A DNA stretch of 62,148 nucleotides from Verrucomicrobiota bacterium (GTDB taxonomy: Bacteria; Verrucomicrobiota; Verrucomicrobiia; Opitutales; UBA2995): contig JAQBYJ010000023.1 in the NCBI GenBank assembly GCA_027622555.1, forward strand, positions 1 to 62,148. The letters are read 5' to 3'. Positions 1-62,148 of this stretch are shown piece after piece. The position numbers were made by a program, and so were the translations under genes. Positions within the stretch are counted from its first letter, which is position 1. Each line of letters opens with the position of its first letter. The notes under the pieces are model-generated. The model was given only the letters and a program-made list of their open reading frames with translations, made no database searches and was not told the DNA's origin.

Positions 1-277
1 AAGGTCGTAACTCACCGCGCTTTTAATTACACACCGGAGATTCGGTAGTAAGATACCTCCTGCTACCAAAAACTTAGATGCGGGATCCGGGGTGCTCTCC
101 TTCGCCCGAGGGCTTCGGCGTGACAAGTAGGAACAATATTAATCGCGATCCCGAGCGTTTTATAATTACGGGTCGCGAATTTACCGAGGCCTTAGCCGGG
201 ATTTTTCTCGCCAACCAGATATCCTATTTCAAGATTCCAGTGAATACCCACGCAGAATCTAAAATCCCGAAATTACT

Positions 278-1825
278 ATGTCACTAAACCTAGGTGTTTT
301 ATTAGCGAATTCAACAAGGCAATACGGCTCCGAAACAGCACTCATTTTTGAGGAGGAACGTTATTCCTATGATGAGTTGGACTCCGCTGTGCGGAAATTT
401 GCTGCGGAATTAATTGATGCCGGAATCGAGCGCGGCGACAAAGTTGGGATGATGATCTCTAACAGCTCTGAGTTTACCATTGCCTACTTTGGAATCGTTT
501 ACGCCGGTGGGGTCGCTGTAACTTTGAATACACTGCTCTCTGCAGATGAAATCGTCTACCAATTGACTAACTGTGAAGCCAAGGCCTTCATACTCCACAG
601 GGATTGCCAGGTGGCCGGGTTGGCGGGATATGGAAGGTGCGAAACTTGTAAGACTCTTTACCTTATCACAAATGGAGATGAGGACTCCATACCATCAAAC
701 GCCAGAAGTTTTTCTGAAGCCTTGCAAAGGTCGGAACATGCGGATGTATGCCAAACTATGGCCGACGATACGGCGGTTGTTATTTATACCAGTGGAACCA
801 CAGGCCACCCGAAAGGCGCCGAGCTTACCCACTTCAATCTGTTCTATAATGCCCAGTATATCGCTGAGCGTATGTTTAGTATATGGCCCAAAGAGATTAA
901 CCTGGTTCAGCCTGGCTTCGTAGGATTCGGCGGTCTTCCACTGTATCATATTTTCGCTCAAACCGCAGTCCAGAACGCCATACTCCTGGGCGGCGGCACT
1001 GTTACCTATCTTAAACGATTTACTCCCGCTGACGCAGCGCGCATCATTGAACGAGATAAGGTAACCTTCTTTCCAGGAGTGCCCACCATGTATTTCGCAA
1101 TCCTCCACGATCAGGCATGCAAGGATGCAGACCTTTCGAGCGTTAAATTCTGTGTCTCCGGAGGTGCTCCCATGCCGGTTGAAGTTAAAGGCAAGTTTGA
1201 AGAGAAGTTCAACGTGAGGATTCAGGAAGCCTATGGACTAACAGAGACGTCTCCTCTTGCAACCCACCAGCCGCTGGATGAAACCAAAAAAATCGGGACC
1301 GTTGGTAAGGCGATTGCAGGAACGGATATGAAGGTCGTCGATGAACAGGATCAGGAGATGCCCCAAGGCGAACGTGGTGAAGTCATCATGCGCGGTCACC
1401 ACATCATGAAAGGCTATTACAAAAATCCGGATGCCACGGCTACCGCACTGCGCGGTGGATGGTTTCATTCAGGTGATATTGGCTACATCGATGAAGAAGG
1501 AGATCTATTCATTGTCGACCGCACAAAGGACATGATCATTCGCGGAGGATACAACGTCTACCCCCGCGAAGTTGAAGAAGTGCTATACACTCATCCTGCC
1601 GTGATGGAAGCAGCGGTCATCGGGATTCCACATGAAATGTACGGTGAGGAAGTTAAGGCAGTGGTCTCTCTAAAGCCCGGACAGAAAGCAAGTGCTGAAG
1701 AAATTATCGCTTTTTGCAAACAACACATCGCCGCCTACAAATACCCACGCCATGTGGAAATCATTGACTCCTTGCCCAAAGGCCCCACCGGAAAACTTCT
1801 CAAACGCGCATTGCGGGAGGCGTAA
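278..1825 (+). CDS. Acyl-CoA synthetase (AMP-forming, long-chain fatty acid type)
   Basis: Activates a carboxylic acid, most likely a fatty acid, to its acyl-CoA through an acyl-adenylate (ANL superfamily). The 515-residue protein shows the whole family signature: the phosphate-binding loop YTSGTTGHPKGAELTH near residue 170, YGLTETSP near 325, the hinge region HSGDIGYIDEEGDL and DRTKDMIIRGGYNVYP near 405-430, and the C-terminal catalytic lysine in PKGPTGKLLKR. Length is normal for the family and no signal peptide is seen, so it is cytoplasmic. The ATG at 278 has no clear Shine-Dalgarno site. It stands alone; nothing upstream in the window is co-directional. Seen: motifs. Known: adenylation chemistry. 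The chain length of the substrate is not readable. Confidence 0.93.
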   Translation: MSLNLGVLLANSTRQYGSETALIFEEERYSYDELDSAVRKFAAELIDAGIERGDKVGMMISNSSEFTIAYFGIVYAGGVAVTLNTLLSADEIVYQLTNCEAKAFILHRDCQVAGLAGYGRCETCKTLYLITNGDEDSIPSNARSFSEALQRSEHADVCQTMADDTAVVIYTSGTTGHPKGAELTHFNLFYNAQYIAERMFSIWPKEINLVQPGFVGFGGLPLYHIFAQTAVQNAILLGGGTVTYLKRFTPADAARIIERDKVTFFPGVPTMYFAILHDQACKDADLSSVKFCVSGGAPMPVEVKGKFEEKFNVRIQEAYGLTETSPLATHQPLDETKKIGTVGKAIAGTDMKVVDEQDQEMPQGERGEVIMRGHHIMKGYYKNPDATATALRGGWFHSGDIGYIDEEGDLFIVDRTKDMIIRGGYNVYPREVEEVLYTHPAVMEAAVIGIPHEMYGEEVKAVVSLKPGQKASAEEIIAFCKQHIAAYKYPRHVEIIDSLPKGPTGKLLKRALREA

Positions 1826-2023
1826 CTAAATCGTCGATACCAACCAGGTCCTACAGCGAGATAGCCAGCTTAAACAAATTCCAGGCAAAACATATTTATC
1901 CGCAGAGGCGAAACCTCATGATGAGAAAAATCATGGATAATTGGACTGGAGCTTTTCTTCCTCAAACCTACATTCCTGATTAGTTTGTTCCATATTCTTT
2001 AACCATTAGTCTCCGCCAAGGCA

Positions 2024-2108
2024 CGGCTGATTCCACTGATAAGCACTGATTTTTTCTTTTCGAAATACCCGGACCGCATCTGTATAAATCTGCGTAATCT
2101 GTGGTTGG
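2024..2108. repeat. Iterated short-unit intergenic repeat
   Basis: Read on the minus strand, this stretch is made of near-copies of a 7-10 base unit: ACAGATTACG, CAGATTTATA, CAGATGCGG, then after a T/A-rich spacer ATCAGTGCTT, ATCAGTGGA, ATCAGCCG. It lies in the gene-free gap between the acyl-CoA synthetase and the IS630 element. Similar CAGATTA/ATCAGTG arrays occur between genes in many environmental bacteria as I recall them; that link is memory, not a search result. No coding potential. Confidence 0.45.
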
Positions 2109-2132
2109 TATTCAGCTCTCCAACGTCAAGGT

Positions 2133-2170
2133 GTCCAATCGGAGGGAGCGCAGCTTCCGAAGATTTGGAC
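2133..2170. repeat. Imperfect hairpin
   Basis: Outer arms GTCCAA (2133-2138) and TTGGAC (2165-2170) match perfectly as an inverted repeat, and an inner pair TCGGA / TCCGA lies within them. No T-run follows, so it is not an obvious terminator. It is probably another dispersed palindromic repeat but lacks the GTAG head of the main family in this window. Confidence 0.4.
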
Positions 2171-2234
2171 AACCGACTGGTTGAACAAAGCCTCTACGCG
2201 GCAGAAGGGGTTGAGTGTGCATGGGGTTTGAAAA

Positions 2235-2262
2235 ACCGGCAGCCTATCGCTAGACTACCGGT
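2235..2262. repeat. Hairpin upstream of recombinase fragment
   Basis: ACCGGCAG (2235-2242) and CTACCGGT (2255-2262) form an inverted repeat with one mismatch and a 12-base loop. It lies about 75 bases upstream of the recombinase fragment, where a recombination site could sit, but no second copy or core site was found. Function unknown. Confidence 0.35.
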
Positions 2263-2335
2263 CTTATGAAACATAAAAAAAGTAAGTACAACCAAAATCG
2301 AAAACCCGCTTTATTACAATCACAAATACGATTGT

Positions 2336-2464
2336 ATGAAGCTCTTTGCCGAGCATTTTCACCTCAAGGACGTGTCGCTGCGGACGATGCAGGCCTACTA
2401 CCGTGCGCTGCGCTTGCTCTATGAGCATTTCGGGAAGAATCCGAAGTATACTGTCGCACGTTAA
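2336..2464 (+). pseudogene. Tyrosine recombinase/integrase N-terminal fragment
   Basis: Reading from ATG 2336 gives 42 residues whose first 36 look like the SAM-like core-binding N-terminus of a phage-integrase/XerC-type recombinase (helix with LKDVSLRTMQAYYRALRLL, then YEHFGKNP). The catalytic R-H-R-Y domain is entirely missing. The last residues (TVAR) are encoded by the end of the IS630 element, whose TA target lies just after codon 37. Removing the element does not restore a long frame, because the rejoined site reads AAG-TAA, so the fragment was probably already broken or the stop lies at the insertion point. Assignment rests on pattern recognition of a short stretch. Confidence 0.5.
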
Positions 2465-3502
2465 GTTTTGTGATTCTCAAAGAACTGGAATTTGAGAGTA
2501 AGCAACGACTCAAGTTCAGCCTTATCTTCATTGGATAATTTTTCAAGACAGTGGTCGATGCGTGTTTGAACTTGTCAAAGGTTTCATAGTAACGGTTGGC
2601 CAGACAACGTTTTTTAACCAGTTTCCAAAGTCTTTCTATTAAATTCAAATTGGGACTGTACGATGGCAGAAACAGTAATTCGATATTCAGTTCTTCGGCT
2701 TTTTGCATCACGGTCCGGCAGCGTTGGTATCGAGCGTTGTCAAGAATCAGGGTAATGGAATCTTCTTCGTATTGGCTCCTTATTTTTTCAATCAGTTCGC
2801 ACACCGTCAACGCATTGATGTAGCCGGTGTTTTTGATGCTTATGATTTCCTTGCTATGGCTGTCGAGCGCTCCCAGCACGTTGTAACGCTGCCGTCCGGA
2901 TGATGTCTTGATAAACGGACGGACGAAACACCATACCATTCCATTCCGAGAAACGCGCCCAGGACAAAATGGGCGGCGTCCACGAAAAACACCTTGCGTT
3001 GGCCTCTGGAGGCCTCTTCCAGACGGGGCTTCATCTCCTCGCGATAGAAATCGAATTGGAGTTGCGGATCCGCTTTTGATGGAATCGATGAACATTTCCT
3101 CAGTGACATTCCCATTTTTTTCATGATCCTGCGCGTTTGGGATTCCGATAACTTCAGCCTCGTCATTTTTTCTATTCGCGCCACCGCGTCCTTGGCGTTT
3201 TGCACGGGTATGATTCTAAAGGAACACTCGATGCATTGCATAAAGGGCTCCAATGAACCGGACGGACAATAATAGCGATTCTCAATCAATTCACCTATGC
3301 CGCCATCGCGGAATAGTTTGATATAATTGGTCACCGTATTGGCGGAGAGCTTCATGCAAGCGGAGATGAAGGTGTTGTTCGCCCCTTCATGATGCATGGT
3401 AATCACCAAAAGCCTGTTTTTATTGCGCTGGTCGATCATGGGGTCGTCAAGAGCCTCGTGAATGTCGGAGATATCCTGATCGGTCAATTGCAGTTTAATC
3501 AT
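2364..3502 (-). pseudogene. IS630-type DDE transposase, frameshifted
   Basis: The first frame (ATG at 3502, to about 2945) gives the N-terminal helix-turn-helix region and the first catalytic aspartate in VFFVDAAHF. The second frame continues with VRPFIKTSSGRQRYNVLGALD, the second aspartate in LILDNARYQ and the glutamate in SPNLNLIERLWKLVKK, which is the IS630 DDE order. The frames part exactly at a tandem duplication of five bases (CCATT-CCATT on the plus strand, 2936-2945). Deleting one copy yields FLGMVWCFVRPF, which matches the family. The second frame has no stop within the element and reads about 85 bases into the flank. A programmed frameshift is less likely because no slippery heptamer is seen at the junction. 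Confidence 0.82.
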
Positions 3503-3579
3503 GTATCCATAATACAGATACTTATACTGCGGTCAATGAAATCATCATCCTTTTTCACAAAAGTTGTTGCGCGTCAGTA
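2449..3579 (-). mobile_element. IS630-family insertion sequence, complete ends, broken transposase
   Basis: A 1131-bp element, the usual size for IS630/Tc1-mariner-like bacterial elements. The left end reads TACTGTCGCACGTTAAGTTT and the reverse complement of the right end reads TACTGACGCGCAACAACTTT, both then continuing TTGTGA, so the terminal inverted repeats are about 26 bp and imperfect. A TA dinucleotide flanks each side (2447-2448 and 3580-3581), the TA target duplication known for this family. The transposase is on the minus strand in two overlapping frames. The element sits directly behind a recombinase fragment. Confidence 0.88.
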
Positions 3580-3736
3580 TAACTAGAAAGAACTTTCGCA
3601 TAACTATTAGTATACGTGATTATTTTAATGGGATAAGTATTCTCAATTTGAAGAATGAGTTTTTTTAAGTAGCTAATGATCATGTCAAAGGATGATTGTA
3701 TGCGGAGATTTATCAATGCCAATTTCCTTGTAAAAC

Positions 3737-4099
3737 ATGATTCAGAGTCAAGCTGTGTTAGCATTGATGAAAACGTGGATTCAGAAAGTGCGGGAGCCCG
3801 AACGGGGGTTGGACAAGGGGAATCGTAATGCATGGTGGATTACCCAGAGGTGGTATCTGAAATATGTTTTTCAGCGCGGCGAGAGTCACTTGTAGATGTG
3901 TCGTCAATATTTCCTCGGTAGTGCGAAACAAGAGCCAGGCGATCCAACTAGTCGTGACAATGGCAAAGTGTTATGGAAGGAAGCCGTTCTGATCAGGCCG
4001 AATCTCACCGACTGGCAGAAGGAGGAATCGGGTCAGGCAATGGCTTGGTATTTTAAGACGCTGGGGGCATTTGATAATGCTGGTAGAACAATTCAGTAA
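3737..4099 (+). pseudogene. Unrecognised gene remnant with in-frame stop
   Basis: Two short open stretches lie in the same frame, separated only by a TAG at 3893-3895. The first (52 residues from ATG 3737) contains KTWIQKVREPERGLDKGN and AWWITQRWYLKYVFQRGE. The second (67 residues) contains EAVLIRPNLTDWQKEESGQ and AWYFKTLGAFDNAG. The amino-acid mixture looks protein-like (tryptophan-rich, charged), but I recognise no family. It may be one decayed gene, or two chance frames between the IS630 element and the convergent sulfatase 1, whose stop it overlaps by 7 bases. The 3583-3736 stretch holds nothing else. Confidence 0.25.
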
Positions 4100-5541
4100 T
4101 CCATCCCATTGGCGCTGGCTTCGCAGGAGATCTGCCAGGCGATGAGCTGAGAGCGCATTTTCTTAACCACCTCGGGATGTTGATCCGCGATGTTGGTGGT
4201 TTCGGAAGGATCGGCAATCAGGTCGTAGAGTTCCCACTCGGTCATGGGGGCGGTGCCGTTGTCTGAATTGAGACGTTTTTCGTTGGGGTTGTGGACGAGC
4301 TTGAAACGGTTGTCGTTCAGAGTTGCCAGTCCATGTCCATCGAAGCCGATAGGACGAGGGCGCTCTTTCAAATCACTTTCAATCACTGGCAACAGTGAGA
4401 TGCCGTCGTACGGTCGCAGGTCCATTTCGGGTATTCGGAATCCAAGCACGTCCAGAATAGTTGGAAAGTAATCACTGGTGACAGCGGGGAAATCTGTAAC
4501 ACGACGGGAGACCCTGGCAGGCCACTCCAGAATCCCTGCCACACGAACACCACCTTCGTAGAGGGAACGCTTGCGTCCCCGAAATGGTCCGGCGCTCCCT
4601 TGATTGCGACCCTTGGCTTCCGGGTTACCTTCGGGGCCGTTGTCGGCGCAAAACCAGACCATGGTATTGTCGGCGACTCCCCACTCTTTCAGTGAGTTGC
4701 GAAGGCGTCCAACCTGTTCATCCAAGGCTGTGACAACTCCATAGAAGTGTTGTTTGCCTTCTTCTTCATTCGGATACATGGCCAAATACTCAGGCCCTGC
4801 AACGACAGGTGTGTGGGGCGCGTGAAACCAGATCACGGTAAAGAAGGGCATGTCGGTCTTCACTTGTTTTTCGATAAATGGAAGTGCCCTGTCCATAATG
4901 ATACGGCTATCACAACCGACCAATCCTTCTTCGACACCATTCACAACGTTCTTTCCATTCTCCCAGTAGAGTACCCGAGGATCAACGACACCGTCATGCG
5001 CGTTAGCCGGATCGTACGGATCCCAGGTTGAAACAGCATACTCAGTGGCAAACCATTCGTCCGAACCGGATGTCCCGGGTGTCGAATAGTTCTCCTCCGG
5101 ATTGCGTCCTTTCTTACCGGAGTATTCCGGAGTCATCGTACCCAAATGCCATTTGCCAAAATGTCCGGTGGCATAGCCTTGCATTTTCATCACCTCTGCC
5201 AAGGCGACTTCCTCGTCCGCCAGGTGTCCTTGATTCGCGGTAGGAATTCCGTAACGCGAAGGATGCCGTCCTGTCAGCACAGATCCACGAGTCGGGCTAC
5301 AAACCGGTGCCCCAGCATAGAAGCGGTTAAACTTCAAACCGCTAGCGGCCATGTCATCGAGGTTGGGAGTCTTGATAACCGGATGCCCGTTGTAGGCCAC
5401 GTCGCCCCATCCCAGGTCGTCGGCCATGATGAGGATGATATTCGGACGTGTGGATTCTGGAGATTCAGTGGAGGTAGTCTTAGGGGAAGCACCACAACCA
5501 ACCAAACAGACGCACAGCAATAGGTAAAGTAGACGAAGCAT
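4093..5541 (-). CDS. Type I sulfatase, lipoprotein (sulfatase 1)
   Basis: Hydrolyses sulfate esters using a formylglycine made from cysteine 81 in the core motif CSPTR, followed by GSVLTGR. The family metal site begins at IMADDLGWGD (residues 38-47); further active-site stretches are GKWHLG, HAPHTP and CADNGPEG. The N-terminus MLRLLYLLLCVCLVGC carries a lipobox (LVGC, C16), so the 482-residue protein is predicted to be a membrane-anchored lipoprotein outside the cytoplasm. It is a single minus-strand gene; the nearest plus-strand gene, an MFS transporter, diverges from it. Substrate cannot be read from sequence. The maturation enzyme (FGE or anSME) is not in the window. Confidence 0.93.
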   Translation of the reverse strand: MLRLLYLLLCVCLVGCGASPKTTSTESPESTRPNIILIMADDLGWGDVAYNGHPVIKTPNLDDMAASGLKFNRFYAGAPVCSPTRGSVLTGRHPSRYGIPTANQGHLADEEVALAEVMKMQGYATGHFGKWHLGTMTPEYSGKKGRNPEENYSTPGTSGSDEWFATEYAVSTWDPYDPANAHDGVVDPRVLYWENGKNVVNGVEEGLVGCDSRIIMDRALPFIEKQVKTDMPFFTVIWFHAPHTPVVAGPEYLAMYPNEEEGKQHFYGVVTALDEQVGRLRNSLKEWGVADNTMVWFCADNGPEGNPEAKGRNQGSAGPFRGRKRSLYEGGVRVAGILEWPARVSRRVTDFPAVTSDYFPTILDVLGFRIPEMDLRPYDGISLLPVIESDLKERPRPIGFDGHGLATLNDNRFKLVHNPNEKRLNSDNGTAPMTEWELYDLIADPSETTNIADQHPEVVKKMRSQLIAWQISCEASANGMDY

Positions 5542-5837
5542 AATTAACTAAAAGACAAGTTCGACTCCAAATACAACCGTCATTTGAACGAGTAATTAAT
5601 AAAATCAAAGCTCTCCTCTTCTGTTCCTTTAATCTGATGCCTTAATAGATTTGCCTGCAAACTTCCAAACTGCGGGGACAGTCACGATTTGATTCGCATC
5701 AGCTTCGTCATAGGTCTAGCGTATATTTTGTTTGGCTGTGCAGGTCCAGTTTCGCAATCTCTACATCAAAAAACGCTGAAAGAGTAAGACTACAATAAAG
5801 ATACGAAGTAATCGAAAAAACGAACTTCTTGCCGACC

Positions 5838-7055
5838 ATGCAAACACAACTCAAAGTCAAACTGTCTTTCTTCAATTTCCTGCAATACTTCATCTGGGGC
5901 AGCTGGTATGTCAGTATGGGCGCCTACCTTTCGGGAACGCTGAAGTTTGGTGGACAGGAGATCGGCGCGGCCTATGGCGCATTCGCGATTGGTTCAATGA
6001 TCTCGCCTTTTTTTGTTGGACTCATTGCTGACCGCTATTTCGCCTCGGAGAAAATGCTGGCTGTACTGGCATTGCTCGGAGGCGCGGCACTTTGCTTGTT
6101 GCCAAGGTTCGACACCTTTCTCCCATTTTACTCCACGTTGATTATTTACTGTGCCCTTTTTACACCAACACTCGCATTGGGAAACTCTCTCGCTCTCAAC
6201 CATCTTAAGGACGCTAAGACTGCGTTCCCTCGCGTGAAGCTATGGTCGGCCGTAGGATGGATTGGCGGCGGCGTCACGCTTACGATGCTGAAAGGAGAGC
6301 AATCATCGATACAATTCTACCTGGCCGGTTGCGCGTCTATCGCTCTGGCAATCTTTTCGCTTTCACTCCCTCATACGCCGCCACAAAAGACCGGCAAAGA
6401 TGTCGGCATAGGAGAATTGCTTGGACTGGACGCTCTTTCGCTGATGAAGAAACCGTCTTTCGCTATCTTCATTTCCTGTATGTTCCTGATCTGTATTCCC
6501 CTCTATTTCTACTTCGTGATGATGGGGATTTACCTCACTGAAATCGGATGGACAAGAATAGCCGGTAAGATGTCTCTCGCACAGGTTTCGGACGTCATCT
6601 TCATGTTGATGCTGCCTATCATGCTGAAAAGGCTGGGCTATAAGAAAACCATTTTTCTCGGAATTCTCGCATGGTGCGCCCGCTACTTCTTCCTCGCCGG
6701 GAGCGTCAGTTTGGCCGCGATGAGCGCGCCCCTTATCTTTGTCGCTATCCTGCTGCACGGAGTCTGCTACGATTTTCTGTTCATCGCTGGGCAGCTCTAC
6801 GTCGATGACCAGGCCAATCCACGGATCCGCGCCGCCTGTCAGGGATTCATCGCCTTTATCTTATGGGGCGTCGGCGCATTTGTTGGCACCATGATTGCGG
6901 GTAAGGTTCTGGCGATGTATGAGATTACAAATTCCGCAGGTGCCATAGTCCATGACTGGGCAAAGATCTGGCAGGTCCCAGCCTTTCTGTCTGTGGCCGT
7001 GCTGCTTGTTTTTGCGATATTTTTCCGCGAACCGCCACGAAAGGCGGAACTGTAA
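5838..7055 (+). CDS. MFS transporter, nucleoside:H+ symporter-like
   Basis: Inner-membrane carrier of about 12 helices, 405 residues from ATG 5838. The N-terminus (QLKVKLSFFNFLQYFIWGSW), PFFVGLIADRYF and FPRVKLWSAVGWI follow the nucleoside permease NupG/XapB branch of the major facilitator superfamily. Relatives encoded in polysaccharide-utilisation regions may carry other small polar substrates, so specificity is uncertain. A TTG three codons upstream (5829) is an alternative start; ATG was preferred because neither has a visible ribosome site. The gene is convergent with the esterase downstream (46 bases between stops). The 286 bases upstream to sulfatase 1 hold the divergent promoters but no recognisable boxes. 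Confidence 0.85.
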   Translation: MQTQLKVKLSFFNFLQYFIWGSWYVSMGAYLSGTLKFGGQEIGAAYGAFAIGSMISPFFVGLIADRYFASEKMLAVLALLGGAALCLLPRFDTFLPFYSTLIIYCALFTPTLALGNSLALNHLKDAKTAFPRVKLWSAVGWIGGGVTLTMLKGEQSSIQFYLAGCASIALAIFSLSLPHTPPQKTGKDVGIGELLGLDALSLMKKPSFAIFISCMFLICIPLYFYFVMMGIYLTEIGWTRIAGKMSLAQVSDVIFMLMLPIMLKRLGYKKTIFLGILAWCARYFFLAGSVSLAAMSAPLIFVAILLHGVCYDFLFIAGQLYVDDQANPRIRAACQGFIAFILWGVGAFVGTMIAGKVLAMYEITNSAGAIVHDWAKIWQVPAFLSVAVLLVFAIFFREPPRKAEL

Positions 7056-7101
7056 AAATACCATTATCGAGTTGAAAATCTTTTCAAAGAAAGGGTCCGT
7101 T

Positions 7102-7992
7102 TCACTTCAAGTGTTTATCAAAAAACGCGATGGCTCGCGCAGACAACATTTCGGGACTCTCATCCGCATTACGAAATCCATGGCCACCGTTTTTCACTTT
7201 GTATAATTGAGACTCTACACCCACCTTTTGCAGGGCACGATAGAGCAGCTCGCTTTGATTGTAGATCACGGACTCATCCTTATCCCCGTGCATAAGTAGC
7301 ATAGGAGGATCAGAGGGTGATACGTAGGTAATGGGATTCGCACGCTGGGTTTTCTCAGGATGATCCTGAATGGAACCGCCAATAAATAGTGATTCAGGTG
7401 AATCGGCTGCGTCATGATCAATGCCACCGGTCACGTCGTTCATGCGCAGAAAGTCAGTGGGACCAAACCAGTTGCAAACAGCCTGAACCGTAGGTGAAGC
7501 CATTTTGGTTACAGAGTGCGTATCAAAGATAAGCACATCATTGGTGGTGCCCAACAAAGCTACAAGATGACCTCCAGCCGAGGAGCCCCATACTCCAAAA
7601 CTATCAGGATCGAGTCCTAGCTTCGGAGCTTTCCAACGCAAGTAACTGATCGCGGCTTTACAGTCTTCAATCGCCGCCGGGAAGATCGCCTCGCCGCTCA
7701 AGCGATACTCCACCGAAGCCACCGCGTAACCGTGTTTCAACGCATCCGCACATTGATTAATTCCGTTCTTGCTTCCGCCTCTCCATCCACCCCCGTGAAT
7801 CCAGATGATCAAGGGTAACGGTTTGGTTGCTCCGGGAGGGATATATAAATCCAGAGGCAATTCACGATCCCCCACCTTTTGGTAGATAATATCTTTCGTA
7901 ACTTTCGTGCCTGCGGGTAGCTGAGGTCCGCGATTCTGTTGAGCAAAAACGAGAAAAGGAAATAGAAGAAAAACAAGGGCAATAGTTTTCAT
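7102..7992 (-). CDS. Secreted alpha/beta-hydrolase (BD-FAE/carboxylesterase type)
   Basis: A 296-residue hydrolase with signal peptide MKTIALVFLLFPFLVFAQ. The oxyanion motif HGGG is at 66-69, the nucleophile elbow GSSAG at 136-140 (Ser138), the likely acid Asp239 in HGDKDES and His271 in NGGHGF, giving a complete triad. This is the layout of secreted esterases that remove acyl or feruloyl groups from glycans or small esters. It starts 5 bases after the VapC stop, so it is probably the third gene of the antitoxin-toxin-hydrolase operon, an unusual partner. Activity as an ester hydrolase is well supported by family; substrate is not. Confidence 0.9.
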   Translation of the reverse strand: MKTIALVFLLFPFLVFAQQNRGPQLPAGTKVTKDIIYQKVGDRELPLDLYIPPGATKPLPLIIWIHGGGWRGGSKNGINQCADALKHGYAVASVEYRLSGEAIFPAAIEDCKAAISYLRWKAPKLGLDPDSFGVWGSSAGGHLVALLGTTNDVLIFDTHSVTKMASPTVQAVCNWFGPTDFLRMNDVTGGIDHDAADSPESLFIGGSIQDHPEKTQRANPITYVSPSDPPMLLMHGDKDESVIYNQSELLYRALQKVGVESQLYKVKNGGHGFRNADESPEMLSARAIAFFDKHLK

Positions 7993-7997
7993 GGGGA

Positions 7998-8402
7998 TTA
8001 TGTTGAAGAGAAGTTTTCCGGATCCAATGCCAGCTTAGGCATTTTATTAAGTAGAGCTTTATCCGTTGTAATTAATTTAGTGTCCAGCTTCATGGCAAGG
8101 CTTGCGAATTCAGCGTCGCAGGCTGAAATCGACAATCGTTTTGAAACTTCCAAAATGGATGGAGATGCCACCGAATATTCCCGATCAAACAGCAGGCTCT
8201 CAGCCTGTTGCATTCTGGCAACGGCTCCCTCCAATGACATGGCGGCATGCCGCATATGGGTTGATAATACATTGCGAAACTCTGACCTCCAAAGAAATGG
8301 AACACACCATTCCGGATCTGCAAGTAGTACCTTTCGGCAGTCTTCTGTCCTGATTCCCTCAATTAAGAGGTAAGCGATTATGTTTGTATCGACAACTATC
8401 AC
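7998..8402 (-). CDS. vapC: PIN-domain ribonuclease toxin (VapC family)
   Basis: A 134-residue PIN-domain protein, the usual VapC size. The four metal-binding acids can be placed at Asp5 (VVDTN), Glu41 (RSEFRN), Asp96 (ACDAEF) and Asp114 (TTDKAL), which would coordinate Mg/Mn for single-stranded RNA cleavage. The start is GTG at 8402, overlapping the antitoxin stop in GTGA, a tight translational coupling typical of these pairs. The 3' neighbour is a secreted esterase 5 bases away. Family members cleave tRNA or rRNA when freed from their antitoxin; the actual target here is unknown. Confidence 0.92.
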   Translation of the reverse strand: MIVVDTNIIAYLLIEGIRTEDCRKVLLADPEWCVPFLWRSEFRNVLSTHMRHAAMSLEGAVARMQQAESLLFDREYSVASPSILEVSKRLSISACDAEFASLAMKLDTKLITTDKALLNKMPKLALDPENFSST

Positions 8403-8638
8403 GGTCTGCCTTCGGAGAGCGCCTTTTCCAACAATTTAGTGTCAAGCCGAACAGAGTCGGACACTCTGATTTTGTCGACGGATTGTAATACCTTGGTGAC
8501 ATCAATCTGAGGTACAGCCACCACAGACTGCAAGCAGGACACCACCTCCCCATTCAACGAACGTCCGTTGCGCAATGCTCTTTCCTTCAGAGCACCATGC
8601 ACAGAATCCGGAATGTTTTTAATAGTAATTGTAGCCAT
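8399..8638 (-). CDS. Ribbon-helix-helix antitoxin (FitA/VapB-like)
   Basis: A 79-residue protein from ATG 8638. The N-terminus ATITIKNIPDSVHGALKERA followed by RNGRSLNGEV is the FitA/Arc-type ribbon-helix-helix DNA-binding fold, and the C-terminal half would wrap the toxin. A longer frame upstream to 8722 exists, but the fold begins at this ATG and the longer start would run into the divergent serpin gene. It precedes and overlaps the PIN toxin by 4 bases. Antitoxins of this class normally repress their own operon; the 63-base gap to the serpin start would hold that operator, though I see no clear palindrome there. Confidence 0.85.
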   Translation of the reverse strand: MATITIKNIPDSVHGALKERALRNGRSLNGEVVSCLQSVVAVPQIDVTKVLQSVDKIRVSDSVRLDTKLLEKALSEGRP

Positions 8639-8701
8639 ACATAAATTCCATATTGGTTGCATTATGATTGTCAAATGGTTAAAGCCCCAGACAATTATTC
8701 C

Positions 8702-9973
8702 ATGCTTAAATGGCTTACCCATTCGCTCCTTATTTTTACCTGCGCCGCATCTTCCGTTTGCGAAGCACAGGATTCGTTTTCAAAGGCCGTCAATACATTT
8801 GGAATCGAATTGCTAAGCAAACACTTCGATAATTCACAAGATACATCGAATTTCGTGATTTCCCCCTACTCCATTCAGACTGCATTTTTAATGGCTTACT
8901 TGGGAGCGGTTGGCGATACCAGGGACGAAATTAGGAAGGCATTGCATTACCCGAAGAATGACGAAGATCTTTTGTTAAACGTTTCTCGAATAAACGAGGA
9001 CCTCAACAGGATTCAAACGGAATTCCAAGATTTTGATAAGGAGGAAGGTCTGCATCCTGCCATTGCTCTAAACGTCGCAAATAAACTCTATATTCAGCGA
9101 CAATTTGTCCTTAACAAAATCTATTTGGAAAGCCTGAATCAGCTACCAGCTTCGGAAATTGGTAAGCTGGATTTTGAAGGCAACCCGGACGCGGCGAGAA
9201 CCGAAATGAACAAGTGGGTTTCCGAATGTACCAAAGGCAGGATAGAAGAATTGATATCAGACGGCAGCATCGGAACAGATACCCGAGCTTGTTTAATCAA
9301 TACACTTTATCTCAAGGCGGCCTGGGAATCTGCATTTGATGAAGACCTAACCAAAGCTGAAAACTTTTGGATTAACGGGGTTGAAAGGAAGAACGTTCAA
9401 ACGATGGTTCAGAAGCAGCATTTTGGATACCGGAAAATCCGACAGGGAACAGCCATCTCTATTCCTTACACGGGCGGGGAACTTCAATTTTTAGCTTTAA
9501 TACCGGATAAGAAAAACGGCTTATCCGACATCAGAAAATCCCTTAATCCAACCCTGCTTGATTCTTGCAGAAAGCTGACTACCCAACGGGAGATCGAACT
9601 TCATTTTCCAAAATTAATTCTCAAACCGTCTTCTCTGGATCTCGGGCAAATACTTCAAAGGATGGGTATTCAAAAAGCCTTTGATATTCCAAGAAACAGC
9701 GCCGACTTCAGCGGAATGATAACCATCTCTCCAAGCGAGTATTTCTACTTGGGAAAGGTGATACATCAAACATGGCTTGAGGTAGATGAGCTAGGAACCG
9801 AAGCCGCTGCGACCACGGGCATAGAAATGTTACTTGCATTTGGAATTGAGAAAAAACCGGAACCGCTGATCGTCCACATTGATAGACCATTCATTTTTGC
9901 CATTCAGCATATTCAATCGGGAATCTGTTTGTTCCTTGGATACGTAAACCATCCGGAAGAAATCGGATTATAA
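8702..9973 (+). CDS. Secreted serpin (serine protease inhibitor)
   Basis: A 423-residue serpin from ATG 8702, which places the signal peptide MLKWLTHSLLIFTCAASSVC at the N-terminus; an in-frame ATG at 8657 would add a charged leader and is less likely. Family landmarks are NFVISPYSIQTAFLMAYLGA, NTLYLKAAWESAF, WLEVDELGTEAAATTG and the C-terminal HIDRPFIFAIQ. The hinge of the reactive loop (E-L-G-T-E-A-A-A-T-T) keeps small residues at P12-P9 and Thr at P8, as in inhibitory serpins, so trapping of a protease is likely. Counting 17 residues puts the scissile bond near LLA/F, suggesting an elastase- or chymotrypsin-like target (inference). It is divergent from the antitoxin operon and upstream of an S9 peptidase. 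Confidence 0.93.
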   Translation: MLKWLTHSLLIFTCAASSVCEAQDSFSKAVNTFGIELLSKHFDNSQDTSNFVISPYSIQTAFLMAYLGAVGDTRDEIRKALHYPKNDEDLLLNVSRINEDLNRIQTEFQDFDKEEGLHPAIALNVANKLYIQRQFVLNKIYLESLNQLPASEIGKLDFEGNPDAARTEMNKWVSECTKGRIEELISDGSIGTDTRACLINTLYLKAAWESAFDEDLTKAENFWINGVERKNVQTMVQKQHFGYRKIRQGTAISIPYTGGELQFLALIPDKKNGLSDIRKSLNPTLLDSCRKLTTQREIELHFPKLILKPSSLDLGQILQRMGIQKAFDIPRNSADFSGMITISPSEYFYLGKVIHQTWLEVDELGTEAAATTGIEMLLAFGIEKKPEPLIVHIDRPFIFAIQHIQSGICLFLGYVNHPEEIGL

Positions 9974-10065
9974 TTAAAGACAGGGGGTGTGACTGTTTTT
10001 CACTTCGTTGTCGGTCAAGACCTCGGTACAATTAATACCTGAAACGAAAGGATGGCTATAGTATA

Positions 10066-10126
10066 GGAGCAAATTTGTTCGCCACTCGTAAATCAAAAAC
10101 CTTCAGGTCGCGACTAAAGTTGCTCC
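10066..10126. repeat. Degenerate REPIN-like inverted repeat
   Basis: GGAGCAAATTTGTTCGC (10066-10082) and, inverted, GGAGCAACTTTAGTCGC (10110-10126) agree at 13 of 17 positions and face each other, like the GTAGGAG repeat pairs elsewhere in the window. The GTAG head is decayed (GTATAG). It lies in the 569-base gap between the serpin and the S9 peptidase. Confidence 0.5.
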
Positions 10127-10310
10127 TGCTTATTCTGGCTGCTGCCGGTTTGGATGATTTTCTCGCGCATATTGAGCAAGCGCAGGCAAAAGCGGTTTAT
10201 AAAAAATGATACGAACAAGATTGTCCCGGTAGTTGCTCCACCCGCTGCTCAAGTTTAGCGGAAGGGGTAATCTTTCCTTTCCCAACTATCAAAAGCATTA
10301 TTCCCCCAGC

Positions 10311-10391
10311 GTAGGGCTCGATGCTTGCATCAGTGCCTTGTCCGGCAAGGTTATGGATCACGGAGGCCAAGTTGCAAGCAACTAGCCCTAC
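10311..10391. repeat. REPIN of the GTAGGGC subfamily
   Basis: An 81-bp unit starting GTAGGGC and ending GCCCTAC. Each end is followed inward by a small imperfect stem (CGATGC-TT-GCATCAG on the left). It shares the GTAG head with the other repeats but has GGC instead of GAG. The rest of the 9974-10542 gap holds the degenerate repeat at 10066 and no convincing gene. Confidence 0.6.
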
Positions 10392-10542
10392 AGCGAAATT
10401 TAATCTCATCCCGTATTATTAAATCATACCTAGGAGGAAACAGCTGCAGTATCCGTTTAAGAATAGAAAGTCCCAGGAATAGGCGAATCCTCAATACAAT
10501 CTAACCTTGCCCAAGGGGTTTCTCAAAATAGTTTGGTTTCAG

Positions 10543-12570
10543 ATGAAACTCATTCTGATTCCCCTGGCTGTTATATTTCTCTGGTGTGGTGCGCAGGCTC
10601 AGGCCGACAAACCCGCATTCAAAAACCTCGATGTCTTCGAATTGGAATACGCGGATGATCCACAGATTTCACCGGATGGGAAATCCATCGTCTATGTGAG
10701 ACGCGGCATGGATATCATGACCGATAGAGCCTACGGTCGTTTATGGATGCTGAACTCGGATGGAACCGATCATCGTAAGCTTACCGCCAGAGAGGTCAAT
10801 GAATCCAACCCCAGGTGGTCGCCCAGCGGAGACAGGATCGCGTTTGTCAGCTCAAGTGAGAACGGTAGTGAAATTTACGTGCTTTGGGCGGACACTCAGC
10901 AATTGGCGAAGATAACGGAACTGGATGGATCACCTTCCGGGCTAAGCTGGTCACCGGATGGAACTCATATAGCCTTTTCACTCAAGGTGGACGGAAAAAA
11001 GGACGAACTGGTGAAACCGCCCAAGAAACCGAAAGATGCGAAATGGGCAGAGGCACCAAGAGTGACGACCCTCCTGAAGCATGAGCGCGATGGCTCCGGC
11101 TACATCTCTCCTGGGTTCAGCCATTTCTTTGTTGTGCCCGCCGATGGGTCGACTGCTCGCCAAGTTAGCTCGGGCGACTATCATCATAGCGGAACTCCTC
11201 AATGGTCACCCGATGGCAGGTCCTTGGTCTTCTCGGGCAATCGGACCGAGAACTGGGAATTTGAATTTCGAAACTCAGAAATCTACAAACTCGATCTTGA
11301 GACTGGCTCGATCGAAGTCTTGACCGATAGAAATGGCCCTGACCACAGCCCAACTATTTCACCGAATGGGAAGCAGGTCGCTTACCTGGGATTCGAAGAT
11401 AAGATACAAACTTATCAGATTGATCGTTTATTTTTAATGGACCTGGACGGCTCCAACAAACGAGAGATCGATCTCAATCTTGATCGCAGTATTTCCAATC
11501 CTTCCTGGGCCAAAGATGGCAACGGTATCTACTTCCAATACGATAACCATGGTAACACAAAGATAGGTTATGTAAGTCTCGGTGGTAAGGTAGAAAAAAT
11601 TGCCGATAACTTGGGAGGAACAGGAATTGGGCGACCCTATGGAGGCGGCTCCTTTACACTCTCCGAAGATGACGTAATAACTTACACTTTTTGCACACCC
11701 TACCACCCAGCCGATGTGGCTGTGATTTCAAATACCGAGGTGAGTGTTCTCACACACCTAAATGCCGACCTGCTCGATCACCGGGAGCTGGGCGAGTTTG
11801 AAGAAGTCTGGTATACCTCCACCTTCGACCAACGAGCACTCCAAGGATGGATCGTAAAACCACCTAAGTTCGAACCAGCGAACAGGTATCCACTCATGGT
11901 GGAAATCCATGGGGGGCCGGTTTCGAACTACGGAGATCGATTTTCTGCAGAGATGCAATTGGCCGCTTCTGCTGGCTATGTAGTCTTCTACCCAAACTTT
12001 CGGGGCAGCACCGGCTATGGCGAGGAGTTTGGAAACTTGCTCTACAACAATTATCCGGGTGACGACTATCAGGACATCATGGACGGCGTGGACGTCATGA
12101 TTGCGAAGGACTACATCGATGAAGATCAATTGTTCGTGACCGGTGGCAGTGCCGGAGGAATCATGTCGGCCTGGATTATTGGAAAGAACCATCGCTTCAG
12201 GGCTGCGTCGGTAGTGAAGCCAGTTATGAACTGGATCAGCAAGACGCTCACCGCTGACAATTACTACGGCTACGCCAACTATCGAATCCCCGGACAGCCC
12301 TGGGAAAACTTTGAGGACTACTGGAAATTCTCGCCGATTTCGTTAGTGGGAAATGTGGAAACACCCACTCTCGTCATGGTCGGCATGGAAGATCTTCGAA
12401 CTCCCATCTCCGAAGCCAAACAACTTTATCATGCCTTAAAACTTCGAAAGATCCCAACAGCGTTTGTCGAGATCCCCGGTTCCTATCACAATATCGCTAA
12501 TCGACCCAGCCAGCTTATAACCAAAGTTGAACATACCCTGGCGTGGTTTGAGAAGTACAGGAAAGAATAG
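10543..12570 (+). CDS. S9 family serine peptidase (acylaminoacyl/dipeptidyl peptidase type), secreted
   Basis: Cleaves short peptides through a prolyl-oligopeptidase fold. From ATG 10543 it has 675 residues with signal peptide MKLILIPLAVIFLWCGAQAQ; a TTG start at 10507 is possible but would precede the signal. The N-terminal half holds repeated TolB/WD40-like propeller blades (ISPDGKSIVYVRR, WSPSGDRIAFVSS, WSPDGTHIAFS). The C-terminal alpha/beta-hydrolase domain shows GGSAGG with Ser536, Asp617 in GMEDLRTP and His649 in GSYHNI, a full triad. It follows the serpin and precedes a serine hydrolase on the same strand. A role in peptide scavenging is likely; whether the upstream serpin has any link to it is speculation. 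Confidence 0.93.
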   Translation: MKLILIPLAVIFLWCGAQAQADKPAFKNLDVFELEYADDPQISPDGKSIVYVRRGMDIMTDRAYGRLWMLNSDGTDHRKLTAREVNESNPRWSPSGDRIAFVSSSENGSEIYVLWADTQQLAKITELDGSPSGLSWSPDGTHIAFSLKVDGKKDELVKPPKKPKDAKWAEAPRVTTLLKHERDGSGYISPGFSHFFVVPADGSTARQVSSGDYHHSGTPQWSPDGRSLVFSGNRTENWEFEFRNSEIYKLDLETGSIEVLTDRNGPDHSPTISPNGKQVAYLGFEDKIQTYQIDRLFLMDLDGSNKREIDLNLDRSISNPSWAKDGNGIYFQYDNHGNTKIGYVSLGGKVEKIADNLGGTGIGRPYGGGSFTLSEDDVITYTFCTPYHPADVAVISNTEVSVLTHLNADLLDHRELGEFEEVWYTSTFDQRALQGWIVKPPKFEPANRYPLMVEIHGGPVSNYGDRFSAEMQLAASAGYVVFYPNFRGSTGYGEEFGNLLYNNYPGDDYQDIMDGVDVMIAKDYIDEDQLFVTGGSAGGIMSAWIIGKNHRFRAASVVKPVMNWISKTLTADNYYGYANYRIPGQPWENFEDYWKFSPISLVGNVETPTLVMVGMEDLRTPISEAKQLYHALKLRKIPTAFVEIPGSYHNIANRPSQLITKVEHTLAWFEKYRKE

Positions 12571-12620
12571 TAGTCCTGAAAACCGCTGGTCCAAATCTTA
12601 ACCGCAGCCATCAAACAAGG

Positions 12621-13940
12621 ATGACGAGCCGCAGAGACAGTCTAATTTCAACCGAAGAAATCAATGCGATATTAACGGATAGGATAGACGGAGCAAAGAA
12701 GAGCACAGGAATGGTTATCGGCCTTATAGAAGGTTATAAGACCCGGATAATAAGTCTTGGCAATATAAGTAAAGAATCAAATCAACCTGTGAATGGTGAT
12801 ACGATTTTCGAAATAGGTTCTGTCTCCAAGCTATTCACGGCGGTTCTGTTGGCTGATATGCATCTCAAAAGTGAGATAAAACTATCAGACCCAATATCGT
12901 CATTTCTTCCTGAGGGAGTGAGAGTGCCAACCTACGAAGGCAGGGAAATCGACCTCCTCAGTTTGGTTTCTCATCGCTCCGGACTTCCTCGCATGCCTAG
13001 CAACTTGAATCCTAAAGAGCTTACTCAACCTTTGGCGGATTACTCTCATACCGATTTATACGAATTTCTTTCCGGGTATCAGCTAGACCGTCCCATTGGA
13101 GAAACCTATGAGTACTCGAATATCGGCTATGCGTTATTAGGACACCTGCTCGAACGAAGAACAGGACTCAACTATGCCACGTTGATCCATTCTAGAGTAT
13201 GCGAACCGTTAAAGATGACCAGCACGAGTGCCAAACTTGAACCCATGCTAAATAGCCGATTAGCTGTCGGCCACGGCCAACAGATGGAAGCCGTTCCGCC
13301 ATGTCAGTTTTCTACCTTTGAAAGTGCGGGTTCAATTCGATCATCAGCAAATGACATGTTGAGATTCATTTCCGCAAACCTCGAATCTGTTTCATCACCG
13401 ATGGGGAAAGCTCTGGCTTTAACTCGCGCACTTAAGAATGGCTCTAAAGATGAAGATGGTTTTGGCTGGGTAACTGCGGACAAATTTGACGCACCAATTT
13501 ACTGGCATAATGGAGGAACCAACGGGTTCCATAGCTTTGTCGGCTTTCGAGAAGATAATCAAACTGGAGTTGTTGTTCTATCCAATTCAGTGAGTTTCAT
13601 CGACGATATAGGCCTTCATATTCTTGAAAGGCAGTATCCATTAGCAAAAAGGAGAGAGGCCATTCAATTAACCACTCAACTTTTACAGGACTATGTCGGA
13701 GAATATCGATTTAAGCCAAAGATTTCTTTCCATGTAAGCTTAGAAGGAGAAGAACTTCTTGCAAATGTAACTGGGCAACCACCCCTACCAATATATCCAG
13801 AATCCGAAACTGAGTTCTTTTTCGAATTCGTGGATGCCAGATTGAAGTTCATTCGTGATGAAGCGGGTCAAGTCATCAAAGTTGAACTTCACCAGATGGG
13901 AATCGTTCAGGTGGCTGTTAAGTCTTTGCAGGAAGGATAA
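12621..13940 (+). CDS. Class C beta-lactamase-like serine hydrolase
   Basis: A penicillin-recognising-fold hydrolase of 439 residues. Catalytic motifs are SVSK (67-70, nucleophile and general base), YSN (165-167) and HNGG (296-299), the third replacing the KTG box. A C-terminal domain after residue 350 resembles the small beta-barrel found in DUF3471-type family members. No signal peptide is visible at the chosen ATG, so it may be cytoplasmic or the start may be wrong, since relatives are often secreted. It lies 50 bases after the S9 peptidase and could be co-transcribed. The family contains esterases, D-aminopeptidases and peptidoglycan enzymes, so the reaction is undetermined. Confidence 0.88.
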   Translation: MTSRRDSLISTEEINAILTDRIDGAKKSTGMVIGLIEGYKTRIISLGNISKESNQPVNGDTIFEIGSVSKLFTAVLLADMHLKSEIKLSDPISSFLPEGVRVPTYEGREIDLLSLVSHRSGLPRMPSNLNPKELTQPLADYSHTDLYEFLSGYQLDRPIGETYEYSNIGYALLGHLLERRTGLNYATLIHSRVCEPLKMTSTSAKLEPMLNSRLAVGHGQQMEAVPPCQFSTFESAGSIRSSANDMLRFISANLESVSSPMGKALALTRALKNGSKDEDGFGWVTADKFDAPIYWHNGGTNGFHSFVGFREDNQTGVVVLSNSVSFIDDIGLHILERQYPLAKRREAIQLTTQLLQDYVGEYRFKPKISFHVSLEGEELLANVTGQPPLPIYPESETEFFFEFVDARLKFIRDEAGQVIKVELHQMGIVQVAVKSLQEG

Positions 13941-14155
13941 AATACTATTCATGCAATAATGTTACCCGCCAATATAATAGCATATTAGGTCAATTCAGAG
14001 ACGATCACACATCCACTCAGTCCGCAAAAATAACTCTGTTGTTTGAAACAGGCTCATTTGAGGAGAACTGGGATAACCAATACAATCTCAGAACTCATTG
14101 GTATTTAAACTCCCGCTTTTTCACGATTATATTGAAGAAAATATGCTTCCGAAAA

Positions 14156-15571
14156 TCAGTAATCCTTCCCTTCCCAACTATCGAATACGGACGCTTGCCA
14201 CTGCTCCAGTTCAGAAAGCATCCGCTTGACTCGAGCTGATTCTTTCTTTGAAAGATCGTTGGACTCCATCGGATCGTTCAACAGGTTGTACAGTTCTACG
14301 GTTACTTTATCCGCCTTTTGAATACGGTGCAGCTTCCAGGGCCAATCGTTCCAGGCGGCGTGACCTTGGTAATCGCCTCTTTCCAATTCAGGAAACTCCT
14401 CAACATTTTTAAGTAGTCGCTCCGGATGTGGATTGGGGAGCCCTTGTTGCTGGGCTTCCATCAATGCCTTAATGGTTCGGTCGCTCCAGGTGCCTTGTCC
14501 GACAGTGTGTAAATGCCAGAAGCCCATTGGAGGCCGCTGAGTTCGCCGGCCAGCAATAATGCTCGAAAGGTCTATTCCATCGAGCCGTGGTTGATGCGCC
14601 ACTTTGCCATTAGCAATCGAAAGCAAGGTTGGGTAAATGTCGGTGGCACAGGACGGAGTTTCAATCGTTCCCGGCTCCAGCTTACTCGGCCATTCGATGA
14701 TCGCAGGAACGCGAAGTCCACCTTCGTAGATGCTTCCTTTTTTCTCACGACCGCCGGACGAAGCTTCGACGAGACCTCCGTTGTCACTACAGTACCAGAC
14801 CAGGGTGTTGTCAGCGATACCCATATCTCCTAGGCTTCGACGTAGCCTGCCCATTTGTTGATCAAGCAATGTGATTTCAAGAAAATAACCGCGACTCTCT
14901 TCACCCTTATAAAGATCCTCCCCTCCCGGAAAGTCGACCGGAGTTTCTTCGTGAGGACTATGCGGTGAAGGAAACCAGGTAACGGTGAACATCGGCTTCT
15001 CGCCGTCCTTGTGCTTTTTAAGAAACTCGATCGTGGCATCCATACTGATGATGGAACCCTGACCTTTCGGGTTTTCGTAAACGCCGTTTCGACTAAGATA
15101 AGGATCACGATCAAAGAAGTTTAACCCTGAAAACCATTCATCGAAGCCCGCACCTCCTGGACTGGTCGGGCTTTCTTTTTGAACCGATCCTATGTGCCAC
15201 TTTCCAAAGTGCCCGGTCACATAACCGGCATCTCTAAGCACCTCCGCAATAGTCACCTCGTTGGGGCGCATATAGTGCCCATGATTGGGGACATTGGTTC
15301 GCATGGGAGTTCGACCCGTCATCACACTGGCACGGGTTGGCGAACAGACAGGAGCACCGGCATAAAATCGATTAAACACCACTCCGGCTTTGGCCATGGC
15401 ATCCAAGTGGGGCGTTTTAACAAACGGGTGTCCGGTAAAGCCTGCGTCCCCGTATCCCTGATCGTCCGCCATTACTAAAAGAATGTTAGGCCTGGAATCC
15501 TGGCCAAACGACATCTCAGATGCGAGCGCCAGGATTAGAAGCGTATAGAGAGAAGTGCGAAGAATCTTCAT
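14156..15571 (-). CDS. Type I sulfatase, secreted (sulfatase 2)
   Basis: A 471-residue sulfatase from ATG 15571, chosen because it opens the signal peptide MKILRTSLYTLLILALASEM; the frame runs upstream but without secretion features. The formylglycine motif is CSPTR with Cys76, and metal and substrate contacts are marked by VMADDQGYGD, GKWHIG, PSPHSPHEE and CSDNGG. It resembles sulfatase 1 in length and motif spacing (both share GAPVCSPTR and FNRFYAGAPV), so the two are probably paralogues. The gene faces the cupin gene divergently, 81 bases apart. The 215 bases between its stop and the beta-lactamase-like gene hold no gene. Confidence 0.93.
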   Translation of the reverse strand: MKILRTSLYTLLILALASEMSFGQDSRPNILLVMADDQGYGDAGFTGHPFVKTPHLDAMAKAGVVFNRFYAGAPVCSPTRASVMTGRTPMRTNVPNHGHYMRPNEVTIAEVLRDAGYVTGHFGKWHIGSVQKESPTSPGGAGFDEWFSGLNFFDRDPYLSRNGVYENPKGQGSIISMDATIEFLKKHKDGEKPMFTVTWFPSPHSPHEETPVDFPGGEDLYKGEESRGYFLEITLLDQQMGRLRRSLGDMGIADNTLVWYCSDNGGLVEASSGGREKKGSIYEGGLRVPAIIEWPSKLEPGTIETPSCATDIYPTLLSIANGKVAHQPRLDGIDLSSIIAGRRTQRPPMGFWHLHTVGQGTWSDRTIKALMEAQQQGLPNPHPERLLKNVEEFPELERGDYQGHAAWNDWPWKLHRIQKADKVTVELYNLLNDPMESNDLSKKESARVKRMLSELEQWQASVFDSWEGKDY

Positions 15572-15652
15572 TTGAAAGAATTCAGAGATTGAGGTGCAAC
15601 ACAGCGAAAAGCAATTGCCTATAACAGGGCACTCACTTAAACAATCAGTCCT

Positions 15653-15985
15653 ATGGCTGGAGTAGGCACCAAAAAAGTATTTGAAGATGATCGGGTTATC
15701 GTTTGGCACCTCGACCTGGAACCCGGAGAACAAGGGGATCGGCACACCCACGTGCTTGACTATACTATACGAGTGATCCAAGGATCAACTCTCGAAGTCT
15801 GCGGCCCGGATGGAGAACTCCTGGACACAGTGGAACTCGAAGCAGGTGGCGCCCTCGCCTTCCAGATACAAGGAGATCAAATCGTATCCGATCGTCCTGG
15901 CTATCCCGCTGTTCCGGCAACCCACAGCGCCAAAAATGTCGGTCCAAATACGTTCAGGGAAGTTCTCATTGAATTTAAAAACTAA
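15653..15985 (+). CDS. Small cupin-fold protein
   Basis: A 110-residue single-domain protein. The stretch EPGEQGDRHTHVLDYTIRVI holds the G-x-x-x-H-x-H part of cupin motif 1, and GGALAFQIQGD with the later PATHSAKN resembles motif 2, so a metal-binding beta-barrel is likely. No signal peptide. It begins divergently from sulfatase 2 and its 3' end overlaps the start region of the PQQ dehydrogenase, implying co-transcription. Cupins of this size are enzymes or small-molecule sensors; nothing here decides which. Confidence 0.75.
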   Translation: MAGVGTKKVFEDDRVIVWHLDLEPGEQGDRHTHVLDYTIRVIQGSTLEVCGPDGELLDTVELEAGGALAFQIQGDQIVSDRPGYPAVPATHSAKNVGPNTFREVLIEFKN

Positions 15986-18173
15986 CCTTCGACTCGCCAT
16001 TCGTAAACGAAACAAGAACTCCCCGATCTCAACACCCAAGGTCTACTTATTCCTCATAATTTTCTTAATTGGCTGTAGTGAAGGTCAAAAAGAAGAACCT
16101 TCCGATTACTCAACCTGGAGTGCTTATGCTGGGAGTGCAGATGCAGCCCAGTACTCGAGTATCGATCAGATCAATACCTCCAATGTAGGCCGTCTCGAAC
16201 TCGCCTGGTCTTTCTCAACGGAAGATAACAATTTGTATTTTTTCGCTCCACTGGTCGTGGAAAACCGCGCCTACGTTCTGGCCAAGAACAACTCGATCGT
16301 AGCCATTGACGCAAGCAACGGAAAAGAAGTTTGGACCCACACGCTGGAACCCGGAACCGTTGCGATCACCAACCGCGGAATTAATTATTGGGAGAGCAAG
16401 GATAGGTCCGATAGGCGACTGTTCTTTGCAAGCGACCACTTTCTGCGGGCCCTCGATGCTGAAACCGGAACAACAATTAATAGCTTCGGCAAGGACGGTA
16501 GTGTCAACCTGAAGGAAGGTTTGGGGCGAGATCCGGATTCGTTTACCATCGTGCAATCCCGTTCGCCCGGTCGAGTCTTCGAAGATTTGTTGATTCTTGG
16601 TTCGGCAACGAATGAAGGCTATGGGTCTGCTCCTGGAGACGTTCGCGCGTACGATGTCCGCACCGGAAAGCTCGTTTGGTCCTTCCATACCATACCTCAT
16701 CCGGGAGAGTTCGGTCACGAAACCTGGCCAGAGGATGCCTGGAAAACAGTTGGCGGCGCCAATGTCTGGACCGAGTTCACCTTGGATGTGCAGCGGAAAA
16801 TCGTTTACCTGCCGGTTGCCAGTGCGAAATACAATTTCTACGGCGCGGACCGGGCAGGGACCAACCTCTACAGTAACTGCCTGGTTGCCCTGGACGCGCG
16901 AACCGGCGAACGCATTTGGCACTTTCAGTTTATCCACCACGACATCTGGGATTATGACCCCGCCACTGCCCCAAAGCTTCTGACGGTAGAACACCAAGGC
17001 GAGATGATAGACGTTGTGGCTCAGGCGACCAAACAGGGTTTTGTTTATGTCTTTGATCGAGTAAGCGGAATTCCGCTGTGGCCAATTGAGGAACGAAAGG
17101 TTCCAATAGGTACTGAAATGCCTCGAGAAACGCTGTGGCCGACACAGCCATTTCCAACGGTTCCTCCACCTTTCGCACGTCAGACATTTACCGTGGATGA
17201 CTTGAATCCCTATATTGAAACGGAGGAACGGGCCAAGTTCTTCGACTACGTTCAAGGTGCCCGCAACGAAGGCTTGTTTACTCCTCCTGGCCGAGGTGAC
17301 ACTATTCAAATGCCGGGCAACAACGGCGGAGCAAACTGGGGCGGCGGCGCGGTCGATCCGAAAGCGGGCATGCTCTATGTCGTTTCAAAAGATCACCCGG
17401 CCATTCTGAAACTCGAACCGGATCGAGCTCAAACGATACCACCGCCCGAAAACCCTGAACTGCGTGGCTCCTATCTTTATGATGTCCATTGCCACAACTG
17501 CCACACTACATCGGCTCAAGAAAATGCCATGGCGGTTTCGTCTCTGGTTGGAGTCACCGACAAACTCAACGATCAGCAAATTCTCAATATCATAAAACAG
17601 GGACAAGGACCCATGCCCGGCAATCCATCCATTTCGGAGTCTGATATGCAGTTGCTTGTGGATTATTTGAAACATCCGACCCCCATTTTAAAGTTGTTGG
17701 GTAACGAAACGGTACAACTGGAAAACAACGCGCGATTTGTCAGTGGCTTTGGACTTGTCCGGGCGAGCAATGGACTTTCACTCATCGGACCTCCATGGAC
17801 CACAATCACTGCCTATGATTTGAACGAGGGAACTATTAAATGGCAGATCCCTCTGGGCGAAGTTCCGGAACTCGCGGCAAAAGGCATCAGAAATACCGGA
17901 TCCGTTTACCAAAAAGTCGGACCTGTCGTAACCGCCGGCGGTCTGCTCTTCGCCGGATCAAAAGACAAAAAAGTGAGAGCGTTCGATTCAAAAACCGGTG
18001 AGCTTCTTTGGGAGAGAGAAGTCTCCAATGGAGTTGAAGGAATACCCGCGGTCTATCAAGTGGGCGGTCGTCAATACATTCTCTTTTGCGCTTCCTCCCA
18101 ATCGGGCCTGTCCCGCGACTCCGAAGTCATCATTAAAGGCGAGTATATCGCCTTCGCCCTTCCGGAAAATTGA
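15969..18173 (+). CDS. PQQ-dependent dehydrogenase with cytochrome c domain, lipoprotein
   Basis: Quinoprotein alcohol/aldose dehydrogenase. The body is an eight-bladed propeller with tryptophan-docking blades (GKEVWTHTLEPGT, GKLVWSFHTIPHPGEFG, FIHHDIWDYDPATAPKL, GTIKWQIPLGE). A haem c motif C-H-N-C-H (residues 508-512) sits in an inserted domain before the last blades, as in glucose-dehydrogenase-like quinohaemoproteins. The start is uncertain: no ATG gives a clean leader, but TTG 15969 produces a basic region and hydrophobic stretch ending in a lipobox (FLIGC, Cys36); ATG 15936 is the alternative. It overlaps the cupin end by 17 bases. It would oxidise sugars or alcohols in the periplasm and pass electrons to the respiratory chain. 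Confidence 0.88.
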   Translation: MNLKTNLRLAIRKRNKNSPISTPKVYLFLIIFLIGCSEGQKEEPSDYSTWSAYAGSADAAQYSSIDQINTSNVGRLELAWSFSTEDNNLYFFAPLVVENRAYVLAKNNSIVAIDASNGKEVWTHTLEPGTVAITNRGINYWESKDRSDRRLFFASDHFLRALDAETGTTINSFGKDGSVNLKEGLGRDPDSFTIVQSRSPGRVFEDLLILGSATNEGYGSAPGDVRAYDVRTGKLVWSFHTIPHPGEFGHETWPEDAWKTVGGANVWTEFTLDVQRKIVYLPVASAKYNFYGADRAGTNLYSNCLVALDARTGERIWHFQFIHHDIWDYDPATAPKLLTVEHQGEMIDVVAQATKQGFVYVFDRVSGIPLWPIEERKVPIGTEMPRETLWPTQPFPTVPPPFARQTFTVDDLNPYIETEERAKFFDYVQGARNEGLFTPPGRGDTIQMPGNNGGANWGGGAVDPKAGMLYVVSKDHPAILKLEPDRAQTIPPPENPELRGSYLYDVHCHNCHTTSAQENAMAVSSLVGVTDKLNDQQILNIIKQGQGPMPGNPSISESDMQLLVDYLKHPTPILKLLGNETVQLENNARFVSGFGLVRASNGLSLIGPPWTTITAYDLNEGTIKWQIPLGEVPELAAKGIRNTGSVYQKVGPVVTAGGLLFAGSKDKKVRAFDSKTGELLWEREVSNGVEGIPAVYQVGGRQYILFCASSQSGLSRDSEVIIKGEYIAFALPEN

Positions 18174-18300
18174 ACCCATCTATGTTAAAAACCATCTGAG
18201 ATTTCCTACGCGTTCTCGTCGAATCAGATTAGGACAAATGGGTTGCGATCAGCACTCTAACCTTGCTCGAAAAAAACAGAAATCTAAGTTAATCCATGCC

Positions 18301-19386
18301 GTGAAAACTTCTCTTATCTTACTCTTCTCTATCTTTTTCACTCAGCTGGCATTGGCCTTGGAACGGCCAGGAGTTGAATTTCAAATTTTTCAGTTTCCTG
18401 CTGATGCCATACCGCGCATTGATGGAAATACAGATGACTGGGATATGGTTCCGGAGTCGTATTCCATAGGTTCCGACCAGCTCCGGGATGTGCGAGTAAA
18501 TCCGGGAGCAAAAGTCGATCCTGACTCACTCGACGTAAAAGTGAAGGTCGGATGGGTGAAAGGAATGAATCAACTCTACTTTCTCTATGAAGGCTGGGAT
18601 AATTACTGGGATTTCGCGCTGGCAAACCGGCACAACGATATCTTCGAGTTGGTCGTCGATGCCGACCTTTCGGGCGGGCCATTTATTTCGCGCATGCACC
18701 CCAATCAAGATCTCACTCCAATGGAGGCACATCTATCTTTCCACGGGGTCCACGCGCAAAATCATCACATCAACACGCCCCATGAAGGGCAGGACTGGGA
18801 CTTTGTCTGGGGGAGCCAACCGTGGATTGGGAAACTACCTTACGCAAACGCTGCTTATTCCTACGACTTTAAACCCGGAGAGAGCGGAAAGCTAACTTTG
18901 GAATTTTGGATCACACCCTTCGACCACGCCCCACCCGATCCGGCCCGCGCTATCGTATCACAACTAATCGAAAACGAAATCATCGGCATGTCCTGGGCGG
19001 TTCTCGACTACGACGATGTCGACAATCCGGATAGTCGCGCTTACACTGGGTTCTATAGTCTCTCCCATGAATTTGACATGATCGGTAACGGAGACCATAT
19101 GGTGGCCTTTCGATTGATGCCGTTGGAGGAGCGATTCCGTGACCCACTGGAAGCGTCTTGGGAATTTAAAGTGCTAGATATGAAACGCCGCTTAATCGCT
19201 TTTCAGGACACATCTTATGGAGACATCACCAACTGGCATTGGGACTTTGGAGATGGCAACGAATCCACTGAACAACATCCGATTCACAGTTACTCCGAGG
19301 CTGGGGAATATGTTATCACTCTGACAATCGAAGGCCCCGCCGGTAAGGACAACCATACGCGGGTGCGGGCAGTGGCAGTGAAGTGA
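18301..19386 (+). CDS. Secreted CBM9-like/PKD domain protein
   Basis: From GTG 18301 the protein has 361 residues and a clear signal peptide (KTSLILLFSIFFTQLALA). Residues about 25-250 look like a carbohydrate-binding family 9/DOMON-type beta-sandwich: IPRIDGNTDDWDMVP, then FELVVDADLSGG and LTLEFWITPFD. The C-terminus (about 280-361) is a PKD domain with WHWDFGDGNES and HSYSEAGEYVITLTI. ATG 18238 is an alternative start. No catalytic residues are recognised, so a binding or structural role on the cell surface is likely. It follows the PQQ dehydrogenase by 127 bases and may work with it; that link is inference. Confidence 0.8.
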   Translation: MKTSLILLFSIFFTQLALALERPGVEFQIFQFPADAIPRIDGNTDDWDMVPESYSIGSDQLRDVRVNPGAKVDPDSLDVKVKVGWVKGMNQLYFLYEGWDNYWDFALANRHNDIFELVVDADLSGGPFISRMHPNQDLTPMEAHLSFHGVHAQNHHINTPHEGQDWDFVWGSQPWIGKLPYANAAYSYDFKPGESGKLTLEFWITPFDHAPPDPARAIVSQLIENEIIGMSWAVLDYDDVDNPDSRAYTGFYSLSHEFDMIGNGDHMVAFRLMPLEERFRDPLEASWEFKVLDMKRRLIAFQDTSYGDITNWHWDFGDGNESTEQHPIHSYSEAGEYVITLTIEGPAGKDNHTRVRAVAVK

Positions 19387-19472
19387 TCCGAGGCGTAAAA
19401 CCAGCATCAGATATGGTCAGGCGACAAGGAGTCTCTTCAGCCTTTCCAGCATCAAGGCTCTGAAGCAGAACT

Positions 19473-19541
19473 GTAGGAGGGGGTTTATCCCCCGATCACT
19501 TGACTGAGCTTCGAACAATCGGGGGATAAACCCCCTCTTAC
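19473..19541. repeat. REPIN, GTAGGAG subfamily
   Basis: Two inverted copies: GTAGGAGGGGGTTTATCCCC on the left and, on the other strand, TAAGAGGGGGTTTATCCCCC on the right, separated by about 23 bases. Each copy has a GGGGG/CCCCC stem. Its right head is slightly decayed (CTTAC). It opens a cluster of three palindromic repeats in the gap 19387-19747, which has no gene. Confidence 0.75.
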
Positions 19542-19576
19542 AATTTTCTATATCGGAAAGATCCTTGGAAAGAAAA

Positions 19577-19605
19577 TGCCAAGCGAGGGCTTGGCGTTCC
19601 CAGGA
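19577..19605. repeat. CCAAGC hairpin repeat, copy 1
   Basis: TGCCAAGC-GAGG-GCTTGGCG followed by TTCCCAGGA. The same 29-base unit, with only two changes in the loop, recurs at 25349-25377. The stem is GCCAAGC/GCTTGGC. It is a second palindromic repeat type distinct from the GTAG-headed family. Confidence 0.65.
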
Positions 19606-19643
19606 TAATCGCAGTTGTACCGAGACCTTCGGTCGACAAATTG

Positions 19644-19720
19644 GTAGGGCGGGAGCGTCCCTGCTCCGCCGCCGAATACTCAAGAAATACTCGGCACTGC
19701 GAGGACGCAGTGGCCCAACC
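19644..19720. repeat. REPIN-like, GTAGGGC subfamily
   Basis: Left half GTAGGGCGGGAGCGTCCCTG followed by CTCCGCC forms an imperfect stem (GGCGGGAGC with GCTCCGCC). The right half is an inverted, decayed version with a CACTGCG-AGGA-CGCAGTG stem and ends GGCCCAACC. It is similar in opening to the repeats at 10311 and 41106. Confidence 0.55.
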
Positions 19721-19747
19721 TTTCGTGATTGAAATATAGATGAGTAG

Positions 19748-20383
19748 TTAACCCATCAGAGTAAGCCCCCAAACGAAAAAGGAGCAGACCAGAGTGCCCA
19801 AGGCCAAAGAGGCAACAACCCATCGCCGACTCTCTTTTATCCTGAGTCCCATGTATAAGGAACTGATAACGATGAGGATCAAACCGATACTCAGGGCGTC
19901 CATACTGAAACTCCAAATTCGCGTGAGAAACCAATCTTTTTCTTGTACCGGTTCATTCCAAATGCCTCGAACTCCGGTAAAAGTGTGCAAGTCTGCAAGA
20001 ATCCCGACGGGTTGAGGTTTTGCGAGAGTGACCGTCGCCAATTGAGTAGCGAGATCGACATTGATCGCGTGCCGCTGGTGAGGACGCATCACCATGAAGG
20101 CAAATTTTTCCGGATTCCCTTGAGCTCGTAAAATGATTTCCCCTTCCAATCCCAGCTGCTCTCTCAGGTCCTTGGCCTTGGCAACGTCATCCATGTCGGT
20201 AGAAACCGTGACCTGTCTTTCACCCGGAGTCCGTTCGATTTTTCCATGAAACCATTTGGGATGATTCATAAAGAGACCCGAAATGGAAAACAGCCAGATG
20301 AACAGCAGCATATAGAGACCAAGGTAAATGTGGATTTTTCGGTTCCACTTCTCGAATCCTTTCAATGCATCGTTTTTATTCAT
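19748..20383 (-). CDS. PepSY-associated membrane protein (paralogue A)
   Basis: A 211-residue inner-membrane protein. It opens with NRKIHIYLGLYMLLFIWLFS, the typical first helix of PepSY-associated TM proteins, followed by an extracytoplasmic region of about 100 residues containing HAINVDLATQ and ADLHTFTGVRGIWNEP, and three C-terminal helices. Related proteins are linked with iron or haem reduction at the cytoplasmic membrane; here no ferric-siderophore gene is adjacent. It is 28 bases downstream of a clear paralogue, so both are probably one operon. Function unproven. Confidence 0.8.
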   Translation of the reverse strand: MNKNDALKGFEKWNRKIHIYLGLYMLLFIWLFSISGLFMNHPKWFHGKIERTPGERQVTVSTDMDDVAKAKDLREQLGLEGEIILRAQGNPEKFAFMVMRPHQRHAINVDLATQLATVTLAKPQPVGILADLHTFTGVRGIWNEPVQEKDWFLTRIWSFSMDALSIGLILIVISSLYMGLRIKESRRWVVASLALGTLVCSFFVWGLTLMG

Positions 20384-20411
20384 AAGTGTAATTCGTTGCT
20401 GTGGATAAGGA

Positions 20412-21023
20412 TCAGATATAGATTAAGGCAGCCACTATCGAGACGAACGAGGCGACCCCGCCACCGAGCAGGAACAGACCCATTTTCCTTTCGGCCTTCA
20501 ACAGAATCCAAAGGTAGATACCGCTGACCGTGAGGAACAACGTAAAGTAAACCACCGAATCTGCCAACCATCCCCATAATTTTGTAATACTCCAATTGGG
20601 CACCCGATGTAAGCCGGGATTGAAATGCAGATAGTTTATCGCACCCAGGAGACCGTTACTTCTTTCAAGTATGGTTGCTTGTTGCTCCAGTAAATTTACC
20701 GTGACCACTTTGACGGATCCTGGGCGAGCAACACGAATAATGGTTTCATTATTCCTAACCTGACCACCGCCGGCGATTTCTCCGGTGAGCTCCAACTGCT
20801 CCAACACCTGTTTCACCAACTCTGGACCTTTTGCATTCTGATCCACCTGGATCGAAATCGGAGCTTGAGCCTGGTCTACGGTTTGCGGTCGAACACTATG
20901 GTTCAGATAAAGAGTGCTAACCGCATAAACCAAAATGAATGGACAGATAAACATCCCGATATAGAGATGCAATTTACGGGTCCACTGATAGAGACCTTTT
21001 GAAGTCGGAGACGTTTTCTTCAT
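20412..21023 (-). CDS. PepSY-associated membrane protein (paralogue B)
   Basis: A 203-residue protein from ATG 21023. The frame extends 12 codons upstream, but MKKTSPTSKGLYQWTRKLHL aligns with the start of its neighbour, so the inner ATG was preferred. Same plan as paralogue A: helix LYIGMFICPFILVYAVSTLY, an external domain with VVTVNLLEQQATIL and INYLHFNPGLHRVPNW, and three C-terminal helices. The pair likely form a heteromeric membrane complex by analogy with tandem family members (inference). It is divergent from sulfatase 3. Confidence 0.8.
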   Translation of the reverse strand: MKKTSPTSKGLYQWTRKLHLYIGMFICPFILVYAVSTLYLNHSVRPQTVDQAQAPISIQVDQNAKGPELVKQVLEQLELTGEIAGGGQVRNNETIIRVARPGSVKVVTVNLLEQQATILERSNGLLGAINYLHFNPGLHRVPNWSITKLWGWLADSVVYFTLFLTVSGIYLWILLKAERKMGLFLLGGGVASFVSIVAALIYI

Positions 21024-21138
21024 GTGGTAAAAATTAAAGCTAACTACTGTTTTGCCCAAAGCAAGATGGTAGAAAATCCAGATTTGGAATTGGACGTTAC
21101 TTCGTTTTTATCAAAGAATGCGAAATATACCCTAAACT

Positions 21139-22938
21139 ATGAAAACGCAGATTTTTTGTCTATTGCTACTACTTGGTTTCCCAGTCTGCACTTTTGCAGC
21201 AGACTCGCGTCCCATTCGACAGGCTTCCGACTTCGCTCAAGAGCTTCGACGGGACACGCAGGACAAGCCTAATATCATTCTGGTCCTCACCGACGACCAG
21301 GATTTCTATGATCTGGGATTCCACGGAAATCCGGAAGTCGATACGCCCAATATCGACAAATTTGCAAGCGACTCCCTGGAGATGGGACGTTTTTATGTCA
21401 GCCCACTTTGCTCGCCTACCCGTGCTAGCATTATGACAGGTCGTTCGCACCAAAGAACAGGTATTCTGCATACTTCACGCGGTGCCACACGTCTGGCCGA
21501 CGATGAAACTACCATCGCCGAAATATTAAGTACAGCTGGCTACCGCACGGGTGTATTCGGAAAATGGCACCTGGGTGACAACTATCCAAGCCGCCCACAG
21601 GATCAGGGTTTTGAGGAAACGTTTTACCACAAGTCGGGAGGGATAGGTCAACCACCCGACGAGGACGGTAGTTATTGGAAACCGGTCGTTTACCACAATG
21701 GCGAACGCGAGGTGCATGACCGTTATTGCACAGATCTGTTTTTTGACAAAGCGATCGAATACATTCAACGAGAGGACCACCGCCCTTATTTTGTCTATCT
21801 GCCGACCAACGTGCCTCACGGCCCGAACGATGTGGATCAGGAATACTACCAACCCTTTATGGACAAGGGCGTAAACGAACAGACGGCACGTATTTATGGC
21901 ATGGTGAAAAATCTTGATGAAAACTTCGGGCGATTGATGGAAGAACTGGAACGATCGGGCGATAAAGAAAACACCCTGGTCATCTTCATGTCCGACAATG
22001 GCGGAGTGAAGCGTGTCGGTTTCCAGGGAGATTTCCGAGGACACAAAGGGGACATTTACGATGGTGGAATTCGGGCTCCATTCTTTGTGCGCTGGCCAAC
22101 GGGAATTTCGTCCAAACAAAAGCTGAATACCATCGCTGCTCATTATGATCTATTACCGACTTTCGCCGCCTTAGCCGGAGCAATACTCCCAAAGGGCCTG
22201 GAGCTGGACGGAAGAAACATATTACCGCTTTGGACAAAAGGGACGGTCGGAGAGTTAAAGGAACGCACTATTGTCATTCAATTTGTGAAGTCCATTGAGC
22301 AGGCATTGTATAAATGCGCATCGATCATCAACCAGGACTACAAATTGGTACTCAATCCCGAGTCGGCCTTTGATAGTAGCTTCGTAGCGAACCGAGATGC
22401 AATTGAGCTAGCACTTTACGACATCGCAAATGATCCGGGTGAATCAAAAGACATAGCTGTGAAACACCCGAAGGTCGTAGAAAAGCTGCTAAGTGATTAT
22501 GAAGCTTGGTATTCTTCGGTCAATGCATCGCGCAACATGCAACCGGGACGTATCCACATCGACCCGACAAAAGAGGATCCGGTTCACCTATCGCGTTATC
22601 AGGAAGGCTATCATTGGCATCACGATAGTTTACCTGAAGGATGGATGCTGAATGTAATTAAAGAAGGAATCTACCGCCTTCATATTACCGATAGTAACAA
22701 GTATCCCTTTACCCTTACCGATTTCTGGAAGGAACATCCAGAAGCCACTGTATCTGTGCTATGGAAACATAACAAACGACATATCCCCATTGAACCCGGA
22801 GCTGCCTATATAGACATACATCTTGATTCAGGCATCGGACGATTGGATGTCTACTTCAACATGATAGTAGACAGAAAAGTCGTAAAAAACTGGAACGGCG
22901 ACATCACCATCGAATACCTACCTTATGAAATTCCTTAA
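21139..22938 (+). CDS. Type I sulfatase with extra C-terminal domain (sulfatase 3)
   Basis: A 599-residue secreted sulfatase, about 120 residues longer than sulfatases 1 and 2. Signal peptide MKTQIFCLLLLLGFPVCTFA; metal site LTDDQDFYDLG; formylglycine motif CSPTR with Cys91; GKWHLGDNY, PTNVPHGPND and MSDNGGV follow. Residues about 480-599 form an added beta-rich domain (GIYRLHITDSNKYP, AAYIDIHLDSGIGRLDVYF) that may bind glycan. A PhoD-like phosphatase overlaps its last 14 bases, so the two are translationally coupled. Confidence 0.93.
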   Translation: MKTQIFCLLLLLGFPVCTFAADSRPIRQASDFAQELRRDTQDKPNIILVLTDDQDFYDLGFHGNPEVDTPNIDKFASDSLEMGRFYVSPLCSPTRASIMTGRSHQRTGILHTSRGATRLADDETTIAEILSTAGYRTGVFGKWHLGDNYPSRPQDQGFEETFYHKSGGIGQPPDEDGSYWKPVVYHNGEREVHDRYCTDLFFDKAIEYIQREDHRPYFVYLPTNVPHGPNDVDQEYYQPFMDKGVNEQTARIYGMVKNLDENFGRLMEELERSGDKENTLVIFMSDNGGVKRVGFQGDFRGHKGDIYDGGIRAPFFVRWPTGISSKQKLNTIAAHYDLLPTFAALAGAILPKGLELDGRNILPLWTKGTVGELKERTIVIQFVKSIEQALYKCASIINQDYKLVLNPESAFDSSFVANRDAIELALYDIANDPGESKDIAVKHPKVVEKLLSDYEAWYSSVNASRNMQPGRIHIDPTKEDPVHLSRYQEGYHWHHDSLPEGWMLNVIKEGIYRLHITDSNKYPFTLTDFWKEHPEATVSVLWKHNKRHIPIEPGAAYIDIHLDSGIGRLDVYFNMIVDRKVVKNWNGDITIEYLPYEIP

Positions 22939-25282
22939 AACTGTATTGGCCACTGCACTCACAATTGCAGGGCTTTCCTGTAGCAAATCAGAAACACGTG
23001 ACCAAGGGTTACCAGCCCTCACATCGCAAGTAACCCGCACCTGGATTGGCCCGGAGTATTGGACGAATCCATTGATGAACTGGCAGCTTTCCGATGATCG
23101 CCTGGAGTGCACCCATGGAGGCTGGAACAACGAGCTCCACTCTCTGACGCATCAATTGAAAGACTCAGCTGGCGACTTTGAAATGACTGTCCAACTGGGA
23201 TTAATGGATCGATCAGTCGTTTCTGATGCTCAGGAAATTTTTGCCGGATTCAAATTCGCAGCTCTTGGCGCTGTAAACGATTACCGGAACAACCTGATGC
23301 ATGATTTCTCTGCGGGTCACGCTGAAGAACTCCAACGTATTCGTCCTGTCATGGCAGGCATTACGAACCGTGGACGTTTGATGATCGAGTCGACGTTTTC
23401 TGAACAGGTTTTGTCGGACGAGGTTTTAAAACATTCAGAGCTAAGAATGAACGTATCGCATTTTGGTAATACAGTAACCGTCCAGCTCACTGTTAGCTCT
23501 GAGGGAGTTGAGATCGCTCAACTGGAAAGCGAGTTGACCCGAGAATCCTTAACAGGAAATATCGCCCTCGCCTGTCATCCTATCGAAGTGCCGATTCGCG
23601 CACGCCATGACCATACTGACCCCGATCATCAGACCTTTTGGTTTTCTGATTGGGACATGAGTGGTGACAAAGTTTCGGCAAACCTGGATCAAACGTACGA
23701 CCCGATCCTATGGACCCAATACACGGTCCAGAATAAGGTGCTCAAACTCATGGCCTTCCTCGTACCCATGGAGAGCGAAGCAAGGAAGATAGTTGAACTT
23801 CAAGTTAAGAAGAAAGATGCGTGGGGAACAGTAGCGGAAAGCGAAATGGACCCCCTTTCATTGATTGCAAATTTCCGGGTAGAAAATTGGGACACGTCTG
23901 AAGAAAAGGAATACAGAGTTAGTTATTCATGGAAATCGGCTCAGGGGTATAAAGCCTCAAGCTGGGGAGGAATCATCAGGAAGGATCCAGTGAACCAGGA
24001 CCAAATATCCATGGTCGGGCTTTCCTGTTCGAATTCCGATTTTTTTCCCAATCAATTCCTTGAAGAGAACCTGTTAGCTCAAGACCCAGACCTCGTCTTT
24101 TTTGCAGGTGACCAGATTTATGAAACGAACGGGGGGTTTGGGATTGTTGTCGCCAAGACAGAGGCAGACCTTCCACGTGCATCATTGAATTATTTAGGGA
24201 AGTTTTGGTCGACCGGACTCAGCTTTCGCAAATTGATGAAGGATCGACCGACGGTCATGATACCGGATGATCACGATGTGTACTCCAACGATTTATGGGG
24301 CAAGAATGGTACACGCATGACAGGTGATCCCGACGTCAATGACATGCGTTGCTTTGGCGGTTACCGTATGCATCCAGAATGGGTGAAGATGGTGGAACAT
24401 ACACAAATGGGACATCATCCGGATCCCTACGATCCTACCCCTGTTGCGCAGGGAATTGGCGTTTACTACACCAGTCTCGATGTGGGTGGAGTCAGCTTCG
24501 CTTTGATCAATGATCGAAAGTTTAAATCCGCTCCAGGTGATATACTCGAAGCAATGGAACCCTTATTCCAAATGCGCGGAGAAAAAAACTATTCAAAAAT
24601 GGATACGATTAACGAAGAGGAATTCGACACTCGGGCACTCGACCGCGAAGACCTAACCCTACTGGGTAAACGTCAGCTCGACTTCCTCAAAGACTGGGGT
24701 TCCAGTTCAACAAAACTCAAAGCTGTATTGTCTCAATCGCCCTACTGCCAACCTCATCATCTGATGGTAGCCGACTTCGATTCCAATGGCTGGCCACAGT
24801 CTGGCCGAAAGCGCGCCTTGGAAGTGATTCGCGACGCCAATGCGATCATGGTGCATGGAGACCTGCATTTTTCCACCCTGGTCCAACAAGGAATCGATGA
24901 CTGGGAAGATGCTGGATGGAGCTATACTCTCCCTGCAGTCTCCACCGCGATGCACCGCGCCTGGAGGCCAAAAGTGGATGGCCAGAACCGTCAACCCGGC
25001 GCGCCCGATTACACAGGTCGCTTTCTTGATGGCTGGAAGAACAAGATTACGATTTGGGCAGCGGCCAATCCTCACACTTTTCTTATCGAGGATGACTTTG
25101 AAGGCGACGGTCGCCCACTACTCGACTACATGCGCGATGGGGGCCTCGGTTACGGCATAGTTCGTTTCAAAAAAGGGGAAGACTCAGTAACCTTTGAAAG
25201 CTGGCCGATCTTTGGACAGTTTAAAGGTGTCGCGTCACACAAACAGCATCCGGGGTTTCCGAAGACGGTGGAGATGCAGTAG
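22925..25282 (+). CDS. PhoD-like metallophosphatase, lipoprotein
   Basis: A 785-residue alkaline phosphatase D-type enzyme. The N-terminal lipobox AGLSC (Cys19) anchors it outside the cytoplasm. Residues about 30-340 are an added non-catalytic beta-rich region. The catalytic domain carries GLSCSNSDFFPN (about 362), the metal ligands in FFAGDQIYE (about 395) and PDDHDVYSND (about 447), and HGDLHFST (about 643), matching the Fe/Ca phosphodiesterase/phosphatase fold. It starts inside sulfatase 3 (14-base overlap). Together they suggest removal of two different ester types from the same substrate, or phosphate scavenging; the first is inference. Confidence 0.88.
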   Translation: MKFLKTVLATALTIAGLSCSKSETRDQGLPALTSQVTRTWIGPEYWTNPLMNWQLSDDRLECTHGGWNNELHSLTHQLKDSAGDFEMTVQLGLMDRSVVSDAQEIFAGFKFAALGAVNDYRNNLMHDFSAGHAEELQRIRPVMAGITNRGRLMIESTFSEQVLSDEVLKHSELRMNVSHFGNTVTVQLTVSSEGVEIAQLESELTRESLTGNIALACHPIEVPIRARHDHTDPDHQTFWFSDWDMSGDKVSANLDQTYDPILWTQYTVQNKVLKLMAFLVPMESEARKIVELQVKKKDAWGTVAESEMDPLSLIANFRVENWDTSEEKEYRVSYSWKSAQGYKASSWGGIIRKDPVNQDQISMVGLSCSNSDFFPNQFLEENLLAQDPDLVFFAGDQIYETNGGFGIVVAKTEADLPRASLNYLGKFWSTGLSFRKLMKDRPTVMIPDDHDVYSNDLWGKNGTRMTGDPDVNDMRCFGGYRMHPEWVKMVEHTQMGHHPDPYDPTPVAQGIGVYYTSLDVGGVSFALINDRKFKSAPGDILEAMEPLFQMRGEKNYSKMDTINEEEFDTRALDREDLTLLGKRQLDFLKDWGSSSTKLKAVLSQSPYCQPHHLMVADFDSNGWPQSGRKRALEVIRDANAIMVHGDLHFSTLVQQGIDDWEDAGWSYTLPAVSTAMHRAWRPKVDGQNRQPGAPDYTGRFLDGWKNKITIWAAANPHTFLIEDDFEGDGRPLLDYMRDGGLGYGIVRFKKGEDSVTFESWPIFGQFKGVASHKQHPGFPKTVEMQ

Positions 25283-25313
25283 GATCCATTCACAAATACA
25301 AAATAAAAAAACT

Positions 25314-25398
25314 GTAGGAGCGGCTTTACGCCGCGATCCATTTGATCGTGCCAAGCTGGGGCTTGGCGTTCCCAGGAAAATCACGGCGTAAAGCCATA
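25314..25398. repeat. REPIN, GTAGGAG subfamily, with nested CCAAGC hairpin
   Basis: Left copy GTAGGAGCGGCTTTACGCCG with a GCGGC/GCCGC stem; right copy is its inverse ending ACGGCGTAAAGCCATAG, with the head partly lost. The 29-base CCAAGC hairpin (25349-25377) lies exactly in the spacer between the halves. The whole unit sits 31 bases past the PhoD-like gene. Confidence 0.7.
25349..25377. repeat. CCAAGC hairpin repeat, copy 2
   Basis: TGCCAAGC-TGGG-GCTTGGCG then TTCCCAGGA, identical to the copy at 19577-19605 except for loop bases. It occupies the middle of a GTAGGAG REPIN, which suggests either nested insertion or a composite three-stem element. Confidence 0.65.
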
Positions 25399-25443
25399 GC
25401 CTTAAACGCAACTGCCAAAACTTCAGTGGGTAAATTGCATGAC

Positions 25444-25515
25444 TGTAGGAGAGGAGCTTGCTCCCGAAAACGAAGCTCTTTTGATTCACGAATCGGGAGC
25501 AAGCTCCTCTCCTAC
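25444..25515. repeat. REPIN, GTAGGAG subfamily, near-perfect
   Basis: GTAGGAGAGGAGCTTGCTCC followed by CGA, and the exact inverse TCGGGAGCAAGCTCCTCTCC-TAC at the far end: 23 bases of perfect inverted repeat. Each half has its own GGAGC-TT-GCTCC stem. It lies three bases beyond the stop codon of the GH5-like gene and may act as its transcript 3' end. Confidence 0.8.
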
Positions 25516-25518
25516 ATA

Positions 25519-26514
25519 TTAATTACCGGTCATCTTCTTCAACGCCTCGTAATAAACCGGGTCATCCGCCGTGCCGTTAAAGATAAAGGGATCGTGCTGG
25601 TTTAACTTCTGTAGCATCAGACCATAAGCTGCCTCACTCTGCACCGTGGCCAGCATCTTGGCCACCGCTTCAACTCCCTCGGTGGCGTCTTCATTACAAA
25701 CGACGGCCTTTCCATACCGTTTCAGCACCGCGACCTTGGCTGGAATATCTTCTACTTTGGTCCCGTTCCAGTGAGGTAGTAAAAAGTCGCAGACCTCAGC
25801 CACTACCGGATCAATGAAGCCGGAACCCAATCCGCTGGTACTGATCAACAGTTGCGGGGCGGTTTCCTTCGCCAATCGAACCAGACTGGCCTGCCCTTCG
25901 GGATCCCGGATGATTGATTCCTTATACCCTGGATGCCCATACTCGTTGGCGATTTCGACAACCACGTTGGTGAATTCTTTTTCCTGGATCCATTGAATGG
26001 CATTTACCACTCCGGCATAGATGGCCGATTCGCCATCAAGTATCTTGTGCTGCCTTTGGTAATAGAATCCCAGGATAACCACCGCACCATTTTCATCACA
26101 GGCCCGAATGACTCGCTCGATCCGGGCCATGTATTCAGGCCGCAATGATCCGTCGGGATTAAAAGCTGAATTCACCGCCCCCTCGTAACCCGGCATGCCT
26201 CCCTGCAGATTCAGGGTAAACGCATTCACTCCCGAGGACACATAATCAGGGATCGCAGCGATAAACTCATCCGTATTGGCTTCGGCATCGAAGTCCTGCC
26301 GGCTACGGTCTTCGAAAGTGGCGTTCACCATCCGGGAATTCATAAGTAAACCCTCAGCTTCAGAACCGGGATTGGTTATCTTGCCATTAATCAACCAGCC
26401 AGTGCCATTAATCGAGACAGAGGTCGAAGTTCCCTTCTTTGAACAAGAGATTAGCAAAAGCGCTATCACTTGGAACAGTACAGGTGTCGAAAACAGCCAA
26501 GCAATATTTCTCAT
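25519..26514 (-). CDS. GH5-like glycosidase, lipoprotein
   Basis: A 331-residue secreted TIM-barrel protein. Lipobox LLISC (Cys24). A beta-strand ending VVVEIANEYGHPG places Asn190-Glu191 as the typical clan GH-A acid/base pair, and GKAVVCNEDA places Glu275 as the likely nucleophile, so a retaining glycoside hydrolase is plausible. Overall similarity is to cellulase-family (GH5-like) barrels, but it is short and I cannot assign the family firmly. It overlaps the ThuA-like gene by ATGA and is the last gene of the six-gene operon. Confidence 0.68.
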   Translation of the reverse strand: MRNIAWLFSTPVLFQVIALLLISCSKKGTSTSVSINGTGWLINGKITNPGSEAEGLLMNSRMVNATFEDRSRQDFDAEANTDEFIAAIPDYVSSGVNAFTLNLQGGMPGYEGAVNSAFNPDGSLRPEYMARIERVIRACDENGAVVILGFYYQRQHKILDGESAIYAGVVNAIQWIQEKEFTNVVVEIANEYGHPGYKESIIRDPEGQASLVRLAKETAPQLLISTSGLGSGFIDPVVAEVCDFLLPHWNGTKVEDIPAKVAVLKRYGKAVVCNEDATEGVEAVAKMLATVQSEAAYGLMLQKLNQHDPFIFNGTADDPVYYEALKKMTGN

Positions 26515-27413
26515 TTTGTTTTCGGTACAAACTCCATCGACTCTGGCTCGAAGGCCTCCAGATCCGGCAGGGTGGTTTGGACACCGTCGTCAGGAACTTC
26601 CACTTTAGCCGACCAGAGGATGCTGTTTAGAATAAACTTTCGCAGGTCCTCGTTCAGCCAGTTCTTGTAGAAATGAGGCATGGTAATTCCTATTCCGCGC
26701 CCGGTATCCGGCCGTTCGGTACCCCAGGCGATGATTTCACGTTTAGGGTTTTCCGGCGGCAGCAGGGAAGTTGCCACAGCAAATGCTCCAGGCAAGAGCT
26801 GATTGTTATCCGGACCGAAGTAGATATTGATATACGGTTCCTCGCGCAGGGTAAATGTGTTCCATCCGCAAGCGATGGGATGATCTGAATCAGCTGCCTC
26901 GATGGTGGCATCGTAGTGGCGGGCAATGGATTGGTGGTGATCGCACTTGGCCGCGAAGTAGCCGCCCATCCAGTGCAGCAGCGGATGATCTCCATCAGGA
27001 CCCATGTCTTCGTTCTGCAGACCCACACCGTAGTGCACGCACACCAGACCACAGCCACGGTCCATCATACTGGAAATGTCCTTCATCGCTTGTTCTGAAT
27101 CCGCCAGATGTTCCCCGGGAAAGTTGTCTCCGATAAATACGATGGAAGCATATGCATCGAGTGACTGAGAAACTTCCGACCAGGCATACACCACATCCGC
27201 TTCAAAGCCCGGCACATTCTCCATGTGTTCGAGGCAGTATTTGATTAATCGGGCCCCAGCGGCGACTTCGTGTGTCCCAGGAGCATGGTTACTTGGGCCA
27301 ACGACAATGAGGATCCGAGTAGCGTTGCTCTGTTCTTGGACAGCCGATGGGGAACAGGCAGTGAAGAGAAAGAGGGTGATTAGGGATAAGAAAATGGCTG
27401 ATAGAGTTTTCAT
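26511..27413 (-). CDS. ThuA-like domain lipoprotein
   Basis: A 300-residue protein with lipobox LFTAC (Cys20). The body is a ThuA-like, glutamine-amidotransferase-type Rossmann fold: TRILIVVGPSNHAPGTHEV, SIVFIGDNFPGEH, GCGLVCVHYGVG and the C-terminal MPHFYKNWLNEDLRKFILNS. The Cys-His pair around CVHYG stands where related amidotransferase folds have their active site. ThuA is linked to trehalose/sucrose 3-keto sugar metabolism; secreted versions near sulfatases are common in this bacterial group, but their reaction is unsettled. It is coupled by a 4-base overlap to the GH5-like gene. Confidence 0.8.
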   Translation of the reverse strand: MKTLSAIFLSLITLFLFTACSPSAVQEQSNATRILIVVGPSNHAPGTHEVAAGARLIKYCLEHMENVPGFEADVVYAWSEVSQSLDAYASIVFIGDNFPGEHLADSEQAMKDISSMMDRGCGLVCVHYGVGLQNEDMGPDGDHPLLHWMGGYFAAKCDHHQSIARHYDATIEAADSDHPIACGWNTFTLREEPYINIYFGPDNNQLLPGAFAVATSLLPPENPKREIIAWGTERPDTGRGIGITMPHFYKNWLNEDLRKFILNSILWSAKVEVPDDGVQTTLPDLEAFEPESMEFVPKTK

Positions 27414-27435
27414 TAAGAATGATGATTAATTTGAA

Positions 27436-27508
27436 CTGTAGGAGGGGCTTTATGCCCCGATTTTTCGAAAAGCCTAAAAGAGATCGGGGCATAAAGCCCC
27501 TCCTACAG
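27436..27508. repeat. REPIN, GTAGGAG subfamily, overlapping a stop codon
   Basis: ACTGTAGGAGGGGCTTTATG-CCCCGA on the left and its exact inverse on the right, with the heads GTAG at 27438 and CTAC ending at 27506. Stem GGGGC/GCCCC. Read on the minus strand, the right head supplies CTG-TAG, the Leu and stop codons that end sulfatase 4. It lies between sulfatase 4 and the ThuA-like gene inside the operon. Confidence 0.82.
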
Positions 27509-29494
27509 TTGGTTAGGCGTTTTCAACAAGGCGTTGAGTTCGTTTTCAAAATATCCAGCCAACTGCACTTCGGGATTATGAACCAGTTGATTGATCTTGT
27601 AGTAAATCTTGTGATTCCCGTGACTCAACTGGAAACCCAGTTTCCCGGATCGTGGTCCGGCAAGATTCTTAACGGCAGAGCAGATCCTTCCGTTGAGTGC
27701 TATCCAGATACGGTCATCGACGGCCATCACTTCCAGATGATTCCATCGCTCGGCTCGGACGATGTCATCTCCCCGATCATTCATATCGATCATTCCAGGA
27801 CCACCCGACTGGTAGAGTTTGCCCCAAAGAATACCTTCAACAGGAGACACCCCCAAGTCGGCCTGGTAACTGGTATCGTCGTTCGCTCGAAATACGACAC
27901 CACCATTCCCATTGAACGCAGTCTGTTTAACATCAATCGATAGGTAGAAGTCCTCCACCTCGACATCGGACCACAAATACTGACTTTCCGGGACCTCGGA
28001 TCTCGATCCGGCAACAATAGAGCCCTCCTCTACCGACCAATTTTCGGGATTCTTGGAACTCCAACCGCTAAGGTCCTTTCCATTGAATACTCGTTCATCA
28101 AACACCTGGTTATTACGTGCCAGCCAACCTCCAGGCTGAGGAGTCGCATCACGCGTCACGTCCCGATACCATACCTTGACCTGACGTAGCATATCAGCTG
28201 TTCGGTCTGGAAATCTAACCGCCAGATTGTTTTGTTCACCCAAGTCTTTCTCAAGATCGAAGAGATACAGTGTCTCGTTTTCGAACGTTCCCGGTTTGGC
28301 GTTTGGATGATCCACCACAAGTTTCCAATTTCCATCGCGCATGGCTTCCTGGCGGTTCCCGCCGTTGCCGATATAGGACCAGAAAAGGGGTCGATGAGGC
28401 AGAGATGACTCAGATAAAAACACAGGTGAAATATCTACCCCGTCCAGTAGATGGTCTTGAGGCAAAGTTGCTTTGGCCAAATTCAACATGGTCGGCATTA
28501 GATCAATACTAATTCCCAATTGATCTGTTTCCGTACCCGCCTTAACGCTACCTGGCCACCAGGCGAAGGCCGGGACACGATGTCCACCTTCCCAAAGCGC
28601 TCCTTTGGTTCCGCGCAAGTCAGGAAAATTGGAATAGTTCCTGGATGTCCCACCGTTATCTGAAAAGAAAAAAACCAACGTGTTTTTATCCAGATTTAAT
28701 TCGATCAATTTCTCACGCAATTGCCCGACCCCCTCGTCAAGAGCATCACTCATTTCCTGAACCAAGCCCACATCCGGATAACGAATCATGGCATCGTTTG
28801 TGTGAAGTCTTTGAGGGACATCCCCTGGTCCTTGATAAGGGGAATGCATGGCTTCATGAGAGACATAAAGACAAAATGGTTCGTCTTTATGGCGCTCTAC
28901 AAAATCGAGTGAATACTTATTGATCAAATGAGTCACGTAACCTTCTTCATGTACCTCCTTTTTACCGTGCCACCAGTCGTGTTCAAAGTGATCCCCTATG
29001 TGGTTAATGAAATCATCATTTCCGCCATGGTAGCCAATAAACTCATCAAAGCCATGGTTCTGCGGATGATACTTGGGCTGTTCATTTGCGTACCCCAAAT
29101 GCCACTTTCCGATTATCCCAGTTGCATACCCCGCATCCTGCAAAGCTTCGGCAAAGGTGATCTCCTCCCGTTGCAACCCCTGGTAATGTACCGGGTGTTG
29201 GCTATAAGGATGAACAATGGCCTCAACACCGGTTCGTTGCTGGTACCGACCGGTCAACAAACCAGCACGCGTTGGTGAACAAACGGGGCAGCTGGAATGG
29301 AAATCAGTAAACTTCATTCCCTCTTCCGCCAATCGATCAATCTGAGGTGTTTTGTAGTGAGGATTTCCGTAAGAACTGAGTCCGGCATAACCCATATCAT
29401 CGACCATGATGATAATGAAGTTTGGCTTGTCCTGGGAATGAGATTGAAAACAAAAAGCGAATACAAAAAGCAATAGGGGTAAGATGGACTTCAT
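27503..29494 (-). CDS. Type I sulfatase fused to DUF1080 domain (sulfatase 4)
   Basis: A 663-residue two-domain secreted protein. Signal peptide KSILPLLLFVFAFCFQSHSQ; sulfatase domain to about 460 with MVDDMGYAGLS, CSPTR (Cys72), GKWHLGY, HEAMHSPYQGP and FFSDNGG. From about 470 a DUF1080/LamG-like beta-sandwich (3-keto-disaccharide hydrolase family) begins with FNGKDLSGWSSKNPENWSVE and continues with GNGGVVFRANDD and ERWNHLEVMAVDDRIW. The fused domain probably binds or processes the glycan. Its stop codon lies in a REPIN. Thirteen bases separate it from sulfatase 5 upstream. Confidence 0.93.
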   Translation of the reverse strand: MKSILPLLLFVFAFCFQSHSQDKPNFIIIMVDDMGYAGLSSYGNPHYKTPQIDRLAEEGMKFTDFHSSCPVCSPTRAGLLTGRYQQRTGVEAIVHPYSQHPVHYQGLQREEITFAEALQDAGYATGIIGKWHLGYANEQPKYHPQNHGFDEFIGYHGGNDDFINHIGDHFEHDWWHGKKEVHEEGYVTHLINKYSLDFVERHKDEPFCLYVSHEAMHSPYQGPGDVPQRLHTNDAMIRYPDVGLVQEMSDALDEGVGQLREKLIELNLDKNTLVFFFSDNGGTSRNYSNFPDLRGTKGALWEGGHRVPAFAWWPGSVKAGTETDQLGISIDLMPTMLNLAKATLPQDHLLDGVDISPVFLSESSLPHRPLFWSYIGNGGNRQEAMRDGNWKLVVDHPNAKPGTFENETLYLFDLEKDLGEQNNLAVRFPDRTADMLRQVKVWYRDVTRDATPQPGGWLARNNQVFDERVFNGKDLSGWSSKNPENWSVEEGSIVAGSRSEVPESQYLWSDVEVEDFYLSIDVKQTAFNGNGGVVFRANDDTSYQADLGVSPVEGILWGKLYQSGGPGMIDMNDRGDDIVRAERWNHLEVMAVDDRIWIALNGRICSAVKNLAGPRSGKLGFQLSHGNHKIYYKINQLVHNPEVQLAGYFENELNALLKTPNQL

Positions 29495-29507
29495 ATGGGA
29501 TAGGGGT

Positions 29508-31046
29508 TTAACGAGTTACACTGCTTCCATTCTCACGAATCGCTGTAAGTTGTGCACGCATCTCGACGGCTCGTTCCGGATATTGCGAGATGAGATTCGT
29601 TCGCTGGGACAAATCGTTTTTTATATTGAAAAGCCAGGCTCCCTCTGGTGCGTCTCTGGCATAGTCGGCCTGATCTTCGTACCACTTGGTTGGTTTGCTG
29701 ATCTCACCGGTCTTCGCATCGATCAAGACCCAATCATCTTTTCGAAATGCAAAGCCATTTTCGTTGGTGTTCTGCACGGCATGATCGCGTATTGGGTTCG
29801 TTGATTCTCCTAGCCATACCGGTAATTGGTTCATGCTATCATGAGCAACTTCATTGGAGAGATCATGCCCCGTTATCTTCGCCAAGGTCGCAAGTAAATC
29901 CACTTGATGCGTGAGTGCATCGGTCACAGAACCTGGCTCGATTCTTCCAGGCCATTTGACTATAAATGGAACACGATGGCCGCCTTCCCAAATATCGCGT
30001 TTGAGTCCACGCAATTCACCACTACTCCAGTGGTCGTACTTTTCCAGGCGAGCATGAGCGTACTTTTCCGGACCATTGTCAGCGGTGAAGATGACGATGG
30101 TGTTTTCGGCCAACCCGTTTTCTTCCAAGGCTTTCATGACCTGACCCGCAATCCAATCCACTTGGTAAACAAAGTCGCCAAAACCTCCCGCTTCCGATTT
30201 TCCGATAAATTCTTCGTTCGGAATAATGGGCGCATGCGGTGCGGTGAGAGGAAAATAAACAAAGAAGGGAGTATCCGCATTTTGCTTACTAATATACTCC
30301 ACTGTTTTCTCAGCGATAGTTGGAAGCACATCTCTGGGATCCCAACCCTCAACCATGGGTCCGGGGCGAAACTCCCAACTGCCTTCCTCCGTTTGACGAG
30401 AACCCATGTCCATAAGCGCAGTTGGAGCTTCCACGACCCTGTCGCCATCCATCCAGGCGTAGGGTGGAAAATTAATCGTTCCATCTCCGTAGTAGGTATC
30501 GAATCCCTGACTGAGCGGCCCACCCGAAACGGGTTTAGACCAATCAATATCTTCTGGCCCGAAGATTTCCCGTTTGCGATCATCGATTACCGGTTCAGCG
30601 TCGGACTTCATTACGGTTTCCCAATTCCAGCCTAAGTGCCATTTACCGAAACACGCCGTTTTGTAACCCTGCGCTTTAAACATGCGCGCCATCGTGAATT
30701 CGTTTTCTTCAAATGCGGAAGGCCCGAAGGACTGAACAATACCATGCATACGCCGCCAATGATAGCGACCGGTTAACAGGGCATAACGACTGGGCGAACA
30801 AATCCCCGAAGAACTGTGACCGTCCGTAAACCGCATGCCCTCGCGGGCAAGCTGGTCAAGGTTGGGTGTGGGGATTTTTGAATTCGGATTCTGTATCGCC
30901 AGATCACCATGCCCCATATCGTCGGCATAAATAATGACGACATTGGGAGGACGGGATTTAACCGAACCCGTTTTGGTGGATTCGGTGCCACATCCTGCAA
31001 TGAAAAACATTAGACAGGTAAGGAGAAAAATATAGGAGTATCTCAT
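29508..31046 (-). CDS. Type I sulfatase, lipoprotein (sulfatase 5)
   Basis: A 512-residue sulfatase with lipobox FIAGC (Cys19). Metal site [11 protein letters not shown], formylglycine motif CSPSR (Cys83) followed by [11 protein letters not shown], then [18 protein letters not shown] and [10 protein letters not shown]. The SPSR form and the long segment between GKWHLG and the substrate histidines set it apart from sulfatases 1 and 2, so it probably acts on a different position or sugar. It is 11 bases downstream of the acetylesterase-like gene and 13 bases upstream of sulfatase 4, clearly in one operon. Confidence 0.93.
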
Positions 31047-31057
31047 TTCAAAGGTAT

Positions 31058-32494
31058 TTATTGATCCCAGTCATCGGTTCGGAAAGAAGATACAGCAAAT
31101 CCATTCACGCTGAATAGATTTCCTTGAACCCAGTTGGTAAACCCGTAGCGGACCGCCACAGGTGCTGCAACTTTCTCAGAAGAAACAAGTAACTCGTCTC
31201 GATTGGCCGCCTGACCTCTCGCCGGATAAAATATGCGATCCTCACCGGCAATTTCCAGTCCGTTAACTTCGCTTCCTTCGATATAAAGACCTTGCCCTGC
31301 ATTTTTGAATCTAACGCGAATCCGGCTTCTCTCAATTTGCATGGAATCGTAGGCCGGAGATCCTTTTGGAAACCCCTCGACTCCATAAGTATTGGCCAAA
31401 GCGAGAGTGGCCAAGCGCTGACCGACGGGAATCTTGAATGGAGGATGAATATCGTTTTCCAAACCCAGGTCTAGAATCACTGCCGTTGCGGCATTGGGTA
31501 TCCTTTCAGGAACTTGCATTTGTGCCTCACGCACAAGAGCCGAATTACCTCGATCAGGCGGATACGTAAACGGAGCTATTTGAACAATGTAGAACGGAAA
31601 GTCTCCTACTCCCCAGCGTTCACGCCAATCAGATACCATGCCACCAAGAAGTTCCGCATATTCAGAAGAATTTACTACATTGGCTTCACCTTGATACCAT
31701 ATCGCACCGCGAAACGTATAAGGAATCAGCGGATGAATCATGCCGTTGTATAAGGCGGACGGCATGTGATTAGGTCCCGTCCTCACAGATATATCAGCAG
31801 CCTTCTCAAGGTAGTAACTATTGGTCTCTGTTTTCCCAAGTGCCTTGAATTTTTCTTTGGAAATCCAAGTCTCAACGTTTGACCCTCCCCAAGCACTTTG
31901 TATAAGGCCGATGGGCACGTCGAGGTAATCATTCAATTCTTTCCCGAAAATGTAGCCTACGGCAGAAAATGCGGCAGCCGTCTCATGATCACTAACCGAC
32001 CATTGCGCAGAGATATCGGCCTGAGGCAGCGATTCTGATATTTCCGGCAATTTCAAAAGACGAACATCAGGACGATTTGCCGATTTAATAATGGAAAACC
32101 CATTTTCAATGGGACCGCCCGCACGACCGCTTAGTAAACGTGCCATATTTGACTGCCCGGAGCATATCCAAACTTCGCCGAGACACACATTCTTAAATTC
32201 CAAAGTATTACCCGCCTTTACTTGCACCCACTCGCCGGTCGAGGCATCACCCGTTGGAACATCCACACGCCATTTGCCGGCCTTATCGGCCTTCGTCCTA
32301 AAGGTTTCCTTGGTCCAGGTAACCTGGATTGAAACCCGCTCATCCGGATTAGCCGTACCATAAATGGCAACATTGGTGTTCCGTTGCAGAACCATGTTGT
32401 CGCCAAATACAGACGGCATGCTGAGCTTACCCGAAACAGCCGAACAAATTGCTAGCAAAGTAACACTTAGAATTGAGAGTATTTTGATTTTCAT
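31058..32494 (-). CDS. Sialate O-acetylesterase-like SGNH hydrolase
   Basis: A 478-residue secreted esterase (signal [20 protein letters not shown]). The family signature is [15 protein letters not shown] with catalytic Ser115, and IWYQGEANV is the block II region; [20 protein letters not shown] is highly characteristic of SASA/DUF303 proteins. An N-terminal beta-sandwich ([13 protein letters not shown]) precedes it, as usual. Family members remove O-acetyl groups from sialic acids or from plant and algal polysaccharides; next to two sulfatases the second is more likely (inference). Confidence 0.92.
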
Positions 32495-32580
32495 AGATGA
32501 GATAAGTCTTCGAAATCCAATCCGGAAAAATCCAGGCAGTCAAACTCTGCGTACGTGGCACTTACGGACTGCGATTAACT

Positions 32581-33576
32581 CTACCCAATAAACGGAGCAA
32601 ACACTTCCCTGCTCTTCGCATGAGAGATTTCATGAGCGGCAAGAGCATCCATCGTATCAAGTGACTTTTCTTCGACCGCCTGTTCCATAGTAACAAGAGG
32701 ACTAACACCTAATTCCACGAGTTCGCGGGTGAGACGAACGTAATCAATATCTCCGTCTCCGAAGGCTTCTGTCCATATACCGTCCCGTGATTGGCGAATG
32801 TGCAATTCGACTATGCGATCACCGTAAAGTTTGACGATATCGTGTAGGGCAACGTTTGAATCACCAGCTCCGCGAAAAGCCCAATGAGCATCCAAACACA
32901 ACTTTACATATTCGGGATTAGTCGCGGACAACATATGGTGCACTTCCCGGGCACCTTCCCTGAACTCGGGATCGTGAAAATGGTAGGCCAGCGACATGCC
33001 TTCCGAATGGATGGCTTTACCAAGGTCTTCCAAAGCATCCCGTTGGACAGCAAGCTGATCGTCGGTCTTGTTTTCCGGTCCTCCCCAACGAATGGGGCTC
33101 GGATTTGTGACAACAATTTTCGTACCCATGCGTTTCTTTGCACGACGCACGATTGCCATAGCCCAATCGATCGACTCTTTAGCCTTTTCGGCCTCATGTA
33201 ATTCGCTGTTTACATAAACCGAGATCATTCCCAGGTCCTGCTTTTGTAGTTCGCTGGAAAGTGTATCCACGTAATCCAAAGACTTCAAATTGGGCTCAAG
33301 ACAATCCGCTCCACTCTTCTTTATTTCACTAATAGTAAAAGCCAAATCAGCATCGTAGTCGCGACCCTGTCGTTTATAAAAAGTCCCCCATGGGTATGAA
33401 TTGGTGGCAAGCGGCATAGGTGTAATCGATTTATTGTTTCTCGCAGAATGAGATTTGGCCGACGCCTGATTTGTTGAACCCAGGAGAGCTGCTCCGGCCA
33501 GCGCTCCACTTACTCCTTTGAGGAAGGTTCTTCTGTCGGGTGAGCTGTGGGATGAAAGCATGTCGTCGTTTTTCAT
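32581..33576 (-). CDS. Sugar phosphate isomerase/epimerase-like TIM barrel, Tat-exported
   Basis: A 331-residue xylose-isomerase-like TIM-barrel protein from ATG 33576 (an in-frame ATG at 33603 is possible). The twin-arginine signal is visible as DRRTFLKGVSGALAGAALLG, so it is probably folded with its metal before export. Barrel landmarks include GADCLEPNLKSLDY, LAYHFHDPEF, LCLDAHWAFRGAGD, VELHIRQSRDG and GDGDIDYVRLTREL, supplying Glu/Asp/His metal ligands. It is the first gene of the six-gene operon, 86 bases before the acetylesterase-like gene. Confidence 0.85.
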   Translation of the reverse strand: MKNDDMLSSHSSPDRRTFLKGVSGALAGAALLGSTNQASAKSHSARNNKSITPMPLATNSYPWGTFYKRQGRDYDADLAFTISEIKKSGADCLEPNLKSLDYVDTLSSELQKQDLGMISVYVNSELHEAEKAKESIDWAMAIVRRAKKRMGTKIVVTNPSPIRWGGPENKTDDQLAVQRDALEDLGKAIHSEGMSLAYHFHDPEFREGAREVHHMLSATNPEYVKLCLDAHWAFRGAGDSNVALHDIVKLYGDRIVELHIRQSRDGIWTEAFGDGDIDYVRLTRELVELGVSPLVTMEQAVEEKSLDTMDALAAHEISHAKSREVFAPFIG

Positions 33577-33627
33577 AAGATCGACGCGTACATTAAGCTG
33601 CAAACTCTAGGTCAAGCAACCACACAA

Positions 33628-34389
33628 TTAAACAAAGAAAAACAACGCTCCGGCAACAATCATGACCGCGCCCATCCACTTTCCGCCTGTAGCCCCAATT
33701 GGAAGCACCTTCTCGAGCAGCACGAAAATGGTGATGGCAGCGATCCAGACAATGTTCATAACGCCACCGACAAAGAGAAGAAGCATAATCAGCCAACAGC
33801 ATCCCAGGCAAAAGGCTCCATGAGACAGGCCCATTCTGAGAGCTCCGAAGGTTCCGGTTCGCCAATGACCGGAAATAAACTGAAAGGGCGATCGACATTG
33901 CTTTAAACAGGCGTCCTTGACGGGTAACCACTGGTAGATTCCCGCCACGATTAACAACCCGGCACCCATCCACGGACTGTTCGACACCATCATAGGTGAC
34001 AACAATGCCGCTTCATCCAATCCCCATTGCGAGAGGGTCGCCAGCAAGCTGAATACAACCCATATAATTAAATAGCCTACCGTAAAAACTCCCGTAGAAG
34101 CAATTGGAGCTCCCTGATCTTTTGCCTTTCTGGCGGCGGTAGCATAGATAAGAACCATGGGGGCCACGGATGGCAGCATCATCCCCACCATCATAACAGA
34201 CCACATAGTGAACATCATCCAAAAATAATCAGCGGTCCAATCAGGAATTTGCATCATGCTCATATCCATCATGGCCCCCATGTCTATCGCCATATCGACC
34301 AGATAGATCCAACAAAGTGCCGTCACACCAACAAGTGACGCCACGATTGTAATCAAATCCCTTTGCGGGAGACTTCGAACACCATTCAC
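33628..34389 (-). CDS. DUF2182 integral membrane protein
   Basis: A 253-residue protein with about seven predicted helices and strikingly methionine-rich segments: DMAIDMGAMMDMSMM and MMFTMWSVMMVGMMLPSVAP. A CLKQCRSP pair and GAFCLGCCWLIMLLL provide cysteines. This is the DUF2182 family, described as a predicted metal-binding membrane protein. It lies 10 bases after the DUF1326 gene; the two families commonly occur side by side, which supports a joint role, perhaps with copper given the Met/Cys content (inference). Confidence 0.85.
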   Translation of the reverse strand: MNGVRSLPQRDLITIVASLVGVTALCWIYLVDMAIDMGAMMDMSMMQIPDWTADYFWMMFTMWSVMMVGMMLPSVAPMVLIYATAARKAKDQGAPIASTGVFTVGYLIIWVVFSLLATLSQWGLDEAALLSPMMVSNSPWMGAGLLIVAGIYQWLPVKDACLKQCRSPFQFISGHWRTGTFGALRMGLSHGAFCLGCCWLIMLLLFVGGVMNIVWIAAITIFVLLEKVLPIGATGGKWMGAVMIVAGALFFFV

Positions 34390-34399
34390 TCAGTGAATT

Positions 34400-35050
34400 T
34401 TAAAAAGGTATTTTCTGATCCCTAATTACTCCATCCTGATTCATATGGAGAACATTAAACTGGGCATAGGTATTTTCAAAACCCATTTGCAGACCGGCCG
34501 TCACACGCGATCTGCCATTCCCTAATTCGGCATACATATACTCAAATCCATTAGGATTGTAGATACCTCGCCGATCGTCTTCACCACTGAAGGGATTTTT
34601 CAGCGGTTCACCGGTGGATTCAATGAGTCCATCAACATGATGGTGCGCTCTGCGTGCCTTCATATCAATTTCCAGCTCAATGGGAGCAAAAAGCGTATCG
34701 AGCACTTCGGACATGGTCGTGGCGAAAACCCAGAAAATAGTAGCTCCCGGAGCAGTAGATTGACCTGTGGCGATTTTACTGATGGCAGCCCGTTGATCTT
34801 CGTTGGTGCTCTCATCGATGATAAGCTGACACTTCCCGTTTCCATCGGCTATCTCGCCGGGCCATTTCATGAGAACACTGAATTTAACGCCGTCCAGAGA
34901 AGTATCGTTAAAATAGCCTTCCTCTATTTTGAAACCGACTACGGCTTCACAGAATCCTTTGGTTGAAGGCGCATTAAACTGACAGGGGCATCCATGTGAG
35001 CACGGGCAGTTTCCGAACTCCAAGCCTTTGATCATCCATTTATCTTCCAT
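34400..35050 (-). CDS. DUF1326 domain protein
   Basis: A 216-residue soluble protein without signal peptide. The N-terminal CPCSHGCPCQF (Cys15, 17, 21, 23) is the family hallmark and a likely metal or redox site. Later segments LEIDMKARRAHHHVDGLIES and FEYMYAELGNGRSRVTAGLQ are also characteristic. It is the first gene of a two-gene unit with the DUF2182 membrane protein. Function is unknown in the literature I recall. The 300 bases upstream to the next gene contain no convincing gene. Confidence 0.88.
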   Translation of the reverse strand: MEDKWMIKGLEFGNCPCSHGCPCQFNAPSTKGFCEAVVGFKIEEGYFNDTSLDGVKFSVLMKWPGEIADGNGKCQLIIDESTNEDQRAAISKIATGQSTAPGATIFWVFATTMSEVLDTLFAPIELEIDMKARRAHHHVDGLIESTGEPLKNPFSGEDDRRGIYNPNGFEYMYAELGNGRSRVTAGLQMGFENTYAQFNVLHMNQDGVIRDQKIPF

Positions 35051-35351
35051 TGGATCGAATTGTTGAAAATTAAGTTCGGTATTCTGGAGATGAAATGCGT
35101 TGAATACCCCATATCCAGGTAGATGGTAAGAGAATGGTAATATTTGTTTTTCTTGTAAAGGTTGATGTTCAATTTACCGGCCTAAGCTTCAACTTTACAC
35201 GCTAGAATTGAAAAAAACTTTATATGCAATGGCTACGGGAACGCATGCTTTCGGATGTGGAGGGGAAGGCCACATTATATACAAGGATCAAACTTATAGG
35301 CGGTACCAACTACTGGAAGAGATGGATCGTAGTCGAGATCTGCTCATCAAC

Positions 35352-36152
35352 TCAATATTCTTCATGCCAGGGCGGACGTATGATTCGATACCCTTCTGGC
35401 ACCCGTTGAAAATATATACCGCCTGCTTCGTAATATTCGACTTCTTTAAACCAGACGCTTGAGGCATGCGTTGGTAGTGAAGTGGCGACAGCACCGAGAG
35501 TTATCTCTGACCAGACGAGTCCATTGGAAGTTATTTTAAACAATTCTCCTTCATCGATTAGAAATTCTTGGCCGCTTACCCAGATCCGAGGATAGTCTTC
35601 GTATTTACTACTCACTGTCCGGGTAACAACCGTGCGGGTCCTTGGAACAGATATATAGGGATCCGAAACCACCACATAGCCTGTGTTATAAGGACGGTAG
35701 TAGCGACTTCCATGAGTATAATAGGTAAGTCCACCCACTACACAACTTGAGTATCCAAACGGGAGGCTGCTGTAGTAGCCGCTATAACTTGATCCATAGC
35801 GGCTGCCATACCCGTAACTGCTGCCGTAGTAACCACTGCCAATACTTATACTGAAATTAGACGATGGGCGGTAATGGCTCGATGGATAGTAATGTCGCGA
35901 AGATCCGTAACTGGAATATCGTGATGGAGAATGGTATTTGTGGCTGGATCCATAGCGGCTGCTATGTCCGTAAGAATGACTACTATTGTGACTACCACTA
36001 TGCCCACTTGAGTGCCCATAACTACTACGACCTGAAGAATGACTTGAACGGCTTCGCGAGTCTCCTCTATCTGCCGACGCATCTGGAATCAAAGCCAACG
36101 GAGTTGACAGTGACATTGCCAACAGGAGTGTTTTTAAGGCGATTGCTTTCAT
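35352..36152 (-). CDS. Secreted Ser/Tyr/His/Gly-rich low-complexity protein
   Basis: A 266-residue protein from ATG 36152 (signal KAIALKTLLLAMSLSTPLAL). Residues about 30-130 are almost only Ser, Tyr, His, Gly and Arg in loose repeats such as SSYGHSSGHSGSHNSSHSYG and SSRYGSSHKYHSPSRYSSYG. The C-terminal 110 residues are ordinary (YPRIWVSGQEFLIDEGELF, VWFKEVEYYEAGGIYFQRVP) and look like a small beta-domain. Similar Tyr/Ser-rich secreted proteins of unknown function occur in many Gram-negative genomes. The frame is free of stops and carries a signal peptide, so it is real, but no role can be assigned. Confidence 0.78.
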   Translation of the reverse strand: MKAIALKTLLLAMSLSTPLALIPDASADRGDSRSRSSHSSGRSSYGHSSGHSGSHNSSHSYGHSSRYGSSHKYHSPSRYSSYGSSRHYYPSSHYRPSSNFSISIGSGYYGSSYGYGSRYGSSYSGYYSSLPFGYSSCVVGGLTYYTHGSRYYRPYNTGYVVVSDPYISVPRTRTVVTRTVSSKYEDYPRIWVSGQEFLIDEGELFKITSNGLVWSEITLGAVATSLPTHASSVWFKEVEYYEAGGIYFQRVPEGYRIIRPPWHEEY

Positions 36153-36249
36153 GATATCTAAGATTAATTGGATTTTGTGCAATTTGATGGTTAATCACGT
36201 TGTGGAGATAAAAGTTTCATAATATTCGTAATTTTTCGATGAAATTCGC

Positions 36250-38157
36250 CTATTTTTTAACGCGTAAACTCAACATATTCAGGGACCTCTGCGGATTTAT
36301 TAGGAATCGACGCCCGTCTGGTGATTTATCGACACCTAAATAAATAAGTTGTTTCAGCTCTTCTGGCCCAAGTTCGGGAGCAATTGCCAGTAATTTCCCA
36401 GCAAGATTGGTCACATTGGGTGCAGCCATGGAAGTGCCCGAAAACGCCATCCGAGTTCCCCCTGGCACATAACTATCCACTTCAAATCCGCTGGCATGTG
36501 CACGTACATTTTTACCGTAACTGGTAAAGCTGGTTTCTTCACCCGCCTGATCTACAGCCCCGACGACCAGCACATTTGGCAGGTCCATCGAACTGGGTAT
36601 GATTTTATTGAAATCCACATCCTCATCGGAGTTTCCCGCAGCAGCAACAAACAGAATCTCTGGAGCACTAGCCATTGCATCGACAAGCCCATCGTAACCT
36701 ATTTCAAACAACACACGGGCAATCTTTGCACGTTGATCAGGATTGTCTCCTACCCCGTTTGCTTCAAGAGCCGCTTCAATACCGGCTTGGCTACCTCCCC
36801 AACTCATATTGACCACCCGCACACCGGTCGCTTTAAAATACTCCACGGTTGCTGATGCACTTTCTGCTTCTCGAAAGGTTTGTTCCAGGGTCGGTTCATC
36901 TGGGATCATTTCATGACCAAAGGTTAGACGGGCTGATTGAATCCTTGCGGCCGGATTCCCAGAAGCAGCAATCCCAGCCACATGCGTACCGTGCATAAAA
37001 TTACCAAACAGACTAAGTGATTCAAAAAACGGTTTGTAGTCATCTTTACTGAGACTTGAAATAATCTTTCGAACTTCTGAGGCTTCTTCACTATCAACAG
37101 CAGCCTGCAGATCGCTCAGACCTTTCGAGTAAGCTCTATTTTTAGGATATATTTCCAATTCATCGCCGGTCAGGGGATAGAGAGTTGAGGTATCCGGAAA
37201 CGAATTTTTGTCCCATGCAATTCCGTGCAAATCATCTACCCAACCGTTATTATCCGTATCCTGGCCATCCAGACTTTCGTACGGGTTAACCCACAATTGC
37301 CCGGTTGATTTGAAAATATCAGTATCAACCCCACTATCCCATATACCAATGACCACAGGCGTTAGATCTGAATATCCGTGTAGATCAACCTCCCTGGATT
37401 TCCAAATATCTTCTTTGATCACCCGATTGGCTTCAATGTATTGGCCAGTCACAGAAACAATCTGCGGACTGAAGGCTAAAACGTGATCGATCATTAATTT
37501 GATACTGGCCAGGCTTTCAACGTCGCCCAATGCCAGCTTCTTGTTCTCGTCTATGGCTACCTGCATCTGATTTTCCAAACTGCCGAGGTAAAGATTGCGT
37601 GTAAGAAACTGAAAAGTCCCATTCATTTGCTCGATGGAATCTTGCACAACATCCCAGGGAAGCACGTTAATCATCTCGGCGAAAATCGACTCGAAGATGG
37701 ATGTATTTTCTTCAACCGATTTCCCTTTTTCAGTTAGTTGGGTCAGGATAACAGCTTCCACAATCAGTCCTGATATTAAACGATCGGCCGGTTTATCCTG
37801 CATTTCACGAATCGTTTTTATCCTCGCAAGTGATGCCTCGAAATCACCGGCAAGAAAATCCAAAGTCCTCAACGTTTGTAAATAGGCTCGAAGCGTGGCC
37901 TGATCCTGAATATCAAAGACCTCCAATTGCCGTTCAATTTCCTCTCGGAGTTTTCCCAGAAATGGCGCTAAAAGCGCTTCATCGTCCAACAAGTCCACTG
38001 CCTTCCCCTCGAAAGGATAAGCCACCCGAGGTAACTGGTCTGCTTCCGTGATAACCGTCTTTTCTTTGGTTTGTGCAGAAACAATAGGGACCCAAAAGCT
38101 TAAGCTCGGAAATAGCAGAAAAAACCAAAAAAAGTAACGGGTTGCGGAAGATTTCAT
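36250..38157 (-). CDS. Subtilisin-like S8 serine peptidase, secreted
   Basis: A 635-residue protease from ATG 38157 (signal KSSATRYFFWFFLLFPSLSF). Triad: Asp274 in GIWDSGVDTD, His392 in HGTHVAGIAA and Ser576 in FSGTSMAAPN, with the oxyanion Asn in AAAGNSDED. The Asp-His spacing of 118 residues is long: an insert carries DGQDTDNNGWVDDLHG, a calcium-loop-like run of acidic residues. The first 250 residues are helical and may be a propeptide or chaperone domain. It is a stand-alone minus-strand gene; the 190 bases to the divergent DUF3604 gene hold its promoter but no recognised boxes. Confidence 0.92.
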   Translation of the reverse strand: MKSSATRYFFWFFLLFPSLSFWVPIVSAQTKEKTVITEADQLPRVAYPFEGKAVDLLDDEALLAPFLGKLREEIERQLEVFDIQDQATLRAYLQTLRTLDFLAGDFEASLARIKTIREMQDKPADRLISGLIVEAVILTQLTEKGKSVEENTSIFESIFAEMINVLPWDVVQDSIEQMNGTFQFLTRNLYLGSLENQMQVAIDENKKLALGDVESLASIKLMIDHVLAFSPQIVSVTGQYIEANRVIKEDIWKSREVDLHGYSDLTPVVIGIWDSGVDTDIFKSTGQLWVNPYESLDGQDTDNNGWVDDLHGIAWDKNSFPDTSTLYPLTGDELEIYPKNRAYSKGLSDLQAAVDSEEASEVRKIISSLSKDDYKPFFESLSLFGNFMHGTHVAGIAASGNPAARIQSARLTFGHEMIPDEPTLEQTFREAESASATVEYFKATGVRVVNMSWGGSQAGIEAALEANGVGDNPDQRAKIARVLFEIGYDGLVDAMASAPEILFVAAAGNSDEDVDFNKIIPSSMDLPNVLVVGAVDQAGEETSFTSYGKNVRAHASGFEVDSYVPGGTRMAFSGTSMAAPNVTNLAGKLLAIAPELGPEELKQLIYLGVDKSPDGRRFLINPQRSLNMLSLRVKK

Positions 38158-38383
38158 TGCAACATATCTTGCGAGCAATTGCGGAGTTATCAATTGGTTT
38201 CTATTAAACGGATTGGATTTTCGAAATCCGTAAACAGAAATAAAGTTCTCAGAAGCTGATGTAGGTTAATGTGGCTGAGAAAAAAAGGTAAGTAACCCCC
38301 TCTTGAATCTTGTTGATCCAAACAACCAGACAATAGTATCACAAAGTTAACTAACCTAGAATATCAACCAAAACCTATCAACC

Positions 38384-40975
38384 ATGCAGCCTCGTAAAAT
38401 GAAATTTCAATCAGTCCCAATCTTGCTGCTTCTTCTACCCTTCTGGGGGATCAGCAAGGCTCAGGAAAATACTGCAGAGGATTATCTGGAACCTTCCTTT
38501 CGCACTGAGGTGGATCAATTGAAGGCTGATGCGAAAAATACGCCAACCAATCCATCCAATGTTCGGGACCGAGCGAAAATCCTTCTCGAATGGGGAAACG
38601 CTTTCGCGTTGGCCCAGGGTCCTATCCCGGATGAGCTAACTCTGACAACCGCCATAGGGATCCACTCCACAGAAGCAACTCAACGAGGTCGTATGGTTTA
38701 CCATTATATGGATTCCAACATTCATGAGCTCAGCCTGCGCGAAGCAGATGCGAATGCAATCGGTACATTGAAAGCTTCAACCTCCGGTCCCTTTCGTGCT
38801 GACGGATATGCGTCGTTTGAGCAAATCTATACAGTCGGAGCCCAAGGCATGCGTGTCGGCGGAGGGATCCAGGTAGCAAAACATGCGTTGAGTAATTATG
38901 CTCAAGCTCAAACCGAGAACCCGGCAGCCGATAATTATGTCACCGCTCGATCCTCAAATCCTCGGGCACGATTCACCGAGGGCACCTATCCGGTGGTAGG
39001 TATGTATGGAGGATTTCGCGCACCGGATCCGACTCCGATGTTTCGACTCTCGGGTTCAGAATTGAAAGAAGGCGATACGATCGTGGTTACATACGGAGAC
39101 ACTTCCGGAGGAAGCCCCGGGTATCGTGTGCAAAATTTCTCAAATGATCGCGCCGCTTTTCCACTCTTTGTGGACCTGGATGGAACGGATCGATTCCTAA
39201 CGCTTCCCCTTCAGAACATTCGAATAAGCGGAACGGATGTTGCCGGTGTTCATGGATTTGTTCCTTCGGTAGTAATCCCCGGGGAGAAGTTCACACTCTC
39301 CGTTCGATTTGAGGATCGCTTCGCTAATAAAGCGGAACCGCCCTTTCCTGATTTGGAAATCCGATTAAACGGCAAAACCTTCAGAAAGTTGAACTCTGTT
39401 ATCGAAGGCATCATGCTTCTAGAAGGATTGGTGTTAAACGATCCGGGAGTTTACCGATTCAGTTTCCATGCGAACGACTTTGAGGGCGTGGCCAATCCGA
39501 TACTGGTAGATGCGAACCCTGATAATCGCATCTACTGGGGCGACACGCACGGTCATTCAGGCATGGCTGAAGGCGCTGGCACCGCCGACGGTTACATGCG
39601 CTTTGCCAGAGACGAAGCCCGCTTGGATTATGTGACTCATTCCGAGCACGACATCTGGCTGGATGACGGTGAATGGGAAACGCTTCGGGAAAATGTCGCT
39701 CAGTATTATGAACCCGGGGTATTTATTCCATTCCTGGGTTACGAGTGGACTCAAAATAATGACCTGGGCGGCCATCATAATGTTCTATTTCGCACCCCGG
39801 AAGGTCGCATTAGAATACAGCGACAGTTGTATCCAACCCTATCCGGAATGTATAACGGGTTGCGCAACCACCACGATACGAACGATGTCGTTATTATTCC
39901 ACATGCGCATCAGGCAGGCGATTTCAGACAGAGCGATCCCGACATGGAGCACCTGATCGAAATCATGTCCGGCCACGGCACCTTTGAATGGTTTGGTCAC
40001 ATGTATCTACAACACGGCCACGAGGTCGGCTTCGTCGCTGCTTCAGACGATCACCTGGGTCATCCAGGCTATTCGGCACCGCGATCCAGCGGGATCGCAC
40101 AGCGTGGAGGCCTCGGCGCACTCATGGCACCGAAGAAAACACGGGATGCATTGTTCGATGCGATGAAGACCATGCATACCTACGCTACCACAGGTGATCG
40201 AATTATTCTAAAGACTGAAGTCAATGGAGCCAGGATGGGAAGCCGTACAGATTACGCAGAAAAGAGAACTATCAAAGGTCGGGTTATCGGAACTGCACCC
40301 ATCGATACCATCACCGTTATTAAAAACGAAAAGGAAATCTGGAGCAAAAATTACTTCAACTCAGTAACGGAAGGGAATGGTCCACAAAAACTGCAGCTTA
40401 CCTTTTATTCCGATTCCAACCCTTATCATCCCCAAGACAATCCACGAGGCTGGCGATGGTGGAATGGCACACTCAAAGTTAAGGGAGGAACTTTGGTGGC
40501 GGCCTCGCCTACGGATCACGTGAACCCCAATTACCAATCCTTTGAGATCGATAAGAATGACGCCAACCTCGTCCACTTCCGAACCGCAACCCGCGGAGAT
40601 AGCACGTCCATCAACCTGCTTATTGACAACATGAATGCAGACACAGTGATTGCTCTGAATTTAGAAGAAGCGAATGAAACGGGAGGCGCACCTCAAATTT
40701 ATCGCCGCCACGGAAAAACACCAGCTTGGGATATTCATTTTGATCTACATCACCTGGATGAGCATCCCCTGGAAGAGACCCGTGACTTTCAGGCATGGAC
40801 AGACAGTGTCACTTTGAGACGTGTGGTGGAGGCTGGTGTTATGGAAACAGAATTCGAGATTACAGATACCGATTCACCACGCCAGGGAGACTACTATTTT
40901 GTCCGAATTAAACAGGCGAATGATGCCTATGCCTGGTCCAGTCCTACCTGGATTGGCGGTAATGCCCCAGATTGA
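38384..40975 (+). CDS. DUF3604 domain protein, secreted
   Basis: An 863-residue secreted protein (signal around PILLLLLPFWGISKAQ). The conserved block runs from YWGDTHGHSGMAEG (about 384) through LDYVTHSEHDIWLDD (about 419), VVIIPHAHQAGDF (about 507) and FVAASDDHLGHPGY (about 554). The spacing of H-x-H, H-x-x-H-D, H-x-H and S-D-D-H resembles the metal-binding His/Asp sets of PHP-type phosphoesterases, so a metal-dependent hydrolase is likely though the family is formally uncharacterised. The N-terminal 300 residues form beta-rich domains. It heads three plus-strand genes with the GH43-like and penicillin-acylase-type genes. Confidence 0.85.
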   Translation: MQPRKMKFQSVPILLLLLPFWGISKAQENTAEDYLEPSFRTEVDQLKADAKNTPTNPSNVRDRAKILLEWGNAFALAQGPIPDELTLTTAIGIHSTEATQRGRMVYHYMDSNIHELSLREADANAIGTLKASTSGPFRADGYASFEQIYTVGAQGMRVGGGIQVAKHALSNYAQAQTENPAADNYVTARSSNPRARFTEGTYPVVGMYGGFRAPDPTPMFRLSGSELKEGDTIVVTYGDTSGGSPGYRVQNFSNDRAAFPLFVDLDGTDRFLTLPLQNIRISGTDVAGVHGFVPSVVIPGEKFTLSVRFEDRFANKAEPPFPDLEIRLNGKTFRKLNSVIEGIMLLEGLVLNDPGVYRFSFHANDFEGVANPILVDANPDNRIYWGDTHGHSGMAEGAGTADGYMRFARDEARLDYVTHSEHDIWLDDGEWETLRENVAQYYEPGVFIPFLGYEWTQNNDLGGHHNVLFRTPEGRIRIQRQLYPTLSGMYNGLRNHHDTNDVVIIPHAHQAGDFRQSDPDMEHLIEIMSGHGTFEWFGHMYLQHGHEVGFVAASDDHLGHPGYSAPRSSGIAQRGGLGALMAPKKTRDALFDAMKTMHTYATTGDRIILKTEVNGARMGSRTDYAEKRTIKGRVIGTAPIDTITVIKNEKEIWSKNYFNSVTEGNGPQKLQLTFYSDSNPYHPQDNPRGWRWWNGTLKVKGGTLVAASPTDHVNPNYQSFEIDKNDANLVHFRTATRGDSTSINLLIDNMNADTVIALNLEEANETGGAPQIYRRHGKTPAWDIHFDLHHLDEHPLEETRDFQAWTDSVTLRRVVEAGVMETEFEITDTDSPRQGDYYFVRIKQANDAYAWSSPTWIGGNAPD

Positions 40976-41050
40976 TTTTAAGAGGCGCATTGTGAAAACC
41001 TGTTCTACTTCACACATATTAATATGGTACTATTTTAACTAAGAGGAATA

Positions 41051-42271
41051 TTGGACACACCAAATGATAGAAGCGTCGCCAAATTCCCCCATCATCACAA
41101 CGATGGTAGGGCAGCAGCGTCCTCGCTGCGCCGTGTATTTCCAGTGATTCCAGCGGCAGTTCCGAGGAGCTGGGTGACGACAAGACCGGCAGTTCTACTG
41201 ACCGGACCACGGAGATGCTTTTGCCCTACCTATTCAAGTTTCAGGAAGCACGAGGTAGGCCTTGAAAATCCTGAATATCTCCCAGCACAAAATAGTTTCT
41301 ATCTCTTAGGAATCTTCCTTATTTTCCTTTCACTCTTTATCCGCGTCCATGGCGCAGAAATCCCGACTGTTACCCGTCTGGGAAATGGACCTATTATCAC
41401 TCAGAACATGGATAATCGCATGGGTGGAAACGTCCAGGGTCCGTCTCTGATAAAAGTCCCAGAATGGGTTAAAAATCCACTCGGGAAATACTATCTATAC
41501 TTTGCCGATCATCGAGGAACCTATATTCGTTTAGCCTATGCAGACGATTTATCGGGCCCATGGTCCATACATGAATCCGGCTCACTACAGTTAAAGAATT
41601 CCTTCTTCCCAACCTCAGTGCCCAAGGAATTGGAAAACTCCCCTTTTGCCTATGCACACATTGCATCGCCCGATGTCCATGTGCGGGAAGAATTACAGGA
41701 ATTCGTTATGTACTTACATGGCTGGGATCTTCTTGGAGGTGCGGGCACTCAGTTCACAAGGTTGGCAACATCAAAGGATGGAATCCATTTTGAAGGTCGC
41801 CCGGAAGTATTGGGAAGACCTTACTTTCGCGTAACCAAACATCGTAACTACTATTACGCGATGGCGATGCCTGGGTATTTGTATCGATCCAAAGACGGAA
41901 AAAGTGGATTCGAGCCGGGGCCACGATTTTTCAACGACAACATGCGCCACAATGCTCTCTTGGTCAGGAACAATACCTTGTACGTCTTTTGGACTCAGGT
42001 CGGTGATGCGCCAGAACGCATATTCCTATCGACGATTGAAATGAAAGGAGATTGGTCGACTTGGCAAACATCGGATCCAACAGAGCTATTACGCCCGGAA
42101 CGAAAGTGGGAAGGAGCAGATTGGGAAATCAAACCATCGGAACGAGGCTACGTAGGTGAACGCGTCAATCAGTTGCGCGACCCAGCCATTTTCGAAGAAA
42201 ACGGCGAAATTTTCCTTCTATACTCAGTCGCTGGAGAAAGTGGCATCGCGATTGCAAAACTTGATTTCTGA
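41051..42271 (+). CDS. GH43-like beta-propeller protein with repeat-disturbed 5' end
   Basis: The mature part (from about 41358) is a five-bladed propeller of the GH43/GH32/GH117 type: KYYLYFADHRGTYIRLAYAD, SPDVHVREELQEFVMYLHGW, LYVFWTQVGD and RDPAIFEENGEIFLLYSVAG. It probably binds or cleaves a sugar chain; catalytic acids cannot be fixed with confidence. A hydrophobic export segment (FYLLGIFLIFLSLFIRVHGA) precedes it. The start is a problem: between the repeat at 41106-41230 and this segment there is no ATG, GTG or TTG in frame, so translation must begin inside the repeat (GTG codons near 41140 and 41174) or at TTG 41051. The stated start is therefore only the frame limit. Confidence 0.68.
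   Translation: MDTPNDRSVAKFPHHHNDGRAAASSLRRVFPVIPAAVPRSWVTTRPAVLLTGPRRCFCPTYSSFRKHEVGLENPEYLPAQNSFYLLGIFLIFLSLFIRVHGAEIPTVTRLGNGPIITQNMDNRMGGNVQGPSLIKVPEWVKNPLGKYYLYFADHRGTYIRLAYADDLSGPWSIHESGSLQLKNSFFPTSVPKELENSPFAYAHIASPDVHVREELQEFVMYLHGWDLLGGAGTQFTRLATSKDGIHFEGRPEVLGRPYFRVTKHRNYYYAMAMPGYLYRSKDGKSGFEPGPRFFNDNMRHNALLVRNNTLYVFWTQVGDAPERIFLSTIEMKGDWSTWQTSDPTELLRPERKWEGADWEIKPSERGYVGERVNQLRDPAIFEENGEIFLLYSVAGESGIAIAKLDF
41106..41230. repeat. REPIN-like unit, GTAGGGC subfamily, in a gene 5' end
   Basis: Starts GTAGGGCAGCAGCGTCCTCG, whose stem is GCAGCG/CGCTGC, and ends GCCCTACC on the right. The interior has a further hairpin around ACCGGCAGTTCTACTGACCG. At 125 bp it is longer than the other units. 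The translated frame of the GH43-like gene runs through it. Confidence 0.6.
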
Positions 42272-42378
42272 CTGGGATCCTTGACTAGCGAAAAGATCAT
42301 CCATTTAATCATTATTAATAGCTGAATTCCTTCCAACAGCCCCAAAATAACATCAGCAATTTCACGCCTATCACCTCG

Positions 42379-44547
42379 ATGCTCAGATTTGTATTCCCCG
42401 CCCTTCTGCTTTTCCTGACTTCCTGCATCAAACCATCGAATGATTCAGATGTATCACGCCTGGAGGAACGGTCAAATCGCGTTACCATCATCAGGGATGA
42501 TTTCGGTGTTCCCCATATCTATGGCAAGACAGATGCTGATGCGGTCTTTGGTATGCTGTACGCTCAATGTGAAGATGACTTCAACCGGGTAGAGCAAAAT
42601 TACTTGTGGGCGATAGGCAGGCTGGCAGAAGTAGAGGGGGAGAAAGCACTTTTCAGCGACCTGCGTGCACGTCTTTATATGACCCAAGCAGAAGCGATCG
42701 CAGCCTACAATAATGCACCCCTTTGGTTAAAGCAGCTCTGCGATGCGTTCGCTGACGGAATCAATTGGTACCTTCATACGCATCCGGAAGTAACACCTCG
42801 ATTGCTGACACAATTCGAACCCTGGATGCCCATGTATTTCAGTGAAGGCTCCATCGGTGGGGATATTGAACGCATAAGACTACAAGGCATAGAAAACTTT
42901 TACGGCGGCGAACCTCCGACTCAAACCCTACCCAAATCAGCTGGAACGAACCGGGAGTTCAAAGAACCTGGCGGCTCTAACGGATTCGCCATCGCCGGTA
43001 AGCTCACCGAATCCGGCCATGCGATGCTGCTTATCAATCCACACACCTCATTCTTTTTTCGAGGCGAAATTCACGTAGTCAGCGAAGAAGGCTTAAACGC
43101 CTACGGCGCCGTTACCTGGGGCCAGTTTTTTGTTTACCAGGGCTTCAATGAAAATACCGGCTGGATGCACACCTCAACCGGGGTGGATTTCATGGATCAG
43201 TTTGTGGAAGATGTATTCACAAAGGAGGGACAGCTCTTTTACCGCTACGGAGAGGAGATCCGACCGGTTCAAGTATCAGAAGTCACGTTGAAATATAAAG
43301 ATGGCGACACGCTATCCGAACGAACGTTTCCCATGTATCACACGCATCACGGACCTGTGACGCATATGGAAGATGACCGGTGGGTAACAACGAAAATAAA
43401 CTGGGACCCGGTCAATGCACTCCACCAATCATTTATCCGGACAAAGCTTAGCGGCCATGACGAATTTCGAAAGATGATGGATATCCGGACCAACTCGTCC
43501 AATAACACCGTATACGCGGACTCTGGTGGAAACATCGCTTATTACCATGGCAACTTCGTGCCGAGACGCGATCCAGCATTTGATTTTTCTAAGTCAGTGG
43601 ATGGCAGTAATCCTGCAACCGACTGGCAAGGACTTCATAGTGTAGATGAACTGGTCACCTTTTTAAATCCGGACAACGGCTGGATCCAAAACTGTAATTC
43701 TACACCGTTTACGTCGGCAGCTGAATTCAGTCCCAAGCAAGAAGACTATCCCCGTTATATGGCACCTGATGATGAGAACTACCGTGGCATCCATGCCGTG
43801 CAGGCCTTGAGAAAAGCTTCAGGCTTAACCTTAGATAAACTCATTGATCTAGCCTACGATTCCTACCTGCCTGGCTTTGAGGCAGTCGTTTCAGGCCTGA
43901 TAGTAGCCTATGGCGAGTCCAAGGATTTACCTGAAGAGACTGAGAAGGCTTTAAACATGCTTAAAAACTGGGATCTCCGAGTAGCCGTTGATTCCATTCC
44001 GATGACCTTGGCTCACTTCTACACAATGACGCTTCTTGAAAATGGATCTGTCTCCGCCAGACCCACAATGGACCAGTTAGAATCCCTGGCAACCGGTCCT
44101 AATCCAGCCAACCGGAGAGACGCATTTGAGGAAACTTTGACAACCCTTCGGGAGGACTTTGGTCGCTGGGATGTCCCCTGGGGTGAGGTAAATCGTTACC
44201 AGCGGCTCAATGGCGATATTGTTCAGCCGTTCAATGACAACGAACCATCCTTGCCTATCGGGATGGCATCCGGACGCTGGGGTGCCCTGGCATCATTCGG
44301 TGCAAGTCAGTACAGCGGGACCAAGAAAATCTATGGCACAAGCGGTAACAGCTTTGTCGCTGTTGTCGAATTCGGAAAAAAAGTGAGAGCGAAAAGTATG
44401 TTGGCTGGTGGGCAAAGCGGCGACCCTGAATCCCCTCATTTTGACGACCAAGCTCAACGCTATGCTGACGCGAAGTTCAAAGAAGTTGCCTACTACAGAG
44501 AGGATGTGGAGAAGCGTGCGACTCGAACCTACCATCCCGGTGAGTAG
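42379..44547 (+). CDS. Penicillin acylase-family Ntn hydrolase, lipoprotein
   Basis: A 722-residue amidase precursor of the penicillin G acylase/acyl-homoserine-lactone acylase family. Lipobox FLTSC (Cys16). The N-terminal RDDFGVPHIYGKTDADAVFG begins the alpha subunit; the autocatalytic cleavage site and nucleophile are Ser200 in EPGGSNGFAIAGK; TDWQGLHSVDELVTFLNPDN and NGWIQNCNSTPF belong to the beta subunit. It would hydrolyse an amide bond of an acylated small molecule outside the cytoplasm. Whether the substrate is a quorum-sensing lactone, an N-acyl amino acid or another amide is not readable. It starts 107 bases past the GH43-like gene. Confidence 0.9.
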   Translation: MLRFVFPALLLFLTSCIKPSNDSDVSRLEERSNRVTIIRDDFGVPHIYGKTDADAVFGMLYAQCEDDFNRVEQNYLWAIGRLAEVEGEKALFSDLRARLYMTQAEAIAAYNNAPLWLKQLCDAFADGINWYLHTHPEVTPRLLTQFEPWMPMYFSEGSIGGDIERIRLQGIENFYGGEPPTQTLPKSAGTNREFKEPGGSNGFAIAGKLTESGHAMLLINPHTSFFFRGEIHVVSEEGLNAYGAVTWGQFFVYQGFNENTGWMHTSTGVDFMDQFVEDVFTKEGQLFYRYGEEIRPVQVSEVTLKYKDGDTLSERTFPMYHTHHGPVTHMEDDRWVTTKINWDPVNALHQSFIRTKLSGHDEFRKMMDIRTNSSNNTVYADSGGNIAYYHGNFVPRRDPAFDFSKSVDGSNPATDWQGLHSVDELVTFLNPDNGWIQNCNSTPFTSAAEFSPKQEDYPRYMAPDDENYRGIHAVQALRKASGLTLDKLIDLAYDSYLPGFEAVVSGLIVAYGESKDLPEETEKALNMLKNWDLRVAVDSIPMTLAHFYTMTLLENGSVSARPTMDQLESLATGPNPANRRDAFEETLTTLREDFGRWDVPWGEVNRYQRLNGDIVQPFNDNEPSLPIGMASGRWGALASFGASQYSGTKKIYGTSGNSFVAVVEFGKKVRAKSMLAGGQSGDPESPHFDDQAQRYADAKFKEVAYYREDVEKRATRTYHPGE

Positions 44548-44611
44548 GAAAACCAGTCTGGCTAGATTGAGACATCAAATTGTAACTGCATTTTGGGTAC
44601 CATTTTCAGAT

Positions 44612-45523
44612 TCAATCCGTTGCTCCAGGTGAGGGTATCTCACCGCTTCGAAAATGGACAACCGCTATACCAATTCCAACCAGGATCACTCCCGCAATTA
44701 AAGCATTCGAAATAGGCTCTCCGAGAATATAATAACTGATTACAACTCCGGAGATCGGCGCAAGGAATCCATAGACTCCCAATCTGCTGGCGTTAAATCG
44801 ACGAAGAAGAACCGTCCAAAAGATAAAACCCAATCCAGCGATAACGACACCCTGGTAGAGGATTGCAGATATTATTCTAGCATCGAAGTGATAGCTTGCA
44901 CCACGCTCGAAAATAGCACTCAGAGCGAAAAATACGGGGACACTAAGAGCGGCTTGCCAAAATAAAAGCCGCGCCGGATGGATCGACTGGGTAAGCGTCT
45001 TGGTGTAGACTTGACGAGCACCAAGGAGCATGCCGCTGACCAGGACAATGGCATCGCCCACGACATAATCTGTTGCCGATACGAGGAATCCTTCAGCAAA
45101 AATAAGCACAACGCCCACAAAAGAAACGGACATCCCTACAATCTTGATAGTACTGAGTCTATCTCCCGGCAAAAAGAAATGAGCGAACAGGGCGAGAAAG
45201 AAAGGTCCTGTGGATACGAACACTCCAGAGTGTGCAGCCAAGGTAAATTGAGTCCCGGCATGGAGGAGATAGATTTGCAGGACGAATATGAATAGAAGCG
45301 TAAATATCAGACGCCACTCCCCCCGGTTAGGCTTTAGAGGAATACGTGCCGCAAACACCCAGACAAGCACCGTCAAAGCTCCCAGAATAAATCGAACGCC
45401 AGCCAATCCAAGCGGAGGCAACCCCTCCAGCGCGATTTTAATTGAGGGCGTGTTCCCGCCCCATACGATGCTGATAATAATAGCGGCAGCAGCGGCCTTG
45501 GCATTAATGGGTTGATTCAGCAT
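44612..45523 (-). CDS. EamA/DMT-family transporter
   Basis: A 303-residue inner-membrane protein with ten predicted helices in two EamA halves. The first half shows SIVWGGNTPSIKIALEGLPP and GVRFILGALTVLVWVF; the second ends FNASRLGVYGFLAPISGVVI and YILGEPISNALIAGVILVGI. Family members export or import amino acids, nucleobases and other small metabolites; substrate unknown. It starts 7 bases after sulfatase 6 on the same strand, so it is co-transcribed with a sulfatase. Confidence 0.9.
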   Translation of the reverse strand: MLNQPINAKAAAAAIIISIVWGGNTPSIKIALEGLPPLGLAGVRFILGALTVLVWVFAARIPLKPNRGEWRLIFTLLFIFVLQIYLLHAGTQFTLAAHSGVFVSTGPFFLALFAHFFLPGDRLSTIKIVGMSVSFVGVVLIFAEGFLVSATDYVVGDAIVLVSGMLLGARQVYTKTLTQSIHPARLLFWQAALSVPVFFALSAIFERGASYHFDARIISAILYQGVVIAGLGFIFWTVLLRRFNASRLGVYGFLAPISGVVISYYILGEPISNALIAGVILVGIGIAVVHFRSGEIPSPGATD

Positions 45524-45530
45524 GTTCTTG

Positions 45531-46964
45531 TCATCGTAGACTTAGCTGCTTCGACAATTCGGAAACTGCCTTAGCATATCCTGGATCTCCGGCGATATTC
45601 ACATTCTCTCCGGGGTCATTTCTGTGATCATATAACTCCCGAGCTACGACTTCCCCACTCTTCTGTTCACGCCACTCGATGTAGCGGAATCGATCCGTCC
45701 GGATGGATCGCCCGACTGCACCATTGCGAGCAAACTCACTATAGGCTTCGGAGCGTCCTTCAGAACCAGGTTCAAACAGCAAGCGCCCGAAATCCTTCCC
45801 TTCCAAATGCTCCGGCAAGGGCAATCCGCACAAGGTCGCAAGCGTTGGAAACAAATCTACAAGTTCAACGAGACCATCGGTGGATTTTCCATTCAGAGGC
45901 GCGCCTGGCAAAGATACCAATAATGGCACGCGTGTCGCCAATTCGAAGTTCGTGTGCTTCGACCACAAGGAATGATCACCCAGTTGGTAACCGTGATCCG
46001 AAGTGAATACGATAATCGTATTGTCTCGCTGCCCTGTCGCTTCGAGTTCGGCCAAAACACTCCCGACCAAAGCATCCACATAACTGATACAGGCATAGTA
46101 GGCGTGCTTGATTTCCCGGGCCAGCTTGTCAGGAAACAGTCCGGATTCCGGAATGTCCTGAAAACTCCTGACGTAATCGGAGTTATGAACCGCGAATAGC
46201 TTATTGACGTTCTGCGGCGGATTGAGGAATTCAGCTAGCGGAATGCTTTCACGATCATACAAGTCCCAATATTTCTTAGGCGCGTTAAAAGGCGTGTGCG
46301 GTTTATGAAAACCCACCATCATAAAAAAGGGTTCGTCCCGGACGGCTGCATCGCGAATGGCTTCCCTCGCCGCTTTGGCGGTCAAGCCATCCTCATAGGC
46401 ATCATCTTTCACGTCAGCTGATTCGAAGAGCGGATTCACTCGATTCTCAGGAACCGACTTATTGATTATCGGATGTTTTCCCAGGTTTTCTTTGGCTGCA
46501 TAGTGCAAAGGCTCCGGGGTAAAGTAAGGCTCCGACCACGAAACAGGATCGTCCTGCCCATTGTGAAGAATCTTCCCAAACCCTCGTGTATACCAGCCGT
46601 TATTTTTGAACAACTGCGGCAAAGCTACGAGATCCGGATGATCGGATCGAAAAGTTGCAAACGCATTGGTTTTCTTCCCGAGCGAAGCAGGCATCAGTCC
46701 TGAAAAGAAGCTGTTCCTTGAAGGCCAACACACTGCCTTCTGGCAATAGGCCCGATTGAATACCAGGGCTTCACTCGCCAAGCGGTCGAGATTCGGAGTT
46801 ACCGCCAATGCATCTCCGTAAGCTCCCAGGTCAGGCCTCAAATCATCGGCAATGATGAAAAGAACGTTCATCTTTTCGCTCTGAGAAGCCGAGCTAGATT
46901 CCGGCCGATTAGTACAGTCGGCAACCAGACAAACGGTCAAAATGAAGAGGCAAAGGAAATTCAC
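45531..46964 (-). CDS. Iduronate-2-sulfatase-like type I sulfatase (sulfatase 6)
   Basis: A 477-residue sulfatase. Metal site IIADDLRPDLGAYG and formylglycine motif CWPSR (Cys79) preceded by NRAYCQKAV are typical of the iduronate-2-sulfatase-like branch, as are FGKILHNG, VGFHKPHTPFNAPKKYW and TSDHGYQLGDHSLWSKH. That branch includes enzymes acting on uronic acid 2-sulfates and on marine glycans; only the class is inferred. The N-terminus MNFLCLFILTVCLVADC is hydrophobic and ends in Cys17, but Asp at -1 makes a poor lipobox. Followed by the EamA transporter; the divergent PHM-like gene starts 73 bases away. Confidence 0.92.
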   Translation of the reverse strand: MNFLCLFILTVCLVADCTNRPESSSASQSEKMNVLFIIADDLRPDLGAYGDALAVTPNLDRLASEALVFNRAYCQKAVCWPSRNSFFSGLMPASLGKKTNAFATFRSDHPDLVALPQLFKNNGWYTRGFGKILHNGQDDPVSWSEPYFTPEPLHYAAKENLGKHPIINKSVPENRVNPLFESADVKDDAYEDGLTAKAAREAIRDAAVRDEPFFMMVGFHKPHTPFNAPKKYWDLYDRESIPLAEFLNPPQNVNKLFAVHNSDYVRSFQDIPESGLFPDKLAREIKHAYYACISYVDALVGSVLAELEATGQRDNTIIVFTSDHGYQLGDHSLWSKHTNFELATRVPLLVSLPGAPLNGKSTDGLVELVDLFPTLATLCGLPLPEHLEGKDFGRLLFEPGSEGRSEAYSEFARNGAVGRSIRTDRFRYIEWREQKSGEVVARELYDHRNDPGENVNIAGDPGYAKAVSELSKQLSLR

Positions 46965-47037
46965 AATAAATGGACGGTTGATAACTGAAACAAAGCCTGC
47001 TTAAACACCCAAGAAGATTAGGATTCCCTATACAACT

Positions 47038-49314
47038 GTGAAACGTCGCTTTTATCTGCTTATTGCTCCCTTGATTATTTCCTTGGTTTGTCAAAGCCTC
47101 CCCGGCCAAACAAACCAAAGTGAAATTACGTTCGCAGATCCGATTGCATCCATCATACACACCAACTGCTCGGGTTGCCACAACCCAAATGGCATAGGCC
47201 CTTTCAGCTTGGTCACGTATGAAGAGATAAGTAGGAGGTCCCGCCAGATTACTGAAGTCATACATACTCGCTTCATGCCTCCCTGGAAGCCGGATCCCGG
47301 ATTCGGGCCACCGCTGCAAGGCGCCAGGTACCTATCCGAAAGTGAGATCGAGTTAATCAACGAGTGGGCACGTCTGGGAAGTCCTTCAGGCGATCTCGAA
47401 AAGGCACCTACTCCACCTCTGTTAGTAAATGAATGGAAGCTGGGTGAACCTGATTTAGTGATCGACCTTTCTGAGGCCTACATGCTTCCAGCTGAGGGCC
47501 TGGACGTCTATCGGAATTTTGTTATTCCATTGCCGATTGAAGATACAATTTATGTTCGAGCCTTTGAGCTTCTGCCCGAAACTCGTCTCGCTATTCATCA
47601 TGCCTTGCTGATGTTTGACCCAACCAATCGATCGAGACTACAAGATGAATCCGAGTCGGGTCCCGGTTACGATGGCATGGGGATTGGTTCCAGCAAACCT
47701 CCTTCGGGGCACATCGTTGGCTGGACTCCCGGCCAGGTGCCTTATCAAGCCTACCCGGGCACTGCCTGGGAACTGAACCCCGGAACCGACCTGGTACTGC
47801 AGCTCCACATGCTACCGAGCGGAAAAGCTGAACAAATAAATCCGAAGATCGGTTTATACCTGAGCAAAGAACCTCCTAGTAAACCGTCCTTCGTTTTCCA
47901 AATGCGCAGTTACGAGCTCGATATTCCGGCAGGGGAATCTGACTACCTGGTCGAGCAATCTCTAAAAGTAACGGCTCCTATTCGGATAATCAGTGTGTAT
48001 CCCCATGCCCACTATATCGGGAAAGACATGCAGCTATTTGCGACGTTGCCGGACGGAAGCAAGCAGTGGTTGTTGCGCATCTCCGATTGGGATTTCAACT
48101 GGCAGGGCGATTACCGCTACGAAGAACCGCTGTTTTTACCTGAGGGCTCCGTAATCCATATGGCCTACCATTTCGACAATTCTGCTGAGAATATTCGAAA
48201 TCCTTTTGATCCACCCAAAAAGATTCAAGGAGGATGGCGATCGGAGGATGAAATGGCAGAAGCCATGATCCAGGTGTTGCCGGTGGATCCAGCGGATTTA
48301 TCCAAGCTACAGGATGCACAAAAAGAATACGATTTTAAGTTAGCAGGAGGAGAAGCTCGTTTTCACTACTTTAGCGGAATCTACCTTGAGCAACAGAACG
48401 AATTTGAGCGCGCGATAACATCCTTTAAATCTGCTCTGACCCTCGACCCCACATTTGCCAGCGCTTATTTCCAAATTGGTGCAATTCTGGAGAAACTAGG
48501 AAATCCTGCCCAAGCGGAGGATCTCTACGAAGAGGCATTGGCCTACCAACCTGATTTAATCTCTGCCCGACTGGCCGTAGCGAAGCTGATGATGCAAAAG
48601 AACCAAATCCGACAAGCGGGATTCATTTTGGAAGACGTATATGCGAACAATCCGGAACACCTGTTAGCCTGTATTTATCTGGCACGCTATTACATGGCCA
48701 GAGGCGAAATAGATTCGGCCCTCAAAACCTTTCAAGAAGGTGATAAATACTTTAAGGACGCGCCTCAATTTCACTTGGAGTATGGACAGACATTACTGAG
48801 CAAAGACCGTCAGAAAGCCGAACAACGATTGATACAAGCAACTGACGCGATTCCGGATAAACCGGACCTGGGTTCCATCAAGCCTCTGAAGAAAATCCAC
48901 TCTGAAGCATTCTACCAACTGGCGCTGCTTTATGAAGAAGATGCGAAGTGGCCGGACGTAGAAAACGCTTTGGATCAATGCCTGCAAAACGACCCTGATC
49001 ATTTGGATGCTCTGCTCAAATCCGCCGCAACTGCAATTCGAAGCAACGATACTACCAAAGCCTTCAATCGCCTTTTAACTTTAGTGGACAAACCGGAGAA
49101 AGAAACGTTTTCCCGCGAAGACATTGTCGCCAACTTACCACTACCAGTGGGTGCCAAATTACTGGCGGAGGCCTATCAAAAATCAGGTCAAAAGCAGAAC
49201 GCTGTGGATAGCCTTACCTTTTCGATAAAGAAACTCCAGGACGAAGGAAAGTCAGAGAGCACAATATCACTCGAAGCTTTGCGCGACAACTATCTTGAAG
49301 ACATAGGAAATTAG
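47038..49314 (+). CDS. Cytochrome c-PHM-like copper monooxygenase-TPR fusion
   Basis: A 758-residue secreted protein from GTG 47038. After the signal peptide lies a haem c motif C-S-G-C-H (44-48) in a short cytochrome-like domain ending at TRFMPPWKPDPGFG. Residues about 130-400 resemble the two-domain type II copper monooxygenase fold (peptidylglycine/dopamine monooxygenase): His187-His188 in RLAIHHALLMF, His257 in LQLHMLP, His323-x-His325 in YPHAHYIG and HMAYHF (374-379) as possible copper ligands. From about 430 there are TPR repeats (FERAITSFKSALTLDPTFAS, AQAEDLYEEALAYQPDL). The domain order suggests haem-coupled oxygen chemistry; substrate unknown. Confidence 0.78.
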   Translation: MKRRFYLLIAPLIISLVCQSLPGQTNQSEITFADPIASIIHTNCSGCHNPNGIGPFSLVTYEEISRRSRQITEVIHTRFMPPWKPDPGFGPPLQGARYLSESEIELINEWARLGSPSGDLEKAPTPPLLVNEWKLGEPDLVIDLSEAYMLPAEGLDVYRNFVIPLPIEDTIYVRAFELLPETRLAIHHALLMFDPTNRSRLQDESESGPGYDGMGIGSSKPPSGHIVGWTPGQVPYQAYPGTAWELNPGTDLVLQLHMLPSGKAEQINPKIGLYLSKEPPSKPSFVFQMRSYELDIPAGESDYLVEQSLKVTAPIRIISVYPHAHYIGKDMQLFATLPDGSKQWLLRISDWDFNWQGDYRYEEPLFLPEGSVIHMAYHFDNSAENIRNPFDPPKKIQGGWRSEDEMAEAMIQVLPVDPADLSKLQDAQKEYDFKLAGGEARFHYFSGIYLEQQNEFERAITSFKSALTLDPTFASAYFQIGAILEKLGNPAQAEDLYEEALAYQPDLISARLAVAKLMMQKNQIRQAGFILEDVYANNPEHLLACIYLARYYMARGEIDSALKTFQEGDKYFKDAPQFHLEYGQTLLSKDRQKAEQRLIQATDAIPDKPDLGSIKPLKKIHSEAFYQLALLYEEDAKWPDVENALDQCLQNDPDHLDALLKSAATAIRSNDTTKAFNRLLTLVDKPEKETFSREDIVANLPLPVGAKLLAEAYQKSGQKQNAVDSLTFSIKKLQDEGKSESTISLEALRDNYLEDIGN

Positions 49315-49420
49315 AAACCAATGAAATTCCCCGACGCAACCATCCGGGTATCTGAAATACAAGAACAAGCTCTTTTCTCTTTTGCTCGCAAGAATCCAGC
49401 AGACATCGTTGGTATTCCAT

Positions 49421-49486
49421 TCGCGACCAAAGTCACTCCTACAGCTACTTTCGCGTGTCAAAATGTAGGAGCCAGCTTGCTGGCGA
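49421..49486. repeat. Two GTAGGAG repeats facing outward
   Basis: A minus-strand copy (GTAGGAGTGACTTTGGTCGC, 49421-49442) and a plus-strand copy (GTAGGAGCCAGCTTGCTGGC, 49465-49486) lie back to back, the reverse of the head arrangement elsewhere, separated by 22 bases. Stems are GTGACTTTGGTCGC-like and CCAGC-TT-GCTGG. The rest of the 49315-49604 gap holds no supportable gene. Confidence 0.65.
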
Positions 49487-49604
49487 TCTCCGCGATTCCA
49501 AACTTTCCCTTCAGTCACCCTCCAAGCATCGGGGAATAACAAGTTCAATCGAACCGTGCTAGCAAACGAGACGGCGCGGAAATACTAACCGCTGAACCAG
49601 GTGC

Positions 49605-51044
49605 TCACAACTCCTTCAACCCTATGTGCTTAAAATTAAACACCTCTGATTCCGTTCGAGCATTTTTGAAGAGTTCCTTCATCCCCTCGATTACCTCTGG
49701 ATAAAATCTCGACACATCATTGGCTTCTCCAAGATCCGAAGTGAGATCATAAAGCTGGATAGGTGCATCCGGATTTTCCAACAATTCGTAGCGAACCGCT
49801 TTCCAATTTCCTTTCCGAATTGCAACCCGTCCTCCTTTTTCGTGAAACTCCCAATAGAGATAGTCGTGCTTCTTTTGAGCCGAATCACGACCCAACAGCG
49901 TCGGTAAAAAAGATAGGCCATCCAAGCCTTTCGGCACCTTGACTCCGGCCATTTTCAGGACGGTCGGCATGACATCCCAAAACGCACTGATATGATCCGT
50001 CCTGCTTCCCGGCTTAATCTTTCCGTCCCAGACAGCCATCATAGGCACACGGATTCCACCTTCGTAAAGATCGCGTTTGTATCCGCGCAGAGGACCATTG
50101 CTGTTGAAATAATCAGGATCAGCTCCGCCTTCCTGGTGAGGGCCGTTGTCTGAAGTAAAAATAATGAGCGTTTTTTTGCTTAATCCCAGATCCTCGACCT
50201 TTGCCACGATCTCCCCCACTTGATCGTCCAATAACTCGACCATAGCGGCAAACGCGGCATGCGGTTCCGCCTGAGATTCGTATGAACCCAATCGATAATT
50301 GGAACCCTCATCAAGACCTTCGTAAGGTGTTTCCGGATCCAACTGCCCCCTGAATTTTTTCATATACGACTCAGGTGCAATCAGTTCGGCATGGGGAATA
50401 ATAGATGGCACATAACAAAAGAAAGGCCGGTCCTTGTTGTCCTCAATAAATTGAAGAACACGATCATGAATCAGGGACGGTGCGTACTGATTCTTTTTCG
50501 TTCCTTCATTTCCTTCCAGCATAACCTTGGTGTCATTATCCCATAAGTGATACGGGAAGTAGTGGTGTCCCAGACGCTGACAGTTGAAACCATAAAACAC
50601 ATCGAAGTGGTTCGTTGGATCTCCTTCAGATCCGGGAAATCCGAGTCCCCACTTTCCGAAGGCTCCGGTGACATAGCCAGCCTTTCTCAAAAGCTTGGGC
50701 AAGGTCAGCACAGAAGCCGGAAACGGATACTGACCTTCGGGATAGATCTCGTAATTTCCTCGAACAGGTGTGTGCCCGGTGTGTTGCCCCGTCATTAAAC
50801 AAGAACGCGAGGGAGCACAGACGGTGTTCCCCGAGTAATGCTGAGTGAACACCATCCCTCTTTTGGCAAGGCTATCGATATTCGGCGTTTCAAACTTGTC
50901 CTGACCAAACGAACTCAAGTCGCCGTAGCCCAGATCATCAGCCAAAATATAAATGACGTTCGGAGTTTCGGCCATTGCTGACACCACACCAAACAAACTG
51001 GAGAACAAAATCCCCAAACCCAATCGTTTCACTAGTCTTCGCAT
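49605..51044 (-). CDS. Arylsulfatase A-like type I sulfatase (sulfatase 7)
   Basis: A 479-residue secreted sulfatase. Signal peptide RLGLGILFSSLFGVVSAMA; metal site ILADDLGYGDLS; formylglycine motif CAPSR (Cys76) followed by SCLMTGQHTGHTPVRGN, the form typical of the common bacterial arylsulfatase branch; further contacts FGKWGLGFPG, SIIPHAELIAPE and TSDNGPHQEGG. It has one of the few good ribosome sites in the window: AAGGAG at 51053-51058, 8 bases before ATG. It lies directly downstream of the TonB receptor gene, but a strong terminator separates them. Confidence 0.93.
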   Translation of the reverse strand: MRRLVKRLGLGILFSSLFGVVSAMAETPNVIYILADDLGYGDLSSFGQDKFETPNIDSLAKRGMVFTQHYSGNTVCAPSRSCLMTGQHTGHTPVRGNYEIYPEGQYPFPASVLTLPKLLRKAGYVTGAFGKWGLGFPGSEGDPTNHFDVFYGFNCQRLGHHYFPYHLWDNDTKVMLEGNEGTKKNQYAPSLIHDRVLQFIEDNKDRPFFCYVPSIIPHAELIAPESYMKKFRGQLDPETPYEGLDEGSNYRLGSYESQAEPHAAFAAMVELLDDQVGEIVAKVEDLGLSKKTLIIFTSDNGPHQEGGADPDYFNSNGPLRGYKRDLYEGGIRVPMMAVWDGKIKPGSRTDHISAFWDVMPTVLKMAGVKVPKGLDGLSFLPTLLGRDSAQKKHDYLYWEFHEKGGRVAIRKGNWKAVRYELLENPDAPIQLYDLTSDLGEANDVSRFYPEVIEGMKELFKNARTESEVFNFKHIGLKEL

Positions 51045-51069
51045 CTTAGTTTCTCCTTTTCTTTTAAAT

Positions 51070-51103
51070 AAAAAAAGGGGGCCACTGTAAAAGAGGCCCC
51101 CTT
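51070..51103 (-). terminator. Rho-independent terminator of the TonB receptor gene
   Basis: On the minus strand: AAGGGGGCC, an 11-base loop, GGCCCCC, then seven T. Nine G/C-rich stem pairs plus the T-run make a textbook intrinsic terminator 27 bases past the receptor stop and 26 bases before the sulfatase 7 start. Partial read-through would still allow some coupling. Confidence 0.92.
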
Positions 51104-51129
51104 CAAAATATCAATTTACTTTAAACCTT

Positions 51130-54100
51130 TTAGAAGGAGAAGGTTGATCTCAGACGAAAGGTACGACCTTCGCTCCAAGTCACGGAACGAGGATCACCAT
51201 TGGGCTGAACCGCCGTGGTAATGATCTCACCACTGCTGAGCACGTTAGCAAGATTCAATTGAACTTTCCAATCCACCTTGCCATCCAAAATCTTCCTGTT
51301 GTAGCCGAACCAGAGGTCAAGACGCTCAATAGGATCATCCTTCCAAGGGCTCGAAAATACTGGAAGAGCTAATGTTTGCCCATCCACTTCCCGGTTAGCG
51401 ATTGGATAACCAACTGCTTTGTCATCTTCCCAACGCAGTGCACCACCCACACTCCAACCACCTAGAGCCGAGTCTGGATCGAATCGGTAATTGGTCACCA
51501 AATTAGCGCGCCATTCACGAAGCTCGCCAACGAGTAACCCCTCACGCGCCAAAGCGCTGTTCAAGTTGTTGAGAAGGGTATCATAGATACGAACGTTGAC
51601 TGGCTCATCCGATTCATCTGAAATCAAAGATGAAGCGGGATTACTAGGATTGGTCCACTCGTCTAAACGATAATCAAGATATTCCAAAGTCGTGGGAGCA
51701 ATATTACTGGTGGTAGCTTCTTGTTGAGAAACGTTTAGAGAGATTCTCCAATTTTCAGTAGGATTGTATATCAGGTCGATTTCCTTACCTTTAGACGCAG
51801 TACCTTGCGTATCTGTCAGCGAAAAGTTCGTAGCCTGCTGCTGAACGTTTTGACCACTTGACGTAGTCGCTCCATCCACGATTTCCCAGCTGGTGAGCTG
51901 CTTATAGAAATCTGGAGGACCCTTCCATCCAGCCGCATCCCGTTCAGCCTGAGTGTTGTAACGAACAATGCGGCGATCCGCTTCAAACAGGAAGCCAGGG
52001 TATCCGAAAGAAACGTTTCCAGCTACGGTTTCATACCAATTGAATTTCATTTGGAATTTGTTATCCAACAATCCGATGGTGAATCCCCAGTCTTCCGTAG
52101 TTCCCTGCGGCGGTGCGATCAAGTTACTAAAGACATCGATACGCGGTGCAGAGATTTGGAAGTTTTCGGATTCACCCCAATGGAATTGCAGGCTGGTGCC
52201 TTCCGGCAAAGGAATAAAATCTGGAACCTTTAAAACTCCACCAAAAGATTCTGTAGTCGCTTTGAAAGGTGCCTCGGCAGGATCACTGTTAATCGTAGCG
52301 GAGTTTGGATCCCAAAATCTGGTTACGGAATCCTGAACAGCCGCAGATCCATAAGTGGTTACTTCGTCAGTGCGACGACCATAAGTTCCAATCAACCATT
52401 CTTTACCAAAGAAGTAGGCTTGGTGAACATACGCTTCAGAATCTGTTACCTGGCGGTTTAAAGACCGGCTGCTGATTTGATTGTAGAACGCATCGTCATT
52501 TCGAACGTCTCCAATGGACACCTGTCGTGTCACCCAGTCACCAGAACCAGTACCGTCACCTACCGCATTGTTATCCCAATACCAGCCAGTAGTTGATTCA
52601 GTGTACAGTTCTTTCGTAATTCCCGGGATATTCGCACCGACTGCTGATGTCCGCCCAGCTAAACTTGGTCCGGCATACACCTGAACGCGAGCATCTGCAC
52701 CCCCATTGGTTAAATTGGTTATGTTGTTAGAGGCAAGCGCATAGCCTGCGTCAACTTTGCTGCTACCGTTGATGGTCCCGCTATCAATCTCATATTCTTG
52801 AGCGAATACAGTTCCGGTGTGTCGGCCAAGCAGTCCTCCTAAGAAGCCATCAACGGCCTCCTTTAAATCTACCTCGTAGAACGCGGTTCCACGTTTTACT
52901 TCGCGATCAATGTTGTTTTGCTGGCGCTGATCGTTTGATGCATAGAACGGACGACCGAAGTTTGGATTTGGAGCACCCCAGTTGAGAGTCTCATTGATAT
53001 CAATCGTGAGGAAGTAACCTCGACCACCACTGATCTGGTCAAACCAGCTGCGCTCCATTGACTCTTCCATGTACGACAATTCAAATCCAACAGAACCCAA
53101 GCTGTAGTCCCAGGATTGGTCGTAACTGAGATTAAGAACGTCGAAGTCTTCCTTTTCCCACTTATTGGGGCCTGTCAACAAATTCTCAACCCAGTCAAAA
53201 ACGGAGCGATCGATGATTTCCTCATCCTGATAGAAAGAACCAAAAGTGATTCCTGCAGCCGCAGCCGTGGCAGACGGGTAATACTGGTCACCTTTTGTAA
53301 GACCTACTGTGTATGCCCGGTAACGTTTGTTGGCCAACGTCGAATCCGCCCTTCTTGTATCTTCCCATGCATAGTTGAGGCGACTGGCTGGCTGCCCATC
53401 CGCTTCATACACCAGCGCAGGCTGATAAAACCAAGCACCTGGCGCACGCACGATATCGCGGTCTATAGTGCCAAACTCATCTTCAAAAGGGTTATGAGTT
53501 ACTTGGTTAAATTCTGGATTCCACCACCAGAGCAACGCGTGACGAGGTGCATTTGGCCGAGGACGTCGGGCATCGATTTCACCCTTTTCAAAAGAAACCC
53601 GAAGATTTGCATTTTCGAAAGGTTTGTAGAGAGCAGCCACAGTCAAGCGATCATCATCCTCGAAGGAGAAACTTTGTCTCCATTCCTGGCGATCCATCAA
53701 AGCCGCTACCCGGATACTTAGTTTATCTTCAATCAGGACTCGTTCTACATCGAAATTTAGACGGTAACTATTGAAAGAGGCGACGGTTGCTTCCAATTTG
53801 GTTCGATCAACTAAGCTCGGAGTGATGACCGAATTATCAACAATACCACCAGGAGAACCCAAGCCAAACAAGATCGAGTTTGGGCCACGATTCACAGTAA
53901 CACGATCCGTGTTGTAAGAGTCGAAGCTGATACTCGTCGGCATATAGTTGCGGGAATTATCCGCACTAGCCAATCCACGAACACGATTGTTGTTTTCCGG
54001 ATTCCGATTAGCACCTTCCAAAACAATGGAGGAATTACTGGTGTTACCGCCAGAAAACGTACCGTCGATACCGGAGGTTTCAATGTTTCCGAGAAACGGG

Positions 54101-54387
54101 AGCAAGTTGGTTGCATCGGTCACATTCAAATCTTCCATAAACTCCCTGGTAGCTACCGTAATGGAGTTGGGAAGATCACCCAAGTTCGTTTTAATCCGAG
54201 TTCCAGCAAGGGTAGAGGTAGCTATGTAACCGACCTCTTCGCTGCTTTCGACAGTAAAAGGAGAGAGGTTGTACACTTCCTCCGCTTCATTTTCAACGGC
54301 AGTTTGTGCATTCAAGGAATGCGCAAAAGTCAGTGCAGTCGCTAATAGACCAACACCGGTTATTTGTATGTTTTTGTAGATCATCAT
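51130..54387 (-). CDS. TonB-dependent outer-membrane receptor, Opitutae type
   Basis: A 1085-residue receptor that would import a glycan fragment, siderophore or other large nutrient using TonB energy. Signal peptide ITGVGLLATALTFAHSLNA; the next segment EEVYNLSPFTVESSEEVGYI carries the LSPFTV motif (41-46) I know from Opitutae receptors. Plug landmarks: AGTRIKTNLGDLPNSITVAT, DRVTVNRGPNSILFGLGSPG. The beta-barrel ends in WSEGRTFRLRSTFSF with a terminal Phe for outer-membrane assembly. No SusD-like gene is adjacent, unlike Bacteroidetes. It is divergent from a LacI regulator across a 491-base gap. Confidence 0.93.
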   Translation of the reverse strand: MMIYKNIQITGVGLLATALTFAHSLNAQTAVENEAEEVYNLSPFTVESSEEVGYIATSTLAGTRIKTNLGDLPNSITVATREFMEDLNVTDATNLLPFLGNIETSGIDGTFSGGNTSNSSIVLEGANRNPENNNRVRGLASADNSRNYMPTSISFDSYNTDRVTVNRGPNSILFGLGSPGGIVDNSVITPSLVDRTKLEATVASFNSYRLNFDVERVLIEDKLSIRVAALMDRQEWRQSFSFEDDDRLTVAALYKPFENANLRVSFEKGEIDARRPRPNAPRHALLWWWNPEFNQVTHNPFEDEFGTIDRDIVRAPGAWFYQPALVYEADGQPASRLNYAWEDTRRADSTLANKRYRAYTVGLTKGDQYYPSATAAAAGITFGSFYQDEEIIDRSVFDWVENLLTGPNKWEKEDFDVLNLSYDQSWDYSLGSVGFELSYMEESMERSWFDQISGGRGYFLTIDINETLNWGAPNPNFGRPFYASNDQRQQNNIDREVKRGTAFYEVDLKEAVDGFLGGLLGRHTGTVFAQEYEIDSGTINGSSKVDAGYALASNNITNLTNGGADARVQVYAGPSLAGRTSAVGANIPGITKELYTESTTGWYWDNNAVGDGTGSGDWVTRQVSIGDVRNDDAFYNQISSRSLNRQVTDSEAYVHQAYFFGKEWLIGTYGRRTDEVTTYGSAAVQDSVTRFWDPNSATINSDPAEAPFKATTESFGGVLKVPDFIPLPEGTSLQFHWGESENFQISAPRIDVFSNLIAPPQGTTEDWGFTIGLLDNKFQMKFNWYETVAGNVSFGYPGFLFEADRRIVRYNTQAERDAAGWKGPPDFYKQLTSWEIVDGATTSSGQNVQQQATNFSLTDTQGTASKGKEIDLIYNPTENWRISLNVSQQEATTSNIAPTTLEYLDYRLDEWTNPSNPASSLISDESDEPVNVRIYDTLLNNLNSALAREGLLVGELREWRANLVTNYRFDPDSALGGWSVGGALRWEDDKAVGYPIANREVDGQTLALPVFSSPWKDDPIERLDLWFGYNRKILDGKVDWKVQLNLANVLSSGEIITTAVQPNGDPRSVTWSEGRTFRLRSTFSF

Positions 54388-54653
54388 TTCTTATTTGGTA
54401 ATAATTTATCCAAGTCTGAAACCCGGACTAAGTACAACTCAACTGTATGAAAAGCGGTTGAGTTTTTGAGATTGTTATTTCTGAAAAAACAGTTGTGCAA
54501 AGTGCCCGACCGACGCCCTTGATCCTTGATAAGTTATCCACGGATAACGGAAAATATATTTGAGGATTTTCTAAGAAAACAGTCACGATTTTAAAAGAGA
54601 GTCTGATAAGATGGGTTGACAATGTGAATACAATCAAGTGTTTCAAGTAAATA

Positions 54654-54817
54654 ATTGAACTGTTTTATAATAATTGGTATTCTATGATTATGCTCGAACG
54701 ATTCGTCAATGAATAGGGAACAAAGTACATTTCAATCCTTTTTAATAAGCGGTTAAAATGGACCAAACTTAGACAAAAATGACGTGATACACGAAAGCTT
54801 ATTGAACTGTTCTACTA
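54654..54817. repeat. Direct repeat pair ATTGAACTGTTYTA in the receptor/regulator gap
   Basis: ATTGAACTGTTTTATAA at 54654-54670 and ATTGAACTGTTCTACTA at 54801-54817 share 14 of 17 positions, 147 bases apart and on the same strand. Such spacing could allow looping between two bound proteins. No palindrome within the unit. Confidence 0.4.
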
Positions 54818-54849
54818 ATTAATCAACAAATTGCATACCCTGGTTTCAC

Positions 54850-54863
54850 TGTTAACGTTTCCT
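54850..54863 (+). promoter_or_regulatory. Candidate LacI-family operator
   Basis: TGTTAACGTTTCCT, centred on the CpG of the palindrome AACGTT, agrees at all but two constrained positions with the general LacI/cre operator pattern TGWNANCGNTNWCA. It ends 15 bases before the regulator ATG, suited to autoregulation. Established: LacI-family proteins bind CpG-centred palindromes. Binding here is inferred. Confidence 0.45.
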
Positions 54864-54878
54864 AATCTCAACTAGAAA

Positions 54879-55858
54879 ATGGCGAAAAAAAATAAACGCC
54901 CCACTATCTACGATCTTGCTGCGCTTGTCCAAGTTTCACCAGGAACAGTAAGCCGCGTACTGAACAACAAAGACCGGGTCAAAACTAGCACCCGTGCCCG
55001 CGTGCTCGAAGCAGCTAAAGAACTCGGCCTCAAACCCCAGTCGGCGGCAAGAAACACGCAAATCGCCATTGTAAATACGTCATCCGGAATTGCCTCCAAG
55101 GAATCACGTGGCTATATGTCTGAACTGACCATGGCTCTCTCCTTCGCCTTGGCAGAAAAACAAATAGGGGTTGTTGTTCCATCAAATCCCCTTGAGCAAC
55201 TAAACGGATACTTTCTGGATGGAATTATTGCAGTCCTCTACGACAAGAAATCGTTGGACCGACTACATCAGATACAAAAGAATGTACCCATAGTATCCAT
55301 GGATAACTTTTTCGCATCGGAGGAGGAGTATGTTGTTTATTCTGATCACTACGAATCAGGAAGAGTCGTAGCCCGGTATTTTATTGAAAAAGGCAAGAAG
55401 CGTTTAGCCTTCGCTGGAGGACCAGCCCAACCCGCGATGGAAAGAAAACGAGGCTTTGTCGACGAGATCCGGGAAGCCGGTCTGAAGGTGGAAGATCAAC
55501 TCATCTGTCACTTCCCCAGCATTACCAACATGCATTCTGAAATTGCCAGAATCGTCCACGGTGGTGCGGACAGCCTCTTTGTCCCGGGATCAAGCCTGGA
55601 GGGCCTCAACGCACTTCACATTTTGCAATACATCATGGGAGTGAAAATACCAGAGGATATATCCTTCATTGGAGGAGAAAGCCCAGGTGTCTGCGAAAAA
55701 CTTTGTCCACCTATAACCTCCTTCAAGGTCCCCCTTCAAAAGATGGCCGACAAAGCAGTCGACTTGATCATTCGCCTGATCAACGGAGAGACTATAGAGC
55801 AGAAAAAATATAGCTTCTCTGGCAAAATCATAGAGCGGGATTCCGTGCTGAACAGTCT

Positions 55859-55862
<4 letters not shown>
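54879..55862 (+). CDS. LacI-family transcriptional regulator
   Basis: A 327-residue regulator. The N-terminal helix-turn-helix TIYDLAALVQVSPGTVSRVL (9-28) and hinge helix region ARVLEAAKELGLKPQSAAR are classic LacI family; the rest is the periplasmic-binding-protein-like effector domain (YFLDGIIAVLYDK, FAGGPAQPAMERKRGFVDEI, ISFIGGESPG). Effectors are usually sugars. Placed divergently from the TonB receptor and beside four sulfatases, it probably senses a breakdown product of the imported glycan. Its stop shares the bases TTAA with the stop of convergent sulfatase 8. Confidence 0.94.
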
Positions 55863-57514
<1,652 letters not shown>

Positions 57515-57530
57515 AGGGTAATAAAAATTA

Positions 57531-58898
57531 TCAATTTCCAGCGGCGCGGCCTGGCCAAACGGGAACCTCCTGGTTGGGCAACCAGACCGAAAGTCGGTTT
57601 TTCACATGACCCAGCTCAGGGTCTGACGCAAGGTTTGTCCACTCGTGTGGATCCTTGCTGTGGTCATAAAGTTCCTCATCGCCGTTCGCATAACGAATGT
57701 AGCGCCACCGATCACTTCGAACGGCATGGTTTCCGCGATCATGTGTTGTAATTGCCGGGACTCCCCAGTGGCGCTCCGGATTTTCAAACAAGGGAGTAAT
57801 ACTAACCCCTTCAACCGTGTCTGGAATGTTGAGCCCAGCCAATTCACACAGCGTTGGATAAACACTCATCAAATCCACCGGGGAACTGGAACGCGTTCCA
57901 GCCTTGGTCACGCCTGGCACCACCCAAATATAGGGCATCTGAGTAGGCTCTTCCCATAAGGCAAATTTGCGGAAGTGTTTTTTCTCACCCAAAGACCAAC
58001 CATGGTCACCCCACAGAACTATGATAGTGTTGTCTGCGATCGGGCTTTTATCCAAAGCATCGAGCAATCGCCCCACATTTACATCTGTGTATGCACAGGT
58101 AGCCAGGTAGGATTGAATAGCCGCCTTCCAGCGACCGGACTCCTGAAATTTAGTATAGTCTCCACCAACTCCCGCCATCTTAACACCTGCAGGCGGAACA
58201 TCGTCCAAGTCATTTTCCAGAAAAGGAGGCAGCTGAATATCCTCAAGCGGAAATGCCTCATAGTATTTCTTCGGCACCGCAAAGGGCAAATGAGGTTTGT
58301 GTAAACCGGCAGCAATAAATTTCGACTTATCACTCTTGGTATTCATCTGCGCTATACACCAATCTACAACATGCCAGTCGCTGATGTCCTCGTCTTTGAT
58401 ATCCATCACCAACGGCTCATGGTAGCCCTGATCCTTGGGAACATTCCCATTGTTACTGTAGGCGCTGCTGTCCATATACTCCGTCCACTCGGATTCAAAA
58501 CGTTCGTCGCTGTGGTAAATCTTACCAGCACCAACGGTATGATAACCCGCATCCTTAAATCGCTGGGACAATCCCTGCCCTGCTTTGAAGATCTGCTGCC
58601 ATTCGTCACCATTCCTATAAGCCCCAGTCGACCAGGGTCGCTGACCACTCATCAGAGCAGCTCGCGAAGGCTCACAAGCCGGCACGGCACAATAGGCGTT
58701 TTCAAAGCTAATCCCACGTGCGGCCAAGCGATCAATATTGGGAGTCATCGATTGGGGATGTCCTCCCAGGTGAGTCACCCAGACATTAAGATCGTCAATG
58801 GCGATAAAAAGAACGTTGGGCTTATCCGCCGCGTCTAAAGAAATATAGCAAAAGGCAACAGGCTGAAGGAGAAAGAGAAAGAGAAGTTTATGTTTCAC
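57531..58898 (-). CDS. Iduronate-2-sulfatase-like type I sulfatase (sulfatase 9)
   Basis: A 455-residue secreted sulfatase from GTG 58898 (signal KHKLLFLFLLQPVAFCYISL). Metal site IAIDDLNVWVTHLGG; formylglycine motif CEPSR (Cys75) in AYCAVPACEPSRAALMSG; GAGKIYHSD, GLHKPHLPFAVPKKYYEAF and WGDHGWSLGEKKHFRKFALW match the same branch as sulfatase 6. The change of W to E inside the motif suggests a different substrate pocket. First gene of a two-sulfatase unit. The 304 bases upstream to the tRNA hold one palindromic repeat and the tRNA promoter. Confidence 0.92.
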   Translation of the reverse strand: MKHKLLFLFLLQPVAFCYISLDAADKPNVLFIAIDDLNVWVTHLGGHPQSMTPNIDRLAARGISFENAYCAVPACEPSRAALMSGQRPWSTGAYRNGDEWQQIFKAGQGLSQRFKDAGYHTVGAGKIYHSDERFESEWTEYMDSSAYSNNGNVPKDQGYHEPLVMDIKDEDISDWHVVDWCIAQMNTKSDKSKFIAAGLHKPHLPFAVPKKYYEAFPLEDIQLPPFLENDLDDVPPAGVKMAGVGGDYTKFQESGRWKAAIQSYLATCAYTDVNVGRLLDALDKSPIADNTIIVLWGDHGWSLGEKKHFRKFALWEEPTQMPYIWVVPGVTKAGTRSSSPVDLMSVYPTLCELAGLNIPDTVEGVSITPLFENPERHWGVPAITTHDRGNHAVRSDRWRYIRYANGDEELYDHSKDPHEWTNLASDPELGHVKNRLSVWLPNQEVPVWPGRAAGN

Positions 58899-59003
58899 AA
58901 ATAAGGAGTCTCGAAATTAAGAAATTTTTCGCTATAATTCCAACGAAAATCCCAGGAAGCAAGATCGGGATTCTTTCGACCTAAAAATTGGTAACCATTT
59001 CTG

Positions 59004-59037
59004 AATGTAGGAGTAGCTGCTTCAGCTCTCCTACATT
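59004..59037. repeat. Minimal GTAGGAG palindrome
   Basis: AATGTAGGAG-TAGCTGCTTCAGCT-CTCCTACATT: ten-base perfect inverted arms carrying the GTAG head on each side, with an inner AGCTG/CAGCT pair. At 34 bp it looks like a REPIN reduced to a single hairpin. Confidence 0.7.
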
Positions 59038-59158
59038 TTCCAAAAAGTATTCGGGATAGCCTGTCTTTAAAATAGACAAATCATCAAGGGCCAACTCAAT
59101 AAGCCAAACCAATTTTTCAGGCTAAAACCTCGACCATAAAAACACAGCACAATCGGGG

Positions 59159-59187
59159 TTGACATGGGTTCAACCATTTCAAATATG
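59159..59187 (+). promoter_or_regulatory. Sigma70-type promoter of tRNA-His
   Basis: Consensus TTGACA at 59159-59164, a 17-base spacer and AATATG at 59182-59187. Transcription would start near 59194, about 8 bases before the tRNA, which suits a tRNA leader. The -35 is perfect, the -10 weak. Confidence 0.55.
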
Positions 59188-59202
59188 TCTCCCCTTTATA
59201 TG

Positions 59203-59279
<77 letters not shown>

Positions 59280-59363
59280 TTTTTTCAATTAAAAGCGTCT
59301 GAGAAACCAGGTGCTTTTTTAGTGTCCACTTGACCCAATTGAATTTCCGTAAGAAAAGGAGAC

Positions 59364-60395
59364 ATGAATACCCCAAAAGCGCTTTTATTTCTTTCCTTCT
59401 TCTTTACTACCCTCGGAAGCCTGAGTGCAGATAATTTGCTCAAAGTCTACTGGGTCGATGTGGAAGGCGGTGCCGCAACCCTGGTGATTACACCCGCTGG
59501 TGAATCGATCCTGATTGATACGGGCAATCCAGGTGAGCGCGATCCCGGTCGGATCAACAAGCTGGCGAGAGAAGAAGCCGGCATCTCGAAGATCGATCAT
59601 CTGGTTATTACTCATTTCGATGGGGATCACTTTGGTGGTGCGGCGGATTTGTCGAAGCTGATCACCATAGGCACGGTTTACCATCAAGGCGTTCGCCCGC
59701 AGGATAGGGAACGAGTTGGAGAAGCCTATTTAACCTTCGCTTGTGACGCTCGTCTCATCTTGACAGCAGGAGATGAACTCCCACTCAAACAGGCAAGTTC
59801 CGGTCCAAAGCTAAGCGCAAAAGCCTTGGGTATTATGCAGAGGAATATCCCACCGAACGGACTGCACAAACCTAATCCCCTACCCACTTCAGGATACGCC
59901 CGCCAGGACCCGGATCTGTCCCACAACGCCAACTCAGTTATCCTCCTTTTTGAATACGGTGACTGGCAGTTCCTCGACGCAGCAGACCTATCATGGAACC
60001 TGGAGGAGAAATTGGTCTCGCCATACAATCTGGTTGGCGAAGTCGACGTGTATCAGGTCGACCATCACGGACTCGACCGATCAAACAACACTCACTTCAT
60101 CCACAGCATCCGACCCACTGTAGCTGTCATGAACAACGCTCACAGCAAAGGAACTGGGCCGGTCACCGTTGCCGGCTTACGAAGATCGCCCGGTATCGAA
60201 GCCATTTTCCAGGTTCACCTTTGTACCCGCAAAGGAGAAGAGCACCTGAACACCGACGAAGAAAAGATCGCCAACCTAAAGTCAGGGAACGACTGCGAAG
60301 GAAACCATCTGTTTCTTACAGTAGCAATGGACGGCAGCTCTTATTCGGTAACTGTTCCAAGAACCGGGCATGTTGGCACTTACCAAACACGGTAA
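59364..60395 (+). CDS. Secreted MBL-fold (ComEC-like) metallo-hydrolase
   Basis: A 343-residue metallo-beta-lactamase-fold protein with signal peptide TPKALLFLSFFFTTLGSLSA. The metal motif is THFDGDHFGG (His84, Asp86, Asp88, His89), preceded by SILIDTGNPG, and later YQVDHHGLDRSNN and AVMNNAHSKG give the remaining ligands. This matches stand-alone relatives of the ComEC hydrolase domain. Likely zinc-dependent phosphodiesterase or similar; substrate unknown. A GGAG lies only a few bases before the ATG. It begins 85 bases past tRNA-His. Confidence 0.87.
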   Translation: MNTPKALLFLSFFFTTLGSLSADNLLKVYWVDVEGGAATLVITPAGESILIDTGNPGERDPGRINKLAREEAGISKIDHLVITHFDGDHFGGAADLSKLITIGTVYHQGVRPQDRERVGEAYLTFACDARLILTAGDELPLKQASSGPKLSAKALGIMQRNIPPNGLHKPNPLPTSGYARQDPDLSHNANSVILLFEYGDWQFLDAADLSWNLEEKLVSPYNLVGEVDVYQVDHHGLDRSNNTHFIHSIRPTVAVMNNAHSKGTGPVTVAGLRRSPGIEAIFQVHLCTRKGEEHLNTDEEKIANLKSGNDCEGNHLFLTVAMDGSSYSVTVPRTGHVGTYQTR

Positions 60396-60467
60396 TGGGA
60401 TCGCCCGTTAAGCACCTATAATAGAGAAGTTAAAGAAATACGCTAAAGAGGCTAATACAATTTCTAC

Positions 60468-61781
60468 TTAGTGGAGATTGTATTTCTCATTAAGCTCGAT
60501 GGCTCGCTCGTTCGTTACCTCATGAAATCGTGAGATGGTAAATTCCGACGGAATGATATCTTCGGATAAGATTAACTCTCTTGTAACGACTCCGCGGTCT
60601 TGCGCCCAGTGTGGCAGATGCGTTCCCCATGGCTTGAACACCCATTGAGAAACAAGGATCAACATCAGCACTGATACAACAACTCGAACCTTTTTATTCT
60701 GAATAAGTTCCAGGAGTTTGTCAGCTATCAGACCAACAAAAGGTACAAAAACAATTAAAGCTCCGTACTGGTAGCGCCAAGCAGCAACAGAGGAAACAGG
60801 GAGATGATAGCGTCCCAACGATAGCAATACCGCATTCCCCAGGAAGAACAGAATCAATAGATAAAGCAGGGGCCTTTGCCTGGCACTTGAAATCCGTATA
60901 CCCAGAACAATGACCAGCAGGTTCAATTGAATTAATACCAAACTCAAGCTGACACTAATTTGCAGATCTCGTATTTGTTGAAACCAAGGATTAAGAGAAA
61001 TGCGGTAATAGAAATGACTCAATACAAGGTCTAATTTATTTCCTGATTGAGAAAACTCTAATGAGTGTTGAGAGATCCAAATTGCCGTAATTAAGGCAAT
61101 CGTTATACAAGGAAGGAAAGCGCAAGCTGCGGGTTTCCACAAATACTTTCCCCTAGGGTCTTTAAGAACGAAAAGGACCATGCAAAGTCCCAAAAGAGAA
61201 ATACCATTCAATACTCCTCGAAGAAAGCAGAGAGCACCAGCCAGGGAAAGTAAGGCAATGACACCGCAGGTAACCCAGGAAGCATGTGAGGTGCGATTAT
61301 ATGCTCTGGAGCATAGAAGGAGAATTCCCATCAAAAAAATATAAGACAGGAGGTTCGACGACTGAGTACTCCAACTTAGAATTTCAATGTGCGTATAATT
61401 AAGACCAATAATCAACTGACAGAATACTACGGAAAACCATCCAAAACCCCAAGCCCGGAGTAAACTGCCCAGTAAAAAAAGGAAACACATATGAAGAAAA
61501 AAGCCTGCGACCAATAAAAGGTGATAGTTTCCATTGCCTCCAAAAATCAACCCAGACCAAAAAAGCTTAAATAATGGAACGAAGTTTCCGCCATAAAATC
61601 CCAGAAGCCAGTTTCCATATCCGAGCATGTGCATCTTATTAATCAAATCCCATTCATCCATGAAGTAGTAAAACTTCCAAAAGTTTTCAAAATGAACAAT
61701 CAAGGGTATCCAAGCTGAAAGAGAGCCAGCGAATAACCAATAAAGGTGTTTTGGCTTGGAGTGAATTTCTGAATTGGACAT
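60468..61781 (-). CDS. Polytopic membrane protein (GT-C glycosyltransferase-like)
   Basis: A 437-residue protein with about eleven hydrophobic segments, for example LLLVAGFFLHMCFLFLLGSL and VRVVVSVLMLILVSQWVF. The first external loop holds FYYFMDEWDLINKMHM with acidic residues where GT-C-fold transferases (ArnT/mannosyltransferase type) have their catalytic Asp/Glu; this is the only hint of function. The last 60 residues are hydrophilic. A close paralogue follows upstream. I do not recognise a named family. Confidence 0.7.
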   Translation of the reverse strand: MSNSEIHSKPKHLYWLFAGSLSAWIPLIVHFENFWKFYYFMDEWDLINKMHMLGYGNWLLGFYGGNFVPLFKLFWSGLIFGGNGNYHLLLVAGFFLHMCFLFLLGSLLRAWGFGWFSVVFCQLIIGLNYTHIEILSWSTQSSNLLSYIFLMGILLLCSRAYNRTSHASWVTCGVIALLSLAGALCFLRGVLNGISLLGLCMVLFVLKDPRGKYLWKPAACAFLPCITIALITAIWISQHSLEFSQSGNKLDLVLSHFYYRISLNPWFQQIRDLQISVSLSLVLIQLNLLVIVLGIRISSARQRPLLYLLILFFLGNAVLLSLGRYHLPVSSVAAWRYQYGALIVFVPFVGLIADKLLELIQNKKVRVVVSVLMLILVSQWVFKPWGTHLPHWAQDRGVVTRELILSEDIIPSEFTISRFHEVTNERAIELNEKYNLH

Positions 61782-61867
61782 TAGAATAAAAATCTCAAAC
61801 GAGGTGGAAAACCGATTCTCGGCGAACCACTCAAATACAAAAGGACAACTTAATAAAAATGGAGTTA

Positions 61868-62148
61868 CTAGTGGAGTTTATATTTTTCGGTTAACTCCAA
61901 AGCTCGTTGGTTGCTGACTTTGAAAAACTGAGAAATATCATGTCCGGCAGGATCCAGATCTTTAGATGCAGCAAAATCTCGAATCTTAGTTCCTCGTTCA
62001 CGGGACCAACTCGGCAAATGATACTTCCAAACATCAAATACCCAAAGCGAAACCGACCAAAGAACTAATACGCCAAGGGTTAAACTTGTTATTCCCCGTT
62101 GCTTGCTTCGGGGTCGGTGACTGAAGGGAAAGTTTGAAAACCGCAGGT
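61868..62148 (-). CDS. Paralogous membrane protein, 5' part outside window
   Basis: The stop lies at 61868-61870 and the frame stays open to the window edge. Its C-terminal tail reads WVFDVWKYHLPSWSRERGTK ... SNQRALELTEKYKLH and aligns closely with the tail of its neighbour (WVFKPWGTHLPHWAQDRGVV ... TNERAIELNEKYNLH). It is therefore a tandem duplicate; only the last helix and the tail are visible. Confidence 0.75.
   Translation of the reverse strand, partial: LRFSNFPFSHRPRSKQRGITSLTLGVLVLWSVSLWVFDVWKYHLPSWSRERGTKIRDFAASKDLDPAGHDISQFFKVSNQRALELTEKYKLH

Follow-up and report, generated by a model that had tools for sequence, protein, structure and literature searches.

A palindromic repeat of the REP/REPIN type stands ahead of a gene for a secreted, GH43-like enzyme that has no ordinary in-frame start codon between the repeat and its export signal. 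The explanation tentatively favoured here, in preference to capture of the start by the repeat, is a frameshift (a mutation or a consensus error) with the repeat as a bystander. The window, that is, the whole stretch of DNA analysed (62,148 nucleotides), is contig 23 of a 6.0-Mb draft genome of 238 contigs. In the proposed mechanism, an ordinary GTAG-type REP/REPIN would lie within the 5′ untranslated region of a gene that encodes a secreted propeller enzyme and was probably acquired horizontally, and the native start would be at or near 41262, presumably the TTG found there. The first 15 codons would be one base out of register with the rest of the gene, owing either to a recent frameshift that silenced it or to a consensus error in the draft genome, and the repeat would have no part in the register defect. 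The positions, frames, conservation and relatives' start positions given below are direct observations (Table 1). The window also holds a sulfatase gene that is the best case of a REPIN in frame inside an export signal, and that is more interesting than the case of the GH43-like gene.

Table 1. Features of the window, with their positions and the evidence that places them.
Feature	Positions	Strand	Basis
In-frame TTG before the repeat; GAGG at 41043-41046	41051..41053	+	sequence, start scan
REP/REPIN-type unit REP-A, 126 nt, GGTAGGGC...GCCCTACC, long-spacer variant	41105..41230	+	pattern counts, fold
In-frame GTG within the repeat, without Shine-Dalgarno match	41144..41146	+	start scan
In-frame GTG within the repeat, GAGGAG directly upstream, 5-nt Shine-Dalgarno match	41174..41176	+	start scan
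GAGG before TTG 41262, within a 5-nt Shine-Dalgarno match	41252..41255	+	sequence, start scan
Out-of-frame TTG, candidate native start; reads LKILNISQHKIVSIS, stop 41307	41262..41264	+	frames, relatives' start positions
Hydrophobic core of export signal, gene-body frame	41300..41341	+	translation
Mature enzyme domain, GH43-like propeller fold, stop codon included; cleavage point by eye	41357..42271	+	family/structure comparison
Sulfatase (PF00884), signal peptide containing REPIN-B	55859..57514	-	family search
REPIN-B, 70 nt, between the ATG and the hydrophobic core of the sulfatase, in frame	57412..57481	-	copy search, orthologue alignment

The repeat unit ahead of the GH43-like gene

The unit begins at 41105 with a left REP, GGTAGGGC, and finishes at 41230 with the right, inverted copy, GCCCTACC, which is degenerate as judged by eye. 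The left REP core has 109 copies in the genome at no more than one mismatch, against 3 for a reversed-pattern control, and 72 exact copies in that genome against none for the control. The unit as a whole is predicted to form a long end-to-end hairpin (DNA fold z -4.75; 0 of 200 shuffles as good). Its GTAG tag, short stem-loop and many genome copies make it a GTAG-type REP, and its two inverted REPs in a single hairpin make it a REPIN. Many other REP-A copies in the same genome are inverted pairs with similar spacing, and two other long copies (L002 and L018) align with the unit and have in common with it the interior blocks GAGGAG...GACGACA and ACCGGACCACG. At 126 nt, the unit corresponds to 42 codons and is divisible by three. 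Exact REP-A copies were found in 8 of the 18 genomes searched (own genome included), all of one family: they occur in 6/6 genomes of the genus and 2/2 further family members, and in 0/10 genomes from outside the family. A second, more regular REP-A pair lies in an intergenic region of the window (19643-19720).

The family of REP-associated transposases (Y1_Tnp) has 21 matches in the genome (G000; L115-L134 among them), and in none of the 20 of these loci examined with their flanks is the gene adjoined by exact REP-A. A REPIN/RAYT system, in which the cognate RAYT is flanked by the same REP, was thus not found for REP-A among these 20. One locus (L133) has GGTAGGGC-headed repeats on both sides, but their stem is different, and another RAYT-type gene (L129) is flanked by REP-B, the REPIN type of the sulfatase.

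Start codons and reading frames

The frame of the GH43-like gene is open from 41039 to the stop at 42271. The only in-frame ATG, GTG or TTG codons before the export core are TTG 41051 and the GTGs at 41144 and 41174; from 41177 to the core (at about 41300) there is none, and inspection by eye of the gene frame from 41231 to 41299 found no CTG, ATT or ATC start. The next in-frame ATG is inside the mature domain, 95 codons past the left REP core. The original prediction that a repeat precedes a GH43-like gene without an ordinary start is thereby confirmed; the candidate starts that it named, a GTG within the repeat or TTG 41051 before it, are also real, except that the repeat holds two GTGs and not one. 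In an alignment with the similar long copies L002 and L018, GTG 41174 is missing at the equivalent place. According to dinucleotide shuffles, an opening of 88 codons (41039-41302) has p = 0.02 in one given frame; taken separately, the repeat and 41231-41302 would stay open with chances of 0.23 and 0.20.

TTG 41262 is 31 nt downstream of the repeat and 37.7 codons before a conserved RL..PII anchor, in a register one base off that of the gene body. The short frame that it opens runs as far as the hydrophobic core; the translation of the gene frame there is YLLGIFLIFLSLFIRVHGAEIP. A codon model built on 95 N-termini of the same genome, which ranked the true frame above the shifted one in 89% of 65 training cases, gives the 41262 frame +3.9 bits and the gene frame -4.4 over the same stretch. 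A whole-gene codon model shows the opposite, smaller preference over 41261-41308 (gene frame +2.7, 41262 frame -0.5). Just past the repeat (41240-41275), a predicted hairpin, TTCAGGA...TCCTGAA, encloses the GAGG and TTG 41262; it may be due to chance.

Export signals were surveyed in 1.26 Mb of the genome, which gave 198 ORFs with an early hydrophobic core and without several later ones. Within 35 codons of the core, 151 of them have an ATG (at 1-35 codons), 29 have only GTG or TTG and 18 have no start; four ORFs of the 198, the GH43-like gene included, have no start although they are open for more than 45 codons. The n-region read in the 41262 frame has two Lys and no acidic residue, a composition found in 50 of the 151 ATG-started signals. 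The in-frame stretch before the core, RKHEVGLENPEYLPAQN, holds three Glu and is net negative, as are 8 of the 151 in-frame signals; 127 of them are net positive. In the GH43-like gene, a putative Sec signal shows a core and a VHG-A site, and its n-region is typical in the 41262 frame and atypical in the gene frame. Out-of-frame decoy starts with at least two basic and no acidic residues occur in 6/151 genes, and such decoys with a Shine-Dalgarno match of at least 5 occur in 0/151. TTG makes up 6 of 276 chosen starts, under a scoring that penalises TTG and GTG, and Shine-Dalgarno matches are weakly enriched at the starts of this genome. TTG starts look rare, and with so weak an enrichment the Shine-Dalgarno match at 41262 alone proves little.

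The enzyme and its relatives

The enzyme is GH43-like by fold only, as judged from a structure model. Searches of Pfam and NCBIfam at the default threshold gave no family, the glycoside hydrolase family 43 profile (PF04616) scored 15.9 bits, below its curated cut-off of 32.2, and a profile search of PDB sequences gave marginal matches only. The structure model (pLDDT 92.7) matches GH43 enzymes and mannobiose phosphorylases, which we take to be GH130, with query TM-scores of up to 0.60 among the matches listed. In a tree, the enzyme falls within a set of 14 rows (support 100/99), of which the other 13 are all labelled Pseudomonadota, mostly Gammaproteobacteria, and a distant paralogue is carried by its own genome and three genus mates. 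On these two grounds, the gene was probably acquired horizontally. The window copy keeps all 64 conserved positions (those kept in at least 93% of 87 rows, after 9 sequences were dropped for length or ambiguity); the losses in other rows range from 0 to 7.

The search for a close orthologue that could give the ancestral start found none in five genus mates: the paralogue is present at 50-52% identity in G001, G004 and G005, nothing matches in G003, and a contig end in G002 holds a fragment, 61% identical over 66 residues, that has an ATG of its own and a signal like that of a lipoprotein and is a candidate orthologue. No closer relative was found in 384 genomes of the class, own genome included. 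As for synteny, a different gene lies upstream of the acylase orthologue in G005 (L202), and the DUF3604 orthologue in G002 (L212) is uninformative, its locus ending about 290 nt past the gene.

Start positions were compared in 80 untruncated relatives, which remained of 95 after removal of 13 (10 on the minus strand and 3 without the anchor) and of 2 that were truncated. A start is found 18-50 codons before the anchor in 67 of the 80 (ATG in 57 of these), and in all 14 of the closest relatives (at least 60% identity, untruncated 5′ end) there is an ATG 22-45 codons before it. The frame before the anchor is open for fewer than 60 codons in 57/80 and for at least 80 in 13/80, the value for the window copy being 112. 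Orthologues with the same long N-terminus and no repeat, which would speak against the original prediction, were looked for, and there were none among the 14 closest relatives, whose frames are open for 32-85 codons. Among all 80, six distant relatives of at most 54% identity (L057, L064, L108, L111, L112 and L114) are open for at least 112 codons, but in all six of them a start is present 18-50 codons before the anchor as well.

A REPIN inside the sulfatase signal peptide

The original prediction set the GH43-like gene beside the sulfatase as a second case of a repeat near a secretion signal. Its remark on the sulfatase is right and has grown stronger: the repeat there is located within the export signal, and five species have retained it. 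Its ATG is at 57514, and REPIN-B stands between this ATG and the hydrophobic core. This REPIN type has 21 perfect copies in the own genome and 40 in six genus genomes (control 0). Sulfatase orthologues in G001, G005, G002 and G003 carry a recognisable copy at the same place and have exactly 55 codons from the ATG to the mature RPNILL; only a C-terminal piece is present in G004, and in family members G006 and G007 the same distance is 51 codons, inspection by eye revealing no REPIN in the sulfatase. Across the five species, the REPIN segment has a nucleotide identity of 77%, compared with 48% upstream of it and 55% downstream, and its differences fall on codon positions 1/2/3 as 37/71/59, unlike those of a conserved peptide.

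The hairpin is largely maintained in the five species, with 97.5% of cells pairing and 3 pairs changed on both sides. Its covariation score is 0.256 against 0.025-0.087 for slid controls, and 0/500 shuffles reach it, while 58/500 match the count of pairs changed and 40/500 that of further pair types; only five sequences entered the test, and the structure was drawn from those same sequences, which favours it over the slid versions. The arms switch between GGGGC/GCCCC and GCGGG/CCCGC. Since both arm types occur among the genome's REPINs, exchange with other REPIN copies would be as likely an explanation as selection on the hairpin. The sulfatase has at least 152 matches in the own genome, where 79 of 432 candidates were scored, and three of those listed are interrupted by an internal stop, possibly a sign that the family includes pseudogenes.

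Similar placements occur elsewhere in the genus. Nine of the 40 perfect REPIN-B copies lie within ORFs that continue for at least 100 codons, in a survey where 5/40 (L245, L270, L280, L285 and L286) had fewer than 500 nt on one side, so that ORFs may be missed. The order ATG, REPIN-B and core, without a start between REPIN and core, is found in two cases, the window sulfatase and L272 (G001). In-frame copies of a similar kind are present in L284, L251 and L244, but there a start also follows the REPIN. According to the listed starts, 0/9 copies lie deep inside a gene body, among ORFs that continue for at least 100 codons. A REP-A pair is likewise in frame between ATG and hydrophobic core in L148/L287. 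By motif, L272, L251 and L148 are presumably sulfatases.

Explanations for the missing start

The probabilities attached here to the explanations are judgements from rough odds and were not computed. A native start at 41262, now out of register, is favoured by the relatives' start positions, the rarity of comparable decoys and the chemistry of the n-region, and a one-base register defect beyond the repeat, at the position where relatives start, would explain the missing start without the repeat. The original prediction, which offered only a captured start or a gene cut off from its start, overlooked this TTG; its first option remains a serious contender. The 88 open codons upstream (p about 0.02) and the slight preference of the whole-gene codon model for the gene frame speak against the frameshift, and a shift falling in a stretch of 45 nt is a priori unlikely. 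Given that no conserved position of the body is lost, any inactivation must be very recent. Capture of the start, only somewhat less probable than the frameshift, would mean that translation begins at TTG 41051, or at GTG 41174 with the GAGGAG of the repeat serving as ribosome site, and reads through the 42-codon unit, which would give an unusually long, partly repeat-encoded n-region. In favour of reading through the repeat are the open frame, the precedents within the genus and a gene body that is intact, to which can be added the unit length divisible by three, the 5-nt Shine-Dalgarno match at GTG 41174 and the 29/198 early-core ORFs with only GTG or TTG. The precedents are the window sulfatase (in frame in 5 species) and L272, with caveats L251, L284 and L244, and the REP-A pair of the further sulfatase-like gene. 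These precedents, however, use an ATG that is 7-13 codons ahead of REPIN-B, or in L148 about 40 codons ahead of the REP-A pair, while capture requires an n-region about 40 or 80 residues long that carries three Glu ahead of the core and has a net negative charge, as seen in only 8/151 signals. GTG 41174 is missing from both similar copies, the N-terminus that capture yields is common to none of the 14 closest relatives, and the well-formed out-of-frame start is left unexplained.

It has also been considered that insertion of the repeat removed or displaced the native ATG and left a decaying gene without an efficient start. The lack of any in-frame start after the repeat is consistent with this, as are several REPs within tens of bases of starts in the same genome; the explanation is nevertheless improbable, for the gene body is without decay, the stretch after the repeat gives an atypical acidic n-region in the gene frame, and inserting 42 whole codons would not by itself have put an upstream start out of frame. 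The gene frame might also be reached from TTG 41262 by programmed -1 frameshifting, since the two frames meet at the hydrophobic core, but no canonical slippery heptamer was seen by eye in 41262-41306 and an in-frame start is present in 14/14 closest relatives, which makes this route very improbable. A joint reading of both genes holds that the genus has more than once tolerated in-frame REP/REPIN units within Sec signals, between the n-region and the hydrophobic core, the sulfatase insert being kept through speciation as a nucleic-acid hairpin and not as a peptide, and the GH43-like repeat supplying ribosome site, start codon and n-region; as a whole it seems rather unlikely.

Relation to known elements and significance

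GTAG-tagged REPs have been described as 24 families of short palindromes headed by GTAG, often arranged as inverted pairs; they are abundant in O. terrae (Verrucomicrobia), which also has the largest number of intragenic ones (PMC3733652). Some lie at the N-termini of ORFs, and the authors warn that translation may start downstream, which would make many of these extragenic (PMC3733652). The unit studied here resembles them in its GTAG head, its inverted pair and its place at the N-terminus of an ORF (PMC3733652). In the text of that survey, no numbered family could be matched to the window consensus, GGTAGGGCnnnnGCGTCC (PMC3733652). The 126-nt long-spacer unit is also larger than the common REP-A pairs of its own genome. 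The REPINs of Pseudomonas fluorescens SBW25 are two inverted REPs predicted to form a single hairpin and are mostly extragenic (PMC3116915). The likeness lies in the inverted REPs and the one hairpin (PMC3116915), and the difference in that none of the 20 Y1_Tnp loci here has a RAYT directly flanked by REP-A. Rickettsia palindromic elements are read in frame inside proteins, some of them N-terminal and expressed (cited in PMC3733652); in comparison, the repeat of the GH43-like gene is only a candidate for translation, and the sulfatase insert lies inside a Sec-type signal peptide. The kind of element is therefore already known. No report of REPINs in signal peptides or at starts, nor of their conserved placement in signal peptides, was found in the open-access literature searched, although the intragenic REPs catalogued for PMC3733652 may include such cases.

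If the start of the GH43-like gene was captured by the repeat, a mobile palindrome would be the supplier of a translation start and of part of an export leader. If it was not, the gene would be an example of how a neighbouring REP can mislead gene callers into proposing an N-terminus that is too long. The sulfatase makes it testable whether the n-regions of signal peptides are a safe landing site for miniature mobile elements, and the reason proposed for their persistence in coding sequence is that any in-frame, stop-free peptide may be tolerated in the n-region.
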